Source: Chitinophagales bacterium
GTDB lineage: Bacteria; Bacteroidota; Bacteroidia; Chitinophagales; Saprospiraceae
Length of the DNA: 64,000 bases
Direction of reading: 5' to 3'
Assembly (NCBI GenBank): GCA_013299105.1
Contig: JAAFJY010000035.1
Location: 1-64,000, forward strand
The position numbers and the translations under genes are program-made. Shown in pieces: positions 1 through 64,000 of this stretch. Below the pieces are notes generated by a model, which did not search any database, had not been told where the DNA came from, and worked only from the letters and a program-made list of their open reading frames with translations. Positions within the stretch are counted from its first letter, which is position 1, and the number at the start of each line of letters is the position of its first letter.

Positions 1-49
1 CGATTCTGGACTTTTCTTCGGCTCCAAATTTGCGGCGTGTCCGTCCCAT
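1..49 (-). CDS. IS3-type transposase OrfA, N-terminal fragment cut by the window edge
   Basis: The minus-strand reading frame starts with ATG at 49-47 and encodes MGRTRRKFGAEEKSRI before the window ends. The basic 'RRKF.AEEK..I' start is typical of the helix-turn-helix OrfA protein of IS3-family elements, which binds the element ends and is usually joined to the DDE transposase OrfB by a -1 frameshift. Only 16 residues are visible, so the call rests on this short match and on the IS-like end just upstream. Moderate confidence. Confidence 0.45.
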   Translation of the reverse strand, partial: MGRTRRKFGAEEKSRI

Positions 50-126
50 TTTTTTGATGTTTGGTGGTGAAGATAACACGACCTTTTTTCACTATAAAAC
101 CTGTCCAGTTTTTGGGGAGTACTTCA
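1..126 (-). mobile_element. End of an IS3-family-like insertion sequence (partial)
   Basis: Reading the minus strand toward position 1, the segment starts near 126 with TGAAGTACTCCCC followed by CCAAAAACTGGACAGG (around 100-115). This resembles the 'AAACTGGACA' terminal repeats common in IS3-family elements. An OrfA-like start codon follows at 49. The rest of the element lies outside the window, so the other end and any target duplication cannot be seen. The boundary at 126 is inferred from the TG...CA end rule. Confidence 0.5.
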
Positions 127-247
127 GTCCTGGCAATTTTTTCCAGGGCAAAACAGCCGCTTCGAGGTGAATCTCAACGTGAAACGGCTCGTTGTGTGGT
201 AATTTTTCGAGATCTTCGTAGGTGTTGATCTGGTAAAATGGAACCAT
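92..247 (-). pseudogene. Small hypothetical gene apparently truncated by the IS3-like insertion
   Basis: A 51-codon frame starts with ATG at 247 and ends with TAG at 92-94. Its first ~40 residues look protein-like (MVPFYQINTYEDLEKLPHNE, then an acidic/hydrophobic stretch). Its last ~11 residues, including SPKTGQVL, are encoded by the apparent IS terminal sequence at 92-126. I infer that the original gene continued beyond the insertion point. The family is not recognised. Confidence 0.4.
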
Positions 248-389
248 GAGAATAGCGTGGATTTAGGTGGGCGGAAATACTTGGAAAGGTGATGTGAAGG
301 TGATGTGAAGTTGAAAAGTTGAAGGGTTGAAATGTTGAAGATAGGGCTACTCCTGAGCGAGGGGTTAACAATAAAGCCTTGATTTTCTA

Positions 390-554
390 AGAAACCGTTT
401 TAAAACCTCTGGGGATGACAAAAAATGTCAGGTTTTAGTGTCAGACGAAGGCAATTTTTGAGCCAATAGCCCTGGCTATTGGCTCAAAAATTGGTGAAGT
501 ATGACGCCAAAAGATGGCGTTTTATGGCCCATAGGGTGTTTTAAAACAGTTTCT
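390..554. repeat. Fold-back element with 17 bp terminal inverted repeats and a perfect inner palindrome
   Basis: Terminal repeats AGAAACCGTTTTAAAAC (390-406) and GTTTTAAAACAGTTTCT (538-554) match as inverted repeats at 16 of 17 positions. Inside lies a perfect 20 bp inverted repeat (452-471 against 474-493) with a 2 nt loop. The layout resembles a MITE or a strong cruciform/hairpin. No coding capacity is seen. Confidence 0.6.
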
Positions 555-715
555 AAGTTCTCATAAGCACGTTAAAAACGTGCGGAAGCCCGGTGTCGGT
601 CAGGAGACCAGACACCAGCACAACGCTAAATTGACGCTGGTTCACGGTCTCTGACCGGAACCATCTTTCACGCGTTTGTAACGCGTAAACGGATCTTTAG
701 CGGATTGAGAACTTA
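554..715. repeat. Second fold-back element with three internal hairpins
   Basis: TAAGTTCTCA (554-563) and TGAGAACTTA (706-715) form a perfect 10 bp terminal inverted repeat. Between them are hairpins GCACGTT-AAA-AACGTGC (near 570-586), a long-range pair CGGTCAGGAGACC with GGTCTCTGACCG (about 596-659), and ACGCGTT-TGT-AACGCGT (about 670-687). It directly abuts the preceding fold-back element. Confidence 0.55.
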
Positions 716-750
716 CTTTACCAAAGCTTAAATACTTGTAAATACAGGGC

Positions 751-978
751 TTAATCATAAGCATCCTCCACGATCCGCGTAATCGGATTGAACTCCTGTT
801 GGATGTACTTGATCAGGTGTGGGCTTTCGGTTTTGATGGTTCCGTGCTCGCCGTGGGTGATCAGGCCATCGCCTTTCACTTCAATCACTTGGGTGCTGCC
901 GATGGTTTGAATCACTTCGATTTCTTCGGCTTTCAGCAAGTGGGTATGGGTGGTATTTTCCAGCGCCAACTGTTTCAT
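751..978 (-). CDS. Small hypothetical protein (75 aa)
   Basis: The frame starts with ATG at 978 and encodes a 75-residue soluble protein, MKQLALENTTHTHLLKAEEI onward. It lacks a signal peptide or membrane segment, is rich in Glu, Ile and Thr, and ends in EDAYD. It is divergent from the downstream sugar-phosphate isomerase gene (ATG at 1209), with about 230 bp between starts. The composition is protein-like and no better frame overlaps it, so I treat it as real. I do not recognise a family, and no function is proposed. Confidence 0.55.
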   Translation of the reverse strand: MKQLALENTTHTHLLKAEEIEVIQTIGSTQVIEVKGDGLITHGEHGTIKTESPHLIKYIQQEFNPITRIVEDAYD

Positions 979-1208
979 GTGGATTGGGTTTTATGGATGA
1001 AGGGAATATTGGAAATTGTACAGCACTAAATTACGCATTTTTTTCGAGGAAAGTTCCCGAAAAGCGATTTTATTGCGGCAACAACCGAATGGAAACTTAA
1101 AATAACTATTTTTTACACATGTTGCCTTTTTAGCTCTAAATGAATCCCCGACAACAACCAATCCCATCACATTTTTTACTACCTTACCACTGCCAAACAC
1201 TCCCGCCC

Positions 1209-1919
1209 ATGCAAGTCCAACTCCACGCCACTCCTGAAGGCTTGGCCAAGACCTTGGCCGCCCAAACTGCCAGTGCCATTGCTGCCCAGCCAGTCTTCCG
1301 CCTTTGCGCGGCTACGGGCAATTCGCCGACTTTGTTTTACCAGCAACTGGCGCTGCGTAAAGCTGAATTTGTGGATACCGAGCTGAGGTTGATCCAACTC
1401 GACGAATGGGGTGGAGTGCCACCTGAGCATCCAGGCACCTGCATTTCGTACTTGCAACAACATTTGATTGGTCCATTGGGATTGAAGCCTGAACAATGCA
1501 TCGCTTTCCAAAGCAACCCAGTCAATCCCTTGCGTGAGTGCGCACGGGTGCAAGAAGCCCTGAACGCGGAGGGCACAATCGACCTTTGTGTGCTGGGCTT
1601 GGGGGCCAATGGGCATTTGGCCTTCAACGAACCGGGAGCGTTTTTACAGCCTTTTTGTCACTTGGCCAGGTTGAGCGAGGAATCCTTGCAACATTCAATG
1701 GCGGTGGACATGCCCCATACCCAGTTGTATGGCCTCACGCTGGGCATGGCCGATATTTTGTCGGCCCAAAAAATTGTGATGATCGTGAATGGAGCCAGCA
1801 AAAGGGACATCTTGCAACAGGTTTTGCACAAACAGGTCAGTAGCCGCCTGCCCGCTTCCTTTTTGTGGCTGCACCCCAAAGTGGAGTTGTGGGTGGATGA
1901 GGCGGCCTGGCCGGGGTAG
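1209..1919 (+). CDS. agaI: Galactosamine-6-phosphate isomerase/deaminase (AgaI type, NagB superfamily)
   Basis: Members convert amino-sugar 6-phosphates to ketose phosphate plus ammonia in the cytoplasm. This 236-residue protein carries QLDEWGG followed by PGTCISYLQQH, then DLCVLGLGANGHLAFNEPG, and a C-terminal PASFLWLHPKVEL segment. The 'LDEW' and 'GLGxNGH' forms, rather than NagB's DEY and GxDGH, and the PASFLWLH ending match the AgaI branch as I know it. An upstream in-frame ATG at 1140 would add 23 residues that look unlike the family N-terminus, so I chose 1209. The gene ends 2 bp before the convergent ATPase gene. No other amino-sugar gene is adjacent, so substrate preference (galactosamine or glucosamine) is inferred from motifs only. 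Confidence 0.75.
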   Translation: MQVQLHATPEGLAKTLAAQTASAIAAQPVFRLCAATGNSPTLFYQQLALRKAEFVDTELRLIQLDEWGGVPPEHPGTCISYLQQHLIGPLGLKPEQCIAFQSNPVNPLRECARVQEALNAEGTIDLCVLGLGANGHLAFNEPGAFLQPFCHLARLSEESLQHSMAVDMPHTQLYGLTLGMADILSAQKIVMIVNGASKRDILQQVLHKQVSSRLPASFLWLHPKVELWVDEAAWPG

Positions 1920-1921
1920 CC

Positions 1922-3352
1922 TTATTCCTCAAACAAGGCATCCATCGTTAGCGAATTTTGTACCAGACTCCCCGCATACTCGTTTTGCCCCAAACCAAAG
2001 GTGGTGATAAAGGTGAGGAAAATAGATTTACGGGTAGCAGTCGAGGTCTTAAAGATGCCAATTTTTTGGCGCAAGTTATCAGCATAAGCTTTGTCGATGA
2101 CAAATTGATTGACCGAAAACTTCATCTCGCAAAGGTTGATGGTATGATCTCGACGATCAATCACCAAGTCCACCTGTGCAGCGTTCAATCCATCACTGCC
2201 TTGCCATACACTTGATTGAGTCTGGACGCTTGATATCCCCAAAGCGCGTTTGATTTGCCTGAGATGCGCCCTGCAAATTTGCTCAAAAGCGTAGCCGCTC
2301 CAGGCGCGCACATCTGGATTGTCCATGCGGTCGAGCCATGAATTTTGGTCGTCTAAATCAGTATTTTTGATGAATTTTAGATAAAATAAGGAGTAAAAAT
2401 CTGAGACCTGGTATTGGATATTGCGCTTTGTATGCCCAAAAGATTTATACCGCCTAATAAATCCACTCTCCTCCAGTTCATTCAAAATCCGGGTCAAACT
2501 TCCACCATTCGACAATGAAGTTTTTTGGATCAACTCTTCGCGACTCATCCCTTTGTTTTTTTGGGCCAGGGTCTCAATGACCAAGGCATGTTTGTCCGCA
2601 GCCTTGAAGAGCGAAGTGTACAGATTATTAAATTCCGTTCGTAGCATTCCGTTCTTGGTGAAACACAAGCGATCAATGTTTTGAGTGGCAGTTAAACCCT
2701 TGTTTATTTGCTCAAGGTAAAATGGGATCCCACCAGTGACCATATATATTTGCAGTAACTGATACCTTTCATAATTCATTCCTCTAAATTGAAAATACTG
2801 TTCACATTCTGCCAGTGAAAAAGGCTCCAAAATTAGGCGATGTGTTACGCGATTGTGTAATCCACCTCGGTGGTTGATGAGATTGTTGATCATCCAAGAA
2901 GCTGCCGAACCACATACGATCAGTAAAATATCGCTTCGTGAACTTGCCCAAGCATTCCAAAAATGCTCCAGCGCGGGAATGAACCCGGATTTTGCGGTAT
3001 CTAGCCAGGGCAATTCATCCAAAAAAATAACTTTCCTTTCAGTTGCTTCTTTTGTTTCCAAGACCGAAGTGAGTTGTTGGAAAGCTTGAAACCAATCTTT
3101 GGGTTGCCTAAAGCGTTCTGCCTCAGGATAGCGCGTAATCAAAGCAGTATGAAAATTGCTCAAATGTTGTCGGGTGCTCACATTGGCAACACCTGTCATG
3201 TAGAAACCAAAGGACATGCTGAAAAACTGTTTGACCAAATATGTTTTGCCGACACGCCTACGGCCATAGATGGCCAAAAACGCAGGTTGCTGGCTTTCTT
3301 TTAATTGGGCCAGCGCTTTTATTTCTTCCTTTCGACCAATAATATTTTGCAT
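1922..3352 (-). CDS. AAA-type ATPase with C-terminal DUF234/PD-(D/E)XK-like region
   Basis: A 476-residue cytoplasmic protein. Walker A is GRRRVGKT (about residues 30-37), Walker B is KVIFLDELPWLD (about 110), followed by a VCGSAASWM sensor-1-like segment. A winged-helix-like middle (MSREELIQKTSLSNGGSLTR) precedes a C-terminal domain with a D...ExK pattern (VDLVID...CEMKFSVNQF) of nuclease-like fold. Such ATPases are common, often multicopy, in Bacteroidota and archaea, with unsettled function; links to mobile DNA or toxin-like behaviour have been suggested. All catalytic motifs look intact. Upstream lie two tandem inverted repeats (3363-3455) that may be an autoregulatory operator. It converges with the AgaI gene. 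Confidence 0.85.
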   Translation of the reverse strand: MQNIIGRKEEIKALAQLKESQQPAFLAIYGRRRVGKTYLVKQFFSMSFGFYMTGVANVSTRQHLSNFHTALITRYPEAERFRQPKDWFQAFQQLTSVLETKEATERKVIFLDELPWLDTAKSGFIPALEHFWNAWASSRSDILLIVCGSAASWMINNLINHRGGLHNRVTHRLILEPFSLAECEQYFQFRGMNYERYQLLQIYMVTGGIPFYLEQINKGLTATQNIDRLCFTKNGMLRTEFNNLYTSLFKAADKHALVIETLAQKNKGMSREELIQKTSLSNGGSLTRILNELEESGFIRRYKSFGHTKRNIQYQVSDFYSLFYLKFIKNTDLDDQNSWLDRMDNPDVRAWSGYAFEQICRAHLRQIKRALGISSVQTQSSVWQGSDGLNAAQVDLVIDRRDHTINLCEMKFSVNQFVIDKAYADNLRQKIGIFKTSTATRKSIFLTFITTFGLGQNEYAGSLVQNSLTMDALFEE

Positions 3353-3362
3353 GATTCAATTA

Positions 3363-3455
3363 TTTTTGGCTGTAAATATAAAAAAAATCGAGTTGGAGCC
3401 AAAAATAAGAATCATATTTGGCTATAAGTGGTAAATAAATCGAGTTAGAGCCAAT
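3363..3455 (-). promoter_or_regulatory. Two tandem inverted repeats upstream of the ATPase gene (candidate operator)
   Basis: Copy 1 spans 3363-3405, bounded by TTTTTGGCT and AGCCAAAAA. Copy 2 spans 3416-3455, bounded by ATTTGGCT and AGCCAAT. Both contain the core AATCGAGTT(G/A)GAGCCAA. They sit 11-104 bp upstream of the ATPase ATG, in the divergent space shared with the lipoprotein gene at 3541. Repeated, self-complementary sites of this sort suggest regulatory protein binding; this is inference. Confidence 0.45.
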
Positions 3456-3540
3456 AATTTACCAAATCTTTGATTTGGCGGCTGCTTGTTACTTTTACTT
3501 CTCAGCATAATCATCTATCTTTCTGTCAAACATTTCAACC

Positions 3541-4851
3541 ATGCGCCAGCTACTGCTTTTCGGAATTTTCGGGATTTGTTTTTTGGGCTTAATGAGCTGT
3601 CAGCCTAAACAGCCCCAAGCCCTACAAGAGACGCCAAAGTTTAAATTGCTCTCTGCCGATACCTTCTACTTCAACAACTTTGTGGATTGCAACATGGCCG
3701 AAGCCTGGGTGGGCGACACTTTCCGCATTTTCCCAGGTAAATACGGCGAAGACCCGCTGTGGGGCGATGCCCGCGACCTGAAATTCGCCGACGGAAAAAA
3801 CGCAGACGAGGCTTTCAGTAGTAAAAAAGAAGCTTTTACGGAGCCCCGAATGCCTAAAAATGCCCCGATCGGCACCCCAGGCTTACACGGAGCAGCTTGG
3901 TTTGAAACCGTTTACCAGGACGCCAAAGATCCAAGTGGCCGCACGCTTTATGCCGTTTACCACAACGAAAACTACCCTCAAACCTTGCCTTTTGACTCAG
4001 TCAGCGGCCAGGGCTACATCAACTACCGCTGGCCCAGGGGCTTGACTGGTCCCACTTCTCCAGCGGCGGTGTGCCGCATTGGCATCATGAAATCCACCGA
4101 TGGAGGCCGCAGTTGGGACAATCGCGGGCTTTTTCTCGAAGACCTGCAAGCCCGGATGATCCTCAAACCCTTCAATACTTCCAATACTTTTGCGGGTGGG
4201 GTAGGGGACCCCTCGGCAGTAGCCAGCGGTGAATACCTTTATCTTTTTTATGGCGAATACGGCTATCCTGGGGTTTATGACTCTACGCGCTACGAAGCAG
4301 AAAAAGAATGGAGTGGTCAATGCATCAGTGTAGCCCGGATCAAGTTGAGCGACCTCGACAATCCTCAAGGCAAAGCCAAGCGCTGGGACGGCCAAGCTTT
4401 TACCCGGCCCTGGAATGGGATTGGCGCTCCGGTGGCCTCTTTGCAGATCCCCCGCTCGGCTGGCGGCGGCCCCGCTTCTTCGCCCACTGGTGGTTTTCAT
4501 TGGGGGCCCTCGGTGAGTTGGAACACCTACCTCAATTGTTGGGTCATGCTGATGGGCAAAGTCGAAGGGCCATCCTGGGAAGGCGATGAACTGTACATTT
4601 CATTTAATTCCAACCAAGACTTTGGCAAAGCCCAAAATTCCCAAAGTTGGAGCAAACCACAACTACTCGTCAAGCGACCTGGGCACATCCTTTGGTACCC
4701 TTCCTTGCAACCAATGAATACCCCCGAAGACATCAAAAACAAGCACACTTGCCTGCGTTTGGGCAAACGAGCCCGTTTGTTTTTCAAATACTCGGACCTG
4801 GGGGCTTATCGCTCAGAGCACATCATTGAGTTTGAAAAGGCCAAGAAATAG
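3541..4851 (+). CDS. DUF4185-like, sialidase-fold exported lipoprotein
   Basis: A 436-residue protein with a lipoprotein signal (hydrophobic residues 3-18, lipobox LMSC with Cys about 20), so it is probably anchored in a membrane facing the periplasm or surface. It contains an Asp-box-like segment STDGGRSW (about 185), a GGVGDPSAVASGEYLYLFYG stretch, and a GGGPASSPTGGFHWGPSVSW stretch, which fit a beta-propeller of the DUF4185/glycosidase-like type. Substrate is unknown. It is transcribed alone and divergently from the ATPase, sharing the region with the tandem inverted repeats. The following 210 bp up to 5063 show no gene. Family assignment is from motif memory and is moderate. Confidence 0.6.
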   Translation: MRQLLLFGIFGICFLGLMSCQPKQPQALQETPKFKLLSADTFYFNNFVDCNMAEAWVGDTFRIFPGKYGEDPLWGDARDLKFADGKNADEAFSSKKEAFTEPRMPKNAPIGTPGLHGAAWFETVYQDAKDPSGRTLYAVYHNENYPQTLPFDSVSGQGYINYRWPRGLTGPTSPAAVCRIGIMKSTDGGRSWDNRGLFLEDLQARMILKPFNTSNTFAGGVGDPSAVASGEYLYLFYGEYGYPGVYDSTRYEAEKEWSGQCISVARIKLSDLDNPQGKAKRWDGQAFTRPWNGIGAPVASLQIPRSAGGGPASSPTGGFHWGPSVSWNTYLNCWVMLMGKVEGPSWEGDELYISFNSNQDFGKAQNSQSWSKPQLLVKRPGHILWYPSLQPMNTPEDIKNKHTCLRLGKRARLFFKYSDLGAYRSEHIIEFEKAKK

Positions 4852-5062
4852 AATTTTCAATTTGGATGATGGGCAATAAAAAATGGCTTTTTTTACCTTT
4901 GAACAACAACCTTGTCTTGGATGCTCTATTTGCCTAGACGAAGCGGCCATTTCGTCGAAGCAAAAATACAATCAGTCGATTTTTTCCGAAAAAAATCTAA
5001 TTTTTATTGTTTTTCAATAAATATTTGTTGATATTTGCATCGTCAATGTAATAGTCAAAGTT

Positions 5063-5605
5063 ATGAAAACTACCACTCAGCAAGTACTCAATGTACTGAA
5101 GGTCCTGGCTTGGATCGTTTTTGTTGCCCTTTGTGTGCAAACCGGGATGATTTTGTTCTCCTTTTTTCTGACACTTCTCTATCCCAATGACCTGGAGCGA
5201 TTTTACCGTGAGATAGATTTGTCTGCCTTGCATCGGCACAGTGCCCTGGAGTATGCTTTCATGGGCATTTGTCTGCTCACGCTGTTCATGATGAAAAGTG
5301 TGATTTTTTACCTGATCATCAAAATGTTTCACGAAAAACGCTTGAGAATGCCTTTTGATGAGGGTGTTGTCAAATTCACTTTGTACATCAGCTACATGGC
5401 GGCTGGAGTAGGATTTTTGGCCATTTCGATTAAGGATTACAATCAGCGCCTGGTTGAAAAAGGCATCAACATGCCGACTTTGGAGCTTGAACGATTTGTA
5501 GGTGGGGGCGAAGAATTCCTGTTGCTGGCCGGGGTGGTTTTTACCATTGCCCAGGTCATCAAAAGGGGCGTAGAAATGCAAAAAGAGAACGAACTAACCA
5601 TCTGA
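5063..5605 (+). CDS. DUF2975 family membrane protein
   Basis: A 180-residue inner-membrane protein with four predicted hydrophobic segments, about residues 12-38, 65-92, 108-128 and 150-170. The arrangement and the MFHEKRLRMPFDE segment after the second helix match DUF2975 proteins, which have no known biochemical role. The next gene, 5 bp downstream, encodes a small HTH regulator, the usual partner of DUF2975 genes. The two are surely one operon, and the membrane protein may sense a signal or modulate its partner (inference). Confidence 0.8.
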   Translation: MKTTTQQVLNVLKVLAWIVFVALCVQTGMILFSFFLTLLYPNDLERFYREIDLSALHRHSALEYAFMGICLLTLFMMKSVIFYLIIKMFHEKRLRMPFDEGVVKFTLYISYMAAGVGFLAISIKDYNQRLVEKGINMPTLELERFVGGGEEFLLLAGVVFTIAQVIKRGVEMQKENELTI

Positions 5606-5610
5606 TCGCC

Positions 5611-5832
5611 ATGCCAATCGTAGTGAATCTGGACGTGGTGATGGCCAAGCGAAAAATGTCGCTCAACGAACTGTCGGAGAAAGTGGACATTACCCTCTCG
5701 AATCTCTCCATTCTCAAAACAGGCAAGGCCAAAGCCATTCGCTTCAGCACCCTGGAAGCCATTTGCAAAGCCCTGGATTGTCAGCCAGGGGATATTTTGG
5801 AGTTCCGGAAAGAGGAGGAGGAGAGTAGTTGA
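5611..5832 (+). CDS. Small Cro/C1-type (YozG-like) HTH transcriptional regulator
   Basis: A 73-residue protein consisting almost entirely of one helix-turn-helix: MAKRKMSLNELSEKVDITLS, then LSILKTGKAKAIRFSTLEAI, then CKALDCQPGDILEF. The 'CKALDCQPGDIL' ending is diagnostic for the HTH_26/YozG class. The tail is acidic (KEEEESS). It directly follows the DUF2975 gene and likely regulates that operon or a membrane-related response. Confidence 0.88.
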   Translation: MPIVVNLDVVMAKRKMSLNELSEKVDITLSNLSILKTGKAKAIRFSTLEAICKALDCQPGDILEFRKEEEESS

Positions 5833-6374
5833 AAAAATGTTGGGTGCGAAGTAAGCTGATCCTTTTATCATGTATCCAGTATGTCGAAATAACATACGAT
5901 AGACGACATACGAAATACGACATTTGATTTTTGGCACGCTGAAAAGTTTTGTCGAGATGAGGGGAATCCGTTTTTCCGTTTTAGGGCCGCAGATAAAATA
6001 AATTGGACATCTTCGTTGCCTCGCTGCGCGAGGCTAGTTGGGAACACGGATGAAACGGATAAAACTGATTTTCACTGATTTCCAGCATGATTTTGACCGT
6101 GATTTTGGCGATAACGTTGCCACGCATAAGACTTATTCTAAAGTCATAGATGTCCATTTTATTTCTTTCCTGTTCCTTAGTATTGGGATTTACTGAAATG
6201 CTTATTTGATACGGTAATCACATTTTGCATCGTGAAACCCTAGCCCGCACTTTGAGCAAGGTGAACTCAGTGCTATTCATTTATTCATCCAAACGCAGTT
6301 TTAACTGACCTTCAAGTGGCTAAAATCACTTTGAAGCTTAGAAAAATACTGCCTGTTTTAAAACCAATTTTACC
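5833..6374. other. Intergenic region with dispersed repeats
   Basis: There is no gene. It holds an imperfect TACGACATACGAAATACGAC stretch near 5887-5925, related to the microsatellite at 39458, and one copy of the hairpin-headed repeat (about 5985-6124). The remaining ~250 bp before the ankyrin gene presumably carry its promoter; no clear TTTG/TAnnTTTG pair stands out. Confidence 0.6.
6018..6124 (+). repeat. Hairpin-headed dispersed repeat, copy 1
   Basis: Head hairpin GCCTCGC-TGC-GCGAGGC (about 6018-6034) is followed by the body GGGAACACGGATGAAACGGA and then TTCACTGATTTCCAGCATGA and a GACCGTGATTTTGG tail. Similarity to the 10658 and 49596 copies extends about 35 bp upstream, starting at AGGGCCGC. 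Confidence 0.75.
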
Positions 6375-6947
6375 ATGTTTTTCAAGCACAAATCAATGTC
6401 CGGCCTGGCCGGGCACAGCCTGCTTATTGCCTTGATTTTTGGCTCCGCCATGACTTTGAATGGCCAGAACCCGGCCAAAAATCAAGTAAAAGTACCCAAA
6501 ATTGACTTGCATACCGCTGTCATGACCAACAACATTGAGGTGGTCAAGCAACACATTGCAGTGGGGAGCAAGCTCAACGAAAAAGAACCATCCGGGGGCT
6601 CCAGTCCGCTGATTATGGCGGCGGCTTTTGGAAAAACCGAAATCGCCAAATTGCTGATCCAGGCAGGAGCTGACTTGAAAGTACAAAACAACGATGGCTC
6701 CACCGCCCTGCACAATGCGGCCTTTTTTTGCCGCCCAGAGATTGTCAAAATGCTGCTGAACAAGGGCGCGGACAAAATGACCAAAAACAAGTATGGCCAA
6801 ACGCCCCGTGAAACCGTAAGTGGTTCTTTTGCGGAAGTCAAGGGTTTTTACCAACAACTGGGTACCATGCTGGAACCGATGGGCGTGAAAATGGACCTGG
6901 CTTATATCGAAAAAACCAGGCCGAAAATCGCGGCCATGCTGAAGTAA
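6375..6947 (+). CDS. Exported ankyrin-repeat protein
   Basis: A 190-residue protein. A hydrophobic segment near residues 11-29 followed by LNGQNPAK suggests a signal peptide. Ankyrin repeats follow: LHTAVMTNNIEVVKQHIAVG, then SPLIMAAAFGKTEIAKLLIQ AGAD, then ALHNAAFFCRPEIVKMLLNK GAD, then a final PRETV repeat. Ankyrin repeats bind proteins, so a periplasmic inhibitor or scaffold role is plausible but unproven. The acyltransferase gene begins 2 bp after its stop, indicating an operon. Confidence 0.8.
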   Translation: MFFKHKSMSGLAGHSLLIALIFGSAMTLNGQNPAKNQVKVPKIDLHTAVMTNNIEVVKQHIAVGSKLNEKEPSGGSSPLIMAAAFGKTEIAKLLIQAGADLKVQNNDGSTALHNAAFFCRPEIVKMLLNKGADKMTKNKYGQTPRETVSGSFAEVKGFYQQLGTMLEPMGVKMDLAYIEKTRPKIAAMLK

Positions 6948-6949
6948 AA

Positions 6950-7993
6950 ATGGAACATACCAGACGACACGACATCGACAACCTGCGCATCATCGCTATT
7001 GCTTTGCTGCTGGTTTACCACGTGGCCATTGTATTCCAGCCCTGGGGTTTTCTGGTGGGGTTCATTACCAATCCAGAGCCCTTGCCAGGACTTTGGCCCA
7101 TCATGTCCATGCTGAATGTGTGGCGGATCCCACTTTTGTTTTTCATCGCGGGCTTGGGGGTCTTTTTCGCCTTGCAAAATAGAAATTGGCAACAACTGCT
7201 CCTAGAGCGTACACGCCGAATTTTTGTGCCTTTTGTATTTGGGGGCTTGGCTATTGTTCCGCTACATGTGTTGATTCTACAGGCCTATTTTAAGCAAAAC
7301 TGGTCCTATCAACCTGGATTCGGACACCTCTGGTTTTTGGGCAATATCTTTGTTTACGTGCTGCTTTTGACTCCGCTTTTTTATGTGGTGAAAAAGCAGC
7401 AGCACAGCCCTTGGGTACAAGCTTTTGCCAGGTTTCTGGCTACGCCTTGGTCTTTGCTATTCGTTGTCTTGGCTTTTCAGTTGGAGGCAAAACTACTTGC
7501 TCCGCCGATTTATGAAATGTATGCCCTGAGCTTGCACGGTTTTTTCCTAGGCCTCTTGGGCTTCTTTTTTGGCTTTTGTTTTGGTGTGGCGGGGCCAGGA
7601 TTTTGGTCCATGTTGCTGCGCTGGCGTTGGCTTTTGTTGCTGCTGGCCTTGGGCTTGTACGGCTACCGTTTGATGCAGGTTCAAATGAAAGTGCCCCTAT
7701 TTTTGCTGGTGTTGGAGTCCAATTTTTGGATTTTCAGCCTGTTTGCCTTTGCCTACAAATACCTCAACGTCGATTACCGTTTGACAAATTACCTGAGCAA
7801 GGCGGCTTACCCGATTTACCTGTTGCACATGGCGTGGTTGTACTTGCTGGCTTATTGGATCGTACCGCTGGATTGGAATGCCTGGATCAAGTTTTTCAGC
7901 GTTTTGTTGGGCACCTTTGCAGGCAGTTTTTTGACTTACGAGTTTTTGCTGAGGCGGATTGGGTTTTTCAGGTATTTGTTTGGGCTGAAGTGA
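6950..7993 (+). CDS. Acyltransferase family 3 membrane protein
   Basis: A 347-residue integral membrane protein with about ten transmembrane segments. It begins with the typical RHDIDNLRIIAIALLLVYHV, where the Arg-x-x-Asp/His pair marks acyltransferase-3/OpgC-type enzymes that O-acylate sugars or other envelope molecules. A KAAYPIYLLHMAWLYLLAYW segment near the C-terminus is also characteristic. Substrate is unknown. It follows the ankyrin gene by 2 bp and precedes the M1 peptidase gene by about 95 bp. Confidence 0.85.
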   Translation: MEHTRRHDIDNLRIIAIALLLVYHVAIVFQPWGFLVGFITNPEPLPGLWPIMSMLNVWRIPLLFFIAGLGVFFALQNRNWQQLLLERTRRIFVPFVFGGLAIVPLHVLILQAYFKQNWSYQPGFGHLWFLGNIFVYVLLLTPLFYVVKKQQHSPWVQAFARFLATPWSLLFVVLAFQLEAKLLAPPIYEMYALSLHGFFLGLLGFFFGFCFGVAGPGFWSMLLRWRWLLLLLALGLYGYRLMQVQMKVPLFLLVLESNFWIFSLFAFAYKYLNVDYRLTNYLSKAAYPIYLLHMAWLYLLAYWIVPLDWNAWIKFFSVLLGTFAGSFLTYEFLLRRIGFFRYLFGLK

Positions 7994-8088
7994 TGCTGAA
8001 CGCTTGTGGTTACACGAAAATAAGTAGCGCTCCCAATTTTTTTGTTAATTTTAGTGCACTCCAATCAACCTAGCCACCACCTTGAACC

Positions 8089-9756
8089 ATGAAAACCAAT
8101 ACCTTACTCGCCATACTGTATCTCCTGCTCCTCAAAGCACTCCCTGCACACGCCGACAATTACCCCAAGAACCTCAATATTGATGTACTTCATTACAAAT
8201 TTGAACTTGAACTTTCGGATGATACCAACCAAATCAGGGGCAAAACCAGCATCCGCATTTTTTTCAAAAAGGATGGCCTAGACAAGATCCGCCTCGACTT
8301 TGTGGATCAAACTGAAGCTTTGCAAAACAAAGGAATGGTCATTGATTCGGTTTATCATTTGGGCCAAAACCTGAGTTATACCCATACCAACCATGAATTG
8401 TGGATCAAGCTTGCTCAAGCTTCACAAGCCAATACCGAAGCCCAACTCATCATTGTCTATCACGGCATTCCCGCCGACGGCCTGCGCATAGGCCCCACCA
8501 AATATGGCGATCGCAGTTTTTTCAACGAAAACTGGCCGAACCGCGCCCGTCATTGGTTGCCCTGCATCGACCATCCTTATGAAAAAGCAACGAGTGAATT
8601 TGTAGTAGAAGCGCCCATCCAGTATCAAGTAGTCTCGAATGGCCTATTGATGGAGGAAACGACCCTGGATGCCCGAACCAAGCTGACCCATTGGAGACAA
8701 AATGTGCCCGTTTCATCCTGGCTGTATGTATTGGGGGTAGCAAAATTTGCAGTACAATATGTGGGCTGGTTTGAAGGAAAATCCATCCAAACCTGGGTTT
8801 ACATGCAGGATCGGGAAGCTGGGTTTTACGATTTTGCCGAGCCTACCAAACAGGTGTTGGGCTTCTTCAGCGATTACATTGGCCCTTACGTGTATGAGAA
8901 AATAGCCAACATCGAAACGCCCAGTGTGAAGGGAGGGATGGAAACTTCCTCGGCCATTTTTTACGGTGAAGAGTTGGTCGATGGCCAACGGAGTATCCGA
9001 TTGCGCAACGTGGTCATTCACGAATTAGCACACCAATGGTTTGGCAATGCGGTTACAGAATCAAGCTGGGATGACGCCTGGCTCAGTGAGGGCTTTGCTA
9101 CGTATTTCACCATGCTTTTCATTGAGCATGCCTATGGCCGAGAGGAATTTGTGCAGCAATTGCTGGGTGCAAGAAAAACGACTTATGCGGCCCTGGCCAA
9201 AGACCCAGGCTACAAAATTATTGACGATCGTTCGCCGGAAAAAACCTCGGTGACCAGTGGATTGACTTATCAAAAAGGGGCCTGGATTCTGCACATGCTG
9301 CGCAAAAAAATTGGCGACCATGCCTTCAATGTGGGCATTCGCGATTATTACCAACGCTTCATCAATGCCAACGCCACTACCACGGATTTTCGCCTGGCTA
9401 TGGAAAGGGCTTCCGGGCAAAACCTGCAGACCTTCTTCCAGCAATGGCTGTACCAGGGCGGCTACATCGCGCTGAAAGGCAGTTGGAAATACGATGAGGC
9501 CAACAAACTGGTCAAAATTTCCTTGCAACAAACCCAACCAGTGGCCTATCATTTTGATTGCAACATCGAAGTAGGCGTCTATAAAGCGGGAGAGTTGCTG
9601 CCCAGCATATCGGTTCATCCAATTTCATCTCGCAATTTTGAAATCAGTATTCCCGCAGCTACCAAACCGGAAAAAGTATTGCTTGATCCTCAAACCATTT
9701 TGTTAGCGAGCTGGGAATTTGAAGAAATGAAACCCTTAAGTACCAACAAAAAATGA
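8089..9756 (+). CDS. M1 family aminopeptidase (zinc metallopeptidase), exported
   Basis: A 555-residue enzyme with a signal peptide (LLAILYLLLLKALPAHA, residues 6-22). An N-terminal beta domain of the M1 family is followed by the exopeptidase motif in the form GGMETSS (about 283; the usual form is GAMEN) and the zinc site HELAHQWFGNAV (about 310-321), with the third ligand Glu in WLSEGFATYF (about 332). It lacks the long C-terminal helical domain of large M1 enzymes. It is predicted to trim peptides in the periplasm or outside the cell. Its stop codon overlaps the next gene's ATG (ATGA). Confidence 0.9.
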   Translation: MKTNTLLAILYLLLLKALPAHADNYPKNLNIDVLHYKFELELSDDTNQIRGKTSIRIFFKKDGLDKIRLDFVDQTEALQNKGMVIDSVYHLGQNLSYTHTNHELWIKLAQASQANTEAQLIIVYHGIPADGLRIGPTKYGDRSFFNENWPNRARHWLPCIDHPYEKATSEFVVEAPIQYQVVSNGLLMEETTLDARTKLTHWRQNVPVSSWLYVLGVAKFAVQYVGWFEGKSIQTWVYMQDREAGFYDFAEPTKQVLGFFSDYIGPYVYEKIANIETPSVKGGMETSSAIFYGEELVDGQRSIRLRNVVIHELAHQWFGNAVTESSWDDAWLSEGFATYFTMLFIEHAYGREEFVQQLLGARKTTYAALAKDPGYKIIDDRSPEKTSVTSGLTYQKGAWILHMLRKKIGDHAFNVGIRDYYQRFINANATTTDFRLAMERASGQNLQTFFQQWLYQGGYIALKGSWKYDEANKLVKISLQQTQPVAYHFDCNIEVGVYKAGELLPSISVHPISSRNFEISIPAATKPEKVLLDPQTILLASWEFEEMKPLSTNKK

Positions 9757-10604
9757 TTACACTCATCTGGATTTTTCTGGCCATTTTCACCATAGCCTTC
9801 AGTGCTGTTTTCATTCGAGACGTCTATCGGCACCAAAATGAACTGGAGAATAGCAGTTGGCTCAAAACGGGCTTGATTGGTTTTGTGGTGAATTTTTTTG
9901 ATGTTTTGGGCATTGGTGCCTTCGCTCCACAAACTGCTTTGTTGAAATTCAGCAAACAAACCGAAGATCGACTTTTACCCGGCACCATGAATGTGTCCAA
10001 CACCATTCCGGTTCTGATTCAGGCCCTGATTTTTATTACGGTGGTCAAAGTAGATGCGCTGACCCTCGTATTGATGTTGGTTTCCGCAGCGGCTGGTGCG
10101 GTATCAGGAGTTGGGGTGGTGGCAAAACTGCCCGAAAAAACGATCCGTCGTGTAATGGGTTGTGCGCTATTGGTGACCGCTGGTTTTATGTTGGCCCGCA
10201 ACATGGAGTGGATCCAGGGCGGTGGGGCTGCGATTGGTTTGTACGGCAGCAAATTGATCATTGGGGTGGCGGTCAATTTTATCCTCGGTGCGTTGATGAC
10301 CGTGGGGATAGGATTGTATGCACCCTGTATGGCCCTGGTATTTGCCCTGGGCATGTCGCCCCAGGTGGCTTTTCCGATTATGATGGGCTCGTGTGCATTT
10401 TTGATGCCACCTGCTTCTATTCGTTTCATTCTTGCAGGGGCGTACAACCGCAAGGCTGCGGTGGGCATGGCCATTCCAGGCATTATTGCAGTTCTCATTG
10501 CGGCCTTTATTGTAAAGTCACTACCACTTGACACCCTGCGCTGGGTAGTGATCGTGGTGATTTTGTATACAGCTGTGGTGATGCTGCGGGCTGGTTTCAA
10601 GTGA
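9753..10604 (+). CDS. TauE/SafE (sulfite-exporter) family permease
   Basis: A 283-residue inner-membrane protein with about eight hydrophobic segments arranged as two repeats. The FFDVLGIGAFAPQTALLKF segment (about residues 50-68) and GIGLYAPCMALVFALGMSP (about 187-205) are the duplicated TauE/SafE signature. Members export sulfite, sulfoacetate or other anions; the substrate here is unknown. The ATG overlaps the stop of the M1 peptidase gene by 4 bp, so translation is probably coupled, although a functional link is not obvious. Confidence 0.85.
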   Translation: MITLIWIFLAIFTIAFSAVFIRDVYRHQNELENSSWLKTGLIGFVVNFFDVLGIGAFAPQTALLKFSKQTEDRLLPGTMNVSNTIPVLIQALIFITVVKVDALTLVLMLVSAAAGAVSGVGVVAKLPEKTIRRVMGCALLVTAGFMLARNMEWIQGGGAAIGLYGSKLIIGVAVNFILGALMTVGIGLYAPCMALVFALGMSPQVAFPIMMGSCAFLMPPASIRFILAGAYNRKAAVGMAIPGIIAVLIAAFIVKSLPLDTLRWVVIVVILYTAVVMLRAGFK

Positions 10605-10657
10605 GGGCTACAGAATAAGTAAGGGCCGCAGAAAAAAAACTTGCAAAATTGGTGCTT

Positions 10658-10752
10658 TGCCCCGCTTCGCGGGATGGGAACACGGATGAAACAGATAAAA
10701 CTGATTTTCACTGATTTCCAGCATGATGTTGACCATGAAGTTGCCGCCACGG
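10658..10752 (+). repeat. Hairpin-headed dispersed repeat, copy 2
   Basis: Head hairpin CCCGC-TTC-GCGGG (about 10661-10673) is followed by GGGAACACGGATGAAACAGA, TTCACTGATTTCCAGCATGA and GACCATGAAGTTGCCG. It lies between convergent genes. Confidence 0.75.
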
Positions 10753-10806
10753 AGGTTTTAATCAAAAGTCAAAGATGTTTAACTTGTTTTAGCTAAAATA
10801 CTCAAT

Positions 10807-10840
10807 AACTCCCATTTCAGCTTTTGCCGAAATGGGAGTT
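10807..10840. terminator. Bidirectional hairpin between convergent genes
   Basis: AACTCCCATTTC (10807-10818) pairs perfectly with GAAATGGGAGTT (10829-10840) across a 10 nt loop. It lies just beyond the FecR-like gene's stop (10853, minus) and about 200 bp after the permease gene. No strong T-run follows on either side, so it is a stem-only terminator or transcript-stabilising hairpin. Confidence 0.55.
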
Positions 10841-10852
10841 GCTAGTCAGGCT

Positions 10853-11914
10853 TTAAGGCTGCTTAAATGCCAATTCTGCCATTGGTTTTGGTCCATTGCG
10901 CATCCAAAAGGCAGCGTGCATCAGTTGCACCAAGAGGTTATTCGGATTGCTGCTTTGTACCTCCCGATAGGTTTGAGCAGCATCCTCGTGCCATTCACCT
11001 TGTTCTAGGGCGATTGCCCGCATCAAGCCCTGCATGGCGGTGGGTACTTGTGGATAGGATTCCGCGTTTTCTGCCCTTTGTCGGGCTGCGGTTTGTGCCG
11101 CTGTGGTGCCAATTTCAAAGAGCATAGGGCTGGATTGAATTTCCCCAGTGCTGGTGCTGACGGTCCATTGGTATTGCTGTCCTTCCTTGAATTTAGCGGG
11201 ATCAAGCTCAACATTGAGCATGGTGTCTGCGGTTTCGGCCTGTTGGATCAGCTCACCTTTGCTGTTTTTGATTTCCAGTTTAAAACGCTGGGCTCCGCTG
11301 GGTTTCGACCATCTGAAAACTTTTGCACCTGGGCGGATTTTTCCAAAAGGAGCAATTCCATTGATGAGTTTGCCTTTACCTCCCCAGCCGTCGCCGCTGC
11401 CTTTTTTGCCAGTTACCGTACCCCAGCCGTCGCCGCTGCCTTTTTTACCAGTTACGGTACCCCAGCCGTCGCCGCTGCCTTTTTTGCCAGTTACCGTACC
11501 CCAGCCGTCGCCGCTGCCTTTTTTACCGGTTACAGTGCCCCAGGCATCCTTGGAGCCTTGGGAGTTGGCAGCCAGGTCCAATGCTGCATAAAGGTATTGG
11601 GTAAAACCACGTTCAAAATTGATTTTAACGCTGCCATTTGCTGGGAAAGCGGTACTCAGGCTAAGGCTGGTGGGGCCTTGTATCGTTTTGAATGCTCCAT
11701 CGGCAAAAAGGGTGGCGCTGCTTTTGGCTTTCAAACTTAGCGTACCCGCTGGTTTAAGGACTGCGCCAAGGCTTAACTTATTGCTGGAGTAACCCGGAGC
11801 CTTGTAGCTCATTTTTCCCTGGCTTGCCACCAGCACAATTGGGTTGTCGTCCTGGGCGAGCAAACCCAGGCCTCCAAGGGATAAAAACAATGCAAGAATG
11901 ATCAATCGGTGCAT
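10853..11914 (-). CDS. Exported FecR-like protein with 13-residue tandem repeats
   Basis: A 353-residue protein with a signal peptide (residues 1-20, LILALFLSLGGLGLLAQ). Residues ~25-110 resemble a FecR-type beta domain (VLVASQGKMSYKAPG, then LGAVLKPAGTLSLKAKSSAT and LFADGAFKTIQGP). A tandem KKGSGDGWGTVTG array (residues ~126-177) follows, then a fibronectin-like segment (FRWSKPSGAQRFKLEI ... QYQWTVSTSTGEI), then a short TPR-like tail (ALEQGEWHEDAAQTYREV). It is the third gene of an operon after the caspase and M48 genes (49 bp gap). Likely periplasmic or surface-located; the function is unknown. The glycine-rich array may be a flexible linker. Confidence 0.7.
   Translation of the reverse strand: MHRLIILALFLSLGGLGLLAQDDNPIVLVASQGKMSYKAPGYSSNKLSLGAVLKPAGTLSLKAKSSATLFADGAFKTIQGPTSLSLSTAFPANGSVKINFERGFTQYLYAALDLAANSQGSKDAWGTVTGKKGSGDGWGTVTGKKGSGDGWGTVTGKKGSGDGWGTVTGKKGSGDGWGGKGKLINGIAPFGKIRPGAKVFRWSKPSGAQRFKLEIKNSKGELIQQAETADTMLNVELDPAKFKEGQQYQWTVSTSTGEIQSSPMLFEIGTTAAQTAARQRAENAESYPQVPTAMQGLMRAIALEQGEWHEDAAQTYREVQSSNPNNLLVQLMHAAFWMRNGPKPMAELAFKQP
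11382..11537 (-). repeat. 39 bp tandem repeat inside the FecR-like gene
   Basis: Four near-identical 39 bp units start at 11382, 11421, 11460 and 11499 on the plus strand, each with CCCCAGCCGTCGCCGCTGCC followed by a T-run and GTTACxGT. A degenerate fifth unit follows at 11538. The units differ at only a few, mostly silent, positions, indicating recent or homogenised amplification. They encode KKGSGDGWGTVTG. Confidence 0.9.
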
Positions 11915-11963
11915 AAATATGAGTTTTGATAGATGTTTGTTAAGTCACTACGCTACCATCGTC

Positions 11964-13595
11964 CTAACGATAAGTAGCCCAACGCTCCACTTTTCCGTCC
12001 CTTCCAATGATGAAGAGGATGTCTTGGTAAACCATGATTTGCCCTCTTGGGGTTTCCACGCTACGAGTGGGTTCGCCATACACTTTCACGAGGCTGCTGC
12101 GGGGGTCTCCAAGGCCAATTTTTCGGGCAGTTTTCCCGGTATAACCCTGGCTGGTGAGGTGAAAAAGCACTTTTTGCTCATTGTTGAAAAGGTTGATGAA
12201 AACGTTGGAGGCTGTGCCGATACTTGGAGTCTGTAAAAACTCCATTTTGCTTTTGATCACAACCGTTTTTTTAGGGTCAGCGTGTAAATCAGCAGCTATT
12301 TCGTCGATGGTTTTGTTTTCGATTTTTTCAGGATCCAACCAAAGGTTTCCTGCTGGAATTTCTTTCAGCAAGGGTTGTTTTTGCAAAACCAGTAGGTTGA
12401 ATTTAGCCAGGGCACTACCTGCACTTTCTGCTTTTTTAAACAAGACTCGGGCTTTCTCTACCGCATTGCTGCGCGCTTCGATGATGCCCAGTAATACATT
12501 GATGTCTTGTTCCGTTTTGGGGTACTTGCCCGTTTTACTGGCTTGCATGGCTTCTACATTGGCATAAAACCTTGCGCGATTGAGGTCGCCCATCAGGGCA
12601 TAAACGGTGGCTTTGTTCAAGTAAGCGGGGGCGTAGTTGGGGTCGAGGCTGATGGCTGCATCAAAATGTAAAATTGCCTGCTGAAATTTCTCCTTGACCC
12701 TGCGATCGCCAGGAGCAAGCATCGCCGCCTTCTCCGCCGAGCTTTCCAAATCCATTTCGATGGGGTAGCGGTATTTTTGGGAACCCATCAAATCCATGGT
12801 TTCGAGGACCAGCGTAACGCCGAGGTTGTTGTAAATTTCCCGACTTTGATACGTTGTCAACAAGTAGCGGTAATAATCGTAGGCAAGGTTGTACTTGCCA
12901 ATGGCCGCCAGGAGATTGGCCATTTCAAAAACGTCAACCAGGTTCGATAAGCGCTCTGCCGTTCGCTGGCTCATGGTCTGGCGATCGTTTAAACTGGGGT
13001 AGCCGGGGATCTCGTTTTTCAAGCCATAAGCCCGGTACACGCCTTGGATGATCTCTGCGCCGCGTTTGAACACCCCGTAGCCTGCGGAATAAGCCAAAAA
13101 GCCACCCAGGTAATCGGCTTCGGTTTCGTTGGCGGCATCATCGGCCAGCTTATTTATTTCCATGGAGATTTTCAGGTCGCGGTTTTCATCCGCAAAACCA
13201 CGACGCCAGGCGTGTTTTTCGTAGTAGTGGGTCAGTTCGTGGGCCAACAAAAAAGCGATGGCAGCGTCGGCGTCAGCACCGAAGCTATTGCAAACCCCCA
13301 GGGCTTTTTCCTCTAGCACGATGTTCAATTGATCGTAGTCGATACCAGCCACCCTTTGTTCGTCAGCGACCAGGTTGAAACTGGGCACCGGGTAGCGGAA
13401 ATCTCCCCTGGCCTGTACCAAGCGGTTGTAGATGTTCAAAACGCGGCGGTATTGCGCGCTGTCGATTTTTTTTCCAAAAGCAGCCCTTGCTTCAGCCGGC
13501 TTGCTGATGAAGGACTGGGTTCGAAAACTGGGTTCTTGGGCGAGCAGGGCAAAGCTGCCCAAGCCCCAGAACAGGGTTATGATGGTGTTTCTCAT
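11964..13595 (-). CDS. M48-like zinc metallopeptidase with TPR repeats, exported
   Basis: A 543-residue protein with a signal peptide (residues 1-19, ending LLAQ). The zinc motif HELTH lies in AIAFLLAHELTHYYEKH (about residue 118), with a downstream Glu/Asp ligand region NETEADYLGGFLAYSAGYG (about 157), which fits gluzincins of the M48/Ste24-HtpX type. TPR-like helices (YNLAYDYYRYLLTTYQSREI; APAYLNKATVYALMGDLNRA) occupy ~230-430. The C-terminal ~110 residues contain FYQDIL-type beta segments similar to small envelope lipoprotein domains. It is the second gene of the caspase operon, 29 bp after that gene. It probably acts in the periplasm. Confidence 0.82.
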   Translation of the reverse strand: MRNTIITLFWGLGSFALLAQEPSFRTQSFISKPAEARAAFGKKIDSAQYRRVLNIYNRLVQARGDFRYPVPSFNLVADEQRVAGIDYDQLNIVLEEKALGVCNSFGADADAAIAFLLAHELTHYYEKHAWRRGFADENRDLKISMEINKLADDAANETEADYLGGFLAYSAGYGVFKRGAEIIQGVYRAYGLKNEIPGYPSLNDRQTMSQRTAERLSNLVDVFEMANLLAAIGKYNLAYDYYRYLLTTYQSREIYNNLGVTLVLETMDLMGSQKYRYPIEMDLESSAEKAAMLAPGDRRVKEKFQQAILHFDAAISLDPNYAPAYLNKATVYALMGDLNRARFYANVEAMQASKTGKYPKTEQDINVLLGIIEARSNAVEKARVLFKKAESAGSALAKFNLLVLQKQPLLKEIPAGNLWLDPEKIENKTIDEIAADLHADPKKTVVIKSKMEFLQTPSIGTASNVFINLFNNEQKVLFHLTSQGYTGKTARKIGLGDPRSSLVKVYGEPTRSVETPRGQIMVYQDILFIIGRDGKVERWATYR

Positions 13596-13624
13596 GGCTA
13601 GTTTAGCGTGTTTTTACTATGTTT

Positions 13625-16600
13625 TTACAATTTTACCAAGCTTGGCTTGATGGCGTCCAACAACTTTGCAGCCAGGGCTTTGATGTCCGCACCAGGGCCT
13701 TCCACCTGAAAAGTTTCGAGTTCTTTATCGGGATCATTTTGGTACAAATAAGCGGTAATCTTCACATTGTTACCAGTGACCACATACTCCCCATTGATGT
13801 AATACGACAAACCGACCGCCTTTTCAGTAGGGTAAAAGGCCAAAGGCAAAGCCGGATTGGCCAGCAGCGTTTCCAACTGCGCATTGAATTCTGTGTTGAA
13901 CTTGAGCGGGTCGCTGCGTTTTTCATTGGAAAAATTGGAACGCGTCACGATCTTTTTGGCCGTTGGTAATCTGATGGCGGTACCTGCTTTGATGATGCCG
14001 ATGCTGAAGTCTTCCATGCCGATCAGCTTGGGCTCCTGGGTTTTGTTGACAGCGGATGCGAGTTTGGGCACATCTTCCCTTACTTCCTGAAACAACTTCC
14101 CAACGTCGATGAAGTTATTTTTGTCCAATGCGGCCACTTTGGGCATGTTGTTCAAGAGACTGTAAGTGAGCAAGCCGTGACCAAAACGGGGGTCTTCATA
14201 GCTTTTTTTATCGGCGGAACTGCTCGCCAACACAAAAAAGCCAGCCCGATCTTTCATGCGCTCCAGGGCGCGGCGTTGGTCGCTGCTGAGGGTACTTCCC
14301 TTTGAGCCTTCGTCGAGTGCTTTTACGATTTCGCCGGAGTTGCAAGCATCCAGGATGAGGATGCGTTTGCGTGCTTTGACTCCTCGAATCCAAGCTTGGA
14401 GCGAGTCCTGGGCGATCGCTAACTTGCGGTTGGCGGGGTTGTCCAAATCAAAATTTTCGTTGTCAACGCTGAGGTAATAAAACTGGCTGCTGGGGCTGTT
14501 TTCTGGCCAGGCGGTGCCGTGCCCGGAGAAATAGACGAGCAGTACGTCTTTGGGCTCGGCTTTGGCCGCAAACTCTAACAAGGCATTGCGAATGGCAGTC
14601 CTGGTTGGAGGAGGGTTGCCTTTGGCGGTGGATAATAGTTTGATCTGCATGCGGTTGCCAAATAATCCACTGCCGGAGGCTTGCAACATATCGCGGTAAG
14701 CACTGGCATCAGTGTCTGGAAACTTCAAATCCAAGGTGGTGCCCTTGTAATCAGAAGTGCCGATCACCAGCGCATAAAGGGTGTTGGTGAGCCCTTGGTC
14801 GGTGCGGTCATTGAGCGAAATACTGGAGGGTTTGTCCTCGCCTTTTCCGCCAGGGGTGTAGCTCAATGGGTGTGGCGCACTGGGCAGCCAGGCTTCGGCA
14901 TTGTAACAAACCAGGGCAATTTGGTTCACTTCTCCGGCGATGAAATAACCCTTGAAACGGCTCAGGTCGATGACAAATTCTGATTTGCGGCCTGGATTGA
15001 CATCGGGGGCAATTTCAATGTCATCAAGGCGTAGGCTTACCGGGCCAATGCCTCCGCTGCGTGCTTGTAGTTTGACGCTGATTTGGTCGTCGAGCAGTTT
15101 TGCTTCAATCAGTTTGGGATAAAGTGCCAATTCCTGTGCATCCAAATCGTTGACTTTGCGCAGCGGTTCGCTGCCAAAACCCATTACTTTGGCCAATAAG
15201 CCAGGTTCATAATACCGCTCTTTCAATTGGTCCATGGCAATGACCTCCAACCCGGACACAAAATAGAGTTTATCCATCGCGCCCTCCGAGGCATCAAACA
15301 AACCATTGGGCGTGATGACCAACCAATCTTCGCTGCCTATGGCCATTAGGGTAGCCAATTCAAGGCCAGTTGCGGCGTTCCATATTTTGGCCGAATTGTC
15401 GTTGCTGCCCGACAGCAGGTATTTTCCCGAACTGGAAAAAGCAATGGACCGGATGGCGCTCAAGTGGCCCCGGTAGGACCTGATTTCCTGGCCTTTTAAA
15501 TTATATTGCTTCAGTTCGTTGGAGCTGAATCCGGCGAGGATTGATTTGCTATCGGGCGCAAAAGCAAGGCAGATGACCTGTGAAAAACTTCCTACTACCT
15601 GATCCGCAGAAACATGTAAAATTTCTTTGCCGGAATTGCGCTCGTACACGCTGAGGCCAAAATTTTCGTTACTGGCTACCAGTTGCCCATCGGGTGAAAA
15701 AACGGCAAAACTGGCCATTTTTCCATAGCTTCTTACCTTGGAAAAGTTTTCGGTATTGTACAAAACTGCTGGGAACCCCTGCCCAACGTAGGGTTGTTGG
15801 CGGGTTTCGGGACTATATTTTGCCGGTTCGGCGGTCCAATCATTGTTGGTGGCTACCAGGAACTGTTCGCCATCGGGTGAAAAGCACAAACTGTTGACGG
15901 TATTGGCGGGTAAGTTTTCACTCCAAATTTCTTCCCATACTTCTTCTCCTTCTTGCCAGAGCTGGATGCCGCCCGTAAAATTGCTGATCAAAAAATAATT
16001 GCCATCCGGGCTGTAGGCCACTGCTGTATGGCTACTGATCTCGGGCTTGGGTATGGTGATGTGCAAATCGTCATAGAGCTGGTACTGGTAGAGCGAGTCG
16101 CCATCCTGGGCAATCAACATGCTCGGATATTGCGGATTGAAAGCAACGGGGGTGTTGTAATCGGTTTGATTCAAAAAACCTTCACCTTCGCCCGTAAGCG
16201 CATCCCAAAGGCGAATGTGTTGGCCCTCACCGCCAGTCAGCAAGAACAGGGAATCTGGTGAAAAAGGCGAAAAACCCACGCTGCTCACCGGAGAGGCATC
16301 GTTGGCATACCTTTGCAAAAGTTCGCCTTGCAACGAATACCGCAGAACGCCTTTGCTGAGGGGAGCGATAAACAAGGATTGGTTGTCGGCTGCAAAAACC
16401 ACTTCGTTGGTGTAGTCGGCGTTGATTTTGCGCAGCAATTTGCCTTGCGCATCCCAGAGGTAAATTTTTTCTTCATCGCGGCCAGCGGTTGCCCAATATT
16501 TGCCGTCGGAACTGGCGGCAACACTGTTCACCGGGGTTTGATGGCCTTCCAGGCGTTTGAAAATTTTTGCAGTTTTCCAATCCCACAAGGCTGCAGTTTT

Positions 16601-17254
16601 ATCGGCAAGGCCAGCCAGCAAGCGCTGCCCATCGGGTGAGAAAGCAATGGAAAGCACTGGTTTGCTTTGCTGTGCATCCAATACATGCAGCAAATCACCT
16701 TGGGTGGAAAATACGTGAATTTTGCCCGCCTCATCACCCGCCGCCAGAAATTGACCGTCAGGGGAAAAAGCGACGGTATTGATCAATTCAGTCCCGCCTT
16801 TGAAAGTGCGTTCGGTTTCGCCCGTCAGGCGAAGCAATTGGAGGTTTCCTGCTTCACCACCTGCCAGGATGTACTGGTTGTCGGAGGAAAAGCAAGCGTT
16901 GTGAAAAGTGCGGCCTTTGAAAGAGCGTAATTTTTTACCTTGTTTGTCCCACAGGTGCATGGCCCAACTTCCACTTTCCAATGTCAGCAGGTATGCACCA
17001 TCCGCTGAGATTTCAAGGTCGATAAGGTCATTTTGGTGACCTTCGAGGACTTTTAGCAATTGCCCTTGGCTGGACCAGAGTAGAACGGTATTGTCTTGAT
17101 AACTTGCTCCGGACAGCAAGTAAAGCCCATCGGGTGATACCGCCAGAGCCCCCACTTGGGTTGCATGGCTCATCGGTGGAATCAACTGAGGCTTTTGGGC
17201 AGATACAATCAGGATTGATCCCAATAAAAATGCAATCAACAAGAGTTTTTTCAT
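13625..17254 (-). CDS. Exported WD40-propeller protein with C-terminal caspase (peptidase C14) domain
   Basis: A 1209-residue protein with a signal peptide (MKKLLLIAFLLGSILIVSAQ). Residues ~28-640 hold about a dozen WD40 repeats (VAFSPDGQFLAAGDEAGKIH; SIAFSSSGKYLLSGSNDNSA), enough for two propellers. A linker with IE-rich beta segments precedes the caspase domain (about 820-1060): start LYALVIGTSDYKG, catalytic His in LLVYFSGHGT (about 905), catalytic Cys in ILILDACNSGE (about 968). Both catalytic residues are present. Prokaryotic caspase-WD40 fusions are usually cytoplasmic; a signal peptide implies an exported protease. It heads the operon with the M48 and FecR-like genes. A MITE-like repeat ends 10 bp before its ATG. 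Confidence 0.88.
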   Translation of the reverse strand: MKKLLLIAFLLGSILIVSAQKPQLIPPMSHATQVGALAVSPDGLYLLSGASYQDNTVLLWSSQGQLLKVLEGHQNDLIDLEISADGAYLLTLESGSWAMHLWDKQGKKLRSFKGRTFHNACFSSDNQYILAGGEAGNLQLLRLTGETERTFKGGTELINTVAFSPDGQFLAAGDEAGKIHVFSTQGDLLHVLDAQQSKPVLSIAFSPDGQRLLAGLADKTAALWDWKTAKIFKRLEGHQTPVNSVAASSDGKYWATAGRDEEKIYLWDAQGKLLRKINADYTNEVVFAADNQSLFIAPLSKGVLRYSLQGELLQRYANDASPVSSVGFSPFSPDSLFLLTGGEGQHIRLWDALTGEGEGFLNQTDYNTPVAFNPQYPSMLIAQDGDSLYQYQLYDDLHITIPKPEISSHTAVAYSPDGNYFLISNFTGGIQLWQEGEEVWEEIWSENLPANTVNSLCFSPDGEQFLVATNNDWTAEPAKYSPETRQQPYVGQGFPAVLYNTENFSKVRSYGKMASFAVFSPDGQLVASNENFGLSVYERNSGKEILHVSADQVVGSFSQVICLAFAPDSKSILAGFSSNELKQYNLKGQEIRSYRGHLSAIRSIAFSSSGKYLLSGSNDNSAKIWNAATGLELATLMAIGSEDWLVITPNGLFDASEGAMDKLYFVSGLEVIAMDQLKERYYEPGLLAKVMGFGSEPLRKVNDLDAQELALYPKLIEAKLLDDQISVKLQARSGGIGPVSLRLDDIEIAPDVNPGRKSEFVIDLSRFKGYFIAGEVNQIALVCYNAEAWLPSAPHPLSYTPGGKGEDKPSSISLNDRTDQGLTNTLYALVIGTSDYKGTTLDLKFPDTDASAYRDMLQASGSGLFGNRMQIKLLSTAKGNPPPTRTAIRNALLEFAAKAEPKDVLLVYFSGHGTAWPENSPSSQFYYLSVDNENFDLDNPANRKLAIAQDSLQAWIRGVKARKRILILDACNSGEIVKALDEGSKGSTLSSDQRRALERMKDRAGFFVLASSSADKKSYEDPRFGHGLLTYSLLNNMPKVAALDKNNFIDVGKLFQEVREDVPKLASAVNKTQEPKLIGMEDFSIGIIKAGTAIRLPTAKKIVTRSNFSNEKRSDPLKFNTEFNAQLETLLANPALPLAFYPTEKAVGLSYYINGEYVVTGNNVKITAYLYQNDPDKELETFQVEGPGADIKALAAKLLDAIKPSLVKL

Positions 17255-17264
17255 AGTATGCTGA

Positions 17265-17400
17265 GTATTTGAGCTAAAATAAGGTGGACATATTTGCTTT
17301 TAAGGTTTAGCAAAAAAAGAACACAACTTCCTTTCATCCAGTTGCTTTTCTTTTTTCACTAAACCCAAATCCGTCCACCTTCTTTTTTTACGCTCCCTTA
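17265..17400 (+). repeat. MITE-like fold-back repeat, copy A
   Basis: It begins GTATTTGAGCTAAAATAAGG with TGGAC next, and ends with GTCCACCTTC and a T-run then ACGCTCCC. The outer AATAAGGTGGAC/GTCCACCTTATT-type arms and inner GGTTTAGCAAAAAAAGAA against TTCTTTTTTCACTAAACC arms give a nested inverted repeat. It is about 90% like copy B by eye, and matches copy C in reverse orientation. Confidence 0.75.
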
Positions 17401-17627
17401 GGTGTTGTGATGGGTACGACTGAATCTTTTACCCCAATCTAAAACTTTTCAAGCAGAGTAGCACGAAAATCGGGTAAAAAAGTGTAATTCATCCTAACTA
17501 ATTTTGATAAAAAGGCACTTTTTAGGCAGAACTGACAAACCTCACAATGTGCACTCAAAAGCTAGGGCATTGGGAACAAAATAATAACCCATTAGTAATT
17601 TATGGTTTAAAGCATCGCGAATGCCTT

Positions 17628-17788
17628 GCTTCGCAAGAAGCACAAGATTTGTAGCATCGGTCATTCCGTCCCCATTTCCCTGCTGGCTTCGCAAGAAGAC
17701 TAAGATTTATAATGCCTTAGGCTTCTTGCGAAGCCCGGACCTGCCCTTGGAACCCGTGTTCTACAAAGCTTTTGGCTTCTTGCGAAGC
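17628..17788. repeat. Four copies of a GCTTC-loop-GAAGC hairpin
   Basis: GCTTCGCAAGAAGC occurs at 17628-17641 and, with a final A, at 17686-17699. Its reverse complement GCTTCTTGCGAAGC occurs at 17721-17734 and 17775-17788. On one strand the loop is GCAA, a GNRA-type tetraloop. Two copies lie in each orientation. Confidence 0.7.
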
Positions 17789-17930
17789 GCGCTCGCTAAT
17801 GGGATTCCAAAGGTAAAATAGATATTTCGTTACACGTTTGGGCAACTGGGATGGTTTTAGGCATCAATCAAAATCAAGCATTCATTCACCAAGAATATAG
17901 ACATTTATTTTGTTTCTGACCCACTAGATT

Positions 17931-20900
17931 CTACTTCTCGGTCATCATTTCAACGCCCAACCAGTCGGAGGGGACCCCATTTACGGCGTAAGTGTTGGCT
18001 TTTTCGAGGAACAACTGTGCGGTAAAATCATGGGGATTGAGCAATACTACCTGTTCAAAACCCAGGGTGGCTTCGGCGAATGATTTTTGGAAATAAGCTT
18101 GGAGCGCTTGGGCAAACAAGTCTTGTGTGGCTTGTTTTTTGGCAAAAACACTGGGATCATCGCCATCAAAACACTCGAAAATCAGCGTAGATTGGTATTT
18201 GCCTTTGACCTGGACCTGGCCCAGGTTTCGGAGCTGAAAAGCGCTTGGGTTTTCGAAGTGCTTCAAGCTGTCTTCGCTGAGCAAAATGTGGCTGCCGTAA
18301 TACTTGGTTAAACCCTCCAGGCGCGATGCCGTGTTTACGGTGTCGGCAATGGTGGCAGCGTCGAGCCGTTTTTGATCCCCGATGATGCCCATGATGAGTG
18401 GTCCGGTATGCAGGCCCACGCCTACTTCGATGGCTGCCAATCCCTGGCTGAGGCGTTGGACATTGTAACTGCTCAATTCCTTTTGGATGGCAATGGCCGC
18501 CTGCAAAGCATCAGCAGGGTTGTTGGTGAAAATGGCCATGATGCCATCGCCCAGGTATTGATTGATGAAGCCCTTGTTTTTTTGAATCAGGGGTCCCATG
18601 CGTTGGTTGTAGTCGGCCACAAAACGGAAATTCTCCTCTGGGGTCATCGACTCGGCCAGGGCCGTATAGCCTCGAATATCGGCAAAAAGTACGGTTACAA
18701 TCTGTTCCACGTGGTCGCCCAGGCGTACATCTGAGATGCTCTCGTGCCCCAGCGAACGGATAAACTCGGTGGGTACGAAACGTTGGGTGGCCATGTTGAT
18801 TTTGTGCAAATTCAGGTGGGTGTTGAGGCGGGCCAAAAACTCGTCCTTCGAAAAGGGCTTGGCGATGTAGTCGTTGGCCCCTGTATTCAAGCCCGTGATC
18901 AGATCAGAGACCTGATTTTTAGCCGTAATCATGATCACTGGCAATTCGTTGGGCAGGTATTTCTCCCGGATTTTTTGGCAAACCTCATAACCCGACATGC
19001 GCGGCATCATCACATCCAGCAACACCAAGTCCAGGGTGTTGTCTTGTTCCAGGACTTGCAGTGCCTCTTCGCCACTCATGACTTGGGTGAGTCGATAGCT
19101 GTCATGGTTGAGGAAATTTTTCAAAACCTGTTGGTTGATAGCTTCATCATCCACGATCAGGATGTGTACTTTTTCGCCTCCGCCAGGCTTGGTTTCGACC
19201 AGGGTTGGCGCTGGAGTTGGTTCATTTTGATGCCATGCTAACTGTGCCAGGGTGTTTTGCATCAACTGAGGGTTGCGCTGAATTTCGGTTGACGAAATAC
19301 CCGAAGCCCGTTTCAGGGTAAAATAGAAACTGGAGCCTTGTCCTACGGTCGATTCCAGCCACATCTGTCCGCCGTGCAGTTCCACTAGTTTTTTGGAAAT
19401 AGACAAGCCCAAGCCCGTACCTGCGAAATTGCGGATCAAGGAGCCATCGCCTTGCTCAAAGGCTTGAAAAATAGCCTCGCGTTTGTCCTCAGGGACCCCG
19501 ATTCCGGTATCTTGCACGCACAAGGTCAGCATGTCAGGATGCTTGGGGTCTTCCTGGGCCTGGATGGTGATATGGCCCGTTTCGGTAAATTTAATGGCAT
19601 TGCCCAAAAGGTTGAAAATGACCTGTTGCAAGCGGTTTTCATCGGCCAGCACTGCGGGAAAATCTTTGGGCACGTCATTGCGCAAGGAAAGGGCTTTGCC
19701 CTGTGCCAAAGGGGCAATGTTGCGCAGGACCACGTCTGCCAAGGCGTACAAACTAAGGGGCTCGATTTGTAGTGTAATCTCCTGGTTTTTTATTTTGGAG
19801 AAATCCAGGATGTCATTCACCAGGCTATTGAGTCGACGGCTGGAGGAGATGATCATTTCCAGGTCGGCGCGTTGGGCCACATTGTCAACCCGCTCGACCA
19901 GCGATTCGGAGAGGCCAATGATGCCCTGCAAGGGGGTACGCAACTCATGGGAGGTGTTGGCCAAAAACTGGTCTTTGAGCGTGTCAACCCTTCGCAACTG
20001 CTCGTTGATTTGCTGTTCTTGTTCCGTTTTTTGGCGTTCCAGGGCCAGTTGGCGGGCCTGTTGCTGCAATTCCTGACGCCGAAACCAAAATATAATCCCA
20101 ATCACCAAAGCTGCATAGATGGTGTACATCCACCAACTCCGCCACCAAGGCGGACGGATGGTAAAAGCATAACTCAACTCATCGCTCCACACGCCAGTAC
20201 TGCTCATGGCCCTCAAGCGAAAAGTGTAGCGACCCGGTGCTAAATTTCCAAATGCGGCCTCGTTGGCTGTGCTCAAGTTGCTCCAGATGTTTTCCAAGCC
20301 TTCCAGCTTGTACTGGTATTTTACTTTTTCAGGCTGTTGCAATTTACTGCCTACAAAGCTGAAACTGATGTTGTTATTGTTGTAGCGTAAACTGAGGTTT
20401 TGGGGCAAGTCATTCCAGGGGGATAAACCGGAAAAGCGAAAATTTTTGAGGATGACACCATTGCTCAACACAAAATTGCTGTCTGGATTAGATTGGAGCA
20501 CAGACCAGGGGACGTCCTCATGGTACAATGCCAAGCTGACCAGGTTGAGTTGAGGTTTGTTATTGTTCGAAAGTTCGCCATTGGGGTGATAAATGGTGAG
20601 CCGATCATTTGCCCCAATGTAAATGTCGCCGTTGGTGGCTTCGAACAAGCTGTTGCGCCAACAACCAATGCCCAAAAACCCATCTTCGTAGGTGAAATTT
20701 TTGAACAAAGCTCTCGAGGGGCTCAAGGCAATGGGCTGCTTGCTTCTTTGGCCCATTGGCAAGATCGAGTCCAGCATGGCCGCTGACATTTTTGACAATC
20801 CAAAGCGGGTGCCAATCCAAAGGTTGCCCCAGTGATCCTGGAGCAGGGAAAGCACAGCGTTGTTGCACAAGCCCTCTTTTTCGGTAAAATGGATGAAATG

Positions 20901-22832
20901 TTTCCCGTCGAAACAGTTCAAGCCGCCCCCCAGGGTGCCCAGCCAGATGCGCCCTTGCCGATCGCACAGAATGGAACTGACATCATTGTGGCTCAAGCCA
21001 TTGCCTTGTTGATAGTGCTGGAAACCTTTTTTGGTGTACACCGTGACCCCACCGCCCAGGGTCCCGAACCAGATGTTGCCTTTGCGGTCTTCCCTGATGC
21101 ACAAAACGTTGTTGCTGCTGAGGCCAGTTTCCTGGTTAAAATAAGTGCGACTAGCGCCCTCGACGCGGATTGCGCCGCCCGCACTGGTGCCTAGCCAAAG
21201 ATTGCCCTGGCGATCCTCCATGAGGCAACGCACTTGATTCAATAGGTCATCTGTTTCGAGGTACTGTTGGAAAGATTGCCCATCAAACTTCATCAGGCCT
21301 TTTCCATTGGTTCCAAACCAGAGATTGTTTTTTTTGTCTTGCAAAATGGAGTAGATGAAGTCGTGGTTGAGTCCACTTGCTTCAGTATATTGTACAAAAT
21401 TTTGTCCATCAAAGCGCGTTACTCCCCCACCTGCAGTACCAAACCACAATTGCTTGCGTTGGTCCTCAAAGATGCTGAATACTTCATTGCTGCTCAAACC
21501 CTCTGCCGCACTCAAGTGGGTGAAGAGGTGACCGCTGTACCGCATCAGGCCACCACCATCGGTGCCAAACCAGAGGTTGTTGCTGGAATCCTCAAAAATG
21601 GAGAGTATCCCACTGTAACTCAGCCCGTCGGCCTCTCGGAAATGGGTAAATTGTTGGCCATCGTATTTGCTCAACCCGCTGCCGAGGGTCCCCAGCCAGA
21701 GTTCCCCATTTTGGAGCACCCGAAGACAAGAAATGGGAGTTTCCTGGAGGCCATATTTTGGCGCTGCGTAGTTGTAGAAAGCGCCACTTTTGTACCTGGA
21801 AAGCCCACGCTCGGTTCCGAACCAAAGATCGCCATCTTGGTCTTCGGCAATGCAAGCCACTGCGTCATGAATCAATCCGTTTTGCGTGGTGTAGTGGGTG
21901 AATTTTAACCCGTCAAAACAATATGCGCCTGCACCCAAGGTGCCTAACCAGATGTTGCCCGTTCGACTTATCAGAATAGAGAGGATTTCATTGGACCCAA
22001 GGCCTTCTTTTTCGGTATATTGGGTGAAATTTTTCCCATCATACTTTAAAAGGCCACTGTAGCTGCTGATCCAGATGTTGCCTTGCTGGTCTTGGGCCAG
22101 CGCAGTGATCAAACTGTTGTCGAGCTCTCCAGCCGATAAAAAACAAGAAAATTGGCGACCGTCATATTTCACAATACCCGATCCATCGGTGCCAAACCAA
22201 AGGTTGCCGCGCTGGTCCTCCAAAATGCAGGTGATGCTGTTGTTAGGCAAACCCGTTTCATTGGTATAATAAGTAAAGTATTTGCCATCGAACTTACACA
22301 CTCCGCTGCCCAGCGTGCCAATCCACAAGTTGCCGCGTTGGTCTTCGCTTACGGCCGTGATTACACTGTGGCGTAAGCCTTGCAGCTTGCCCAGGGTACT
22401 GAAATTATATGGGTTCTGGTCTTTGCTGACGCGTTCTTTGGCCACCACCACTGCTGGAACGCCCACTTTGACCACCAGCGGTTCGGCCTTGAAAGTACGG
22501 GGCTTGGCGAATTGCCCCCGACCAGGTTGAATTTTGCGGAGCAAACCCTCCTTTACGGGTATAGCTGCGGGTAAAGGAGCCGGAAATACATTCGTGCGAC
22601 CAGCAATGATGTTTGGTGCCTGCCTTTGGGGCAAACTCACGCCAACTACGCCAATTTGAGACTGTACCGGGGCGGCAATGGAGTCCTTTGGCACCCGGTA
22701 GGGTAGGGCTTTTACTTTTGATAAAGTGTACTCATTACTGCCCTTGTCACCACCAGGCAGTGTACAGCCAAGCTGACTCAACAGCATAAATGTAGTGCCC
22801 CACAAAACAAATGCAATACTGTTCAGACGCAT
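17931..22832 (-). CDS. Hybrid sensor: 14-blade Reg_prop propeller, histidine kinase, receiver and class III nucleotide cyclase
   Basis: About 1633 residues from ATG at 22832. An earlier ATG at 22880 adds 16 basic residues, but the chosen start places the signal/anchor segment (MRLNSIAFVLWGTTFMLLSQ) at the N-terminus. Residues ~150-750 hold fourteen 'xWxGTxGxG' blades, i.e. two seven-bladed propellers. Then come a Y_Y_Y domain, a transmembrane helix (YTIYAALVIGIIFWF, about 920), a coiled coil, and a histidine kinase with the H-box FLANTSHELRTP (about 962), N-box LLGNAIKF, and G-boxes DTGIGVPED and GTGLGLSI. A receiver has its phospho-acceptor Asp in LVLLDVMMPRMSGYE (about 1272). The cyclase follows with metal Asp residues in VLFADIRGYTAL (about 1384) and YLGDGIMAIF (about 1427). 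An extracellular polymer signal probably drives phosphorelay and cyclic-nucleotide synthesis in one chain. Confidence 0.9.
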   Translation of the reverse strand: MRLNSIAFVLWGTTFMLLSQLGCTLPGGDKGSNEYTLSKVKALPYRVPKDSIAAPVQSQIGVVGVSLPQRQAPNIIAGRTNVFPAPLPAAIPVKEGLLRKIQPGRGQFAKPRTFKAEPLVVKVGVPAVVVAKERVSKDQNPYNFSTLGKLQGLRHSVITAVSEDQRGNLWIGTLGSGVCKFDGKYFTYYTNETGLPNNSITCILEDQRGNLWFGTDGSGIVKYDGRQFSCFLSAGELDNSLITALAQDQQGNIWISSYSGLLKYDGKNFTQYTEKEGLGSNEILSILISRTGNIWLGTLGAGAYCFDGLKFTHYTTQNGLIHDAVACIAEDQDGDLWFGTERGLSRYKSGAFYNYAAPKYGLQETPISCLRVLQNGELWLGTLGSGLSKYDGQQFTHFREADGLSYSGILSIFEDSSNNLWFGTDGGGLMRYSGHLFTHLSAAEGLSSNEVFSIFEDQRKQLWFGTAGGGVTRFDGQNFVQYTEASGLNHDFIYSILQDKKNNLWFGTNGKGLMKFDGQSFQQYLETDDLLNQVRCLMEDRQGNLWLGTSAGGAIRVEGASRTYFNQETGLSSNNVLCIREDRKGNIWFGTLGGGVTVYTKKGFQHYQQGNGLSHNDVSSILCDRQGRIWLGTLGGGLNCFDGKHFIHFTEKEGLCNNAVLSLLQDHWGNLWIGTRFGLSKMSAAMLDSILPMGQRSKQPIALSPSRALFKNFTYEDGFLGIGCWRNSLFEATNGDIYIGANDRLTIYHPNGELSNNNKPQLNLVSLALYHEDVPWSVLQSNPDSNFVLSNGVILKNFRFSGLSPWNDLPQNLSLRYNNNNISFSFVGSKLQQPEKVKYQYKLEGLENIWSNLSTANEAAFGNLAPGRYTFRLRAMSSTGVWSDELSYAFTIRPPWWRSWWMYTIYAALVIGIIFWFRRQELQQQARQLALERQKTEQEQQINEQLRRVDTLKDQFLANTSHELRTPLQGIIGLSESLVERVDNVAQRADLEMIISSSRRLNSLVNDILDFSKIKNQEITLQIEPLSLYALADVVLRNIAPLAQGKALSLRNDVPKDFPAVLADENRLQQVIFNLLGNAIKFTETGHITIQAQEDPKHPDMLTLCVQDTGIGVPEDKREAIFQAFEQGDGSLIRNFAGTGLGLSISKKLVELHGGQMWLESTVGQGSSFYFTLKRASGISSTEIQRNPQLMQNTLAQLAWHQNEPTPAPTLVETKPGGGEKVHILIVDDEAINQQVLKNFLNHDSYRLTQVMSGEEALQVLEQDNTLDLVLLDVMMPRMSGYEVCQKIREKYLPNELPVIMITAKNQVSDLITGLNTGANDYIAKPFSKDEFLARLNTHLNLHKINMATQRFVPTEFIRSLGHESISDVRLGDHVEQIVTVLFADIRGYTALAESMTPEENFRFVADYNQRMGPLIQKNKGFINQYLGDGIMAIFTNNPADALQAAIAIQKELSSYNVQRLSQGLAAIEVGVGLHTGPLIMGIIGDQKRLDAATIADTVNTASRLEGLTKYYGSHILLSEDSLKHFENPSAFQLRNLGQVQVKGKYQSTLIFECFDGDDPSVFAKKQATQDLFAQALQAYFQKSFAEATLGFEQVVLLNPHDFTAQLFLEKANTYAVNGVPSDWLGVEMMTEK

Positions 22833-22877
22833 ACGGTGGTACCGAGCAATTGGTAGTTTTCCCCTGCTTACTCTGCG

Positions 22878-22885
22878 CAAAGTTA
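22878..22885 (-). promoter_or_regulatory. Possible -7 box of the hybrid sensor gene
   Basis: On the minus strand, TAACTTTG matches the Bacteroidota TAnnTTTG -7 element. It overlaps the upstream ATG at 22880, which supports translation from the ATG at 22832. No good -33 TTG was found at 19-21 bp, so this is weak. Confidence 0.3.
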
Positions 22886-23037
22886 AAGTAAAAACTCAGC
22901 CCAGCGTTTTCGAGCCAAAAAAGATGAAAGAAAAGCGGCCTTTTTGTCCGAAATGCGAATGATGTAAACTTTTACGGCCGATCTTAACAGTATAAAAAAA
23001 TAAATTTGCCGCCAATTTCCTAGCTTGCAGCTGTTAT

Positions 23038-23170
23038 GTATTTGAGCTAAAATAAGATAAACAAATTTGCTTTTGAGGTTTAGCAAAAAAAGAACACAAC
23101 TTCCTTTCAGGCAGTTGCTTTTCTTTTTTCACTAAACCCAAATTCGTTCACCTTATTTTTTTACGCTCAC
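23038..23170 (+). repeat. MITE-like fold-back repeat, copy B
   Basis: Same element and orientation as the 17265 copy, starting GTATTTGAGCTAAAATAAGA and ending TTCACCTTA, a T-run and ACGCTCAC. It fills the 370 bp divergent promoter region between the two propeller-cyclase genes. Its end lies 33 bp before the start codon of the plus-strand cyclase. No other gene-like feature is seen between 22886 and 23203. Confidence 0.75.
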
Positions 23171-23203
23171 TCTGCCAAACCAAGCGACTAATTGATCGAC
23201 TAA

Positions 23204-26200
23204 TTGACCAAAAAACGGACATATCACCCCAAAATTGCACTTTATCGCTGGCCAGTGTTGCTCTGGTGCTGCCTGTCACTGGTATTTGTCCGGGCTCAAT
23301 CCAGCTCCTACGATCTCAAGGTTTTTACCCTCAGCGATGGGCTCAGCCACCGCGATGTATTCAAAATAGTACAAGACAACAGCGGTTTCATCTGGATGGG
23401 CACCATGAACGGGCTCAACCGCTTCGATGGCTACCAATTTATTCGCTTCGACTCGCGCTCGGAGGGTTTCCAACTGCCCTTTGACGCCATTTCGGACCTG
23501 GCCATTGGGCGCAACAATGAGCTCTTGTTGGCTGGGCGGGACCACCTGGGCATTTTGCAAACGGATTACCACCAGTTGCAAACCATAAAAATCAACCCCC
23601 AAAACCTGTTGGCGCGTGAAGCGCGGATTCCTTACAATCTTTTTCAGGATACCCAAGGCAACATCTGGATGGCGGTTTTTGACGAAAAAAAGAGCACGTC
23701 TTTGCTCCAACGCCAAGAAGTGGACGGCAAAATACGCACCCTGGCCGAGCTCAAAGGCAGTTACCCTCGTCGGCCCCTGATCCAGTACAAAGGCTACATT
23801 TGCTGTGGCGCGCAAGACAATGAGCTCTGGTTGTTATCGGTGCATGAAGGTTTGGTCAAAAGAAAAATCAGCATTCCAACATTTGCTGGGCGCAAGAGCC
23901 GGGTGGTACAATTTCAAGCCACTGCAGAACGCCTCTGGGTATTCATGTCGGATGGCAGGCTTTTTGCCCTCGAAAACCCTGATGAAGCCCTGATTGCCCA
24001 TCCGGTCAACCGCATTTTGCCGCCGGGGCAGCAATTCAACGCTTTTTTGGCCGAAAACGATGGCAACTTTTGGGTTTGTGGCGTAGGCCAACTGCTGCAC
24101 TACAACACCAATACCAGAGAGCTGGTGGATTACAACCAAAAGGTTCGCATCCTGATCAAGTCCTTGCCCAATTACCGCCAAATTTACCGCGATCAAACGG
24201 GCGTGATCTGGGTAGCGAGCGATTATGGGGTGGTAAAAATGGTCGAATCTGACCAGTTGTTCACAGGCTACCTCACCGATGGCAACGAAAACTGCGGCAA
24301 CCGCCTGTGCAGCATTCGCGGCATGGCCGAGGACGAAGACGGGAAGATTTACATTTCTTATTACAGCTCGATTCATGTACTGGACCCCCGCACAAATTCC
24401 TTGCAGTTGTTGTTTCCAGACGAGCATTTTTTCTTTTACCCCTTTGGATTGTTGTGCCATCAAGGCAAGTTATATACGGGCAACGGCTTGCAAATTGACC
24501 TGAAAACCAAGAAGATCAGACGCCTGCTGAAAAACACCGACGAAGACTTGGGTGTGGTTTGCCTCGACAAGCAAGGCAACATCTGGTTTGGTTTTGACCA
24601 TCGCCTGGTCCGATTTTCACCCAAAACCAACCAATTGCAAGCTTTTCGCGACCAATTTGGGGCTTGGAGTAAATACCGAGGTCAAATCAGTTACTTGCAC
24701 CCCAGCCGCGATGGTCAGCACCTGTGGGTAGGTACCAATGACAATGGTTTGTACAAAATCAATTTGAAAAAGGGTGCCCCCACCCATTGGCAAACGGGCA
24801 ACAGCCTTTTGACTTTGCCCAACGCTAGAGTAACCAGTATTTATGAGGATAAAAATGGCTGGCTGTGGGTGGGCACTGCGGGAGGTTTGCAAAAAATCAA
24901 GGTCGCCCAGCCCCAATACCACCAGGTTTTTACCAGCAAGGAAGGTTTGAGCAATGATTTTGTCAATGGCATTGTATCGGAGGGCGATACTTGTTTTTGG
25001 ATCAGCACCGATTATGGTCTCAATCGACTGAGTACAGCCAGTCAAAATATTGAAAAATACTACGAATCAGATGGCTTGGCCCACAACGAGTTCAACCGGA
25101 TGGCTTACCTGCGAGCGCGGGACGGGCGGATGTACTTTGGGGGATTGAATGGAGTCAATGCTTTTTACCCTGGACCCAAGCTTTGGAAACGAGAAAAAAA
25201 GACCTATCAAGTGCCCGTGTTGCTGACCAATTTTACCCATTACGACGGGACTGCCGACAGCATCATTGCTCAAAATGTGGGCCTCAACCGCCAACGGGCC
25301 GTGAGCCTGACCCACCGCGACCGCTATTTCAGCCTCAGTTTTGCCCAGGCCAATTACGACGAGCCCAACCACAACCTGTTCAGCTACATGCTCGAAGGTT
25401 ACGACGAAAAATGGTCGCCATTGAGCCCTGAAAACACGGTACGGTACAATAACATTCCAGAGGGGCACTACCAGTTTTTGGTGCGGGGCTACCACGAAGG
25501 AGGGAATGACAAACCCAGCGAACTGGCGGTAGATGTGTACATCGAACAGCCTTTTTACAAATCGCCCCGGTTCATTTTCATCGCTTTGTTGTTGGGTGTC
25601 CTTGGGGTGTATGGCTTTTTGCGCTACCGCATTTGGACCATTCGCCGCACCGAACGCACCTTGGAAGGGCTGGTCAAAATCCGCACCAGGGAACTGGAAG
25701 ACGAAAAACACAAATCGGAGCAGCTCCTGCTAAATATCCTGCCCGAAGAAACCGCCGAAGAACTGAAACAAAAAGGCAAGGCTGGGGCCAAACGCTACGA
25801 AAATGTAACGGTGATGTTCAGCGACTTCCAGGGTTTTTCGCTGATTGCCGAGCAAATGGACCCGGAAAAATTGGTGGAAGAAATCGACTTTTGCTTCCGA
25901 GCTTTCGACGAAATCATCGACCGCTACGATTTGGAGAAAATAAAAACCATCGGCGACGCCTACATGTGCATGGACAATGGCACCCAAGGGCCTGATGGTG
26001 CCGAAAGGGTGGTAAAGGCTGCCTTGGAAATCCAGACCTTCTTGGCCAAAACCGCCCAAGAGCGCTCGCTAATGGGCGGCAACTACTTCAAAGCCCGCAT
26101 CGGTATCCATTCCGGACCCGTGGTGGCAGGGGTGGTAGGGGCTAAAAAATTTGCTTACGACATCTGGGGCGATACGGTCAACGTGGCTTCCCGCATGGAA

Positions 26201-26356
26201 AGTTTCGGCGAAGTGGGCAAGGTCAATGTGTCGAAGGATACCCTGGTTATGCTGAATGGGGAGTTTAAGTACGCGCAGCATGGTAGTTTTACGGATCGGG
26301 ATAGCGATGTGATAGAGATGTTTTTTGTGGAGAGGGCGAAGGAAAGCCAAAAGTAA
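23204..26356 (+). CDS. Reg_prop/Y_Y_Y sensor fused to an adenylate cyclase domain
   Basis: A 1050-residue protein. The frame opens with TTG at 23204 directly after an in-frame TAA, and no ATG precedes the signal-like segment (YRWPVLLWCCLSLVFVRAQS), so a TTG start is most likely. Propeller repeats fill ~30-680 (SDGLSHRDVFKIVQDNSGFI; WMGTMNGLNRFDGYQF; EDKNGWLWVGTAGGLQKI), followed by a Y_Y_Y domain, one transmembrane helix (about 790-808), a short coiled coil, and a class III cyclase at ~865-1040. Catalytic features: metal Asp in VMFSDFQGFS and TIGDAYM, substrate Lys in KIKTIGDAYM, and substrate Asp in FAYDIWGDTVNVASRME. That Lys/Asp pair is adenylate-cyclase-like, so cAMP is the predicted product. 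It is divergent from the hybrid sensor; a regulator gene follows after 9 bp. Confidence 0.9.
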   Translation: MTKKRTYHPKIALYRWPVLLWCCLSLVFVRAQSSSYDLKVFTLSDGLSHRDVFKIVQDNSGFIWMGTMNGLNRFDGYQFIRFDSRSEGFQLPFDAISDLAIGRNNELLLAGRDHLGILQTDYHQLQTIKINPQNLLAREARIPYNLFQDTQGNIWMAVFDEKKSTSLLQRQEVDGKIRTLAELKGSYPRRPLIQYKGYICCGAQDNELWLLSVHEGLVKRKISIPTFAGRKSRVVQFQATAERLWVFMSDGRLFALENPDEALIAHPVNRILPPGQQFNAFLAENDGNFWVCGVGQLLHYNTNTRELVDYNQKVRILIKSLPNYRQIYRDQTGVIWVASDYGVVKMVESDQLFTGYLTDGNENCGNRLCSIRGMAEDEDGKIYISYYSSIHVLDPRTNSLQLLFPDEHFFFYPFGLLCHQGKLYTGNGLQIDLKTKKIRRLLKNTDEDLGVVCLDKQGNIWFGFDHRLVRFSPKTNQLQAFRDQFGAWSKYRGQISYLHPSRDGQHLWVGTNDNGLYKINLKKGAPTHWQTGNSLLTLPNARVTSIYEDKNGWLWVGTAGGLQKIKVAQPQYHQVFTSKEGLSNDFVNGIVSEGDTCFWISTDYGLNRLSTASQNIEKYYESDGLAHNEFNRMAYLRARDGRMYFGGLNGVNAFYPGPKLWKREKKTYQVPVLLTNFTHYDGTADSIIAQNVGLNRQRAVSLTHRDRYFSLSFAQANYDEPNHNLFSYMLEGYDEKWSPLSPENTVRYNNIPEGHYQFLVRGYHEGGNDKPSELAVDVYIEQPFYKSPRFIFIALLLGVLGVYGFLRYRIWTIRRTERTLEGLVKIRTRELEDEKHKSEQLLLNILPEETAEELKQKGKAGAKRYENVTVMFSDFQGFSLIAEQMDPEKLVEEIDFCFRAFDEIIDRYDLEKIKTIGDAYMCMDNGTQGPDGAERVVKAALEIQTFLAKTAQERSLMGGNYFKARIGIHSGPVVAGVVGAKKFAYDIWGDTVNVASRMESFGEVGKVNVSKDTLVMLNGEFKYAQHGSFTDRDSDVIEMFFVERAKESQK

Positions 26357-26365
26357 AGGTAAGGC

Positions 26366-27136
26366 ATGCAAGAAATCAGCAAAATCCAGGAAATTGTATT
26401 CCAGTATTTCAATCAATGCAAATTTGATGAGGCTGACCTAGACTATTCGCTCGTGCCCAAACACATTGAGACATTGCGTATTTTGACCAATGTCAGCAAC
26501 TCAGGAACACAAATTTTTGACTTGAATAGGAAACAAAGCATCTTTTTTTCACCCAATTTCGGGAAGGTTTTGGGGTACACCGATACGGATTATGAAAGGC
26601 TCAACTACCAATTTTTTGAAAGTAAAATTCACCACGAGGAGCAAAGGCAGTTGGCACTGAACGGGCTGGCTTCCCTGAAATTATTCAACACCCTTTCGAG
26701 CGACGAGAAACTCAACCATAAAGTAATCCATGAATACAAAATGCTGAATGCTGAAGGCAAGTACGTTCGGCTGGTTGAGCAATACCAGGTGCTGGAGTTG
26801 GACAAAAAAGGACAAATCTGGCTGATGCTGAGCATTGTGGACGTTTCGCCCAATCAGGAATCGGATGGCAGTGTAAAAAGCCAGGTATACAATTACAAAA
26901 CTGGAAACATTATTCCAATGCCTAATGATGAAAAGCCCCAGTTGGAGCTGACCAAACGGGAATTGGAGGTCTTGAAATTGGTCAAGGAAGGTTACTTGAG
27001 CAAAGAAATTTCTGATAAGTTGTCCATCAGCGTGCACACCGTTAACACCCATCGTTACCGCTTTTTAGAAAAACTGGGGGCCAATAACTCCTTTGAAGCG
27101 GTGGTTTTTGCTTCAAAATATGGGCTTTTGAACTGA
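26366..27136 (+). CDS. LuxR-type HTH regulator with PAS-like sensor domain
   Basis: A 256-residue cytoplasmic protein. Residues ~45-160 look like a PAS domain (ILTNVSNSGTQIFDLNRKQS, then FSPNFGKVLGYTDTDYERL, then WLMLSIVDVSPNQ). The C-terminus is a LuxR/GerE DNA-binding domain: LTKRELEVLKLVKEGYLSKE, then ISDKLSISVHTVNTHRYRFL. It starts 9 bp after the cyclase stop and is likely co-transcribed, making it a candidate output regulator of the cyclase locus. There is no receiver domain, so any input is likely ligand or redox based. Confidence 0.85.
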   Translation: MQEISKIQEIVFQYFNQCKFDEADLDYSLVPKHIETLRILTNVSNSGTQIFDLNRKQSIFFSPNFGKVLGYTDTDYERLNYQFFESKIHHEEQRQLALNGLASLKLFNTLSSDEKLNHKVIHEYKMLNAEGKYVRLVEQYQVLELDKKGQIWLMLSIVDVSPNQESDGSVKSQVYNYKTGNIIPMPNDEKPQLELTKRELEVLKLVKEGYLSKEISDKLSISVHTVNTHRYRFLEKLGANNSFEAVVFASKYGLLN

Positions 27137-27225
27137 TCTACAGGGTTCAGTACTAATTTATCAGTATTGTGATGGTTGGAGAATGCGCAGACTTTTGCTG
27201 TCTCAAACATTCAAACACATCACAA

Positions 27226-29562
27226 ATGACTAGAAGTGCATGCTTTTTATTCCTTTTGCTTTTTGCCCAGCAGTTATACTCACAAGCAACCCAAACGATA
27301 CGAGGCGTGGTTATTGACGAGGCGTCCAACCAGCCGATCTTTGCCGCCGCAGTGACCGTTCTCAACACCAATCCCGCCATTGGGGCCTACACCGATTCAC
27401 TCGGTAATTTTACCATCTTAAAAGTGCCCGTTGGCCGTTACGACCTGCAAGTCAGCTACCTAGGGTATGAGACTAGCATTGTACGCGAAGTGACGGTCAT
27501 TGCAGGAAAGCAAACTTTCTTGAGCATTTCCCTCAAAGAAAGTGTTGCCCAGTTAGCAGAAATGCTGGTCAAGCCCCGTGAGAACAAAGCATTGCCATTG
27601 AATAAGATGGCCACCTTGAGTACTAAAATGCTCAGCGTGGAGGAGGCCAAACGCTATGCGGGTGGTTTTGACGACCCTGCCAGACTGGCCTCTTCGATTG
27701 CCGGGGCATCCAGCAATAGTGGCGACAACGGAATCATCATCAGGGGCAATGCGCCAAAGTTCATGCAGTGGAAAATGGAGGGCGTAGAAATCCCCAGTCC
27801 CAATCATTTTGGCGATTTGAACTACTTGGGGGGCGGGGTTTTGACCGCGCTCAGCAGCCAGATGTTGGCCAATTCTGATTTTTTTACCGGAGCTTTTCCT
27901 GCAGAGTACAGCAATGCCTTGTCAGGGGTTTTTGACATCGCCATGCGTACTGGAAACAACCAAAAACGGGAAAGCACACTGCAAGTAGGTCTCATTGGCT
28001 TAGAAAATGCCTCTGAAGGCCCCTTCAAAAAAGGTGGTCGCGCCTCTTACTTGTACAATTACCGTTATTCAACTTTGGCTTTATTGGAAGGCTTACTGCC
28101 AGAGGACGCCAACACGATCAAATACCAGGATTTATCATTCAAGTTGAACTTTCCTACCAAGAACGCTGGCACATTTTCAGTTTGGGGCATTAGTTTTATC
28201 GACAATGCCAGTTCAAAACCTAAAAAAGACAGCAAAGAATGGGAATATGAAGATGACAATGAAGACAACGTGATCAAGCAAAAAACCGGGGTATTGGGCC
28301 TTGGGCACAAGTATTTTTTCAACAACAGCACCTACTGGAAAACCACTTTGGCCGCTACCGTGAACGATGTAGATTGGACCGCGCAGAAACTCAATGCTGA
28401 ATTGGCGCTGAAGCCTTTTAGCAAAATCACGAACACCAACTCAAACCTGGTTTTGTCCACTTATGTCAACAAAAAATTCAACGCCAGGCATATCAATCGA
28501 ACAGGGATAGTCCTGACTGGTATGCGGTATGACATGCTCCTCAACAAGTCCCTCAAGTCAGGGGCCACCCCAACAGAAATTGTCAATGCAGATGGGGAAA
28601 GTCTGCTGGTGTCGGCATATAGCAGTTCTGCCATTCAGCTTACCGATAAATTATTGATGAATGCAGGGGTAAATGGGCAGTTTTTTACCTTGAATGAGCG
28701 CTACACGGTCGAACCGAGATTGGGTTTTAAGTATCAATTGTCAGAAAGGCAGTCTCTTGGCCTGGCCTATGGCCTGCACAGCCGCCTGGAAAGGTTGAAT
28801 TATTACTTCAACAATGACCTTGCCACTGGCGAAAAAGCGGTGAACAAAAACCTCGATTTTTCCAAGGCTCACCATATTGTATTGGGGTATGATTGGAATA
28901 TTTCTGAACTGGTACACCTCAAAATCGAGCCTTATTACCAGCAGCTCTATTCGATTCCGGTGATTCCAGACAGTTCTTTTTCCTTTATCAACCTGCAAAG
29001 CGATTTATTTTTTAGTGAAAAACTGGAAAATACTGGGTTGGGCCGCAATTACGGTATCGACCTGATGTTGGAAAAATACATGTCGAAGGGGTTCTATTAT
29101 TTGTTTTCTGGTTCGGTTTTCAATGCTGAATATAGAGGAGGCGACCATGTTTGGCGCGACACCCGCTTCAATCGCAACTATGTTTTCAATGTTTTAGCAG
29201 GCAAGGAATGGCAAATTGGACAGAACAAGCAAAACTCCCTGAGCTTGAATATAAGGTTGAGCTACCAGGGAGGCAATCGCTACTCGCCAGTTGATGAAGC
29301 GGCATCAAGGCTGCGGAAAGAGGTGGTGTACGATGAAAACCAGGCTTACTCGGTGCAGTCGGACCCCATGACAAACGTACATTTTACAGCCATCTACAAG
29401 CTCAACAAGCGAAACAGGTCCAGTGAAATTGCGCTGAAAATAATTAACCTGACTCAGCAAGCTGATTTTAGGGGGCACCTTTACAACTACCTGGAAAATA
29501 AGGTTGATCAGGAGTTGCCCGCCTTGCTGATCCCTAACTTGAGCTATAAGATTGAGTTTTAG
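27226..29562 (+). CDS. TonB-dependent receptor with carboxypeptidase-like N-terminal domain
   Basis: About 778 residues from ATG at 27226; an upstream ATG (27169) would put 19 residues before the signal peptide MTRSACFLFLLLFAQQLYSQ. Residues ~22-110 form a carboxypeptidase-regulatory-like domain (IRGVVIDEASNQPIFAAAVT). A plug domain follows (IIIRGNAPKFMQWKMEGVEI; FFTGAFPAEYSNALSGVFDI), then an outer-membrane beta-barrel to the C-terminal LLIPNLSYKIEF. It imports an unidentified substrate across the outer membrane using TonB. No SusD gene is adjacent, so a polysaccharide-utilisation role is not supported. Confidence 0.87.
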   Translation: MTRSACFLFLLLFAQQLYSQATQTIRGVVIDEASNQPIFAAAVTVLNTNPAIGAYTDSLGNFTILKVPVGRYDLQVSYLGYETSIVREVTVIAGKQTFLSISLKESVAQLAEMLVKPRENKALPLNKMATLSTKMLSVEEAKRYAGGFDDPARLASSIAGASSNSGDNGIIIRGNAPKFMQWKMEGVEIPSPNHFGDLNYLGGGVLTALSSQMLANSDFFTGAFPAEYSNALSGVFDIAMRTGNNQKRESTLQVGLIGLENASEGPFKKGGRASYLYNYRYSTLALLEGLLPEDANTIKYQDLSFKLNFPTKNAGTFSVWGISFIDNASSKPKKDSKEWEYEDDNEDNVIKQKTGVLGLGHKYFFNNSTYWKTTLAATVNDVDWTAQKLNAELALKPFSKITNTNSNLVLSTYVNKKFNARHINRTGIVLTGMRYDMLLNKSLKSGATPTEIVNADGESLLVSAYSSSAIQLTDKLLMNAGVNGQFFTLNERYTVEPRLGFKYQLSERQSLGLAYGLHSRLERLNYYFNNDLATGEKAVNKNLDFSKAHHIVLGYDWNISELVHLKIEPYYQQLYSIPVIPDSSFSFINLQSDLFFSEKLENTGLGRNYGIDLMLEKYMSKGFYYLFSGSVFNAEYRGGDHVWRDTRFNRNYVFNVLAGKEWQIGQNKQNSLSLNIRLSYQGGNRYSPVDEAASRLRKEVVYDENQAYSVQSDPMTNVHFTAIYKLNKRNRSSEIALKIINLTQQADFRGHLYNYLENKVDQELPALLIPNLSYKIEF

Positions 29563-30136
29563 GTGTTTTAAGCGCTTATGCATGTTCCCCCTTTTTGGTG
29601 GTTCCCGACTATTTGGCATTGGGGGCGAAAGCCTCCAGCCAAATGGTTTTAGGGCAGTGTTGAGAAATGGGCAGATGACCTGATCACACCTACCCCAAAC
29701 CCCCTCTCCCCAAAAATCCTGCGCCCAAGTCTGGTAAGTCAAGCCCGATAGATGTTACCCCATCGCTGAAAAAATCTTTGGGATCGGCCTAGATGTTCAA
29801 ATGAGTAATCCAGCCTTCGAGCGTGACCTCAGTGCTGTTAACTGCTCGACGGTGTAACCACCCTAGGCGTAAACGCACCAAATTTCTACAAAAAAGCGGG
29901 TACATATTCAAAGCCAGTTTTGGACTTTAAGGCAATTTCAAATTGATTCAAAAAATTGATTTACAAAATATTACAAAAGAGCATGTAGTGGTTTTATAGC
30001 AAATCCTAAGGGGACAAAAGTGGTTTTTTGTCCTTTCAGGGGTCAAATGTTGTGCTGATCTTTGGCTGGAATAAAAATGCGCCATAGAAGCCACTGATCT
30101 TTAATTCGGCAAATTTTATTCGTGTGTGTGACTCTT
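29563..30136. other. Intergenic region with hairpin and gene remnant
   Basis: No intact gene. A nested hairpin occurs at 29611-29644 (ATTTGGC ... GCCAAAT, with inner GGGGGC-GAAA-GCCTCC). A decayed SGNH hydrolase fragment lies at 29705-29830. The remainder to 30136 is AT-rich and unassigned. Confidence 0.6.
29705..29830 (-). pseudogene. Decayed C-terminal fragment of an SGNH hydrolase gene
   Basis: The plus-strand sequence from about 29705 aligns with 31257-31372, the 3' end of the intact SGNH hydrolase gene: both share GCCCAAGTCTGGTAAGTCAA, then CATCGCTGAAAAAATC-like and GGATCGGC, then ATCCAGCCTTCGAG. Minus-strand translation gives GLTYQTWAQD and DPKDFFSDGV, against GLTYQTWARD and DPADFFSDGVHPSG in the intact gene. 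An in-frame stop and lost His show decay. It is a partial duplicate of the gene 1.5 kb away. Confidence 0.7.
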
Positions 30137-30232
30137 GCCCCGCTTCGCGAGGCTATGCTAGGAACACGGATATAACGGATGAAACGGATGAACACGGATT
30201 TCCAGTGTGACGTTGACCACGATGTTGACCTC
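30137..30232 (+). repeat. Hairpin-headed dispersed repeat, copy 3 (left flank of the GxxExxY gene)
   Basis: Head GCCCCGCTTCGCGAGGC is followed by AGGAACACGGATATAACGGA, TGAAACGGATGAACACGGAT and a TTCCAGTGTGACGTTGACCA tail. It lies 68 bp before the GxxExxY gene, in inverted orientation to the 30721 copy. Confidence 0.75.
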
Positions 30233-30300
30233 AAAAGCAAACCAAATCAAGCTTCGAAATGCTTTCTTTATTTTTTTACTAATTTCAACAAATAGCTAAC

Positions 30301-30684
30301 ATGTTACTTCACAGCAACATTTCAGATGAGATCATTCACTCCTTTTACCATGTTTACAATGAACTTGGCTACGGTTTTCTTGAAAAAGTCTATCAAAAGG
30401 CATTGTTGCATGAATTACAATTGAGAGGTTGCACCGCTCTTTCCCAACAACTTTGCCAGGTATATTACAAGGGATTGGTGATCGGAGAATACTATGCCGA
30501 TATCTTGGTTCAAGATGCTATCATTTTGGAGCTGAAAGCTAGTGAAGCCATTATTAATGAGCACAAGATACAATTGCTCAATTACCTCAAAGCCACTAAC
30601 ATTGAAGTTGGTTTTGTATTAAATTTTGGAAAAAAACCGGAATTTGAGCGCATTATCCTCACTAATGACCGCAAAAGAAGATAA
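30301..30684 (+). CDS. GxxExxY family protein (PD-(D/E)XK-like)
   Basis: A 127-residue protein. It begins with ISDEIIHSFYHVYNELGYGF and contains the naming motif GFLEKVY (G-x-x-E-x-x-Y), then a nuclease-like core YYADILVQDAIILELKA with the D...E-x-K pattern, and a C-terminal GFVLNFGKKPEFERII. The length is normal for the family and all motifs are intact. Family members resemble PD-(D/E)XK nucleases, but no biochemical function is established to my knowledge. The gene is flanked by inverted copies of the dispersed hairpin-headed repeat (30137-30232 and 30721-30807), which suggests mobility or repeat processing. Confidence 0.9.
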   Translation: MLLHSNISDEIIHSFYHVYNELGYGFLEKVYQKALLHELQLRGCTALSQQLCQVYYKGLVIGEYYADILVQDAIILELKASEAIINEHKIQLLNYLKATNIEVGFVLNFGKKPEFERIILTNDRKRR

Positions 30685-30720
30685 AAATGGAGTGAATTAA
30701 TTGGCCATGGCCATTGGTTA

Positions 30721-30807
30721 GCGCAAGGTCAACATCAAGTTAGCGATCAGTGTACATCCGTTTCATCCGTCTCATCCGTGTTCCAAATACCAGCCTGCGC
30801 AGCAGGC
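30721..30807 (-). repeat. Hairpin-headed dispersed repeat, copy 4 (right flank, inverted)
   Basis: On the minus strand, head hairpin GCCTGC-TGC-GCAGGC is followed by TGGAACACGGATGAGACGG and ATGAAACGGATGTACACTGA, ending TTGATGTTGACCTTGCGC. It lies 37 bp after the GxxExxY stop codon. Confidence 0.75.
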
Positions 30808-30884
30808 AAAAAAGCTAACTGTGGCTCGGAACTTTACTCAGAAAATTTCAAAAACAATTGTTAACTTTATCACGTTTACGCAAC

Positions 30885-31202
30885 ATGGAACTCATCGTCA
30901 TAAATCAAATGGAAACCATGAATATCCACTACGACATCGAAAAAGATGGTCTTTATCTTGAAGGCATCGAGAAAGGCATCGAGAAAGGTCGTGAAGAAGG
31001 CATCGAACTAGAAAAACGCAATTTTGTACACAACCTCTGGTCCTTACAAGAGTTTTCTATTGAAAAAATGGCCTCAATGGTAGGACTGGATGAAGAACAA
31101 TTGCTGATAACCCTACTTGACTTGTTACAAACAGAAGAAAATACCTTGGAGGAGGCTTTGGCCATTATTGAACAATACCGACTTCGTTTTTCCGACAACT
31201 GA
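30885..31202 (+). CDS. Short remnant resembling the C-terminus of an Rpn/PD-(D/E)XK transposase-type nuclease
   Basis: A 105-residue frame from ATG at 30885 (a TTG at 30858 could add 9 residues). It contains the repeat-like EGIEKGIEKGREEGIELEKR and a helical tail (IEKMASMVGLDEEQLLITLL), typical of the end of Rpn-family recombination-promoting nucleases or 'putative transposases' common in Bacteroidota. The N-terminal nuclease domain (usually ~200 residues) is missing, replaced by repeat copy 4 and the GxxExxY unit upstream. It is probably a truncated remnant, possibly still expressed. Family call is moderate. Confidence 0.5.
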   Translation: MELIVINQMETMNIHYDIEKDGLYLEGIEKGIEKGREEGIELEKRNFVHNLWSLQEFSIEKMASMVGLDEEQLLITLLDLLQTEENTLEEALAIIEQYRLRFSDN

Positions 31203-31229
31203 TTTTTTGGGGAAATCAGCGCTCTAACA

Positions 31230-32003
31230 TCAATTCACCACCTCCCCCATCACCCCAGTCCCCAAATCCCGTGCCCAAGTCTGGTAAGTCAATCCCGAAG
31301 GATGCACCCCGTCGCTGAAAAAATCAGCCGGATCGGCTTGGATGGAATAACGCTTGATCCAGCCTTCGAGGGTGATGATTTCCGAACGGTAATAGACATT
31401 CGAGTGGTTCTTTACTTCCTCGGCCAGGGTTTTGCCCAATATTTCGACCAGATTGCCGATCACGAACTTGATGACGGGGGTGAACGCAGGGAAAAGTTTG
31501 ATCGGTGGCATGTTGGCAAAAACAATGGGCGTGTCAGGGAATCGCAGCCGCAGTTCCTGAATCAAACTACGGATTTGGACTCGCCAGCGCCAGGGGCGAT
31601 TGAGGGTAAATGCATCGTTTCCACCCAGACCAATGACGATCAGGTCTGCTTGTTTTTCACTGATTTTGGAGACAATTTTGGTCTTCACCCGCTCAGCGGT
31701 ATAGCCGCTGCGGGCATATACCCGCCAGTTTACACTGCGTTTTAGCCCTTGGGCCAGGGTCTCGGCCAGGGTGCCGGAAAAACCTTCCTGGTGGGTGCTT
31801 ACTCCCACGCCGGCAATGGTGCTTTCGCCCAGGCAAAGCAAGCTGAAGGGCTGGCAGAATTGTGGCTGTGCGATGCCTTGAGGGTCGGCAGCTTCGGGAA
31901 GGGTAGGCACTTCGCGGCGGATTCTTTTGCCCTGAAAATAGAGTAGGGGTAGGAGGGGAACGGCGGCGAGCGCCCCAAAAATGAAGCGAGTGTAAGTAGT
32001 CAT
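31230..32003 (-). CDS. SGNH/GDSL-type hydrolase
   Basis: About 257 residues from ATG at 32003. A longer frame from 32120 overlaps the upstream gene and places 39 Lys-rich residues before the membrane/signal segment (YTRFIFGALAAVPLLPLLYF), so it is unlikely. Catalytic blocks are LLCLGESTIAGVG (block I Ser, GES instead of GDS), IGLGGNDAF (block III) and FFSDGVHPSG (block V Asp-x-x-His). SGNH enzymes are lipases, esterases or deacylases; the substrate is unknown. The N-terminal helix suggests membrane attachment or export. A decayed copy of its 3' end lies at 29705-29830. Confidence 0.82.
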   Translation of the reverse strand: MTTYTRFIFGALAAVPLLPLLYFQGKRIRREVPTLPEAADPQGIAQPQFCQPFSLLCLGESTIAGVGVSTHQEGFSGTLAETLAQGLKRSVNWRVYARSGYTAERVKTKIVSKISEKQADLIVIGLGGNDAFTLNRPWRWRVQIRSLIQELRLRFPDTPIVFANMPPIKLFPAFTPVIKFVIGNLVEILGKTLAEEVKNHSNVYYRSEIITLEGWIKRYSIQADPADFFSDGVHPSGLTYQTWARDLGTGVMGEVVN

Positions 32004-32025
32004 TGTTTTGATCACGGATGTTCGT

Positions 32026-33207
32026 TTATTCAGGTTTTTGCGAGAAGCCCTCAATGGTCCTGCCACCGTGTTTCCAGGCTTCGTCGTTTTCTTTTTTGAG
32101 TTGGGCTTCAAAATAATCACCAGGCTTGTAATCTTTTTCGATTTTTTGGGCCATCAGCGTCAATTTTTTGAGGGCTTCACTTTTATCGGTTTCTCCCAAT
32201 TTGGCTTTTCCCACCGCATTTTTTAAGGTTTCGATGCTTTCGTCATACACTTTGGTAGGCACTGGAAAAGGCCTTCCACCTTTGCTGCCATGCGCAAAAC
32301 TGAACCTGGCAGGGTCGCTGAAGCGGGTCGGGGTGCCATGAATCACTTCGCTGACCAAGGCCAATGACTGCAAAGTACGTGGCCCCAAGCCTTTGAGCAA
32401 TAGCAATTCGTCGAATTGTTGGGTTTCCGATTCTTGAGCTAGCCACAAAATGCTGCCCAGGCGCTTCAAGTCCACGTCTTTTTGGAGGACACCATATTGT
32501 TTGGGCAAATCCATGTGGGGAATTTCTTTCAGCACGCGATCGGGGTGTTCACTGGTAATGTTGAGCATGTCCTGTTGGGCAGGTAGGGCTCGTTTGTCCA
32601 CCAAATTGAGAATTTCGCCCTGGTCTTCTCCACAAATGGCGGTATGTGGTTCTTCGGTAAAAGATTGAAAAGCCCCCGAATGCCAGTGATAACGCCGGGC
32701 AGTTGAGGTGTCAGGGTCCATGCCTTGCTGGATCACGGACCAATCACCGGCGCTGCTGAGCAGAAAACTGTGCAAGTAAATTTGGAAACCGTCTTGGATG
32801 GCGGTATTGTCCACTTTTGCCGAGAGGCGACTAGCGCGTTGGAGTGCAGTACCATTCAAACCCGTTTTATCAGCCAGGATTTGTAGTTCATTGGGAGTTT
32901 GTAGCGAGTCTTTGCCTTTGCCGCCGCATACGTACAAGCCAAGATCCACCGCATGTGGATTCAAAGATTTTTTGAGGGCCGACATCACCGCAGTGGTGAC
33001 TCCTGAAGAATTCCAGTCCATGCCAATCACCGACCCAAAGCTCTGAAACCAGAATGGATCACTGATGCGCTGCAAGAACCCCTGTTGGCCGTAATGCAAG
33101 ACAATGGACTCCACAATGGGCAAACTCAATTTGACCATGCGTTCGAACAACCAGGAGGGGATGCTGCCCCCCATCAGTGCCAGGTCGGCTGTACCGGAAC
33201 GTTTCAT
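32026..33207 (-). CDS. DUF763 family protein
   Basis: About 393 residues from ATG at 33207 (a TTG at 33225 could add six). It begins with the DUF763 signature KRSGTADLALMGGSIPSWLF and contains AICGEDQGEI (about 200), then ELLLLKGLGPRTLQSLALVS, a helix-hairpin-helix-like segment usually associated with nucleic-acid contact, and HGSKGGRPFPVPTKVYDESI near the end. It has no signal peptide. The function is not established. It starts the gene pair with the SGNH hydrolase (22 bp gap). Confidence 0.85.
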   Translation of the reverse strand: MKRSGTADLALMGGSIPSWLFERMVKLSLPIVESIVLHYGQQGFLQRISDPFWFQSFGSVIGMDWNSSGVTTAVMSALKKSLNPHAVDLGLYVCGGKGKDSLQTPNELQILADKTGLNGTALQRASRLSAKVDNTAIQDGFQIYLHSFLLSSAGDWSVIQQGMDPDTSTARRYHWHSGAFQSFTEEPHTAICGEDQGEILNLVDKRALPAQQDMLNITSEHPDRVLKEIPHMDLPKQYGVLQKDVDLKRLGSILWLAQESETQQFDELLLLKGLGPRTLQSLALVSEVIHGTPTRFSDPARFSFAHGSKGGRPFPVPTKVYDESIETLKNAVGKAKLGETDKSEALKKLTLMAQKIEKDYKPGDYFEAQLKKENDEAWKHGGRTIEGFSQKPE

Positions 33208-33282
33208 GTGCTTGGTTTGATTCAAAAATCCAGTTGGTTCTCAATTGGGTAAATTTCAATTAAGAAGCAACTGGATTGACTT

Positions 33283-34860
33283 TTAATGTGCCGAGCCAAT
33301 GTCCGTGACTTGGCCTTTTTTGATACGAGCAAAAAAGATCAAGGGCAACACACAAGCACAAATGATACCAATTAGTAAGAAGCCTTCTGCGTAACTTATG
33401 ATGGCCGATTGAGTTGAAACTGCTCCTTCAATGGCCCCGGCTGCCATCGCGGTAGCTTCTTCGTAAGACTTGCCTTGTGCTTGAAACCTCTGTACCAATC
33501 CATAAAATCGTTCATTAGATGACGGATTGTACTGGGAAATGTTGCTGATCAGGTCATTTCGGTGTATTGCAAACCGATGAGTTACAAAAGTGTTCATTAC
33601 TGCGATCCCAACTGCACCGCCCAGTAACCTCAGCATATTTGAAAGACCCGATGCTTGAGCAAGATCGTTTCCCTTCAAACCAGCTAAGGTCAGGCCTGCA
33701 ACGGGTACAAAAATAAACCCAAATCCAAACCCTCGAATCATTTGAGGCCAGAACCAATCCCATTCGCCAGAGTCGGGAGTGGCCAAGAAGTAGGTGATCA
33801 CTTCATACCCAATCACTGCTGAAAAACCCAAAATGACCAAAGCCTTAGGGCTGACTCCTTTTTGTAAAAGGGTGGCATTGAGTCCCATGAGCATACCAGT
33901 CAAAAATGAACTTGGTAGAATGAGCAAACCCGTGCGGGTCGCATTCCAACCCAAAAAGCCTTGTACAAAAATCGGATAGAGAAACACCGAGCAGTAAATC
34001 GAAATGCCAAAAGCGATATTGAGCATGCAGCCAATGATGACATTTCGGTTTTTCAACACGCGCAAATCTACTACCGGATAAGCGATGCGGAACTCACGGA
34101 CGATGAACGCGACGATCCCCAGTACTGCTAACGAAGAGAAGGTAAGGATAAAATCGCTATTGAACCAATCCTTGCGCTCCCCTTCTTCCAAAACCAGTTG
34201 TAAGCTGCCAATTCCAAGGATCAGAAATAGGATACCCCAATAGTCCACTTTGGTTTTTTCCTTTGATTTACCCCCTTTGATGTATTTCCAGGAAAGGTAG
34301 GTGGCAATAATCCCGATGGGAACATTGACGTAAAAAATCCACCCCCAAGAGTAATTGTCGGTTAAAAAACCACCTAAGACTGGCCCCAGGGTTGGCCCCA
34401 TAACGATGCCTGCCCCAAAGATGCCATTGGCTTTGTCTACTTCTTCAGGTGGAAAAGTTTCAACCAGCACAGTTTGTGCAGTAGCCAGAAGCGCCCCTCC
34501 GCCAATGCCCTGCATAAAACGCCAAAAGACGAGCGCATAGATGGATCCGGCACTACCACACAAAAAAGAAGTAATCGTGAATAAGACAACTGACGCAGTG
34601 AAATAGACTTTTCGACCAAAAATATTACTCAAAAACCCAGTCATTGGAATAATGATGATATTCGAGATGGCGTAAGCCGTAATTACCCATGCAGTTTCTT
34701 CGATGGTAGCACCTAAATTGCCCGCAATTTGCCTGGTAGCTACATTCACAATGGAAGTATCAATCAACTCCATGATGGCGCAAGTGATCACGGTAATGGT
34801 GATCAGCCATTTTCGGAATCCCGTTTCATAAGTCGGAACCGCTGCGTGAAGATCACTCAT
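33283..34860 (-). CDS. MFS multidrug efflux transporter, DHA2/EmrB type (14 TM)
   Basis: A 525-residue inner-membrane protein with about fourteen transmembrane segments. It contains the DHA2 motifs ELIDTSIVNVATRQIAGNLG (TM1), GFLSNIFGRKVYF (motif A region), RFMQGIGGGALLA, and GPTLGPVLGGFLTDN (motif C, antiporter). It likely exports hydrophobic compounds using the proton gradient, with the adaptor and TolC-like proteins encoded just upstream. The ATG overlaps the adaptor gene's stop by 8 bp. It is the last gene of the operon. Confidence 0.93.
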   Translation of the reverse strand: MSDLHAAVPTYETGFRKWLITITVITCAIMELIDTSIVNVATRQIAGNLGATIEETAWVITAYAISNIIIIPMTGFLSNIFGRKVYFTASVVLFTITSFLCGSAGSIYALVFWRFMQGIGGGALLATAQTVLVETFPPEEVDKANGIFGAGIVMGPTLGPVLGGFLTDNYSWGWIFYVNVPIGIIATYLSWKYIKGGKSKEKTKVDYWGILFLILGIGSLQLVLEEGERKDWFNSDFILTFSSLAVLGIVAFIVREFRIAYPVVDLRVLKNRNVIIGCMLNIAFGISIYCSVFLYPIFVQGFLGWNATRTGLLILPSSFLTGMLMGLNATLLQKGVSPKALVILGFSAVIGYEVITYFLATPDSGEWDWFWPQMIRGFGFGFIFVPVAGLTLAGLKGNDLAQASGLSNMLRLLGGAVGIAVMNTFVTHRFAIHRNDLISNISQYNPSSNERFYGLVQRFQAQGKSYEEATAMAAGAIEGAVSTQSAIISYAEGFLLIGIICACVLPLIFFARIKKGQVTDIGSAH

Positions 34861-35938
34861 TCTCCTTGGTTTTGATTTTGACGTTTACACTCATACCCGC
34901 CCGTAAGGGGTAATTTGGATCTTTGGCTCCCTGTAACTCAATTTTAACAGGAATACGTTGGGTTACTTTTACGAAATTACCAGTGGCATTGTCTGGTGGT
35001 AAAAGTGAGAACTTGGCACCAGTAGCTTGCGACAAGGATGCTACTTTGCCCTCAAAAACCTGATCAGGATAGGCATCTACTTCAACTTCGGCATCTTGAC
35101 CTTTGCGGATTGCGGAAATCTGCGTTTCTTTGAAATTGGCAACTACCCATACTTTTTGATCGTTGGTAATCGCCATCAAAGGTTGACCAATAGAGACCAC
35201 TTGCCCTTTTTGAACGTTCTTTTTGCTGACCACGCCATTGGAAGGTGATTTGATCACACAATAAGACCATTGGAGTTGTGCATTTTCAAGATTGTTTGCA
35301 GCTTGTTTTACCGATAACTCAGCCAAACTCACCCCATTATCAGAGCTCGCAATGTTACTGCGAGTGGTCTCAACTTGATTTTTAGCGGCGGCAATTTGTT
35401 GTTTCAAGGCACTTACTTGACCTAAAGCGATTTGGAGTTGCGCCTCAGCAGCCTCTTTTTCCGCTTGAATACCATCAAATTGCTGCTGCGTAGCAGCTTT
35501 TTGCGCCAAGAGTTGACGGAAACGTTCAAATTCTTTAGTGACTGCACCAAGGCGGACTTTGGCCGCATCAACGCCAGCTTGGGCTGAGGCCATATTGGCT
35601 TCTACCGCTTGAGAGTTGGCTGCAACCGTAGCTACACTTGATAAAGTAGTTCCTTTGTTGGCTTTTGAAAGTTGGACATTTTGTTGGGCAATGGCTAAAG
35701 CAAGCTCAGCTTGTTTCACGGCAATGCGATAAGCTGTATCGTCCAAAAGTACCAGGGTGTCACCTTCAGCCACATTTTGATTGTCATCAACCAGAATTTC
35801 GATCACCGTTCCGTTGGTTTTAGGAATAACAGGGCTAATATCGCTGTCTAGTTGGGCATTGTCTGTTTCAGGGCCTTGACTGCAAGCTGTCATAAAAACG
35901 CCAAAGGCCAGGCAGAGAATAACTCGAAAAGTATACAT
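34853..35938 (-). CDS. HlyD/EmrA-type efflux membrane-fusion lipoprotein
   Basis: A 361-residue periplasmic adaptor with a lipoprotein signal (YTFRVILCLAFGVFMTAC, lipidated Cys about 19). A lipoyl half-domain (GTVIEILVDDNQNVAEGDTL) is followed by a long alpha-helical hairpin rich in Ala/Gln (about 75-235), the second lipoyl half (WSYCVIKSPSNGVVSKKNVQ) and a beta-barrel (KVWVVANFKETQISAIRKGQ). It bridges the MFS pump and the TolC-type channel. It begins 20 bp after the TolC-like gene. Confidence 0.93.
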   Translation of the reverse strand: MYTFRVILCLAFGVFMTACSQGPETDNAQLDSDISPVIPKTNGTVIEILVDDNQNVAEGDTLVLLDDTAYRIAVKQAELALAIAQQNVQLSKANKGTTLSSVATVAANSQAVEANMASAQAGVDAAKVRLGAVTKEFERFRQLLAQKAATQQQFDGIQAEKEAAEAQLQIALGQVSALKQQIAAAKNQVETTRSNIASSDNGVSLAELSVKQAANNLENAQLQWSYCVIKSPSNGVVSKKNVQKGQVVSIGQPLMAITNDQKVWVVANFKETQISAIRKGQDAEVEVDAYPDQVFEGKVASLSQATGAKFSLLPPDNATGNFVKVTQRIPVKIELQGAKDPNYPLRAGMSVNVKIKTKENE

Positions 35939-35957
35939 TGTAGTGGTGTGTTAAAGG

Positions 35958-37280
35958 TTATCGAATGGATTGGAGCAATTGGCGGAAAGCCAATGATGCA
36001 TTTGCTGAAGCATTGACTTGGTCAACTTCAGCGTTCAAAAATTGGGTATTGGCAGCTAAGAAATCCGTTGCGGTAGTCGTGCCAGCACGAAACCTGTTTT
36101 CTTCCAACTCATAGTTCTTACGGGCTTGAACCAAGGCTTTTTCAGCAAACTTGACCTGCTCTCGAACGCTTTGAAGGTGCCGAAACCGGGCATTGACTTC
36201 CATGGCAATGCCCTCTTTAGCTTGGTTGACAACTTGTTCAAGTTGGAGACTTTTCAGTGATTGCTCATTGATTTTTTCTTTTCCTTGGTACAGTTCGCTC
36301 AAGTTCCATTGGAAAAAAACACCCAGGTTCCAAGTACCAGTAAATACGTTTTGATTGGGAAAAAGGCGCTGATTAGGCAAGTCGTAATTGTAGGAGAACC
36401 CTGCGCTGAGGCTTGGTGCCCGATCGGATCGGGTCAAGCGCTCATTGATCGCTACCTGTTGTTGGCGGATCGCTAAATTTGACAATTCAGGCCGATCCGC
36501 ATGAGCTTTGCTGATTAAAGTTTGGAGCGATTGGTCTTCTTCATTGTTTGATGGTAGTGAAACAGGCAGTTCAATAGGTGAATCTTGGGTTCTACCAAGT
36601 AGGGTGTTGAGCTGAAAACACAACAAATCATCGGTATGCTTCATTTCAGCAAGGCGCGTCTCTAAATTCATGCTTGCCAATTCAATTTTCAGCAACTCAT
36701 TCTCTAGCAGCAACCCTTGTGCGAGTCGGTTTTTGGCATCTGTTATTTGACTGTTGAGTAAGTCCAGGCTATGTTGCAGCAGCTTTTTTGCTTGCCTCAA
36801 CGCATACAACTGGTACCAGATAGAGGTGATGTTTGCCTCGATTTGGTTTTTGTGCTGTGCTGTTTCCGTTGAATTCACTTTCTCCTCAAGCTGGGCAAGT
36901 TCGTTGGCATACCGCAATTTGCCTCCATTCCAAATCAATTGTCTTACCTGTAGGGCATTGTAGGATTGGTTTAAAATTTGGGGATTCAAGGTCACTTCTC
37001 CAGTAGGGAAATTTACCCTGAAAGGCTCAATGTTGTCGCTCAAGCGCAAGTAACTCGCACTTAAACTCACCTGTGGGAGGCTCAACTGTCGGGTTTGGAC
37101 GATCTTCGAACTGGCAATTTTTTGGGCAAGTGCATCCGATTTTAGTTGAGAGCTATGGCTTAATCCCTCGGTTAGAGCTTGTTCCAAAGGGAGCAAGAAA
37201 GAGGATTGGGCATGGATGGTCTGGTACCACAAGAATGGCATTAACACCCAAAAGTAATGACCATTTAATCGTTTTGACAT
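35958..37280 (-). CDS. TolC family outer-membrane efflux protein
   Basis: A 440-residue protein with a signal peptide (FWVLMPFLWYQTIHAQ). Two TolC repeats are visible: LPLEQALTEGLSHSSQLKSD with SLPQVSLSASYLRLSDNI, then LSNLAIRQQQVAINERLTRS with APSLSAGFSYNYDLPNQRLF. The long helices pair into the periplasmic tunnel. It is the first structural gene of the efflux operon, downstream of tetR and the 37392 operator candidate. Confidence 0.92.
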   Translation of the reverse strand: MSKRLNGHYFWVLMPFLWYQTIHAQSSFLLPLEQALTEGLSHSSQLKSDALAQKIASSKIVQTRQLSLPQVSLSASYLRLSDNIEPFRVNFPTGEVTLNPQILNQSYNALQVRQLIWNGGKLRYANELAQLEEKVNSTETAQHKNQIEANITSIWYQLYALRQAKKLLQHSLDLLNSQITDAKNRLAQGLLLENELLKIELASMNLETRLAEMKHTDDLLCFQLNTLLGRTQDSPIELPVSLPSNNEEDQSLQTLISKAHADRPELSNLAIRQQQVAINERLTRSDRAPSLSAGFSYNYDLPNQRLFPNQNVFTGTWNLGVFFQWNLSELYQGKEKINEQSLKSLQLEQVVNQAKEGIAMEVNARFRHLQSVREQVKFAEKALVQARKNYELEENRFRAGTTTATDFLAANTQFLNAEVDQVNASANASLAFRQLLQSIR

Positions 37281-37391
37281 TTAAAATTGAGTTTTGTTCA
37301 AAAAGTGAATGCTGTTCATTACGTGAAATCAAAAAAAGATAGCTTGTGCCACCCATTTGTTTAAACACGAATCGGTACCTTGAACAGGACT

Positions 37392-37410
37392 AAATGAACT
37401 TGGTTCATTT
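37392..37410. promoter_or_regulatory. Perfect 8-3-8 inverted repeat, candidate TetR operator
   Basis: AAATGAAC-TTG-GTTCATTT is a perfect palindrome with a 3 bp spacer, in the 144 bp gap between the tetR stop (37425) and the tolC-like start (37280). Size and symmetry fit a TetR-family dimer site. A half-site GTTCATT recurs near 37314. Confidence 0.55.
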
Positions 37411-37424
37411 TTTGCCTAAAAAAA

Positions 37425-38051
37425 TTAGAGCTTCTTGTTTATGCCATTTTCCAAAATTTCTAAAAAGGTGTCTAACAGGTGAGTAGGCTCAATTTGCATT
37501 TTTTCGTAGATGATGTTTCCACGTACTTTGATGAGTTGTAGAATACCTGTTGTCATGCCCCAAAGGCATAAAGTAAAATTTTGTATATCAATGTTTTCAT
37601 TTAGGGTGCCTGCTCTTTTTGCTTCATCGATCATGCGGCTCACTAAATGAGTTATTTTTTCACTTGATTTATACATTTCATCGCTTTCAACTAGGGTATT
37701 GTTGGCTTCGTAAAGTGAAACGAGGTCGTAATAAAGTGGGTTTTCCTGGTAGAAAAGGTAGTTTTTTTGGACAATTTGTTTTATTTTATCCAGTGGAGTG
37801 CTATCGCTTTGTTCAACTTTCTCAAAAGCACTCAAAAGCTGTAGCCTTGCTTTGATGGTAAGGGTGGCAAGGATTTCTTCTTTATTTTTGAAGTAAAGGT
37901 AGATGGTTCCGGTAGCCAGTTGGGCTTGTTGAGCAACTGCATCGACGCTTAAGCTGTGTAAGCCACCTTTGGTCATGATGACCTCTGCTGCCTGTAAAAT
38001 GCTTTCGCGCCGAGATTCTTTTTCAGCTTGTTTCCTGCTTTTTGTTCCCAT
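37425..38051 (-). CDS. TetR/AcrR family transcriptional regulator
   Basis: A 208-residue protein with an N-terminal TetR helix-turn-helix (RRESILQAAEVIMTKGGLHS, LSVDAVAQQAQLATGTIYLY FKNKEE) and a helical ligand-binding C-terminal domain. It is encoded immediately upstream of and in the same direction as the tolC/hlyD/emrB-like genes, so it most likely represses the pump until a toxic ligand binds. The candidate operator lies between it and the pump genes. Confidence 0.92.
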   Translation of the reverse strand: MGTKSRKQAEKESRRESILQAAEVIMTKGGLHSLSVDAVAQQAQLATGTIYLYFKNKEEILATLTIKARLQLLSAFEKVEQSDSTPLDKIKQIVQKNYLFYQENPLYYDLVSLYEANNTLVESDEMYKSSEKITHLVSRMIDEAKRAGTLNENIDIQNFTLCLWGMTTGILQLIKVRGNIIYEKMQIEPTHLLDTFLEILENGINKKL

Positions 38052-38195
38052 CTTTCCTTTTTGCTGGGGTAAATTTACTTTTTTGCTTACGATTTTGATC
38101 CTTTTCTGCGTGGTAAAAACTTATTTTGAAAGTTTTAGGTCGAAGCGTAGGGGGTAAGTTTTTACTTTAAGCAACTTGCTCAAATACTAAGAGAT

Positions 38196-38921
38196 ATGAT
38201 CATTCGACAATTCAACACTGAACTTGGCCTGTATTCCTTCACTGAGAAAGGTGTGCAAACGGCCTTGCACGCTCACCCTGCGCTTGAATTGATGGTGGCC
38301 AGGCAAGGCAGGTTTTCCTTGCGCTTTTCAGATGCCCAGTTGAATGACTTGCGCCTTGCAGTAGTAGGACCCAATGTGGCACACGCGGTTGAAGCAAGTC
38401 AGTGTACCATGGATATTATTTTGGTGGAGCCCGGTCATCTGACATTTGCACAGATCCAGCAAACCCTGGGTAAAAATACGGATTTGGGTTTGGTCTCAGC
38501 GCTAAACGAGTATTTCCCAAGTGAATTGAATGCTGGGATGATACCAAACTGGCTCGACAGTTTTGCGAGAGAACAACATTATGATCAACGCATTGAGAAG
38601 TGCATGATCTTGTTGCAGGAAAGTCTGGAGGTAAACCAGGCCCATTTTTCCCTGAAAGATCTGTCCAGGCAAGTCCATTTATCAGAAGGGCGGCTGTCGC
38701 ATTTGTTCAAAGCTGAAATTGGGCTTTCCATTCAAAAATACATCATTTGGGTGCGCTTGAGAAATGCTGTCAAATACCTTATCCAACAAGAGAGCAACCT
38801 GAACGAGGCTGCTTTAATGGCGGGCTTTTATGACTTGGCCCATTTTTCACGTAATTTCAAGGCAATGATGGGTCTCAAGCCTTCGCAAGTGTACAACAAT
38901 AGCAGAATCGTACAATACTAA
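38196..38921 (+). CDS. AraC family transcriptional regulator
   Basis: A 241-residue protein. The N-terminal cupin-like part (LHAHPALELMVARQGRFSLR) probably binds an effector. The C-terminal AraC domain has two helix-turn-helices: LKDLSRQVHLSEGRLSHLFK, then EAALMAGFYDLAHFSRNFKA, ending MMGLKPSQVYN. It is divergent from tetR with about 145 bp between starts; the membrane protein gene follows after 39 bp and may be its target. Confidence 0.9.
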   Translation: MIIRQFNTELGLYSFTEKGVQTALHAHPALELMVARQGRFSLRFSDAQLNDLRLAVVGPNVAHAVEASQCTMDIILVEPGHLTFAQIQQTLGKNTDLGLVSALNEYFPSELNAGMIPNWLDSFAREQHYDQRIEKCMILLQESLEVNQAHFSLKDLSRQVHLSEGRLSHLFKAEIGLSIQKYIIWVRLRNAVKYLIQQESNLNEAALMAGFYDLAHFSRNFKAMMGLKPSQVYNNSRIVQY

Positions 38922-38960
38922 TTCGGAAGAACACCTGCAACTTTGCGCAAAACATTAGTC

Positions 38961-39380
38961 ATGGTAAAAATTCTTTTGGCAACTTTGTTGGGTACTCTCG
39001 TCTATTTTCTATTTGGCGGGCTGATTTTTGAGGGAATACTTGGCCAGTACATGTCCGAAAACACAACCAAAGTGGAAGGCTTCCGCAAAGACGAAGCCAA
39101 CAGTAGCACGTTGATGTTGGTGATTTCCTGCACTGCATATGCGCTATTGCTGTCCTTGTTTTTTGGACAATGGTCAGCGGTTTATGTTTTTAAAGAGGGA
39201 GCTTTGAAAGGAGCCATGATTGGCATGTTGATTGCAGTGATGACCAACGCGTATTGGTATTCCAGCACCCATTTTTTCAACAGCATCAAACCCCTGGTGG
39301 CCGACGTGTTGGCTGCCGGAGTGACCGTAGGGGTGATGGGGGGTGTGATCGCTGCGTTTTTTGGGTATTGGCAGCGTTGA
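38961..39380 (+). CDS. Hypothetical membrane protein with four transmembrane segments
   Basis: 139 residues from ATG at 38961 (the frame also has a TTG at 38943). Hydrophobic segments lie at about 3-22, 48-68, 78-98 and 110-132. The pattern, with an LGTLVYFLFGGLIFEGILGQ first helix, resembles DUF1761-like small membrane proteins, but this is not certain. It probably shares a transcript with the AraC gene. Confidence 0.65.
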   Translation: MVKILLATLLGTLVYFLFGGLIFEGILGQYMSENTTKVEGFRKDEANSSTLMLVISCTAYALLLSLFFGQWSAVYVFKEGALKGAMIGMLIAVMTNAYWYSSTHFFNSIKPLVADVLAAGVTVGVMGGVIAAFFGYWQR

Positions 39381-39457
39381 GTTAAACTCGTCCACTAATG
39401 GTTTTGAGCAAATCATTGGTCAAAGTGAGTCCTGGCTTGTTCGGCATTTTTTTTGAT

Positions 39458-39492
39458 ATACGACATACGACATACGACATACGACATACGAC
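39458..39492 (+). repeat. Five tandem copies of ATACGAC
   Basis: Exactly five 7 bp units. A related degenerate tract occurs at about 5887-5925. Confidence 0.9.
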
Positions 39493-39704
39493 AGATGATT
39501 TAGGGGATCGCTGGGGAAATTTGTCCTATTTTAGGTACTTGTTTGCAGGGTTTGAGATTTTTGAAATTTTTAATTGATAAGTTCTTTCCGAGAGCCGCAA
39601 CAGTAGAAAATTAGTTTGAATTACACAAAACCTAAAGTGGTTGAGTATAGCTTCTTACCACCAATCACAAACTCCTACTCCTTCGCGGCTCAGATGTGCA
39701 GAAA

Positions 39705-39740
39705 CAAAAAACTGCCTGGTCCCCACTTAGGGCCAGGCAG
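39705..39740 (-). terminator. Intrinsic terminator downstream of the protease gene
   Basis: On the minus strand, stem CTGCCTGGCCC ... GGGACCAGGCAG (one bulged base) is followed by a run of six T. It lies about 250 bp after the protease stop codon. Confidence 0.7.
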
Positions 39741-39985
39741 CACATCTTAGCTGATGAAAAATATAAGTACCTCTACTCGGTCGTGGTGGTGGGTTTTCTG
39801 CGAGAGAAAACCAGGTCTTGGCCAAAGTAGTAGTTGAGCAGAAACGAAGATGGGGTTGTATCTCTTCAACTTTTCAACCCTTCAACTTCCCTGAAGAATC
39901 ATCCCGTAGGGCACCCTCTTTTGGGTGCCCTGAGCGGATTTTGGGATAATTAGGCCAAGAATATCTTACGTTAAGTTCAGGTGGT

Positions 39986-42508
39986 CTATTTCACCACCGT
40001 CACTTTTCCGGTTTTGTCAAAATTTTCGTTGCCAATGCTGTAGAAATAGGTGCCAGCTGGCAGTTCGTTCAATTGCATGTCCACGCGCTGGAAGCCGTCG
40101 GTATTGAGCTCTACTTTTTGGCTGTGCAGCACTTTGCCATACATGTCTTGTACTTGCAATTGATAAGCACCTTTTGGCCAGTTCAGCAGTTCCAATTGGG
40201 TGAAGCCATTGGTGGGGTTGGGATACACATTGGTAGCCGGTCCTACTTGTTGAGCGGCTTTGCTGCCCTTGAGTCCTTCTGCTTGGGGGCCGTCAAAAGC
40301 CGGACAAGGAGTAGTTTCGTAGATGCGCACGTTGCGGAATTGGGATTCAGAGCTGTAAGGAGGCGCATCCATGTCAGCAGCGAAGAATAGGCGCGTTGCG
40401 GCCCCTGTGTAGTATTTGCCGATCTGGATGGTGTATTTTTTCCAAGTTCCACCGCCAGCGTAGTTGCGGAAGTCCGCGATGCCCCAAGTCTGGGTTCCCC
40501 ACAACTGGAAGGTGAAGGGCGAGGAGATGTTGTCATCGTCATCAAACCCGATGCCATGAATTTCACCCTGGGTACTGGAGCGGAATTCAAACTCCAGGAA
40601 CGTGTTGGCTGTGAGGTTGTAGTTCAATTGGACGGCTTTCCAGGCGTTGTTGCGGATGATCAGGGTCTGACCATTGTCAGCAATCTGAGCAGTGCCCGCG
40701 TCCTGGCTTCCACCAAAAGCAACTGGTACATTGCGGTTGAAGTCGATTTTCAGGCAAGTACCGCCACTGCCACCACTGCCACTGTCATTGCCGCCACTGC
40801 CACCGCTGGGGTTTTCTACGCAAAAACGGGTGCTTGATTCGCGACCAAAAGTACCACCCGAGGCCAAGACCGCACCAGCTGCATTGGTGAGGCGGAAAGT
40901 ACCATTGCCGTATTGGCAGCAGATGCCATCACCCACACGGTCGAGAATGCGCAAAGTATAGCAACCGAAAGGCAAACAAACCGTCTTCTCAATTTTTTGC
41001 CCGGATGTTTTGTCCACGTAAGGGCCCCCTTTTTCGACCGCACTGCCTGCTGCATTCAGGATTTCCCAGGTTGTTTCGCTGCCGAACAAGTCGAGGGTCA
41101 TGCTGAAAGTTACGTTACCGCAAGTGGCTGCGTTACCGCCGCTGCCAGAGCCGCTACCCGAACCGGAGCCACTGCCAGAACCGCTGCCTGATCCACTACC
41201 GCTGCCAGGGTTGGTTGGCGTACATGCTTGCAAGCAACTCGCAGCTGCGACTTTGTTGCGGATCAAATTACCAGGTTGTTGGCCAAAGCCATTGGTAAAC
41301 TTGATGCCTACGCGATTCAAGTGACAGTAGGACATTACTGTCCCTCCTTCGGTAGGAGCTCCGGGCACTGCACAACCACCTTCGGTAAATCCAGGACAAC
41401 CATCAATGGCAGTGCCGTTGCCGTTCCAAGAGCAAGAGTGGGTGTGTTGAGAACCCAGTATGTGCCCCAATTCATGGGCTACCACCATCACAGTGAAAGA
41501 GAAAGTTGGCACAGCGGAGAAAGAGCGGCCAATCCCCGAATACCCCATTTTAAATGAGGTGAAGGAGCGGCAAAGGCCATCCACTACCGCGATACCACCA
41601 TTGCCGCGGTAAGACAGCAGCATGGCTGCATCACCGTTGAAGGAAGTACGGGTGCGCTGAAACTGAGTCAATAATCCGTAAGTATCCGATCCTGAATAAG
41701 GACTGGTCGTGTTCCAGATGAAAATTTGCGACAGGGTGATGTTCACCCGTTCATTGGCATAGAGCGTTGCCACTTCGTTGAACATTGCGGTGATGTAACG
41801 TTGGGTGCCATCCTGGCCACCTTTGTCCACAAAAACATCATTGTCTACTTCGAGGTAAACCCGCACACAACCCGCAGCGCTGCGCAGGTTGCTACTGGTC
41901 AACTCTTCGCGAGTGTAGGAGCGGTTGTCATCTTTGGCGTGGCATTGAAACTCTGGGCGGTCAGCCATTTTGTCTTCTGCATGGAGCACATGCAGACCAG
42001 TCTCACTCTCAGCATATTTGCCAAGTACCTGGTTGCCATGCTCTTCGGTGCTGATAATCCCTGCAATCTCCCCATCAAAAATGGAAATAGAGACCAAGGA
42101 ACCCGGATGACCTTTTACCACACCACGGTAAAAAATGCCTTCCGACATCTCTTGCACTACTTGGGGGTTGCTGGCCATAACCACACCGAAATCTTCGCTG
42201 AAGAGATTGACGCGGACCAGATCCAGTTCCATATTACCGTGTTCGGTTGCTGGCAAAGGCAGTGCCAGCGCGGCGGGTTTTTGCTCCAAAATTTTGCGTA
42301 AAGGCTCGGCTTTTAGGGTCATCCAGGTCGCTTCAACTGCTTTGGCATCGCGCAAGGCTGGAGCCGGTTCAAATAACGCAAAAGTGGTCGTTTTGGGGTT
42401 GATTTTTCTTTGGGATTGAATTTCATCCGATGGTTTCAAAGAAGATTGAGCGTTTAGCGGTGCTATAAAACAAAGCACAGCCGTAGCTAAAGTAAGCATA
42501 AATCTCAT
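39986..42508 (-). CDS. Reprolysin-like (M12B-type) metzincin protease secreted by T9SS
   Basis: About 840 residues from ATG at 42508; the upstream ATG at 42535 would precede the signal peptide MRFMLTLATAVLCFIAPLNA. A propeptide (about 25-190) is followed by a metzincin domain with HELGHILGSQH (about 344-354), the HExxHxxGxxH zinc site, and a Cys-rich HTHSCSWNGNG...GCPGF region. A (Gly-Ser)n linker follows, then beta-rich C-terminal domains (FSMTLDLFGSETTWEI; FLEFEFRSSTQGEIHGIGFD), and a type A T9SS sorting domain (VYPNPTNGFTQLELLNWPKG ending GKVTVVK). It is an extracellular or surface protease. Confidence 0.92.
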   Translation of the reverse strand: MRFMLTLATAVLCFIAPLNAQSSLKPSDEIQSQRKINPKTTTFALFEPAPALRDAKAVEATWMTLKAEPLRKILEQKPAALALPLPATEHGNMELDLVRVNLFSEDFGVVMASNPQVVQEMSEGIFYRGVVKGHPGSLVSISIFDGEIAGIISTEEHGNQVLGKYAESETGLHVLHAEDKMADRPEFQCHAKDDNRSYTREELTSSNLRSAAGCVRVYLEVDNDVFVDKGGQDGTQRYITAMFNEVATLYANERVNITLSQIFIWNTTSPYSGSDTYGLLTQFQRTRTSFNGDAAMLLSYRGNGGIAVVDGLCRSFTSFKMGYSGIGRSFSAVPTFSFTVMVVAHELGHILGSQHTHSCSWNGNGTAIDGCPGFTEGGCAVPGAPTEGGTVMSYCHLNRVGIKFTNGFGQQPGNLIRNKVAAASCLQACTPTNPGSGSGSGSGSGSGSGSGSGSGSGGNAATCGNVTFSMTLDLFGSETTWEILNAAGSAVEKGGPYVDKTSGQKIEKTVCLPFGCYTLRILDRVGDGICCQYGNGTFRLTNAAGAVLASGGTFGRESSTRFCVENPSGGSGGNDSGSGGSGGTCLKIDFNRNVPVAFGGSQDAGTAQIADNGQTLIIRNNAWKAVQLNYNLTANTFLEFEFRSSTQGEIHGIGFDDDDNISSPFTFQLWGTQTWGIADFRNYAGGGTWKKYTIQIGKYYTGAATRLFFAADMDAPPYSSESQFRNVRIYETTPCPAFDGPQAEGLKGSKAAQQVGPATNVYPNPTNGFTQLELLNWPKGAYQLQVQDMYGKVLHSQKVELNTDGFQRVDMQLNELPAGTYFYSIGNENFDKTGKVTVVK

Positions 42509-43212
42509 GGCGTGAATCGGTTTTTGGTCAAACATTTAAGGTTACTTGTTGCTGCGAGCGGCTTTATGTTTCAAGTGGGCCAAGTAAAATCGGTTTTGAG
42601 ATAGCCTTTGTCAACACTTGATCAGGTAAAACTTGCTCTAGTATTAGGGCAATACGTTTACAAAACCCTCTCCTGACAAGTCAGGAACGAGCATAGCAAG
42701 CGCATTGCCGATAATACCAGCAAAGTGCAGCGACTTGCGTCGTAGCGAATAGTTTTCTCTCAGTATGAATTTTCTCCTACAAGGAAGAAGATAGGTGGAA
42801 CACCAGCATGCCGTGCTAAGTGACCAGCACTTGGCAATGACTATGCATGACAGGTTCTTAGTACTGCAGCGTCAAATTTGTGTGTGATTATGATTTGCTA
42901 GTGCGCAATGTAGAGCGCTGGAAGGAAAACAAGCCCGGAGAAAAATCTCCGCGTGAATTTTTGCGCTTGGTGTGCTTGCTTTCCTGGCTCAGACTTAGGT
43001 GCAGGAATTTATTATCCCGCTTAGACAAATGCTAAAATTACGAATAATTTTGGCACCTGTTTCTTTTAACTTACAATCGTGGAATCAAATTGTACACGGC
43101 AAACAAAATATACTATTTTTCTCGCTGTGTTGTGCAAAGATAAGCAGGAATCTCAAAAAGACAATACCTAGGGGAAACCATAGTAAGTAAAAAAATGACA
43201 TTTGATACGCCT
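42509..43212. other. Non-coding leader/intergenic region upstream of the protease
   Basis: No convincing protein frame. Hairpins CCTGAC-AA-GTCAGG (42672-42685) and CGGAGA-AAAA-TCTCCG (42936-42951) are present. A second copy of the AGAAAAATAGTATATTTTG block lies on the minus strand at about 43104-43122, similar to the ncRNA promoter at 43500, and may start the protease transcript with a ~600 nt leader (inference). Confidence 0.5.
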
Positions 43213-43491
43213 CGAAAAAATGACGCCCGGCTCAAAAGCCAGGCGTCAGAAAAGTAACCTTAAAAAAACAATTCACGCCTTAACAGCGTGTGCTAAAGCC
43301 GATGGAAAAACCTGCCACAAGCCCGCTACTGCCCTTATATCACAGGCGTTTAGGGCTGCATTGAGTCCAATCAAGCATAGGTACTGCTTCCGTCTCCAGG
43401 CAGGAAATGTACAATCGTGTTTTTGGGAGTGCGTTGAAAAAATAAGACGTCTGTAAAGTCCAAAAGGATGGTGGATTGGGTAGTTATTCAA
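43213..43491 (-). ncRNA. Candidate structured ncRNA of about 280 nt
   Basis: A minus-strand transcript is predicted from a TTG-N20-TATATTTG promoter (43500-43530) to an intrinsic terminator (43215-43248). No protein-like frame exists on either strand. Complementary blocks suggest structure: GCGTTGAA (5' end) with TTCAACGC; CCTGCC with GGCAGG; GCCCT with AGGGC; AAGCA with TGCTT; CACGC-TGTTAAG-GCGTG near the 3' end. The length is in the range of 6S RNA, but I cannot recognise a family. tmRNA, RNase P and SRP hallmarks were not seen. Confidence 0.45.
43215..43248 (-). terminator. Strong intrinsic terminator of the candidate ncRNA
   Basis: On the minus strand TGACGCCTGGCT-TTTG-AGCCGGGCGTCA (12 bp stem, one mismatch) is followed by TTTTTT. 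Confidence 0.8.
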
Positions 43492-43499
43492 CGCTTCTG

Positions 43500-43530
43500 C
43501 AAATATACTATTTTTCTAAACATGACGCAA
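43500..43530 (-). promoter_or_regulatory. Bacteroidota-type promoter for the candidate ncRNA
   Basis: On the minus strand TTG (43530-43528) is followed after 20 bp by TATATTTG (43507-43500), matching TTTG/TTG-N19-21-TAnnTTTG. Transcription would begin near 43491. Confidence 0.6.
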
Positions 43531-43705
43531 GTTTTACAATAAGCTGACAAAAATGACAATCTGGGCCATTCAATTCAGCGGTATTCGAAGGTACATTGCC
43601 AGCGAAAATTCGCAGCAAAAAAGAGGCAGAGGATGGTCTGTTTTACCCGAAGCAGGAGAAATAGGAGGCAGATTATTTAAAAAAAGGGGGTGATAAGGAT
43701 GTTTA

Positions 43706-44341
43706 CTAACTCAAAGCAGCTACTAAAATAGCCTCATCAAAGCGCTCAAAATGAACTTCAAAATTGCGCTCGAAATGATCTTTTACGATACAAGCCTGGA
43801 AAATGCCGCCTTGTTCACGGTACTCAAAGGGCTGAAGCTGGATGTGCCGGATCAGGTCCAATTCGCGTTGACCATAGGCTTTGTACATGGCTTCTTTGGC
43901 ACCCCAGCAAACGTGCAAATGGGGCAAACGCTTACTTTTTGAAATAAAATCCTGTTCGGCAAGGCTCAAAAACTTGGGGACAATGCGCTCGATCTTGGCC
44001 ACCAAAACCTGGATGTCGATGCCTGTGATTTGATCAGAAATGATCGCTGCGGCTAATTGGTGCGAATGACTGAGCGAAAAGTGCAAGGGCAAACCTTGCA
44101 AGTGGGGTTTGCCATATTGGTCTTTGAACAAGGCCGGGCGAGCGTGGTGTCCGCTCAATTCCCAGACCAGTTGGCGGGCGGCCAGCCATTCACGGCGCCT
44201 TTCTCCTTTGATCTGCTCCAATTCAGCCCACTCACTTGGGCTTAAATCGAGTTTTTCCAAAAACCAAGATTCGGTTTCAGTGATTTTCCAGATGGCCAGG
44301 GTACTGCCTCGGTTGGGTTGTCGCTGGTGAACGATGGGCAT
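43706..44341 (-). CDS. 4'-phosphopantetheinyl transferase superfamily protein
   Basis: A 211-residue cytoplasmic enzyme that transfers the phosphopantetheine arm from CoA to carrier proteins. Characteristic motifs are present: LHFSLSHSHQLAAAIIS, the magnesium-binding GIDIQVL (about residue 112), and WGAKEAMYKAYG (about 155). The length fits the Sfp-like branch. It lies 9 bp after the enoyl-CoA hydratase gene (which ends at 44351), and the two are probably co-transcribed. Target carrier proteins are not in this window. Confidence 0.87.
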   Translation of the reverse strand: MPIVHQRQPNRGSTLAIWKITETESWFLEKLDLSPSEWAELEQIKGERRREWLAARQLVWELSGHHARPALFKDQYGKPHLQGLPLHFSLSHSHQLAAAIISDQITGIDIQVLVAKIERIVPKFLSLAEQDFISKSKRLPHLHVCWGAKEAMYKAYGQRELDLIRHIQLQPFEYREQGGIFQACIVKDHFERNFEVHFERFDEAILVAALS

Positions 44342-44350
44342 GTTAGAGGT

Positions 44351-45100
44351 TTAGCGGTATTTTTCTAATGCTTTCTTACCAGCCTCGCTCAAGTTCAAAT
44401 TGGCACTGGTGGCAGCGCGTTCGGCCAGGAGTTGTTCCCAGTTTTCAGTGCCATACCAAAGCACTTTTCTCCATTGCTGCATGGCTTCGGGGCTGTAAGC
44501 GGCGAGTTTTTCGGCCAAACTGAACACTGCAGCGTCCAAGCCGGGAATGTCTTCAAAGAGAGATGTATAAAAACCTTTACTCAAAGCCCATTCCGCCGAC
44601 CTGAAGTTTTCGGCATCTAGGCTCAATTCGGCCAGGGCAGTAGCACCAATTTTGCGTTCTACGACCGGGCCAATCACAAAAGGCCCGATGCCAATGCTTA
44701 GTTCACTGAGTCGAATGGCGGCTTGCCGGGTGGCCAAAGTGTAATCACAAGCCGCTGCCAAGCCTACTCCGCCACCAATGGCTTTGCCTTGCACTCGCCC
44801 AATGATGAACTTGGGGCATTGGCGCATGGCATTGATCACGCCCGCAAATCCTCCAAAAAAAGCAGTGCCTTGCTCCAGGCTTTCGATGGCCAGCATTTCT
44901 TCAAAATTGGCTCCGGCACAAAAACTTTTTTCGCCAGCACTTTGCAAGACCAACACTTTCACTGTACTATCCTGCCCCTTTTTTTGAATCAATTCCTTCA
45001 ATGCTTTCAATTGTGTGGAAGGAAAGGAGTTGTGGGCTGGATGTGAGAAGGTAATGAAACCAATACCGTTTTTTAGGTCAAAATCTACTTGTCCAGTCAT
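44351..45100 (-). CDS. Enoyl-CoA hydratase/isomerase family protein
   Basis: About 249 residues from ATG at 45100 (a TTG at 45121 could add seven). Crotonase-fold features: LQSAGEKSFCAGANFEEML (oxyanion-hole region), GRVQGKAIGGGVGLAAACDY (second oxyanion segment), and an AIRLSELSIGIGPFVIGPVV segment. It acts on acyl-CoA thioesters; the exact reaction (hydration, isomerisation, or methylglutaconyl-CoA-like) cannot be set from sequence alone. It is followed by the phosphopantetheinyl transferase gene. Confidence 0.88.
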   Translation of the reverse strand: MTGQVDFDLKNGIGFITFSHPAHNSFPSTQLKALKELIQKKGQDSTVKVLVLQSAGEKSFCAGANFEEMLAIESLEQGTAFFGGFAGVINAMRQCPKFIIGRVQGKAIGGGVGLAAACDYTLATRQAAIRLSELSIGIGPFVIGPVVERKIGATALAELSLDAENFRSAEWALSKGFYTSLFEDIPGLDAAVFSLAEKLAAYSPEAMQQWRKVLWYGTENWEQLLAERAATSANLNLSEAGKKALEKYR

Positions 45101-45261
45101 GGATGGCCATTTTTGCTGCAAAATAGGAACAATACCTTATTATATGTAGGATGGCGTTGAAAGGTTGAAAAGAAGGATACCTAGCAGAAAATTCGACAGC
45201 AAGCCAATGGGAAATACGATCAGAGATTCCTATTTTGGTCAAACAATTAGAACCCACACCG

Positions 45262-45834
45262 ATGCTACGCGAAAAAATCGAAGTATACATTCCCGTTGAC
45301 AATGCAACTTGGGACCAAATGTGCAAAATAGGGCGTACCTTCCAAGTCAAGCGGCGCCAAGTTTTCAGTTCTCCTGGAGAGATATTTGACCGAATGTTGT
45401 ATTTGGAAAAAGGCATTGCCCGCTGTTACCTGATCCAAGACGGAGAAGAAAAAACGATTTACTTTTTCACCGAAGGAAATTTTACGGTCGATTTTCGAAG
45501 CTACATCACCGACGAGCCAAGTGCTTTGTTTTTTGAAGCCATTGAGGATTGTACTTTTTTCAGTTTGCCCAAAAAAGAGTTGATGGCCGTTTATGCGACG
45601 CGACCTGCGTTTTTTCAATTTGACCTGGCCATGACCCGGCAAGAATACCTACGCCTAAGTGAGCGCATGATCCAGTTTTACCAGGATGATCTGGAAACCC
45701 GCTATTTGAAATTGCTCAATGTGCAGCCGGAGCTTTTTCAGCGTATTCCCCAGCATTACATCGCCTCCTATTTGGGGGTCAAGCCGCAAAGCCTGAGTCG
45801 CATCAAAGCGCAAGCCCTGGCCCGAAAAGTGTAA
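45262..45834 (+). CDS. Crp/Fnr family transcriptional regulator
   Basis: About 190 residues from ATG at 45262 (a TTG at 45235 lies upstream in frame). An N-terminal cyclic-nucleotide-binding-like beta-roll (RQVFSSPGEIFDRMLYLEKG IARCYLIQDGEEKTIYFFTE GNFTVDF) is followed by a short C-terminal HTH (PQHYIASYLGVKPQSLSRIK). This short form is typical of Bacteroidota. It lacks the standard R-x-S/T phosphate-binding cassette, so cAMP binding is uncertain despite cyclases elsewhere in the window. It is divergent from the enoyl-CoA hydratase gene. Confidence 0.87.
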   Translation: MLREKIEVYIPVDNATWDQMCKIGRTFQVKRRQVFSSPGEIFDRMLYLEKGIARCYLIQDGEEKTIYFFTEGNFTVDFRSYITDEPSALFFEAIEDCTFFSLPKKELMAVYATRPAFFQFDLAMTRQEYLRLSERMIQFYQDDLETRYLKLLNVQPELFQRIPQHYIASYLGVKPQSLSRIKAQALARKV

Positions 45835-45892
45835 CATAGGTGAATGCGTAGAAGGTGAATGCGGATGAACTTTGCAGAAAAATCAAACAATC

Positions 45893-46348
45893 ATGAGTAT
45901 CTATTTTTTTCTCAAGTTGGTCCACATCCTGGCCGCCATTGTAGCCCTGGGCTTCAATTTTTCTTACGCCATTTGGACCGCACGCGGGGCTAAAACCCCC
46001 GAACACCTCTTGTTTACCCTCAAGGGCATCAAATTTTTGGATGATTATGCTGCTAATCCGAGTTACCTGGTATCGCTAGCAACTGGGCTGGCGATGAGCT
46101 ATCTCGCGGGGTATCCTATTCTGGAAACGCGCTGGATTTTGTATGCCTTGATCATATTTGGTGGAATGGGCATCGTTGGATTTGGATTATACACCCCCGC
46201 TTTGCGAAAACAAATCAAAGTATTGGAAACCCAGGGCATGTCTTCGCCTGCGTACCAGCAGGTCAATGCCCGTCAAACCATCTTGGGTCTGATACTTTTT
46301 GGTTTAGCCTTGTCGATTCTGGTACTGATGATTTTTAAGCCGCAGTAG
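45893..46348 (+). CDS. DUF2269-like integral membrane protein
   Basis: About 151 residues from ATG at 45893. Four hydrophobic segments (about 4-24, 52-72, 80-100, 128-148) and the start YFFLKLVHILAAIVALGFNF match DUF2269-type proteins, which have an early His in the first helix and no known function. It follows the Crp/Fnr gene by about 60 bp and may be its co-transcribed partner. Confidence 0.72.
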   Translation: MSIYFFLKLVHILAAIVALGFNFSYAIWTARGAKTPEHLLFTLKGIKFLDDYAANPSYLVSLATGLAMSYLAGYPILETRWILYALIIFGGMGIVGFGLYTPALRKQIKVLETQGMSSPAYQQVNARQTILGLILFGLALSILVLMIFKPQ

Positions 46349-46515
46349 CGTAAAAAGAAAACTTGCATTTTGCCGTGCTTACTATACTGTTGGTCGATGA
46401 AAAATGGGCAAGTAGCGCCATTTGTTGGTAAAAGGAACTGCTTTTGCAACCTTAATAGTATTCCACTGTTTTTGGGGTAATAAATCCGTAATTTTGCGGC
46501 CCAAATTTAAATGTG

Positions 46516-49191
46516 ATGAAAAAAATCGCGGCGCTTGCCTGTTTTACTTTATTTTTAGGTGCCTTAAATGCCCAGCAACCAGCTGCCCAAGCTCAGTCGG
46601 ATACTTTGAAAAAACCAGCTACGGGCAAACCTGCCCAAGGGACTTACCCACCTACTCAAGGCGCTCGCCCAAGTGGCGCACCTGGCGCTGGTGCCCCAGG
46701 CGGATGGGGCGGTAGCAACAGCGCCAGCAGCATTACGGGCCGAGTGTTTGGTGTGTTGATCGACTCTTTGACCAAAAAACCTGTGGAGTTTGCTACCATC
46801 GTATTGGTGGAAGTGGGTACGCAAAAGCAAAAAGATGGGCTGGTGACCGACGAAAAAGGTGTTTTTCGCTTTCCTGAGGTAAAACTAGGCAAGTATGAAC
46901 TCCTGATCTCATTTCTAGGCTACCGCAACAAGACCATTAAAGGTTTGAACTTAACCCCCGAAAAACCCGACTACAATGGCGGTAATATTTACCTCGTTTC
47001 GGAAAGTTTCAACCTACAAACAGTCGAAGTAGTAGGCCAACAAGCCCTGATCGAAAACAAGATTGACAAACTGGTTTACAACGCCGAAAAAGACATCGCC
47101 ACCGCTGCTGGCGATGCCTCTGACGTGCTGCAACGTGTGCCCTTGTTGGCCATTGACGGCGACGGAAACTTAAGTCTTCGGGGTTCCAGTAACGTGCAGA
47201 TTCTGATCAATGGCAAGCCTTCGGCTATTTTTCAAGGCAGCATAGCAGATGCCCTCAAGTCAATCCCTGCTGACCAGATCAAAAGTGTAGAAGTGATTAC
47301 CAGTCCTTCGGCTAAGTACGATGGTGAGGGCAGTGCGGGGATTGTGAACATCATCACCAAGAAAAAATCGGCAGAAGGTTTTACGGGTTCGGTATCGGGC
47401 TCGGGGGGTACGCGCTCCAACAATGCCAACCTCTCGCTCAACTATGTACGCGGCCGTTTTGGCCTGAACTTCAATGGCGGTAGTTTTCTCACGCCATTGC
47501 GCCCGTCCAGCGCCAACTTCGAGCGCCAGGACTTGCTCAGCACGGGGACTCGCACCCTCAACCAAGTCACCGATGGCCGCAGTAGTTTTTATGGCCCTCG
47601 CGGTACTTTGTCAGCTACTTACGATCTCAATGCCTACAACAGCATCAACTCTTCACTGACGTTCAATGGTTTTGGCAGGGTCAACGAAAACAATACTACT
47701 TCTAGTTTTGTGGATCCGGCTGCTAATTTTCGTCAGGATTACACCCGTTACTCCGAAGTCAGTTCTCTGAGGGGCGGATTTGACTGGAATACTGATTATC
47801 GACGGACCTTCAAAACACCGGAAAAAGAATTCTCTTTCTCGTTTCAGTTGACGGGGCAAAATACTTTGACTGAGAACCTCCTACGCCAGCAAGGCAACGA
47901 TGCGAGCCTGAGTCGCAACGAAAGCAATGAAAACAATGGGGTCAACCTGGAAGGTACCTTGCAACTCGACTACGCCCATCCCTTCAGCAAAAAAGTAAAG
48001 CTGGAAGTGGGAGCCAAGTCCGTTTTGCGTGACATCAACAGTGACTTCTCTTACAGTACATTTAATACCAGTACCAACCAGTTTGTGGTGGATCCGCTGC
48101 GCTCCGATCTTTTTTCCTACAACCAGGATGTAGTAGCGGGCTATGCTTCGTTCAACATCAAGATGGGTGAGAAATGGGGTATGATCGCGGGTACCCGTTA
48201 CGAATACACGGGGATCCGAGGCAGCTACCGCAATACCGAACGTAACCCCTTTGATTTCAATTACGATAATTTTCTGCCCAGTGTGACCCTCAGCCGTACT
48301 TTGAAGCAAGGGTCGGCCATTCGATTGAGTTATGGTAAGAGGATCCAACGCCCCAGCTTGCAATTTGTCAATCCTTACATCGAGATCAGTGATCCCCGCG
48401 ACCTCACCGTGGGTACGCCAACGCTGTTGCCAGAGTTGACTGATCAGTTGGAGTTGAACTACAATACTTTCCTCAAGGGTGGGGTAGTGATCAATGCGGG
48501 CTTGTTTTCGCGCTTCACCAGTGAGATCATTGAGCCATTTACTACGGTTATCAATGACCCCAACAATATTCCTGCCGAGCAGCAGGAATTGGTAAAAAGC
48601 GTAAGGGCATTTTTGACCAATATCGACAGCGGGGTGAGTTTGACGACTTTCCAAAATATTGGTTCAAGCCGCACCTTGGGTTTCAACTTCTTCACCTCGG
48701 CCAATGTGGCCAAGGATAAAATCCAATTGAGGGGTGGAGCGACCATTTCCCATTACGAAGGCGAGGGCGTTTTAGGCGGTCGTCGGGTTAGCAATTCTGG
48801 GTTCTTCTGGAATGGCAACGCCAACGTTACCTTTACTTTGAGCAAAACCCTCAAGTTCGAAGCCAATGGATTTTATGTTTCACCAAGGGTAGGCATCCAA
48901 GGGGTACGTTCGGCTTATACCCGTAGCTCCTTTGGGTTGCGCAAAGACATTTGGAAAAAGAAAGGTAGTGTGGGTCTAATCGCTGTACAACCTTTCCGCC
49001 GCGATTTGCGCTTCCCCAGTCGCCTTGAGGGGGTTAATTTTACGCAAAACAGTGAATTCGCTTTTGCCCAACGCTCTTATGGTTTGACTTTCAGTTATCG
49101 CTTTGGCAAACTGGACTTCAAGCAGCAGCGCCAGCGCAATACCAAGATCAAAAATGACGACCAGAAAGACGGTGGCGGCGGTGAATTTTAA
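46516..49191 (+). CDS. TonB-dependent receptor-like outer-membrane protein (CarboxypepD_reg / OMP barrel)
   Basis: 891 residues from ATG at 46516, with a signal peptide (KKIAALACFTLFLGALNAQ). A Pro/Gly/Ala-rich low-complexity segment (about 22-75) is followed by a carboxypeptidase-regulatory-like domain (GVLIDSLTKKPVEFATIVLV), a plug (DVLQRVPLLAIDGDGNLSLR; GSSNVQILINGKPSAIFQGS), and a large outer-membrane barrel ending with YGLTFSYRFGKLDFKQQRQR. This is the 'outer membrane beta-barrel family 3' type. No partner gene indicates a substrate. A TAATTTTG -7-like box lies at 46489-46496. Confidence 0.88.
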   Translation: MKKIAALACFTLFLGALNAQQPAAQAQSDTLKKPATGKPAQGTYPPTQGARPSGAPGAGAPGGWGGSNSASSITGRVFGVLIDSLTKKPVEFATIVLVEVGTQKQKDGLVTDEKGVFRFPEVKLGKYELLISFLGYRNKTIKGLNLTPEKPDYNGGNIYLVSESFNLQTVEVVGQQALIENKIDKLVYNAEKDIATAAGDASDVLQRVPLLAIDGDGNLSLRGSSNVQILINGKPSAIFQGSIADALKSIPADQIKSVEVITSPSAKYDGEGSAGIVNIITKKKSAEGFTGSVSGSGGTRSNNANLSLNYVRGRFGLNFNGGSFLTPLRPSSANFERQDLLSTGTRTLNQVTDGRSSFYGPRGTLSATYDLNAYNSINSSLTFNGFGRVNENNTTSSFVDPAANFRQDYTRYSEVSSLRGGFDWNTDYRRTFKTPEKEFSFSFQLTGQNTLTENLLRQQGNDASLSRNESNENNGVNLEGTLQLDYAHPFSKKVKLEVGAKSVLRDINSDFSYSTFNTSTNQFVVDPLRSDLFSYNQDVVAGYASFNIKMGEKWGMIAGTRYEYTGIRGSYRNTERNPFDFNYDNFLPSVTLSRTLKQGSAIRLSYGKRIQRPSLQFVNPYIEISDPRDLTVGTPTLLPELTDQLELNYNTFLKGGVVINAGLFSRFTSEIIEPFTTVINDPNNIPAEQQELVKSVRAFLTNIDSGVSLTTFQNIGSSRTLGFNFFTSANVAKDKIQLRGGATISHYEGEGVLGGRRVSNSGFFWNGNANVTFTLSKTLKFEANGFYVSPRVGIQGVRSAYTRSSFGLRKDIWKKKGSVGLIAVQPFRRDLRFPSRLEGVNFTQNSEFAFAQRSYGLTFSYRFGKLDFKQQRQRNTKIKNDDQKDGGGGEF

Positions 49192-49263
49192 TTGTTTTTT
49201 GCATTTTTGATCGATGTCTTGGGGCAAAATCTATGGTTTAGGTTTTGCCCCAAATTTTTTCTT

Positions 49264-49409
49264 AGGGAGCGTAAAAAAATAAGGTGGACAGTTTTGGGTT
49301 TAGTGAAAAAAGGTCACTACCAGTTTAAGCAACTGGATTAAAGGATTTGTGTTCTTTTTTTGCTAAACCTCAAAAACAAAGATGTCCACCTTATTTTAGC
49401 TCAGATACC
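49264..49409 (-). repeat. MITE-like fold-back repeat, copy C (inverted)
   Basis: Reverse orientation relative to copies A and B. It starts GGGAGCGTAAAAAAATAAGG then TGGAC and ends TGTCCACCTTATTTTAGCTC. The internal loop is about 10 bp longer than in the other copies. It lies 72 bp after the TonB receptor stop. Confidence 0.75.
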
Positions 49410-49891
49410 TAGTAGTTTGTTTTTTAAGTTTGCTAAACCATCGAGAATGAGTTTTTGAATTGAAGCGTTAAGCGCGTAAAGCCTTTCAGCCTATTACCTC
49501 TACCAATCAGTAGGGGAGATAATTGCAAAAACTTAAAAAACGCCGTACTTAGGGCCGCTGATTAAATGAAGTAAACAAGTTGACCAAAGCTTTTAGCCAC
49601 TTCGTGGCTTCAAGTTGGGAACATGGATGAAATTGGGTTTGGCTGTGGTGGTTTGGGTGTGAGGAAACCCCGATTTCAATTGGCTGCGGCGAAAGTTTAA
49701 GCTCGAAGCTACACACCCGAACTCACACTTACACACCCCAAACCCATTCTTGCGGATTTCCACTGATTTCCAGCGTGATTTTGACCATGACGTTGCCTTC
49801 CACAGCAGCTTTAATAGATGGCCAAAAGCGTATACTTTATTTTTTCGCAATTCCTTATATCTTACACGCCGTTTTTCATCTTTTAAAAGCT
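49410..49891. other. Intergenic region ahead of the NIPSNAP gene
   Basis: No gene. It includes the interrupted hairpin-headed repeat (49596-49801). Sequence 49802-49891 is AT-rich and probably carries the NIPSNAP gene promoter. Confidence 0.55.
49596..49801 (+). repeat. Hairpin-headed dispersed repeat, copy 5, with a ~120 bp insertion
   Basis: Head hairpin GCCAC-TTC-GTGGC (49596-49608) and GGGAACATGGATGAA are followed by about 120 bp of foreign sequence (about 49631-49751), then the body resumes with TGCGGATTTCCACTGATTTC and CAGCGTGATTTTGACCATGA. The insert has GGGTTTGG/GGTGTG-like inverted ends. Confidence 0.65.
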
Positions 49892-50647
49892 ATGATTGTG
49901 AAACACTACTCTTTGATTTTTTTGCTGTTTTTGGCGTGCAGCGTTTTTGTTGCTGCTCAAAAAGACAACCGTTTGTATGAAATGCGCATTTACACCGCTG
50001 AAAAAGGCCGTTTGAATGATTTGCACAAGCGTTTTCGGGAACACACCACCAAGTTATTTGTCAAACATGGTATGACCAACGTGGGCTACTGGGTGCCACT
50101 TGATAACCCTGACGAAAAGCTCTACTACGTTTTGTCTTACCCGAACCTGGCTGCGCACGATGCTGCTTGGGAAGCTTTTCGGGCCGATACTGCTTGGATA
50201 GGTGCCAAAAACCGCTCAGAAGCCAATGGAAAACTGGTGAGCAAGGTTGAAAGTATCTACTTGAAAACCACCGATTATTCACCTTTGGACCTCAAATCGG
50301 ACGGTAACCGCATTTGGGAATTGCGTATTTACACTACCAATGAGGGCATGTTGAGCCATCTGAACAATCGCTTCAAAAATCACACCATGAAGTTGTTCAA
50401 GAATCATGGCATGCGCAACATTATTTACTGGACGCCTACTGAGGAGAAGCAGGGCGCGAAGAACATGCTCTACTATTTTTTGACCCACCCCTCAGCGGAC
50501 GCAGCCAAGGAAGCATTCAGGACCTTTGTGGAGGATCCTAAATGGAAGGAGGTCGCTGCCAATTCTGAAAAGGTGGCAGGTGGAAAAATCATTGCCAAGT
50601 TGGAGTCGATTTATCTTTTTCCAACTGATTATTCGCCGATCAAGTAA
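49892..50647 (+). CDS. Exported NIPSNAP family protein (two NIPSNAP domains)
   Basis: 251 residues from ATG at 49892. A longer frame from 49775 begins inside the dispersed repeat, so it was rejected. The signal peptide is IVKHYSLIFLLFLACSVFVA. Two homologous ferredoxin-like domains are visible: NRLYEMRIYTAEKGRLNDLH ... HGMTNVGYWVPLDNP, then NRIWELRIYTTNEGMLSHLN ... HGMRNIIYWTPTEEK. NIPSNAP-type proteins are of uncertain function and related to dimeric alpha-beta barrels. Export to the periplasm is predicted. Confidence 0.88.
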   Translation: MIVKHYSLIFLLFLACSVFVAAQKDNRLYEMRIYTAEKGRLNDLHKRFREHTTKLFVKHGMTNVGYWVPLDNPDEKLYYVLSYPNLAAHDAAWEAFRADTAWIGAKNRSEANGKLVSKVESIYLKTTDYSPLDLKSDGNRIWELRIYTTNEGMLSHLNNRFKNHTMKLFKNHGMRNIIYWTPTEEKQGAKNMLYYFLTHPSADAAKEAFRTFVEDPKWKEVAANSEKVAGGKIIAKLESIYLFPTDYSPIK

Positions 50648-50870
50648 ATGCTGGTCGACAGGATTCAAGTTCAAAGAAGAGGGCGGATAGGTGATTACTT
50701 GTTCACCTCTTTTTTGCTTAGAAGAAGAAGGGGCGATCCTTTTTTGGATAGTTATCCTTACTTTAATAGTTTAAAGTGCCTCAATTTTCAGGATGAAAGA
50801 ACCGAAAAATAAAATAACAATAAGATTCAGTAGTTTTTCGTGCCATTCAAATGAATTTGACTGTAAAAAA

Positions 50871-50902
50871 TTTGGATATAAAGTGAGAGGCGAATACATT
50901 TG
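50871..50902 (+). promoter_or_regulatory. Perfect Bacteroidota promoter for the surface-protein operon
   Basis: TTTG (50871-50874), a 20 bp spacer, and TACATTTG (50895-50902) match TTTG-N19-21-TAnnTTTG exactly. It lies 325 bp before the DUF4397 gene ATG. Confidence 0.65.
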
Positions 50903-51227
50903 CCCTACATAAAAATGTAGCAAGAGGTCGGACCTAAAATTCGATCTCCTCCCTCCGCTTATATTTTGTCCCTCATTTTATCTGACACTACACGCGTAAT
51001 ACTCAGTCGTCCCTTACTCTATCCTCACTTGCACGCGTAATACTTTCTAACAACCATTTAGTCTCCATTACAGCCAAGCGTCTGCACGCTGCTTTGCTCA
51101 TTGCATTGCATTGTGTTTACTACTTGCGCGATCCTTTCAGGCCTATGTATTCAAATCACGGCTAAAGTGCGTTGCACTTTATGCCGAATAAGTTCTTTAT
51201 GCCTATAAATTTCTGATCCCGAAAAAC
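50903..51227 (+). other. Long 5' leader of the surface-protein operon
   Basis: A hairpin CTACAT-AAAA-ATGTAG (50904-50919) lies at the predicted transcript 5' end. A direct repeat CACGCGTAATACT occurs at 50991-51003 and 51032-51044. No gene is seen in 50648-51227. Confidence 0.45.
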
Positions 51228-52871
51228 ATGCGCATGGGCAATTGTTACAATTTAAAACTGGGGATAAGTTTTTTGTGCTGCTTAGTATGCTCAATTTGGA
51301 CTTTATCCGCACAAGAAAAGAATACCGGATTACAGTTTATTCACGCTTGTAAAGGCACAAGCGTGGACTCTATTGATATTTATCTCGAAAACACCATACT
51401 GGTAAATGACTTGCCTTTCTCGCAAGCGAGTACATTTCTCTCAATTTCAAGTATTAATAACCAGAGGTTTACTGTTTTACCACACCGCAGCACAGCACTA
51501 AAAGATAGTATTTTTAGTTTTTTATTCTCTCCAAAGAAAGACAGCCTTTATACCATCACCCTGCTCGGAAACGCCAAATCAGGTACCGCATTCCCGTATG
51601 GACGCAGCATTGGATTGGCGCGTAAGGCTGCGCTAAATACCCAAAGAACGGAGGCCAGTTTTGTTCACGCTGCCCCTGGAGCACAAGCGATTGACGTGGT
51701 GTTGAGGGTGGGTCCAATGATCCTGGGTAACCTTGGATACAGCAAAGGCTCTAATTACCTTGAATTTGACGCGGATGAAAATTTCCTGGATGTAAAAGTT
51801 AGCGGCACTAGCGATATCATTGGCACTTACCGCATGAATTTGCAAGCGTACAAGGGTAAAGCACTCAAAGTTGTTATTGTTGGTGAAACCTCCCGCCCCG
51901 ATTTGTTCCAATTTTATGGGTTTTTGGAAGACGGCTCGCAAGTGGCCCTCAATGTGGCCCCGATTGCCAGGGTTCAATATGTGAATCTGCTGCCAATGGT
52001 AGTGGATGTTTTTAAAAACGGTACTCGTTTTTCAAACGACGCTGCTTTTTGCGCAGCAATGCCTTACAAGTACATGCCTGCCGACATTAACATGAACATT
52101 GCGGTCAGTGCAGCCACCAGCATCAATGCCCAGAATCCTTACGCACAATTCAAATTCACTTTTGAGAACATGAAAACCTACCTGGCCGTAACTGGAGGGG
52201 AATTGAACAACCCGGTTTACCCACTTAGCATGTTCTTCTATGACCAAGCCCGTGAAAAATCACCAGATGAAAAGAAAATCAACCTTGCGTTTTTTCAGGG
52301 TAATTATGAATGGCCGGGTTTAAACGTCTCCAATAGCAACAACAATCAAACCTTGTGTTCAGCACTCCGCTACGGTGGTTTTGCCGAATCGCTCGTTGAT
52401 GCCCAGCGTCTCAACCTGGTGTTGCGCCGCAGCGACAACAATGCCGAACTGGGCCGCTTCAATTTGGACCTCGGAGCCTATGCGGGTCAAAGTCTTTTCA
52501 TTTTCACCGCCCGCAATCCATTAGGAAAAGCAGCCGGCCTGTGGGCAGTACGCCCCAATGGCGAAGTAGTTGCTTTGTCCTCGCCTACCGTTTCGGTGAA
52601 TGACTTTCTAGAAAATTCGAGCTTGAAGGTTTTTCCCAATCCTAGCACCGAATGGGTGCAAATCTCAGCTGAACTAAAAAAATCAACCCGCGTCAGTGCT
52701 TATGTGGCAGATGTGCGGGGCAAGATATTATTGAATCAAACCCAGGCAAACGCAGCAGCGGGGGCTTTTTCCAGCACATTTGATGTGCAAGCTTTAGCAG
52801 CTGGGGTATATGTATTGGGTTTACAATTTGAAGGAGGGGTTCACTCTTCCAGTTTATTTGTCGTGCAATGA
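51228..52871 (+). CDS. DUF4397 domain protein with T9SS sorting domain
   Basis: A 547-residue protein with a signal peptide (LGISFLCCLVCSIWTLSAQ). At least two DUF4397-type domains are recognisable: LQFIHACKGTSVDSIDIYLE (about 35), and ASFVHAAPGAQAIDVVLRVG (about 143), with further related beta segments (VQYVNLLPMVVDVFKNGTRF). The C-terminus has a type A T9SS sorting domain (LKVFPNPSTEWVQISAELKK ... LAAGVYVLGLQFEGG). It should be exported and anchored at, or released from, the surface. Its TGA stop overlaps the ATG of the giant adhesin gene (ATGA), so the two are translationally coupled. Confidence 0.85.
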   Translation: MRMGNCYNLKLGISFLCCLVCSIWTLSAQEKNTGLQFIHACKGTSVDSIDIYLENTILVNDLPFSQASTFLSISSINNQRFTVLPHRSTALKDSIFSFLFSPKKDSLYTITLLGNAKSGTAFPYGRSIGLARKAALNTQRTEASFVHAAPGAQAIDVVLRVGPMILGNLGYSKGSNYLEFDADENFLDVKVSGTSDIIGTYRMNLQAYKGKALKVVIVGETSRPDLFQFYGFLEDGSQVALNVAPIARVQYVNLLPMVVDVFKNGTRFSNDAAFCAAMPYKYMPADINMNIAVSAATSINAQNPYAQFKFTFENMKTYLAVTGGELNNPVYPLSMFFYDQAREKSPDEKKINLAFFQGNYEWPGLNVSNSNNNQTLCSALRYGGFAESLVDAQRLNLVLRRSDNNAELGRFNLDLGAYAGQSLFIFTARNPLGKAAGLWAVRPNGEVVALSSPTVSVNDFLENSSLKVFPNPSTEWVQISAELKKSTRVSAYVADVRGKILLNQTQANAAAGAFSSTFDVQALAAGVYVLGLQFEGGVHSSSLFVVQ

Positions 52872-55800
52872 AGCTAAGCCATGTTTTTTCCGCAAGCTTG
52901 AATGAAAGCAATGCGACCTGCAACAAAAACCAATTTGAACAACAACAGTGTAAACTAGCAAATTTGATGAATGCCATGAATGCTACGCCTATTCCAACTC
53001 AATCGACTCGCTCGATGTATGCAAGAGCGAATGCCGCTACTAATGCCCAAAGCGGTGGATGGAGTCCAGTTTTCAGGACTTTGCCAATTGGTCAAATCTC
53101 TTTTTTGCAAAGAACAGGGTTGTTTTTGTTTTTGTTAGCGGGCATGGCTTTGTCCAGTCCGGTGTTTAGCCAAAATTATACTTGCTCGATCAGCCAGCCC
53201 AATGGGGCGTGTGGTGATGCGGTGATGTACTATTTTGACAAGGATGGTACCATGCACTCCTTTGACATGGTCAGTGGTTCCATGAACTACAGCCCCACTT
53301 CAGGCAGCATCACCATGAGGATTAGGGAGCAGGGTGTCTCTACCAATACTGCTGATGTGTCCTTGAGCATTTCTGGGGGTTCTACTACGGGTACCCCTCA
53401 CGAAGGGCCTTGTAGTGGGGGCTCTACCACTGGCTGGCGGTATTACACCAGTTTCAGTGGCAGTGTTACTGGTACCGGGGCACTTGCCGGGTTACGCATC
53501 AGCATCAGTTTAGGGGGCTATCCACCTTTTCACGTTGGTAATGGCGGCAGTACCGCTGGTGATCCCACTACACCAGGCTTTGCTGCTTGGTCAGTAGCTA
53601 CCGTTAATGCTTGGCCTACTGCTGGACAAATGTATTTCAAGCCAGTTGGTCAAAGCAGCCAGACCGACTTTGAAGGCGATTTGAGCTGTAGCTGTACCCT
53701 GCCATCGACTTCCATTGATTGCGAAGCCAATGTCAACGGTGCGGGCTACAATGTCATTTCCACCTGTCAAGTTACGGCCAATCAAGGCCAATCGCTGTAC
53801 CTGAGTGTCAACCCTAACGTTTCTACCGTGACTTGGACCGGGCCGAATGGATTTGCGGGTACGGGCAACGACGTGCTGATCTCCAACTCCGTTCAACCAG
53901 CTATGTCAGGTAATTACGTGGCAACAGTGACTACCGAGGAAGGCTGTCGGGGTACTAAAACCATCCAAGTGACCATCACTGGGGTCAGTGTCTCGGTCAA
54001 TCATCCAACGATTTGTGCGGGCAGCAGTGGAACCATTACGGCTACTGCTACGGGGGGCACTACTCCTTATCGTTACAACTGGAGCACAGGTGCTACTACG
54101 TCTTCTATTTCGGTCAATCCTACCTCCAATGCTAGTTATACAGTCACCGTTACGGACTTTGCTAACCGAACAGCTACTGCGGTTAGCAACGTAACGGTCA
54201 ATCCACGACCCACTCTCCAGTGCGAAGCGAGAGTGAATGGGACCTGGAGCATTTTGTCCAGTTGTGCCGTTACAGTGCAGTTGGGCAATGATGTCGCTTT
54301 GAGTGTAAACCCACAAGTCAGCACTGTCAATTGGTCTGGTCCGAATGGCTTTTCAGTGACAGGTAACAACGATGCATTCATAGCCAGCAGCATTACCGCA
54401 GCTCAAGTGGGAGCTTACACTGCAACCTTGACCGATGCAAATGGTTGTAGTAATGTCACGACCATTACGGTAACAGCCAATACGCCCAACCCGACGGTAT
54501 CGGTGAACCATCCAACCATTTGTGCGGGAACAAACGGAACCATTACAGCTACTGGTTCGGGAGGCACCACCCCCTACCGCTACAGTTGGAGCAATGGCAT
54601 GACCACTTCTGCCATTACGGTTAGCCCAACTGCAAATGCCAGCTATACCGTTACCCTGACCGATGCAGCCAATCGCACAGCAACGGCGGTTAGTAATGTT
54701 ACAGTAAATGGTTTGCCCAATGCCAGTGCCAGCAACAATGGCCCGCTGACCTGTATCAAAACCAGCGTAACACTCACGGGGTCATCGACCACCACTGGTG
54801 TAAGTTTCGCTTGGAAAAACAGTGCGGGTACCACCATCGCAACTACGGCAGTCACCACCGTCACTACCGCAGGCACTTATACCCTGGAAGTGACCAGTGC
54901 ACAAGGTTGTAAAGCCACTGCCACCACTACGGTGAGCAGCAATACCACCTTGCCCAATGCCAGCGCCTCGGTGAATGGAGCTTTGGGTTGTGGGCGTACC
55001 AGTGTCACTTTGACTGGCACCTCCACCACCCCTGGGGCTACCTTTGTGTGGAAAAACAGTGCGGGTACCACTATCTCCACCACCAGTACAGCTACGGCCA
55101 CAACGGCGGGTAACTATACCCTGGAGGTAACTGACCCTGCGAATGGTTGTAAAAAAACGGTGACTCAAGCTGTGGTTTCGGACAATACGACCATCACGCT
55201 TTCTGGTTCCAGCAGCTTTGAAATTTGCGCAGGCGGTAGTGTGACCTTGTCGGCTACTACCAATGCAACAAGTCCTTACACGGACATTGAGTTCATGCGT
55301 TTTGTGACCCAACAGTCGAATCCTTATACTTCAAGTTCACCCAAAACCTATTTGGGAGGCTTCCCCGTACCAACTTCCAGTGCGGGCAGCATCACTTCCA
55401 CGGATTTTCCAGCTGGCACTACCCAGCAAGTGTATTATGTATATGCTTGCACCAAGCCCGATCCACAGCCTGGTTATTGCCAGCCTTTTGTGGAATACAT
55501 CGTGCGGGTGAATCCCAAGCCTACGGTCAATGCAGGTGCTGACCGTATTATTTGTAGCGGAACCAGTACCACCCTTACTGCCGTAGGATCGGGTGGTACA
55601 CCGGGCTATACTTACAACTGGAGTCATAGTTTGGGTGCTGGAGCTTCCAAGTCGGTGAGCCCAACTGCTACTACAACTTATACTGTTACGGTAACAGACA
55701 CCAAAGGTTGCACTGCTACCGATGCAGTAAAAGTAACAGTTGACAATACCACGATCACGCTCTCTGGTTCCAGCAGCTTTGAAATTTGTACCGGGGGCAG

Positions 55801-58800
55801 CGTGACTTTTGCGGCTACCTCCAATGCAACGAGCCCCTATACGGCCATTGAGTTCGTTCGTTTCTCTTCGCAGCAAGCCAATCCATATACTGCCACGGCC
55901 ACCAAAACTTACCTGGGATACTTCAATGTACCTACTGCTGCGGTCGGTACGGTCAGTTCCACGGATTTCCCTGGGGGCACCACCCAGCAAGTATATTATG
56001 TATATGCTTGTACCAAACCCGACCCAACGGCGGGCTACTGCCAGCCTTTTGTGGAATACATCGTGCGGGTGAACCCCAAACCCACAGTTGATGCAGGTGC
56101 TCCACAGACTATTTGTGGCGGATCAGCGACCATCACCGCAGTGGGATCAGGCGGAACCCCAGGCTACACCTACAACTGGAGCAACAGCTTGGGTGCAGGT
56201 GCCAGCAAAACGGTGAGCCCAACCGCAACGACTACTTATACCGTAACTGTTACGGATTCTAAAGGCTGTACAGCTACCGATAATGTCACCATTACTGTTT
56301 CAGGAACGGGGATCAGTGCCACTGCTGCCAATAATGGCCCGCTGACTTGTACCAAAACCAGTGCCACTATTTCCGCTACACCAACTACTGGCGTCACTTA
56401 TGCCTGGACGGTTCCGACTGGCGTGACCAATCCTGGTAATGTAGCTTCATTCAGTTCTACTACTCCTGGAGCTTATACGGTAACGGTAACTAGCACCACA
56501 TCAGGCTGTACCGGAACATCCAGTACCACGCTTACCCAAAATACTACCGCTCCCAACATCAATGCGAGCAACGATGGTCCTTTGACTTGTACTGATGGCA
56601 GCGTGACCTTGACTGGTTCTTCGACCACCTCGGGCGCTACTTTTGTGTGGAAAAACAGTGCTGGTACCACCATCGCCACCACTGCCACCACCACTGTATC
56701 CACCGCAGGTACTTACACTTTGGAAGTAACGGGTCCGAATGGATGTAAAGCTACTATGACCACCACGGTTACAAGCAATACCACTCTGCCCAACATCAAC
56801 GCGAGCAACGATGGCCCGCTGACTTGTGCCGATGGGACCGTGACCTTGACGGGTAGTTCCACTACCTTGGGCGCTACTTTTGTGTGGAAAAACAGTGCAG
56901 GCACCACCATCGCCACTACTGCCACCACCACCGTAACCACTGCGGGTACTTATACCTTGGAAGTAACGGGTCCCAACGGCTGTAAAGCCACCATGACTAC
57001 CACAGTAGGCAGCAACACGACTGCTCCCAATGCTACGGCCAGCAACAACGGCCCCTTGGGTTGTGGCAAAACCAGTGTAACTCTCACGGGCACCTCAACC
57101 ACTACAGGTGCTACTTTTGCGTGGAAAAACAGCGCTGGCACGGTCATCGCTACTACAGCTACCACTACAGTTACCTCAGCGGGTACCTATACCTTGGAAG
57201 TAACAGCTCCCAACGGCTGTAAAACCACCCGCACTACCACAGTGGTTTTGGACAATACCACGATTACCCTCTCTGGCTCCAGCAGCTTCGAGATTTGTGC
57301 AGGTGGTAGCGTAACTTTTACGGCCACCACCAATGCTACCAGCCCTTATACCGATATTGAATTTGTTCGTTTTTCAACACAACAATCCAATCCATACACA
57401 GCTACTGCGCCAAAAACCTATTTGGGCGGTTTTCCTGTACCTACCTCTAGTGCAGGATCGGTGACCTCCACGGATTTCCCAGCAGGCACCACCCAGCAGG
57501 TGTACTATGTATATGCTTGTACCAAACCCGATCCACAGCCTGGCTACTGCCAGCCTTTTGTAGAATACATTGTGCGAGTGAATCCCAAACCCACCGTGGA
57601 TGCGGGTGCTCCGCAAACCATTTGTGCGGGCTCGCCAGCGACCATCACCGCAGTGGGATCAGGTGGAACCCCTGCATACACCTACAACTGGAGCAACAGC
57701 TTGGGTGCAGGTGCCAGCAAAACGGTGAGCCCAACCGCAACGACTACTTATACCGTAACTGTTACGGATTCTAAAGGCTGCACGGCTACCGATAATGTGA
57801 CTGTTACAGTATCCAATGGTGTTTCCGCCTCGGCCAGCAACAACGGCCCGTTGACTTGTGCTACTACTAGTGCCACCATTTCAGCTACACCGACTACTGG
57901 TGTATCCTATGCTTGGACAGTTCCGACCGGCGCTACCAATCCCGGCAATGTAGCTTCATTCAGCACCACGGTGCCTGGCACTTATACTGTTACCGTTACG
58001 GCTACCGGTTCAGGCTGCACGGCCACAGCCAGTACTACGCTTAACCAGAATAACAGTGCACCCAACATCAATGCGAGCAACAATGGTCCATTGACATGTG
58101 CCAAAACCAGCGTAACCTTGACGGGCAGCTCAACTACTTCTGGAGTTACTTATGCCTGGAAAAACAGCGCTGGAACCGTCATTGCCACTACTGCTAGCAC
58201 CACAGTTCCCACTGCGGGTACTTACACCTTGGAAGTAAGTGGCCCGAATGGTTGTGTAGCTACCACTACCACCACTGTTACCCAAGACCTCAGCCAACCC
58301 AATATCAGCGCCAGTAACGATGGTCCTTTGACTTGTGCTGATGGTACTGTTACCCTGACGGGCAGTTCCACTACAGTTGGTGCCACCTTTATATGGAAAA
58401 ATAGTACAGGTACTACCATCGCTACCACTGCTACCACTATGGTAACCACTGCGGGTACTTACACCCTGGAAGTAACGGGTCCGAATGGTTGTAAAGCTAC
58501 CGCTACTACTAACGTTACCGAAAACAAGGTTCTGCCCAATATCAGTGCGAACAACAATGGCCCGCTGACCTGTGCCAAGACCAGTGTTACGCTGACGGGC
58601 TCTTCGACCACTACGGGGGTAAGTTATATCTGGAAAAACAGCGCTGGTACCACCATTGCCACTACCGCTACTACGACCGTTAACACCACGGGTACTTATA
58701 CCCTGGAAGTGACTGGCCCCAATGGCTGTAAGGCGACCGCTACTACCACCGTAACCCAAGACATCGCAGTACCTAACATCTCTGCTTCTGCATCGGGTAC

Positions 58801-61800
58801 ATTTACCTGTGCTGTTACCAGTGTCAGCTTAAATGGTTCTTCAACCACGCCAGGAGTGACCTACTCTTGGAAGAACAGCGCAGGTACTGTTATTGCTACT
58901 ACCGCTTCTACTACAGTAAATACCGGAGGAACCTACACCCTTGAATTAACTGCACCAAATGGTTGTACAGCTACCGCTACAGTTACGGTTACGGGCAATA
59001 CTACGCCTCCTAATGCCAGTGCAAGCAACGACGGTCCGCTGACATGTACCAAAACAAGCGTGAACCTGACGGGGTCTTCAACCACCTCAGGAGTTACTTA
59101 TGTGTGGAAGAATAGCGCTGGCACCACAATCGCTACCACCGCTACCACGACCGTCACTACGGCTGGTACCTACACCTTGGAAGTGACTGGCCCCAACGGT
59201 TGTAAAGCTACCACTACTACTACCGTTTCAGGGAGCACTACTCCTCCCAATGCCAGTGCGAGCAACAATGGCCCACTGACCTGTAGCAAGACCTCGGTCA
59301 CGCTGACGGGTAGCTCAACTACTACCGGCGTAAGTTTTGAGTGGACCAATAGTGCCGGAACCGTGATTTCTTCTACGGCAACGGCTACTGTCACTACTGC
59401 GGGCACTTATACTTTGGAAGTGACAGCGCCCAATGGTTGCGTGGCTACCACGACTACTACCGTTGTGCAAGACATTAGCGTACCCAACATCAGCGCCAGC
59501 AACGACGGCCCCTTGACTTGTGCCGACGGCACCGTAAACCTGACAGGTAGTTCTACTACGCCTGGGGCTACTTTTGTCTGGAAAAACAGTGCAGGTACCA
59601 CCATTGCTACTGCCGCGACTACTACTGTTACAACTGCGGGTACGTATACCCTAGAAGTAACAGGTCCAAACGGTTGTAAAGCAACTGCTACTACCACCGT
59701 TACTCAAAATATCAGCCTCCCCAACGCCGGTGCCAGCAATAACGGCCCGCTGACTTGCGCCAAGACCAGCGTCAATTTGACTGGCTCTTCGACCACCACT
59801 GGGGTAAGTTACATCTGGAAAAACAGTACTGGTACCACCATCGCCACTACTGCTACTACTACGGTTACTACTGCGGGCACTTATACCTTAGAAGTAACAG
59901 GCCCCAACGGCTGTAAAGCTACGGCCACCACCACCGTTACCCAAGACCTAAGTGTGCCCAATGCCAGCGCGAGCAACAACGGCCCGCTGACTTGCAGCAA
60001 AACCAGCGTTAGCTTGACGGGTAGCTCTACCACCACTGGTGTAAGCTATGTGTGGAAAAACAGCGCTGGCACTACCATTGCTACTACCTCAACTACCAGC
60101 GTTACCACGGCTGGTACTTACACTTTGGAAGTAACTGGCCCCAACGGTTGCGTAGCAACGACTACTACTACCGTTACGCAAGACATCAGCGTTCCGAACA
60201 TCAACGCCAGCAACGATGGCCCCTTGACTTGTACCAAGACCAGCGTTACTTTGACGGGCTCATCCACTACCACTGGCGTAAGCTTTGTGTGGAAAAACAG
60301 CGTTGGTACGACCATCGCTTCTACAGCTAGCACCACTGTAAACACCGCTGGTACTTATACTTTGGAAGTAACTGGCCCCAACGGCTGTAAAGCCACGGCT
60401 ACCACCACGGTAACGGGCAACACCACACCTCCTAATATCAGCGCCAGCAACAATGGCCCACTGACTTGTAGCAAAACTTCGGTCACACTAACGGGCAGCT
60501 CAACTACTGCTGGTGTAAGCTATGAATGGACCAATAGCACTGGAACCGTGATTTCTTCTACGGCCACTGCTACCGTTTCGACTCCAGGCACTTATACCTT
60601 GGAAGTGACGGCGCCCAATGGTTGCGTAGCTACCACTACCACCATCGTTACGCAAGACATCAGCGTACCCAACATCAGCGCCAGCAACGATGGCCCATTG
60701 ACTTGTATTGACGGCACTGTAACTTTGACGGGCTCTTCTACCACCCCTGGTGTAACTTATGTGTGGAAAAACAACACTGGTACGACCATCGCTACCACCG
60801 CCACAACAACCGTTACCACTGCGGGTATTTATACCCTGGAAGTAACTGGCCCTAACGGTTGTAAGGCCACTGCTACCACCACCGTTATCAGCAATACCTC
60901 CCTGCCCAACGCTTCGGCCGGTAACAATGGCCCGCTGACTTGTAGCAAAACCAGCGTCACTTTGACTGGCAGCTCAAGTACCAGTGGGGTTAGTTATATC
61001 TGGAAAAACAGCGCTGGTACCACGATTTCTACCACCAATATTGCTACAATAAGCACTGCTGGTACCTATACCTTGGAAGTGACCGGTCCGAACGGTTGTA
61101 AGGCGACTGCCAGCACCACCGTTATCCAGGACATCAGCTTGCCCAACATCAGCACCAGCAACAACGGCCCGCTGACCTGTACCAAGACCAGCGTTACCCT
61201 GACGGGTTCTTCTACCACCACGGGTGTAACTTTTGCCTGGAAAAATGGTGCCGGAACCGTCATTGCCACCACTGCAAGCACCAGCGTCACTACCCCCGGC
61301 ACATATACTCTGGAAGTGACTGGTCCTAACGGTTGTATTGCTACGGCTACCACCACCGTTACCCAAGACAACACCACACCCAACGTGAATGCCAGCAACG
61401 ATGGTCCATTGACTTGTACCGATGGCACCGTCACGTTGACTGCTAGCTCCACTACAACTGGCGTAACTTATGTGTGGAAAAACACCGCTGGCACTACCAT
61501 CTCTACCACTGCCACTGCGTCCGTCACTATTGCAGGTACTTACACTGTTGAAGTAAGTGCGCCCAATGGTTGTAAGGCAACAGCTACCACTACCGTTACC
61601 GAAAACAAGGTTCTGCCCAACATCAGCGCTAGCAACAATGGCCCACTGACGTGTAGCAAAACCAGTGTAACCCTTACTGGCAATTCAACCACCAGTGGTG
61701 TTACTTACGCTTGGAAAAACAGTGCGGGAACGGTCATCGCTACTGCCGCTACTACTAGCGTAACTGCTGCTGGTACTTATACCTTGGAAGTAACAGGTCC

Positions 61801-64000
61801 TAATGGTTGTGTGGCCTCTGCTACCACTACTGTTACCCAGGACATCAGCACCCCCAATGTGAGTGCCAGTAATGATGGTCCGCTGACTTGTACCGATGGT
61901 ACCGTTACTTTGACAGGTTCTTCTACCACTTCAGGTGTATCTTTTGTGTGGAAAAACGGTGCAGGTGCAACCATCGCTACCAATGCCACGACTACAGTTA
62001 CTACTGCGGGTACGTATACTTTGGAGGTCACTGGTCCGAATGGTTGTAAAGCCACCGCCACTACCACCGTTACCGAAAACAAGGTTCTGCCCAACATCAG
62101 CGCCAGCAACAATGGCCCGCTGACTTGTAGCAAAACCAGCGTTACTTTGACGGGCTCTTCCACTACAACTGGTGTAACTTTTGCCTGGAAAAACAGTGCG
62201 GGTACAGTCATTGCAACTGCGGCCACTACTACGGTAAACACAGCGGGTACTTATACCTTGGAAGTTACTGGTCCTAACGGTTGTGTAGCTTCTAGCACTA
62301 CTACCGTTACCCAGGATATCAGCTTGCCCAACATCAGCGCCAGCAACAATGGCCCTTTGACTTGTAGCAAAACCAGCGTTACCTTGACGGGTTCTTCAAC
62401 CACTACTGGGGTATCTTTTGTGTGGAAAAACAGCGCTGGTACGACCATTGCTACCACTGCCACCACTACGGTAATTGCTGCGGGTACCTATACTTTGGAA
62501 GTAACTGGCCCTAACGGCTGCGTTGCTACGGCTACTACTACTGTTACCTCGGACATCAGCTTGCCCAACATCAGCGCCAGCAACAACGGCCCACTGACTT
62601 GTACCAAAACCAGCGTGACCCTGACTGGTTCTTCTACGACTTCAGGAGTATCTTTTGTGTGGAAAAACAGTGCTGGCACTACCATCGCCACCACTTCCAC
62701 CACCACAGTAACTACTGCTGGCACTTATACTTTGGAAGTAACTGGCCCTAACGGCTGTAAAGCAACCGCGACCACAATCGTTACCCAGGACATCAGCTTG
62801 CCCAACATCAGCGTAAGCAACAACGGCCCACTTACCTGTACCAAGTCCAACGTGACCTTGACTGGCTCTTCCACCACCGCAGGGGTATCCTATGTATGGA
62901 AGAAGAGTGATGGTACTACCATTGCTACTACTGCGACCACCAGCGTTACAGTTGCTGGAATCTATACTTTGGAATTAACTGGCCCGAACGGTTGTAAGGC
63001 TACGGCCACCACTACGGTTGCGGAAGACAAAACGCTTCCCAACGCCAGTGCCAGCAACAATGGCCCATTGACCTGTACCAAAACCAGCGTGACCCTCACG
63101 GGCAGTTCTACCACAAGTGGCGTAAGCTTCATCTGGAAAAACAGCGCGGGTACAACCATCGCCAGCTCGGCTACTACTACGGTTACGACTGCGGGTACTT
63201 ACACCCTGGAAGTAACTGGTCCGAATGGTTGTAAAGCAACTGCCACTACCACCGTTACCGAAGACAAAGCCGATCCAAACATCAGCGTCAGCAACGATGG
63301 TCCATTGACTTGTACCAAGACCAGCGTGACTTTAATGGGCTCTTCAAGCACCACTGGAGTGACTTTTGAGTGGAAAAACAGCGCAGGCACCACTATCGCC
63401 AATACCGCTACTACCACCGTCACTACTCCTGGAGCTTACACTTTGGAAGTAATCGCACCAAATGGTTGTTCGGTAAAATCCACCACAACTGTTACCCAAG
63501 ACATCAGCCTGCCCAACATCAGCACCAGCAACGATGGTCCTTTGACTTGTACCAAGACCAGCGTTACCCTGACGGGGTCTTCGACCACTCCAGGTGCAAC
63601 TTTTGTATGGAAAAACAGCGCTGGGACCACCATTGCTACTACGGCTACCACTTCGGTTACTGCAGCGGGTACTTATACTTTGGAAGTAACTTCCCCGAAC
63701 GGTTGCAAAGCTACCGCCACCACTACCGTTACTGAGGACAAGACTTTGCCCAACATCAGCGCCAGCAACAATGGCCCATTGACTTGTAGCAAGACCAGTG
63801 TGACTCTCATGGGCAGCTCCACCACTGCTGGCATAAGCTATGCTTGGAAAAACAGCGCTGGTACGGTAATTGCCACTACCGCCACTACTTCAGTGACTAC
63901 ACCTGGTACCTACACCTTGGAAGTAACTGGCCCTAACGGTTGTAAAGCTACTGCCACTACCACCGTTACCGAAGACAAATCCACGCCCAATATCAGCGCG
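52868..64000 (+). CDS. Giant repeat-rich surface adhesin, 3' end outside the window
   Basis: The open frame starts with ATG at 52868, overlapping the previous stop, and stays open to the window end (3711 codons). After a ~80-residue leader, a hydrophobic segment GLFLFLLAGMALSSPVFSQ acts as signal peptide (late start; ATG at 53015 is an alternative). Next comes a Cys-rich N-terminal domain (NYTCSISQPNGACGD), PKD/SprB-like units (GGTTPYRYNWSTGATTSSIS), and arrays of a 79-residue Ig-like unit (LTCTKTSVTLTGSSTTTGV ... WKNSAGTTIATT ... TLEVTGPNGC): two at 54719, three at 56555, and 25 from 58064. Three 187-residue modules (55181, 55742, 57251) are interspersed. Each 79-residue unit has two Cys, probably an intradomain disulphide. 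It resembles SprB-type T9SS adhesins; the sorting domain should lie beyond the window. Confidence 0.85.
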   Translation, partial: MKLSHVFSASLNESNATCNKNQFEQQQCKLANLMNAMNATPIPTQSTRSMYARANAATNAQSGGWSPVFRTLPIGQISFLQRTGLFLFLLAGMALSSPVFSQNYTCSISQPNGACGDAVMYYFDKDGTMHSFDMVSGSMNYSPTSGSITMRIREQGVSTNTADVSLSISGGSTTGTPHEGPCSGGSTTGWRYYTSFSGSVTGTGALAGLRISISLGGYPPFHVGNGGSTAGDPTTPGFAAWSVATVNAWPTAGQMYFKPVGQSSQTDFEGDLSCSCTLPSTSIDCEANVNGAGYNVISTCQVTANQGQSLYLSVNPNVSTVTWTGPNGFAGTGNDVLISNSVQPAMSGNYVATVTTEEGCRGTKTIQVTITGVSVSVNHPTICAGSSGTITATATGGTTPYRYNWSTGATTSSISVNPTSNASYTVTVTDFANRTATAVSNVTVNPRPTLQCEARVNGTWSILSSCAVTVQLGNDVALSVNPQVSTVNWSGPNGFSVTGNNDAFIASSITAAQVGAYTATLTDANGCSNVTTITVTANTPNPTVSVNHPTICAGTNGTITATGSGGTTPYRYSWSNGMTTSAITVSPTANASYTVTLTDAANRTATAVSNVTVNGLPNASASNNGPLTCIKTSVTLTGSSTTTGVSFAWKNSAGTTIATTAVTTVTTAGTYTLEVTSAQGCKATATTTVSSNTTLPNASASVNGALGCGRTSVTLTGTSTTPGATFVWKNSAGTTISTTSTATATTAGNYTLEVTDPANGCKKTVTQAVVSDNTTITLSGSSSFEICAGGSVTLSATTNATSPYTDIEFMRFVTQQSNPYTSSSPKTYLGGFPVPTSSAGSITSTDFPAGTTQQVYYVYACTKPDPQPGYCQPFVEYIVRVNPKPTVNAGADRIICSGTSTTLTAVGSGGTPGYTYNWSHSLGAGASKSVSPTATTTYTVTVTDTKGCTATDAVKVTVDNTTITLSGSSSFEICTGGSVTFAATSNATSPYTAIEFVRFSSQQANPYTATATKTYLGYFNVPTAAVGTVSSTDFPGGTTQQVYYVYACTKPDPTAGYCQPFVEYIVRVNPKPTVDAGAPQTICGGSATITAVGSGGTPGYTYNWSNSLGAGASKTVSPTATTTYTVTVTDSKGCTATDNVTITVSGTGISATAANNGPLTCTKTSATISATPTTGVTYAWTVPTGVTNPGNVASFSSTTPGAYTVTVTSTTSGCTGTSSTTLTQNTTAPNINASNDGPLTCTDGSVTLTGSSTTSGATFVWKNSAGTTIATTATTTVSTAGTYTLEVTGPNGCKATMTTTVTSNTTLPNINASNDGPLTCADGTVTLTGSSTTLGATFVWKNSAGTTIATTATTTVTTAGTYTLEVTGPNGCKATMTTTVGSNTTAPNATASNNGPLGCGKTSVTLTGTSTTTGATFAWKNSAGTVIATTATTTVTSAGTYTLEVTAPNGCKTTRTTTVVLDNTTITLSGSSSFEICAGGSVTFTATTNATSPYTDIEFVRFSTQQSNPYTATAPKTYLGGFPVPTSSAGSVTSTDFPAGTTQQVYYVYACTKPDPQPGYCQPFVEYIVRVNPKPTVDAGAPQTICAGSPATITAVGSGGTPAYTYNWSNSLGAGASKTVSPTATTTYTVTVTDSKGCTATDNVTVTVSNGVSASASNNGPLTCATTSATISATPTTGVSYAWTVPTGATNPGNVASFSTTVPGTYTVTVTATGSGCTATASTTLNQNNSAPNINASNNGPLTCAKTSVTLTGSSTTSGVTYAWKNSAGTVIATTASTTVPTAGTYTLEVSGPNGCVATTTTTVTQDLSQPNISASNDGPLTCADGTVTLTGSSTTVGATFIWKNSTGTTIATTATTMVTTAGTYTLEVTGPNGCKATATTNVTENKVLPNISANNNGPLTCAKTSVTLTGSSTTTGVSYIWKNSAGTTIATTATTTVNTTGTYTLEVTGPNGCKATATTTVTQDIAVPNISASASGTFTCAVTSVSLNGSSTTPGVTYSWKNSAGTVIATTASTTVNTGGTYTLELTAPNGCTATATVTVTGNTTPPNASASNDGPLTCTKTSVNLTGSSTTSGVTYVWKNSAGTTIATTATTTVTTAGTYTLEVTGPNGCKATTTTTVSGSTTPPNASASNNGPLTCSKTSVTLTGSSTTTGVSFEWTNSAGTVISSTATATVTTAGTYTLEVTAPNGCVATTTTTVVQDISVPNISASNDGPLTCADGTVNLTGSSTTPGATFVWKNSAGTTIATAATTTVTTAGTYTLEVTGPNGCKATATTTVTQNISLPNAGASNNGPLTCAKTSVNLTGSSTTTGVSYIWKNSTGTTIATTATTTVTTAGTYTLEVTGPNGCKATATTTVTQDLSVPNASASNNGPLTCSKTSVSLTGSSTTTGVSYVWKNSAGTTIATTSTTSVTTAGTYTLEVTGPNGCVATTTTTVTQDISVPNINASNDGPLTCTKTSVTLTGSSTTTGVSFVWKNSVGTTIASTASTTVNTAGTYTLEVTGPNGCKATATTTVTGNTTPPNISASNNGPLTCSKTSVTLTGSSTTAGVSYEWTNSTGTVISSTATATVSTPGTYTLEVTAPNGCVATTTTIVTQDISVPNISASNDGPLTCIDGTVTLTGSSTTPGVTYVWKNNTGTTIATTATTTVTTAGIYTLEVTGPNGCKATATTTVISNTSLPNASAGNNGPLTCSKTSVTLTGSSSTSGVSYIWKNSAGTTISTTNIATISTAGTYTLEVTGPNGCKATASTTVIQDISLPNISTSNNGPLTCTKTSVTLTGSSTTTGVTFAWKNGAGTVIATTASTSVTTPGTYTLEVTGPNGCIATATTTVTQDNTTPNVNASNDGPLTCTDGTVTLTASSTTTGVTYVWKNTAGTTISTTATASVTIAGTYTVEVSAPNGCKATATTTVTENKVLPNISASNNGPLTCSKTSVTLTGNSTTSGVTYAWKNSAGTVIATAATTSVTAAGTYTLEVTGPNGCVASATTTVTQDISTPNVSASNDGPLTCTDGTVTLTGSSTTSGVSFVWKNGAGATIATNATTTVTTAGTYTLEVTGPNGCKATATTTVTENKVLPNISASNNGPLTCSKTSVTLTGSSTTTGVTFAWKNSAGTVIATAATTTVNTAGTYTLEVTGPNGCVASSTTTVTQDISLPNISASNNGPLTCSKTSVTLTGSSTTTGVSFVWKNSAGTTIATTATTTVIAAGTYTLEVTGPNGCVATATTTVTSDISLPNISASNNGPLTCTKTSVTLTGSSTTSGVSFVWKNSAGTTIATTSTTTVTTAGTYTLEVTGPNGCKATATTIVTQDISLPNISVSNNGPLTCTKSNVTLTGSSTTAGVSYVWKKSDGTTIATTATTSVTVAGIYTLELTGPNGCKATATTTVAEDKTLPNASASNNGPLTCTKTSVTLTGSSTTSGVSFIWKNSAGTTIASSATTTVTTAGTYTLEVTGPNGCKATATTTVTEDKADPNISVSNDGPLTCTKTSVTLMGSSSTTGVTFEWKNSAGTTIANTATTTVTTPGAYTLEVIAPNGCSVKSTTTVTQDISLPNISTSNDGPLTCTKTSVTLTGSSTTPGATFVWKNSAGTTIATTATTSVTAAGTYTLEVTSPNGCKATATTTVTEDKTLPNISASNNGPLTCSKTSVTLMGSSTTAGISYAWKNSAGTVIATTATTSVTTPGTYTLEVTGPNGCKATATTTVTEDKSTPNISA
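55181..56302 (+). repeat. Two tandem 187-residue modules in the adhesin
   Basis: Copies begin at 55181 and 55742 (561 bp period) with DNTTITLSGSSSFEIC and contain QQVYYVYACTKPDP, YCQPFVEYIVRVNPKPT and GSGGTPGYTYNW. A third copy lies at about 57251-57811. Confidence 0.85.
58064..63988 (+). repeat. Array of 25 units, each exactly 237 bp
   Basis: Units start at 58064 + 237n with AAC/AAT (Asn of N-I-S-A-S-N). The 26th start falls at 63989, so the 5925 bp contain 25 units without any net indel; unit starts checked at 58301, 59486, 60671, 61856 and 63041 agree. Units differ mainly at third codon positions. Confidence 0.92.

Follow-up and report, generated by a model that had tools for sequence, protein, structure and literature searches.

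The window, by which we mean the whole stretch of DNA analysed, comprises 64,000 nucleotides (positions 1–64,000, forward strand) of contig JAAFJY010000035.1 from the Chitinophagales bacterium (Saprospiraceae) assembly GCA_013299105.1. An open reading frame on the plus strand, at 30301–30684, encodes a GxxExxY protein of 127 amino acids with a PD-(D/E)XK fold, as judged from profile matches, conserved residues and a structure model. Score, motif and PD-(D/E)XK residues all place it in the GxxExxY family (TIGR04256/PF13366). In a profile scan it reaches 130 bits against PF13366 (cut-off 22) and 124 bits against TIGR04256 (cut-off 35), and G25, E28, Y31, D67, E77 and K79 are invariant across eight aligned GxxExxY sequences. 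The structure model (pLDDT 90) has its nearest solved fold in 4ic1 (SSO0001, which we take to be a Cas4; Foldseek E 1.4e-4), with further matches to lambda exonuclease (6m9k, E 1e-3) and Hjc (2wiw, E 6.5e-3); TM-scores to these three are modest, 0.45–0.57 by query length, and the Pfam Cas_Cas4 match lies exactly at its cut-off of 22.7 bits. The protein shares its fold with these nucleases but, unlike them, is only of this minimal length and stands alone in its unit. We know of no role assigned to GxxExxY genes, and a literature search on GxxExxY and PF13366/PDDEXK_3 gave none.

The gene is enclosed by two arms. The left arm begins with a head hairpin at 30137–30153 (plus strand; a 7-pair stem with one mismatch and a 3-nt loop, read by eye and compared with other copies), followed by a body at 30161–30232 (plus strand) that consists of an array of GGAACACGGAT words and a tail containing GACGTTGACC. 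The right arm is its inverted copy, with the body at 30722–30784 and a head hairpin with a perfect 6-bp stem, also read by eye, at 30793–30807 (both minus strand). Each arm therefore combines an outward hairpin, CGGAT words in an array and a tail with GTTGAC; the bodies face inward, and an inverted-repeat search joins the bodies over 58 bp at 79% complementarity with a spacing of 508 bp. These coordinates bear out the original prediction that the gene lies between two facing copies of a repeat, heads outward and bodies inward, and the arm ends at 30232 and 30722 agree with the gene–arm distances of 68 and 37 bp given there. The hairpin head, after which the original prediction named the repeat, holds for the window arms, but across species it is the word array that recurs and not this head.

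A second copy of the cassette occurs on another contig of the same genome (G000:C45) and is identical along 805 bp, corresponding to 30133–30937 of the window (plus strand). Outside this tract the flanks are homologous but diverged: the left one is 82% identical over 215 bp, and the right one aligns in two blocks, 232 bp at 73% and 39 bp at 87%. Downstream of the window gene lies the 3′ remainder of an Rpn-like gene (30828–31202, plus strand), and sequence comparison shows that the 5′ flank (29917–30080, plus strand) is common to Rpn-like paralogs elsewhere in the genome. Since similar flanks enclose an Rpn-like ORF of 307–331 amino acids at four paralogous places (L091, L092, L094 and L095), the window cassette occupies the place of the first ~175 codons of such a gene, a figure obtained by arithmetic on the compared loci. 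Rpn proteins (TIGR01784), the recombination-promoting nucleases, are PD-(D/E)XK nucleases, and the case resembles theirs in that this genome has Rpn-like paralogs, one of which is cut short at the cassette; the Rpn label is nevertheless weak for these paralogs, because the two that were scanned score 25–28 bits, under the cut-off of 52. A clean insertion at the two copies (C29 and C45) was rejected because their flanks are homologous too. The cassette was probably homogenised or copied later between the two paralogous sites.

As predicted, the repeat is dispersed through the genome. The core GGAACACGGATGAAACGGAT, with up to three mismatches, matches 239 times (112 + 127 on the two strands) in the 7.67-Mb assembly, whereas the reversed pattern matches 0 + 1 times; for the tail motif TGACGTTGACC there are 289 exact matches, against two for its control. 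Three solo arms without a gene had been proposed within the window. Two are clear, at 6018–6101 (exact core at 6018/6041) and 10658–10737 (one core mismatch, 10658/10677), and the third, at 49596–49640, is present but degenerate, its core carrying three substitutions and one insertion; all three are on the plus strand. Thirty of the 239 copies were inspected; they include five distinct pairs, all inward and none outward. Direct arrangements occur too, as a tandem array on C22 and as a single neighbour in L028. The C22 array (L025–L027, at about 49–50 kb) contains six arms separated by spacers of 199–236 bp. No GxxExxY remnant was found at E 0.01 in these 30 repeat loci, nor a GxxExxY ORF within a 591-bp pair in L030; in these loci the gene-less copies do not look like internal-deletion derivatives of the kind known for insertion sequences and MITEs.

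The same genome holds more than one word family. Among 30 of the 289 TGACGTTGACC sites, 12 follow CGGAT words, 11 follow AGAATT/CAGGATT words and seven follow neither; as two word families share this tail, the arms look modular. A PF13366 search of the genome returned five places, of which one is a weak match that contains a stop. The cassette on C12 has an inverted flank of 133 bp at 86%, and the C23 gene, of another subtype, is accompanied by AGAATT-type arrays instead of CGGAT words, some of them ~400 bp away.

GxxExxY genes are common in the window's order, where PF13366 is found at E ≤ 1e-15 in 100 of 149 genomes. We also examined the best 80 named loci of one scan of genome contigs for inverted repeats between the 300-bp flanks. 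Inverted flanks were found at 54 of the 80 loci (54 of 81 GxxExxY genes); among 630 other ORFs of these loci the figure is 15. One gene is counted per locus, which at L164 is the contig's second GxxExxY gene; counting scan-matched genes alone gives 53/80, the match at L164 having no inverted flank. When seven loci that share a site with another are dropped, 48 of 73 remain inverted-flanked. ParE genes (PF05016) are a fairer control, because the neighbouring ORFs are often flanked by coding DNA, and here inverted flanks were absent (0/27, p 2e-11; 30 loci sampled, three near contig ends skipped). Flank enrichment, which the prediction had called for, is thus seen well outside the window's order. 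Nine of the 15 matches among neighbouring ORFs were scanned, and they comprised six PF05635 genes, one Y1_Tnp, one DUF559 and one epimerase. Arm identity ranges from 70 to 100% across loci. The full set of 119 loci adds 39 to the best 80 (three from the window's own genome, 30 best-scoring and 20 hand-picked with a preference for the window's family, minus 14 duplicates); inverted flanks were found at 79 of the 119 and an inverted flank or a word array at 103, leaving 16 with neither.

Among the best 80 named loci, with phylum taken from the record title, an inverted flank or array was present in 39 of 48 loci from Bacteroidota, 6/6 from Acidobacteriota, 5/5 from Chloroflexota, 4/4 from Verrucomicrobiota, 3/4 from Ignavibacteriota and 2/2 each from Methanobacteriota (archaea), Thermodesulfobacteriota, Planctomycetota and loci with no assigned phylum. 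Single loci from Myxococcota, Electryoneota and Cyanobacteriota each had one (1/1 each), as did the only locus labelled Pseudomonadota (1/1, L202); the one locus from Chlorobiota did not (0/1). The L202 contig carries the label Rhizobium sp.; it is syntenic with Flavobacterium loci (Flavobacteriaceae L191 and L207) and is probably a mis-binned MAG contig. In a search with one query protein at E 1e-5, none of 50,697 phage records and 8 of 72,556 from plasmids gave a match.

Each arm repeats a word of ~7 bp in an array, such as CACAGAG, CGCAAAG or CACGGAT, usually with three or four inverted words. In a de novo count of 7-mers in the flanks of the best 80 loci, CACAGAG was the most widespread (102 against 2.2 expected, in 32 of the 80 loci), alongside CGCAGAG (53 against 1.5), CACAAAG (63 against 2.9) and CGCAAAG (53 against 2.6). 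CACAGAG also shows a strand preference, pointing inward 102 times and outward 37 times. With an array defined as three or more C[AG]CN[AG]A[GT] words, arrays adjoin 55 of the 80 genes, lie on both sides of 33 and face inward on both sides of 28, compared with 48, four and none of 640 control ORFs. Four scrambled motifs gave 0/80 each on both sides and 0–4/80 on any side. A minority of arms are built from other words, for example AGGAGTT at L060 and CAGGATT at L079. At L045/L072 (G057:C30) dozens of CACAGAT words lie on both sides of the GxxExxY gene on the same strand, unlike the usual few inverted ones.

Word class follows protein phylogeny. On a tree of the 80 proteins, which is short and has many open forks, the 52 rows with a word class require 20 changes, against 28.7 in shuffles, with 0 of 500 as low; when classes are shuffled within phyla, 27.6 changes are expected and again 0/500 are as low. 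The last three letters of the word alone give 11 changes against 20.3 (0/500), and the CAC/CGC letter alone fits more weakly (11 against 14.7, 12/500). The signal is present in the Bacteroidota rows alone (9 against 13.9, 0/500) and absent from the 23 non-Bacteroidota rows (11 against 11.6, 228/500). Moreover, a cassette's own partner arm is its best match among arms of the same class in 28 of 70 cases, where 4.9 are expected. To judge from these results, the protein and its word repeats look as if they have changed together.

Empty and filled versions of orthologous sites, which the prediction had proposed looking for, were found in two genera. In the first (18 genomes), G132 carries a cassette between two genes, and among the matches listed for the other 17 genomes both flanks are adjacent in four. 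The slot is empty in G115, G151 and G154, and in G149 (L213, G149:C221, about 1353–1501, minus strand) it holds a gene-less inverted pair of AACCAAG words. In the second genus (six genomes), the slot is filled in G108 and empty in G049, G083 and G102, at flank identities of 85–90%; it is split between contigs in G061 and holds a cassette with other words in G096. Between G108 and G096 the proteins share 60% identity and the flanks 88–90%, so the two cassettes likely arrived independently, although this is not proven. A comparable case is the slot shared by L150 (Bacteroides) and L176 (Phocaeicola), where proteins of different clades are accompanied by different words. Other cassettes are kept at one site between species (L192/L193, L185/L188 and L169/L201). 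No clear target-site duplication was seen in G108 relative to G049, G083 and G102, where the intergenic DNA is diverged, and by eye no arms were visible in the empty sites of these three genomes.

Some genomes of the window's order contain dozens of copies of CACAGAG..CACAGAG or CGCAAAG..CGCAAAG. Equal abundance of such repeats with and without GxxExxY would speak against a link between them; instead, double words (CGCAAAG or CACAGAG) occur at three or more places in 44 of 100 genomes with the gene and in 3 of 49 without it (p 1.3e-6). The three exceptions, in which the gene was not found at E 0.01, are G133 (154 word pairs; 87% complete), G053 (4) and G082 (4). Because of G133, mean CGCAAAG counts per genome hardly differ between the two groups (4.4 with the gene and 3.7 without; medians 1 and 0). 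Among 19 regions hand-picked in G115, G132 and G149 with a preference for places with two matches, seven contain two arms within ~330 bp, all facing inward (L231–L234, L236, L245 and L247), and twelve have no close pair.

A similar layout surrounds genes of a different family. PF05635 genes have the same inverted flanks, with other words, at 11 of 26 loci (30 sampled, four skipped; at least two of the picks look like wrong ORFs). Around these 23S_rRNA_IVP four-helix-bundle genes the inverted arrays consist of other words, for example TTTAGTA, AGTAGTG and TTTTAGA (L101–L130, L147 2662–3009, L149 2330–2704, L162, L166 and L207). To our knowledge, PF05635 proteins are not known as nucleases.

A small GxxExxY gene that occurs in many bacteria and some archaea, often between mirror-image word arrays, gives the impression of a family of small mobile elements not described before. 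The unit would be a small mobile cassette made of an arm of about three or four ~7-bp words, the GxxExxY gene and a second, inverted arm of the same kind. Most likely its protein, as a minimal PD-(D/E)XK nuclease, recognises the word type of its own arms and cuts or processes DNA there, whereupon repair or recombination would copy the arm–gene–arm unit into other intergenic sites and, in other cases, a single arm or an arm pair alone. Our best reading, which we consider somewhat better than even, is such a selfish cassette, whose enzyme reads its own word and cuts there and which is copied by repair. Support comes from inverted-arm linkage in many phyla, matched arms, clade-linked words, the presence and absence of cassettes at the same site, solo arms, inward gene-less pairs and the excess of words where the gene is present. 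A broader proposal, to which we give slightly less than even credence, is that bacteria and archaea harbour a previously undescribed class of elements that disperse themselves, each with a lone PD-(D/E)XK nuclease that would read changeable arrays of short words as its ends; nuclease and word would co-evolve and gene-less arms would spread genome-wide, and PF05635 elements would form another branch, built on a different protein. The self-mobilising unit of the original prediction is in this way partly supported: inverted flanks, empty sites and the greater number of arrays where the gene is present speak for it, whereas G133, the PF05635 layout, the lack of a clear duplication and of gene remnants, and the homologous flanks of the window site do not.

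The PF05635 parallel is the strongest objection to a self-acting GxxExxY protein. Since these genes share the layout, a mover may be acting in trans: either both proteins are word-binding partners of such a mover, or ends of one kind have been taken up by two protein families. GxxExxY could accordingly be cargo or an accessory gene, with arms moved by a host recombinase or another element and with GxxExxY and PF05635 as two passenger families. The many arms in G133, where the gene was not found, and the TGACGTTGACC tail common to two word families fit this explanation as well, but it leaves aside that word class tracks GxxExxY clade even in within-phylum shuffles, that arrays are more frequent in genomes with the gene and that the catalytic residues are conserved, and we regard it as unlikely. 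Homing, in which the nuclease would cut a cognate site and double-strand-break repair would copy the cassette in, with arms or flanks as homology, would account for C29 and C45 being identical over the cassette and ~130 bp more while their homologous flanks are much less alike (73–87%). Ordinary gene conversion yields the same picture, however, and by eye no arm is visible in the empty sites of the second genus; we consider homing improbable.

In an element acting at the RNA level, like 23S rRNA intervening sequences, the two arms would base-pair once transcribed, and the gene would be cut out of mRNAs by RNase III. A small ORF within inverted arms is what such a model expects, PF05635 is the intervening-sequence protein family, and a passage in PMC4990558 places three GACAGAT heptads ahead of the ORF of the Coxiella intervening sequence, a likeness worth following. 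Arms kept as an RNA stem should favour G–U-compatible mismatches, yet over 79 loci these number 102 against 99 (p 0.89), so a stem is unsupported and was rejected; solo arms without a gene are also common, and this explanation seems to us quite improbable. A 23S rRNA intervening sequence proper was likewise rejected, as the window cassette lies inside a truncated protein gene and the G132 cassette between two protein genes. The resemblance consists in a small ORF inside inverted ends and in the similar word-array layout of PF05635; GxxExxY belongs to another family, protein genes border the cassettes examined, and selection for RNA pairing was not seen. Finally, the arrays might serve in regulation or defence, as operators or as words that mark self, with a domesticated GxxExxY protein binding them and mobility only a matter of the past. 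The cassettes retained at one site between species are compatible with this, but operators leave unexplained the downstream inverted arms, the inward gene-less pairs, the empty sites and the single slot with different cassettes, and we hold it to be highly improbable.

Returning to the selfish cassette, the RAYT/REPIN system, with which the prediction had drawn an analogy, is among its closest counterparts. The cassette functions in a similar way without belonging to that group. Both have a single gene beside copies of a dispersed intergenic repeat, and both have solo copies and gene-less inverted doublets, REPIN-like doublets having been found here. The anatomy of the analogy therefore fits, but the defining Y1 transposase is absent, as the claim of a different fold had implied: a PD-(D/E)XK protein takes the place of the Y1 tyrosine transposase of RAYT, and in the window protein only PF13366 and Cas_Cas4 reach E 0.01, with Y1 transposase (PF01797) not found. 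The arms here are arrays of ~7-bp words, whereas a REP is one palindrome. A GTAG/CGTC-tagged palindrome is a feature of RAYT/TnpA-REP systems (PMC3733652) that arms in the window's genome do not generally bear, such a tag falling in the 45 nt ahead of the core in 4 of 30 copies. PMC3116915 presents RAYTs as single-copy and repeat and enzyme as probably co-evolving; the latter is a likeness, but here, unlike the former, one genome carries an identical second copy of gene and arms.

Insertion sequences and MITEs likewise have inverted ends, short gene-less relatives and presence or absence at orthologous sites. In the window unit, however, no known transposase family was found, the arms are more diverged (70–100%) and internally repetitive, and a target-site duplication is not visible, the compared intergenic DNA being diverged. 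The BrickBuilt MITE of Porphyromonas, described in PMC4596501 as a 23-bp minisatellite with IS-like ends, was judged unrelated. An association of GxxExxY with word arrays was not described in the literature searched, whose scope left most subscription journals outside; a text search with six 15–16-mers built from the words gave 0 matches, and a passage in PMC8934634 mentions GxxExxY as a neighbour of an RT gene. A link between gene and words would give an origin for such dispersed repeats, would make the role of GxxExxY directly testable and would provide nuclease/word pairs as a natural series in which to study DNA recognition; the PF05635 parallel hints at a route that two unrelated protein families have in common.

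Two other repeats were observed in the window. A second dispersed element of ~140 bp, with arms 85–92% complementary, is present in three copies (17265–17401, 23035–23171 and 49261–49411), one of them inverted relative to the others. The end of the window, from 54631 to 64000, contains about 30 direct repeats with a period of 237 bp and roughly 60–80% identity, and this region is perhaps a very large repetitive protein gene.
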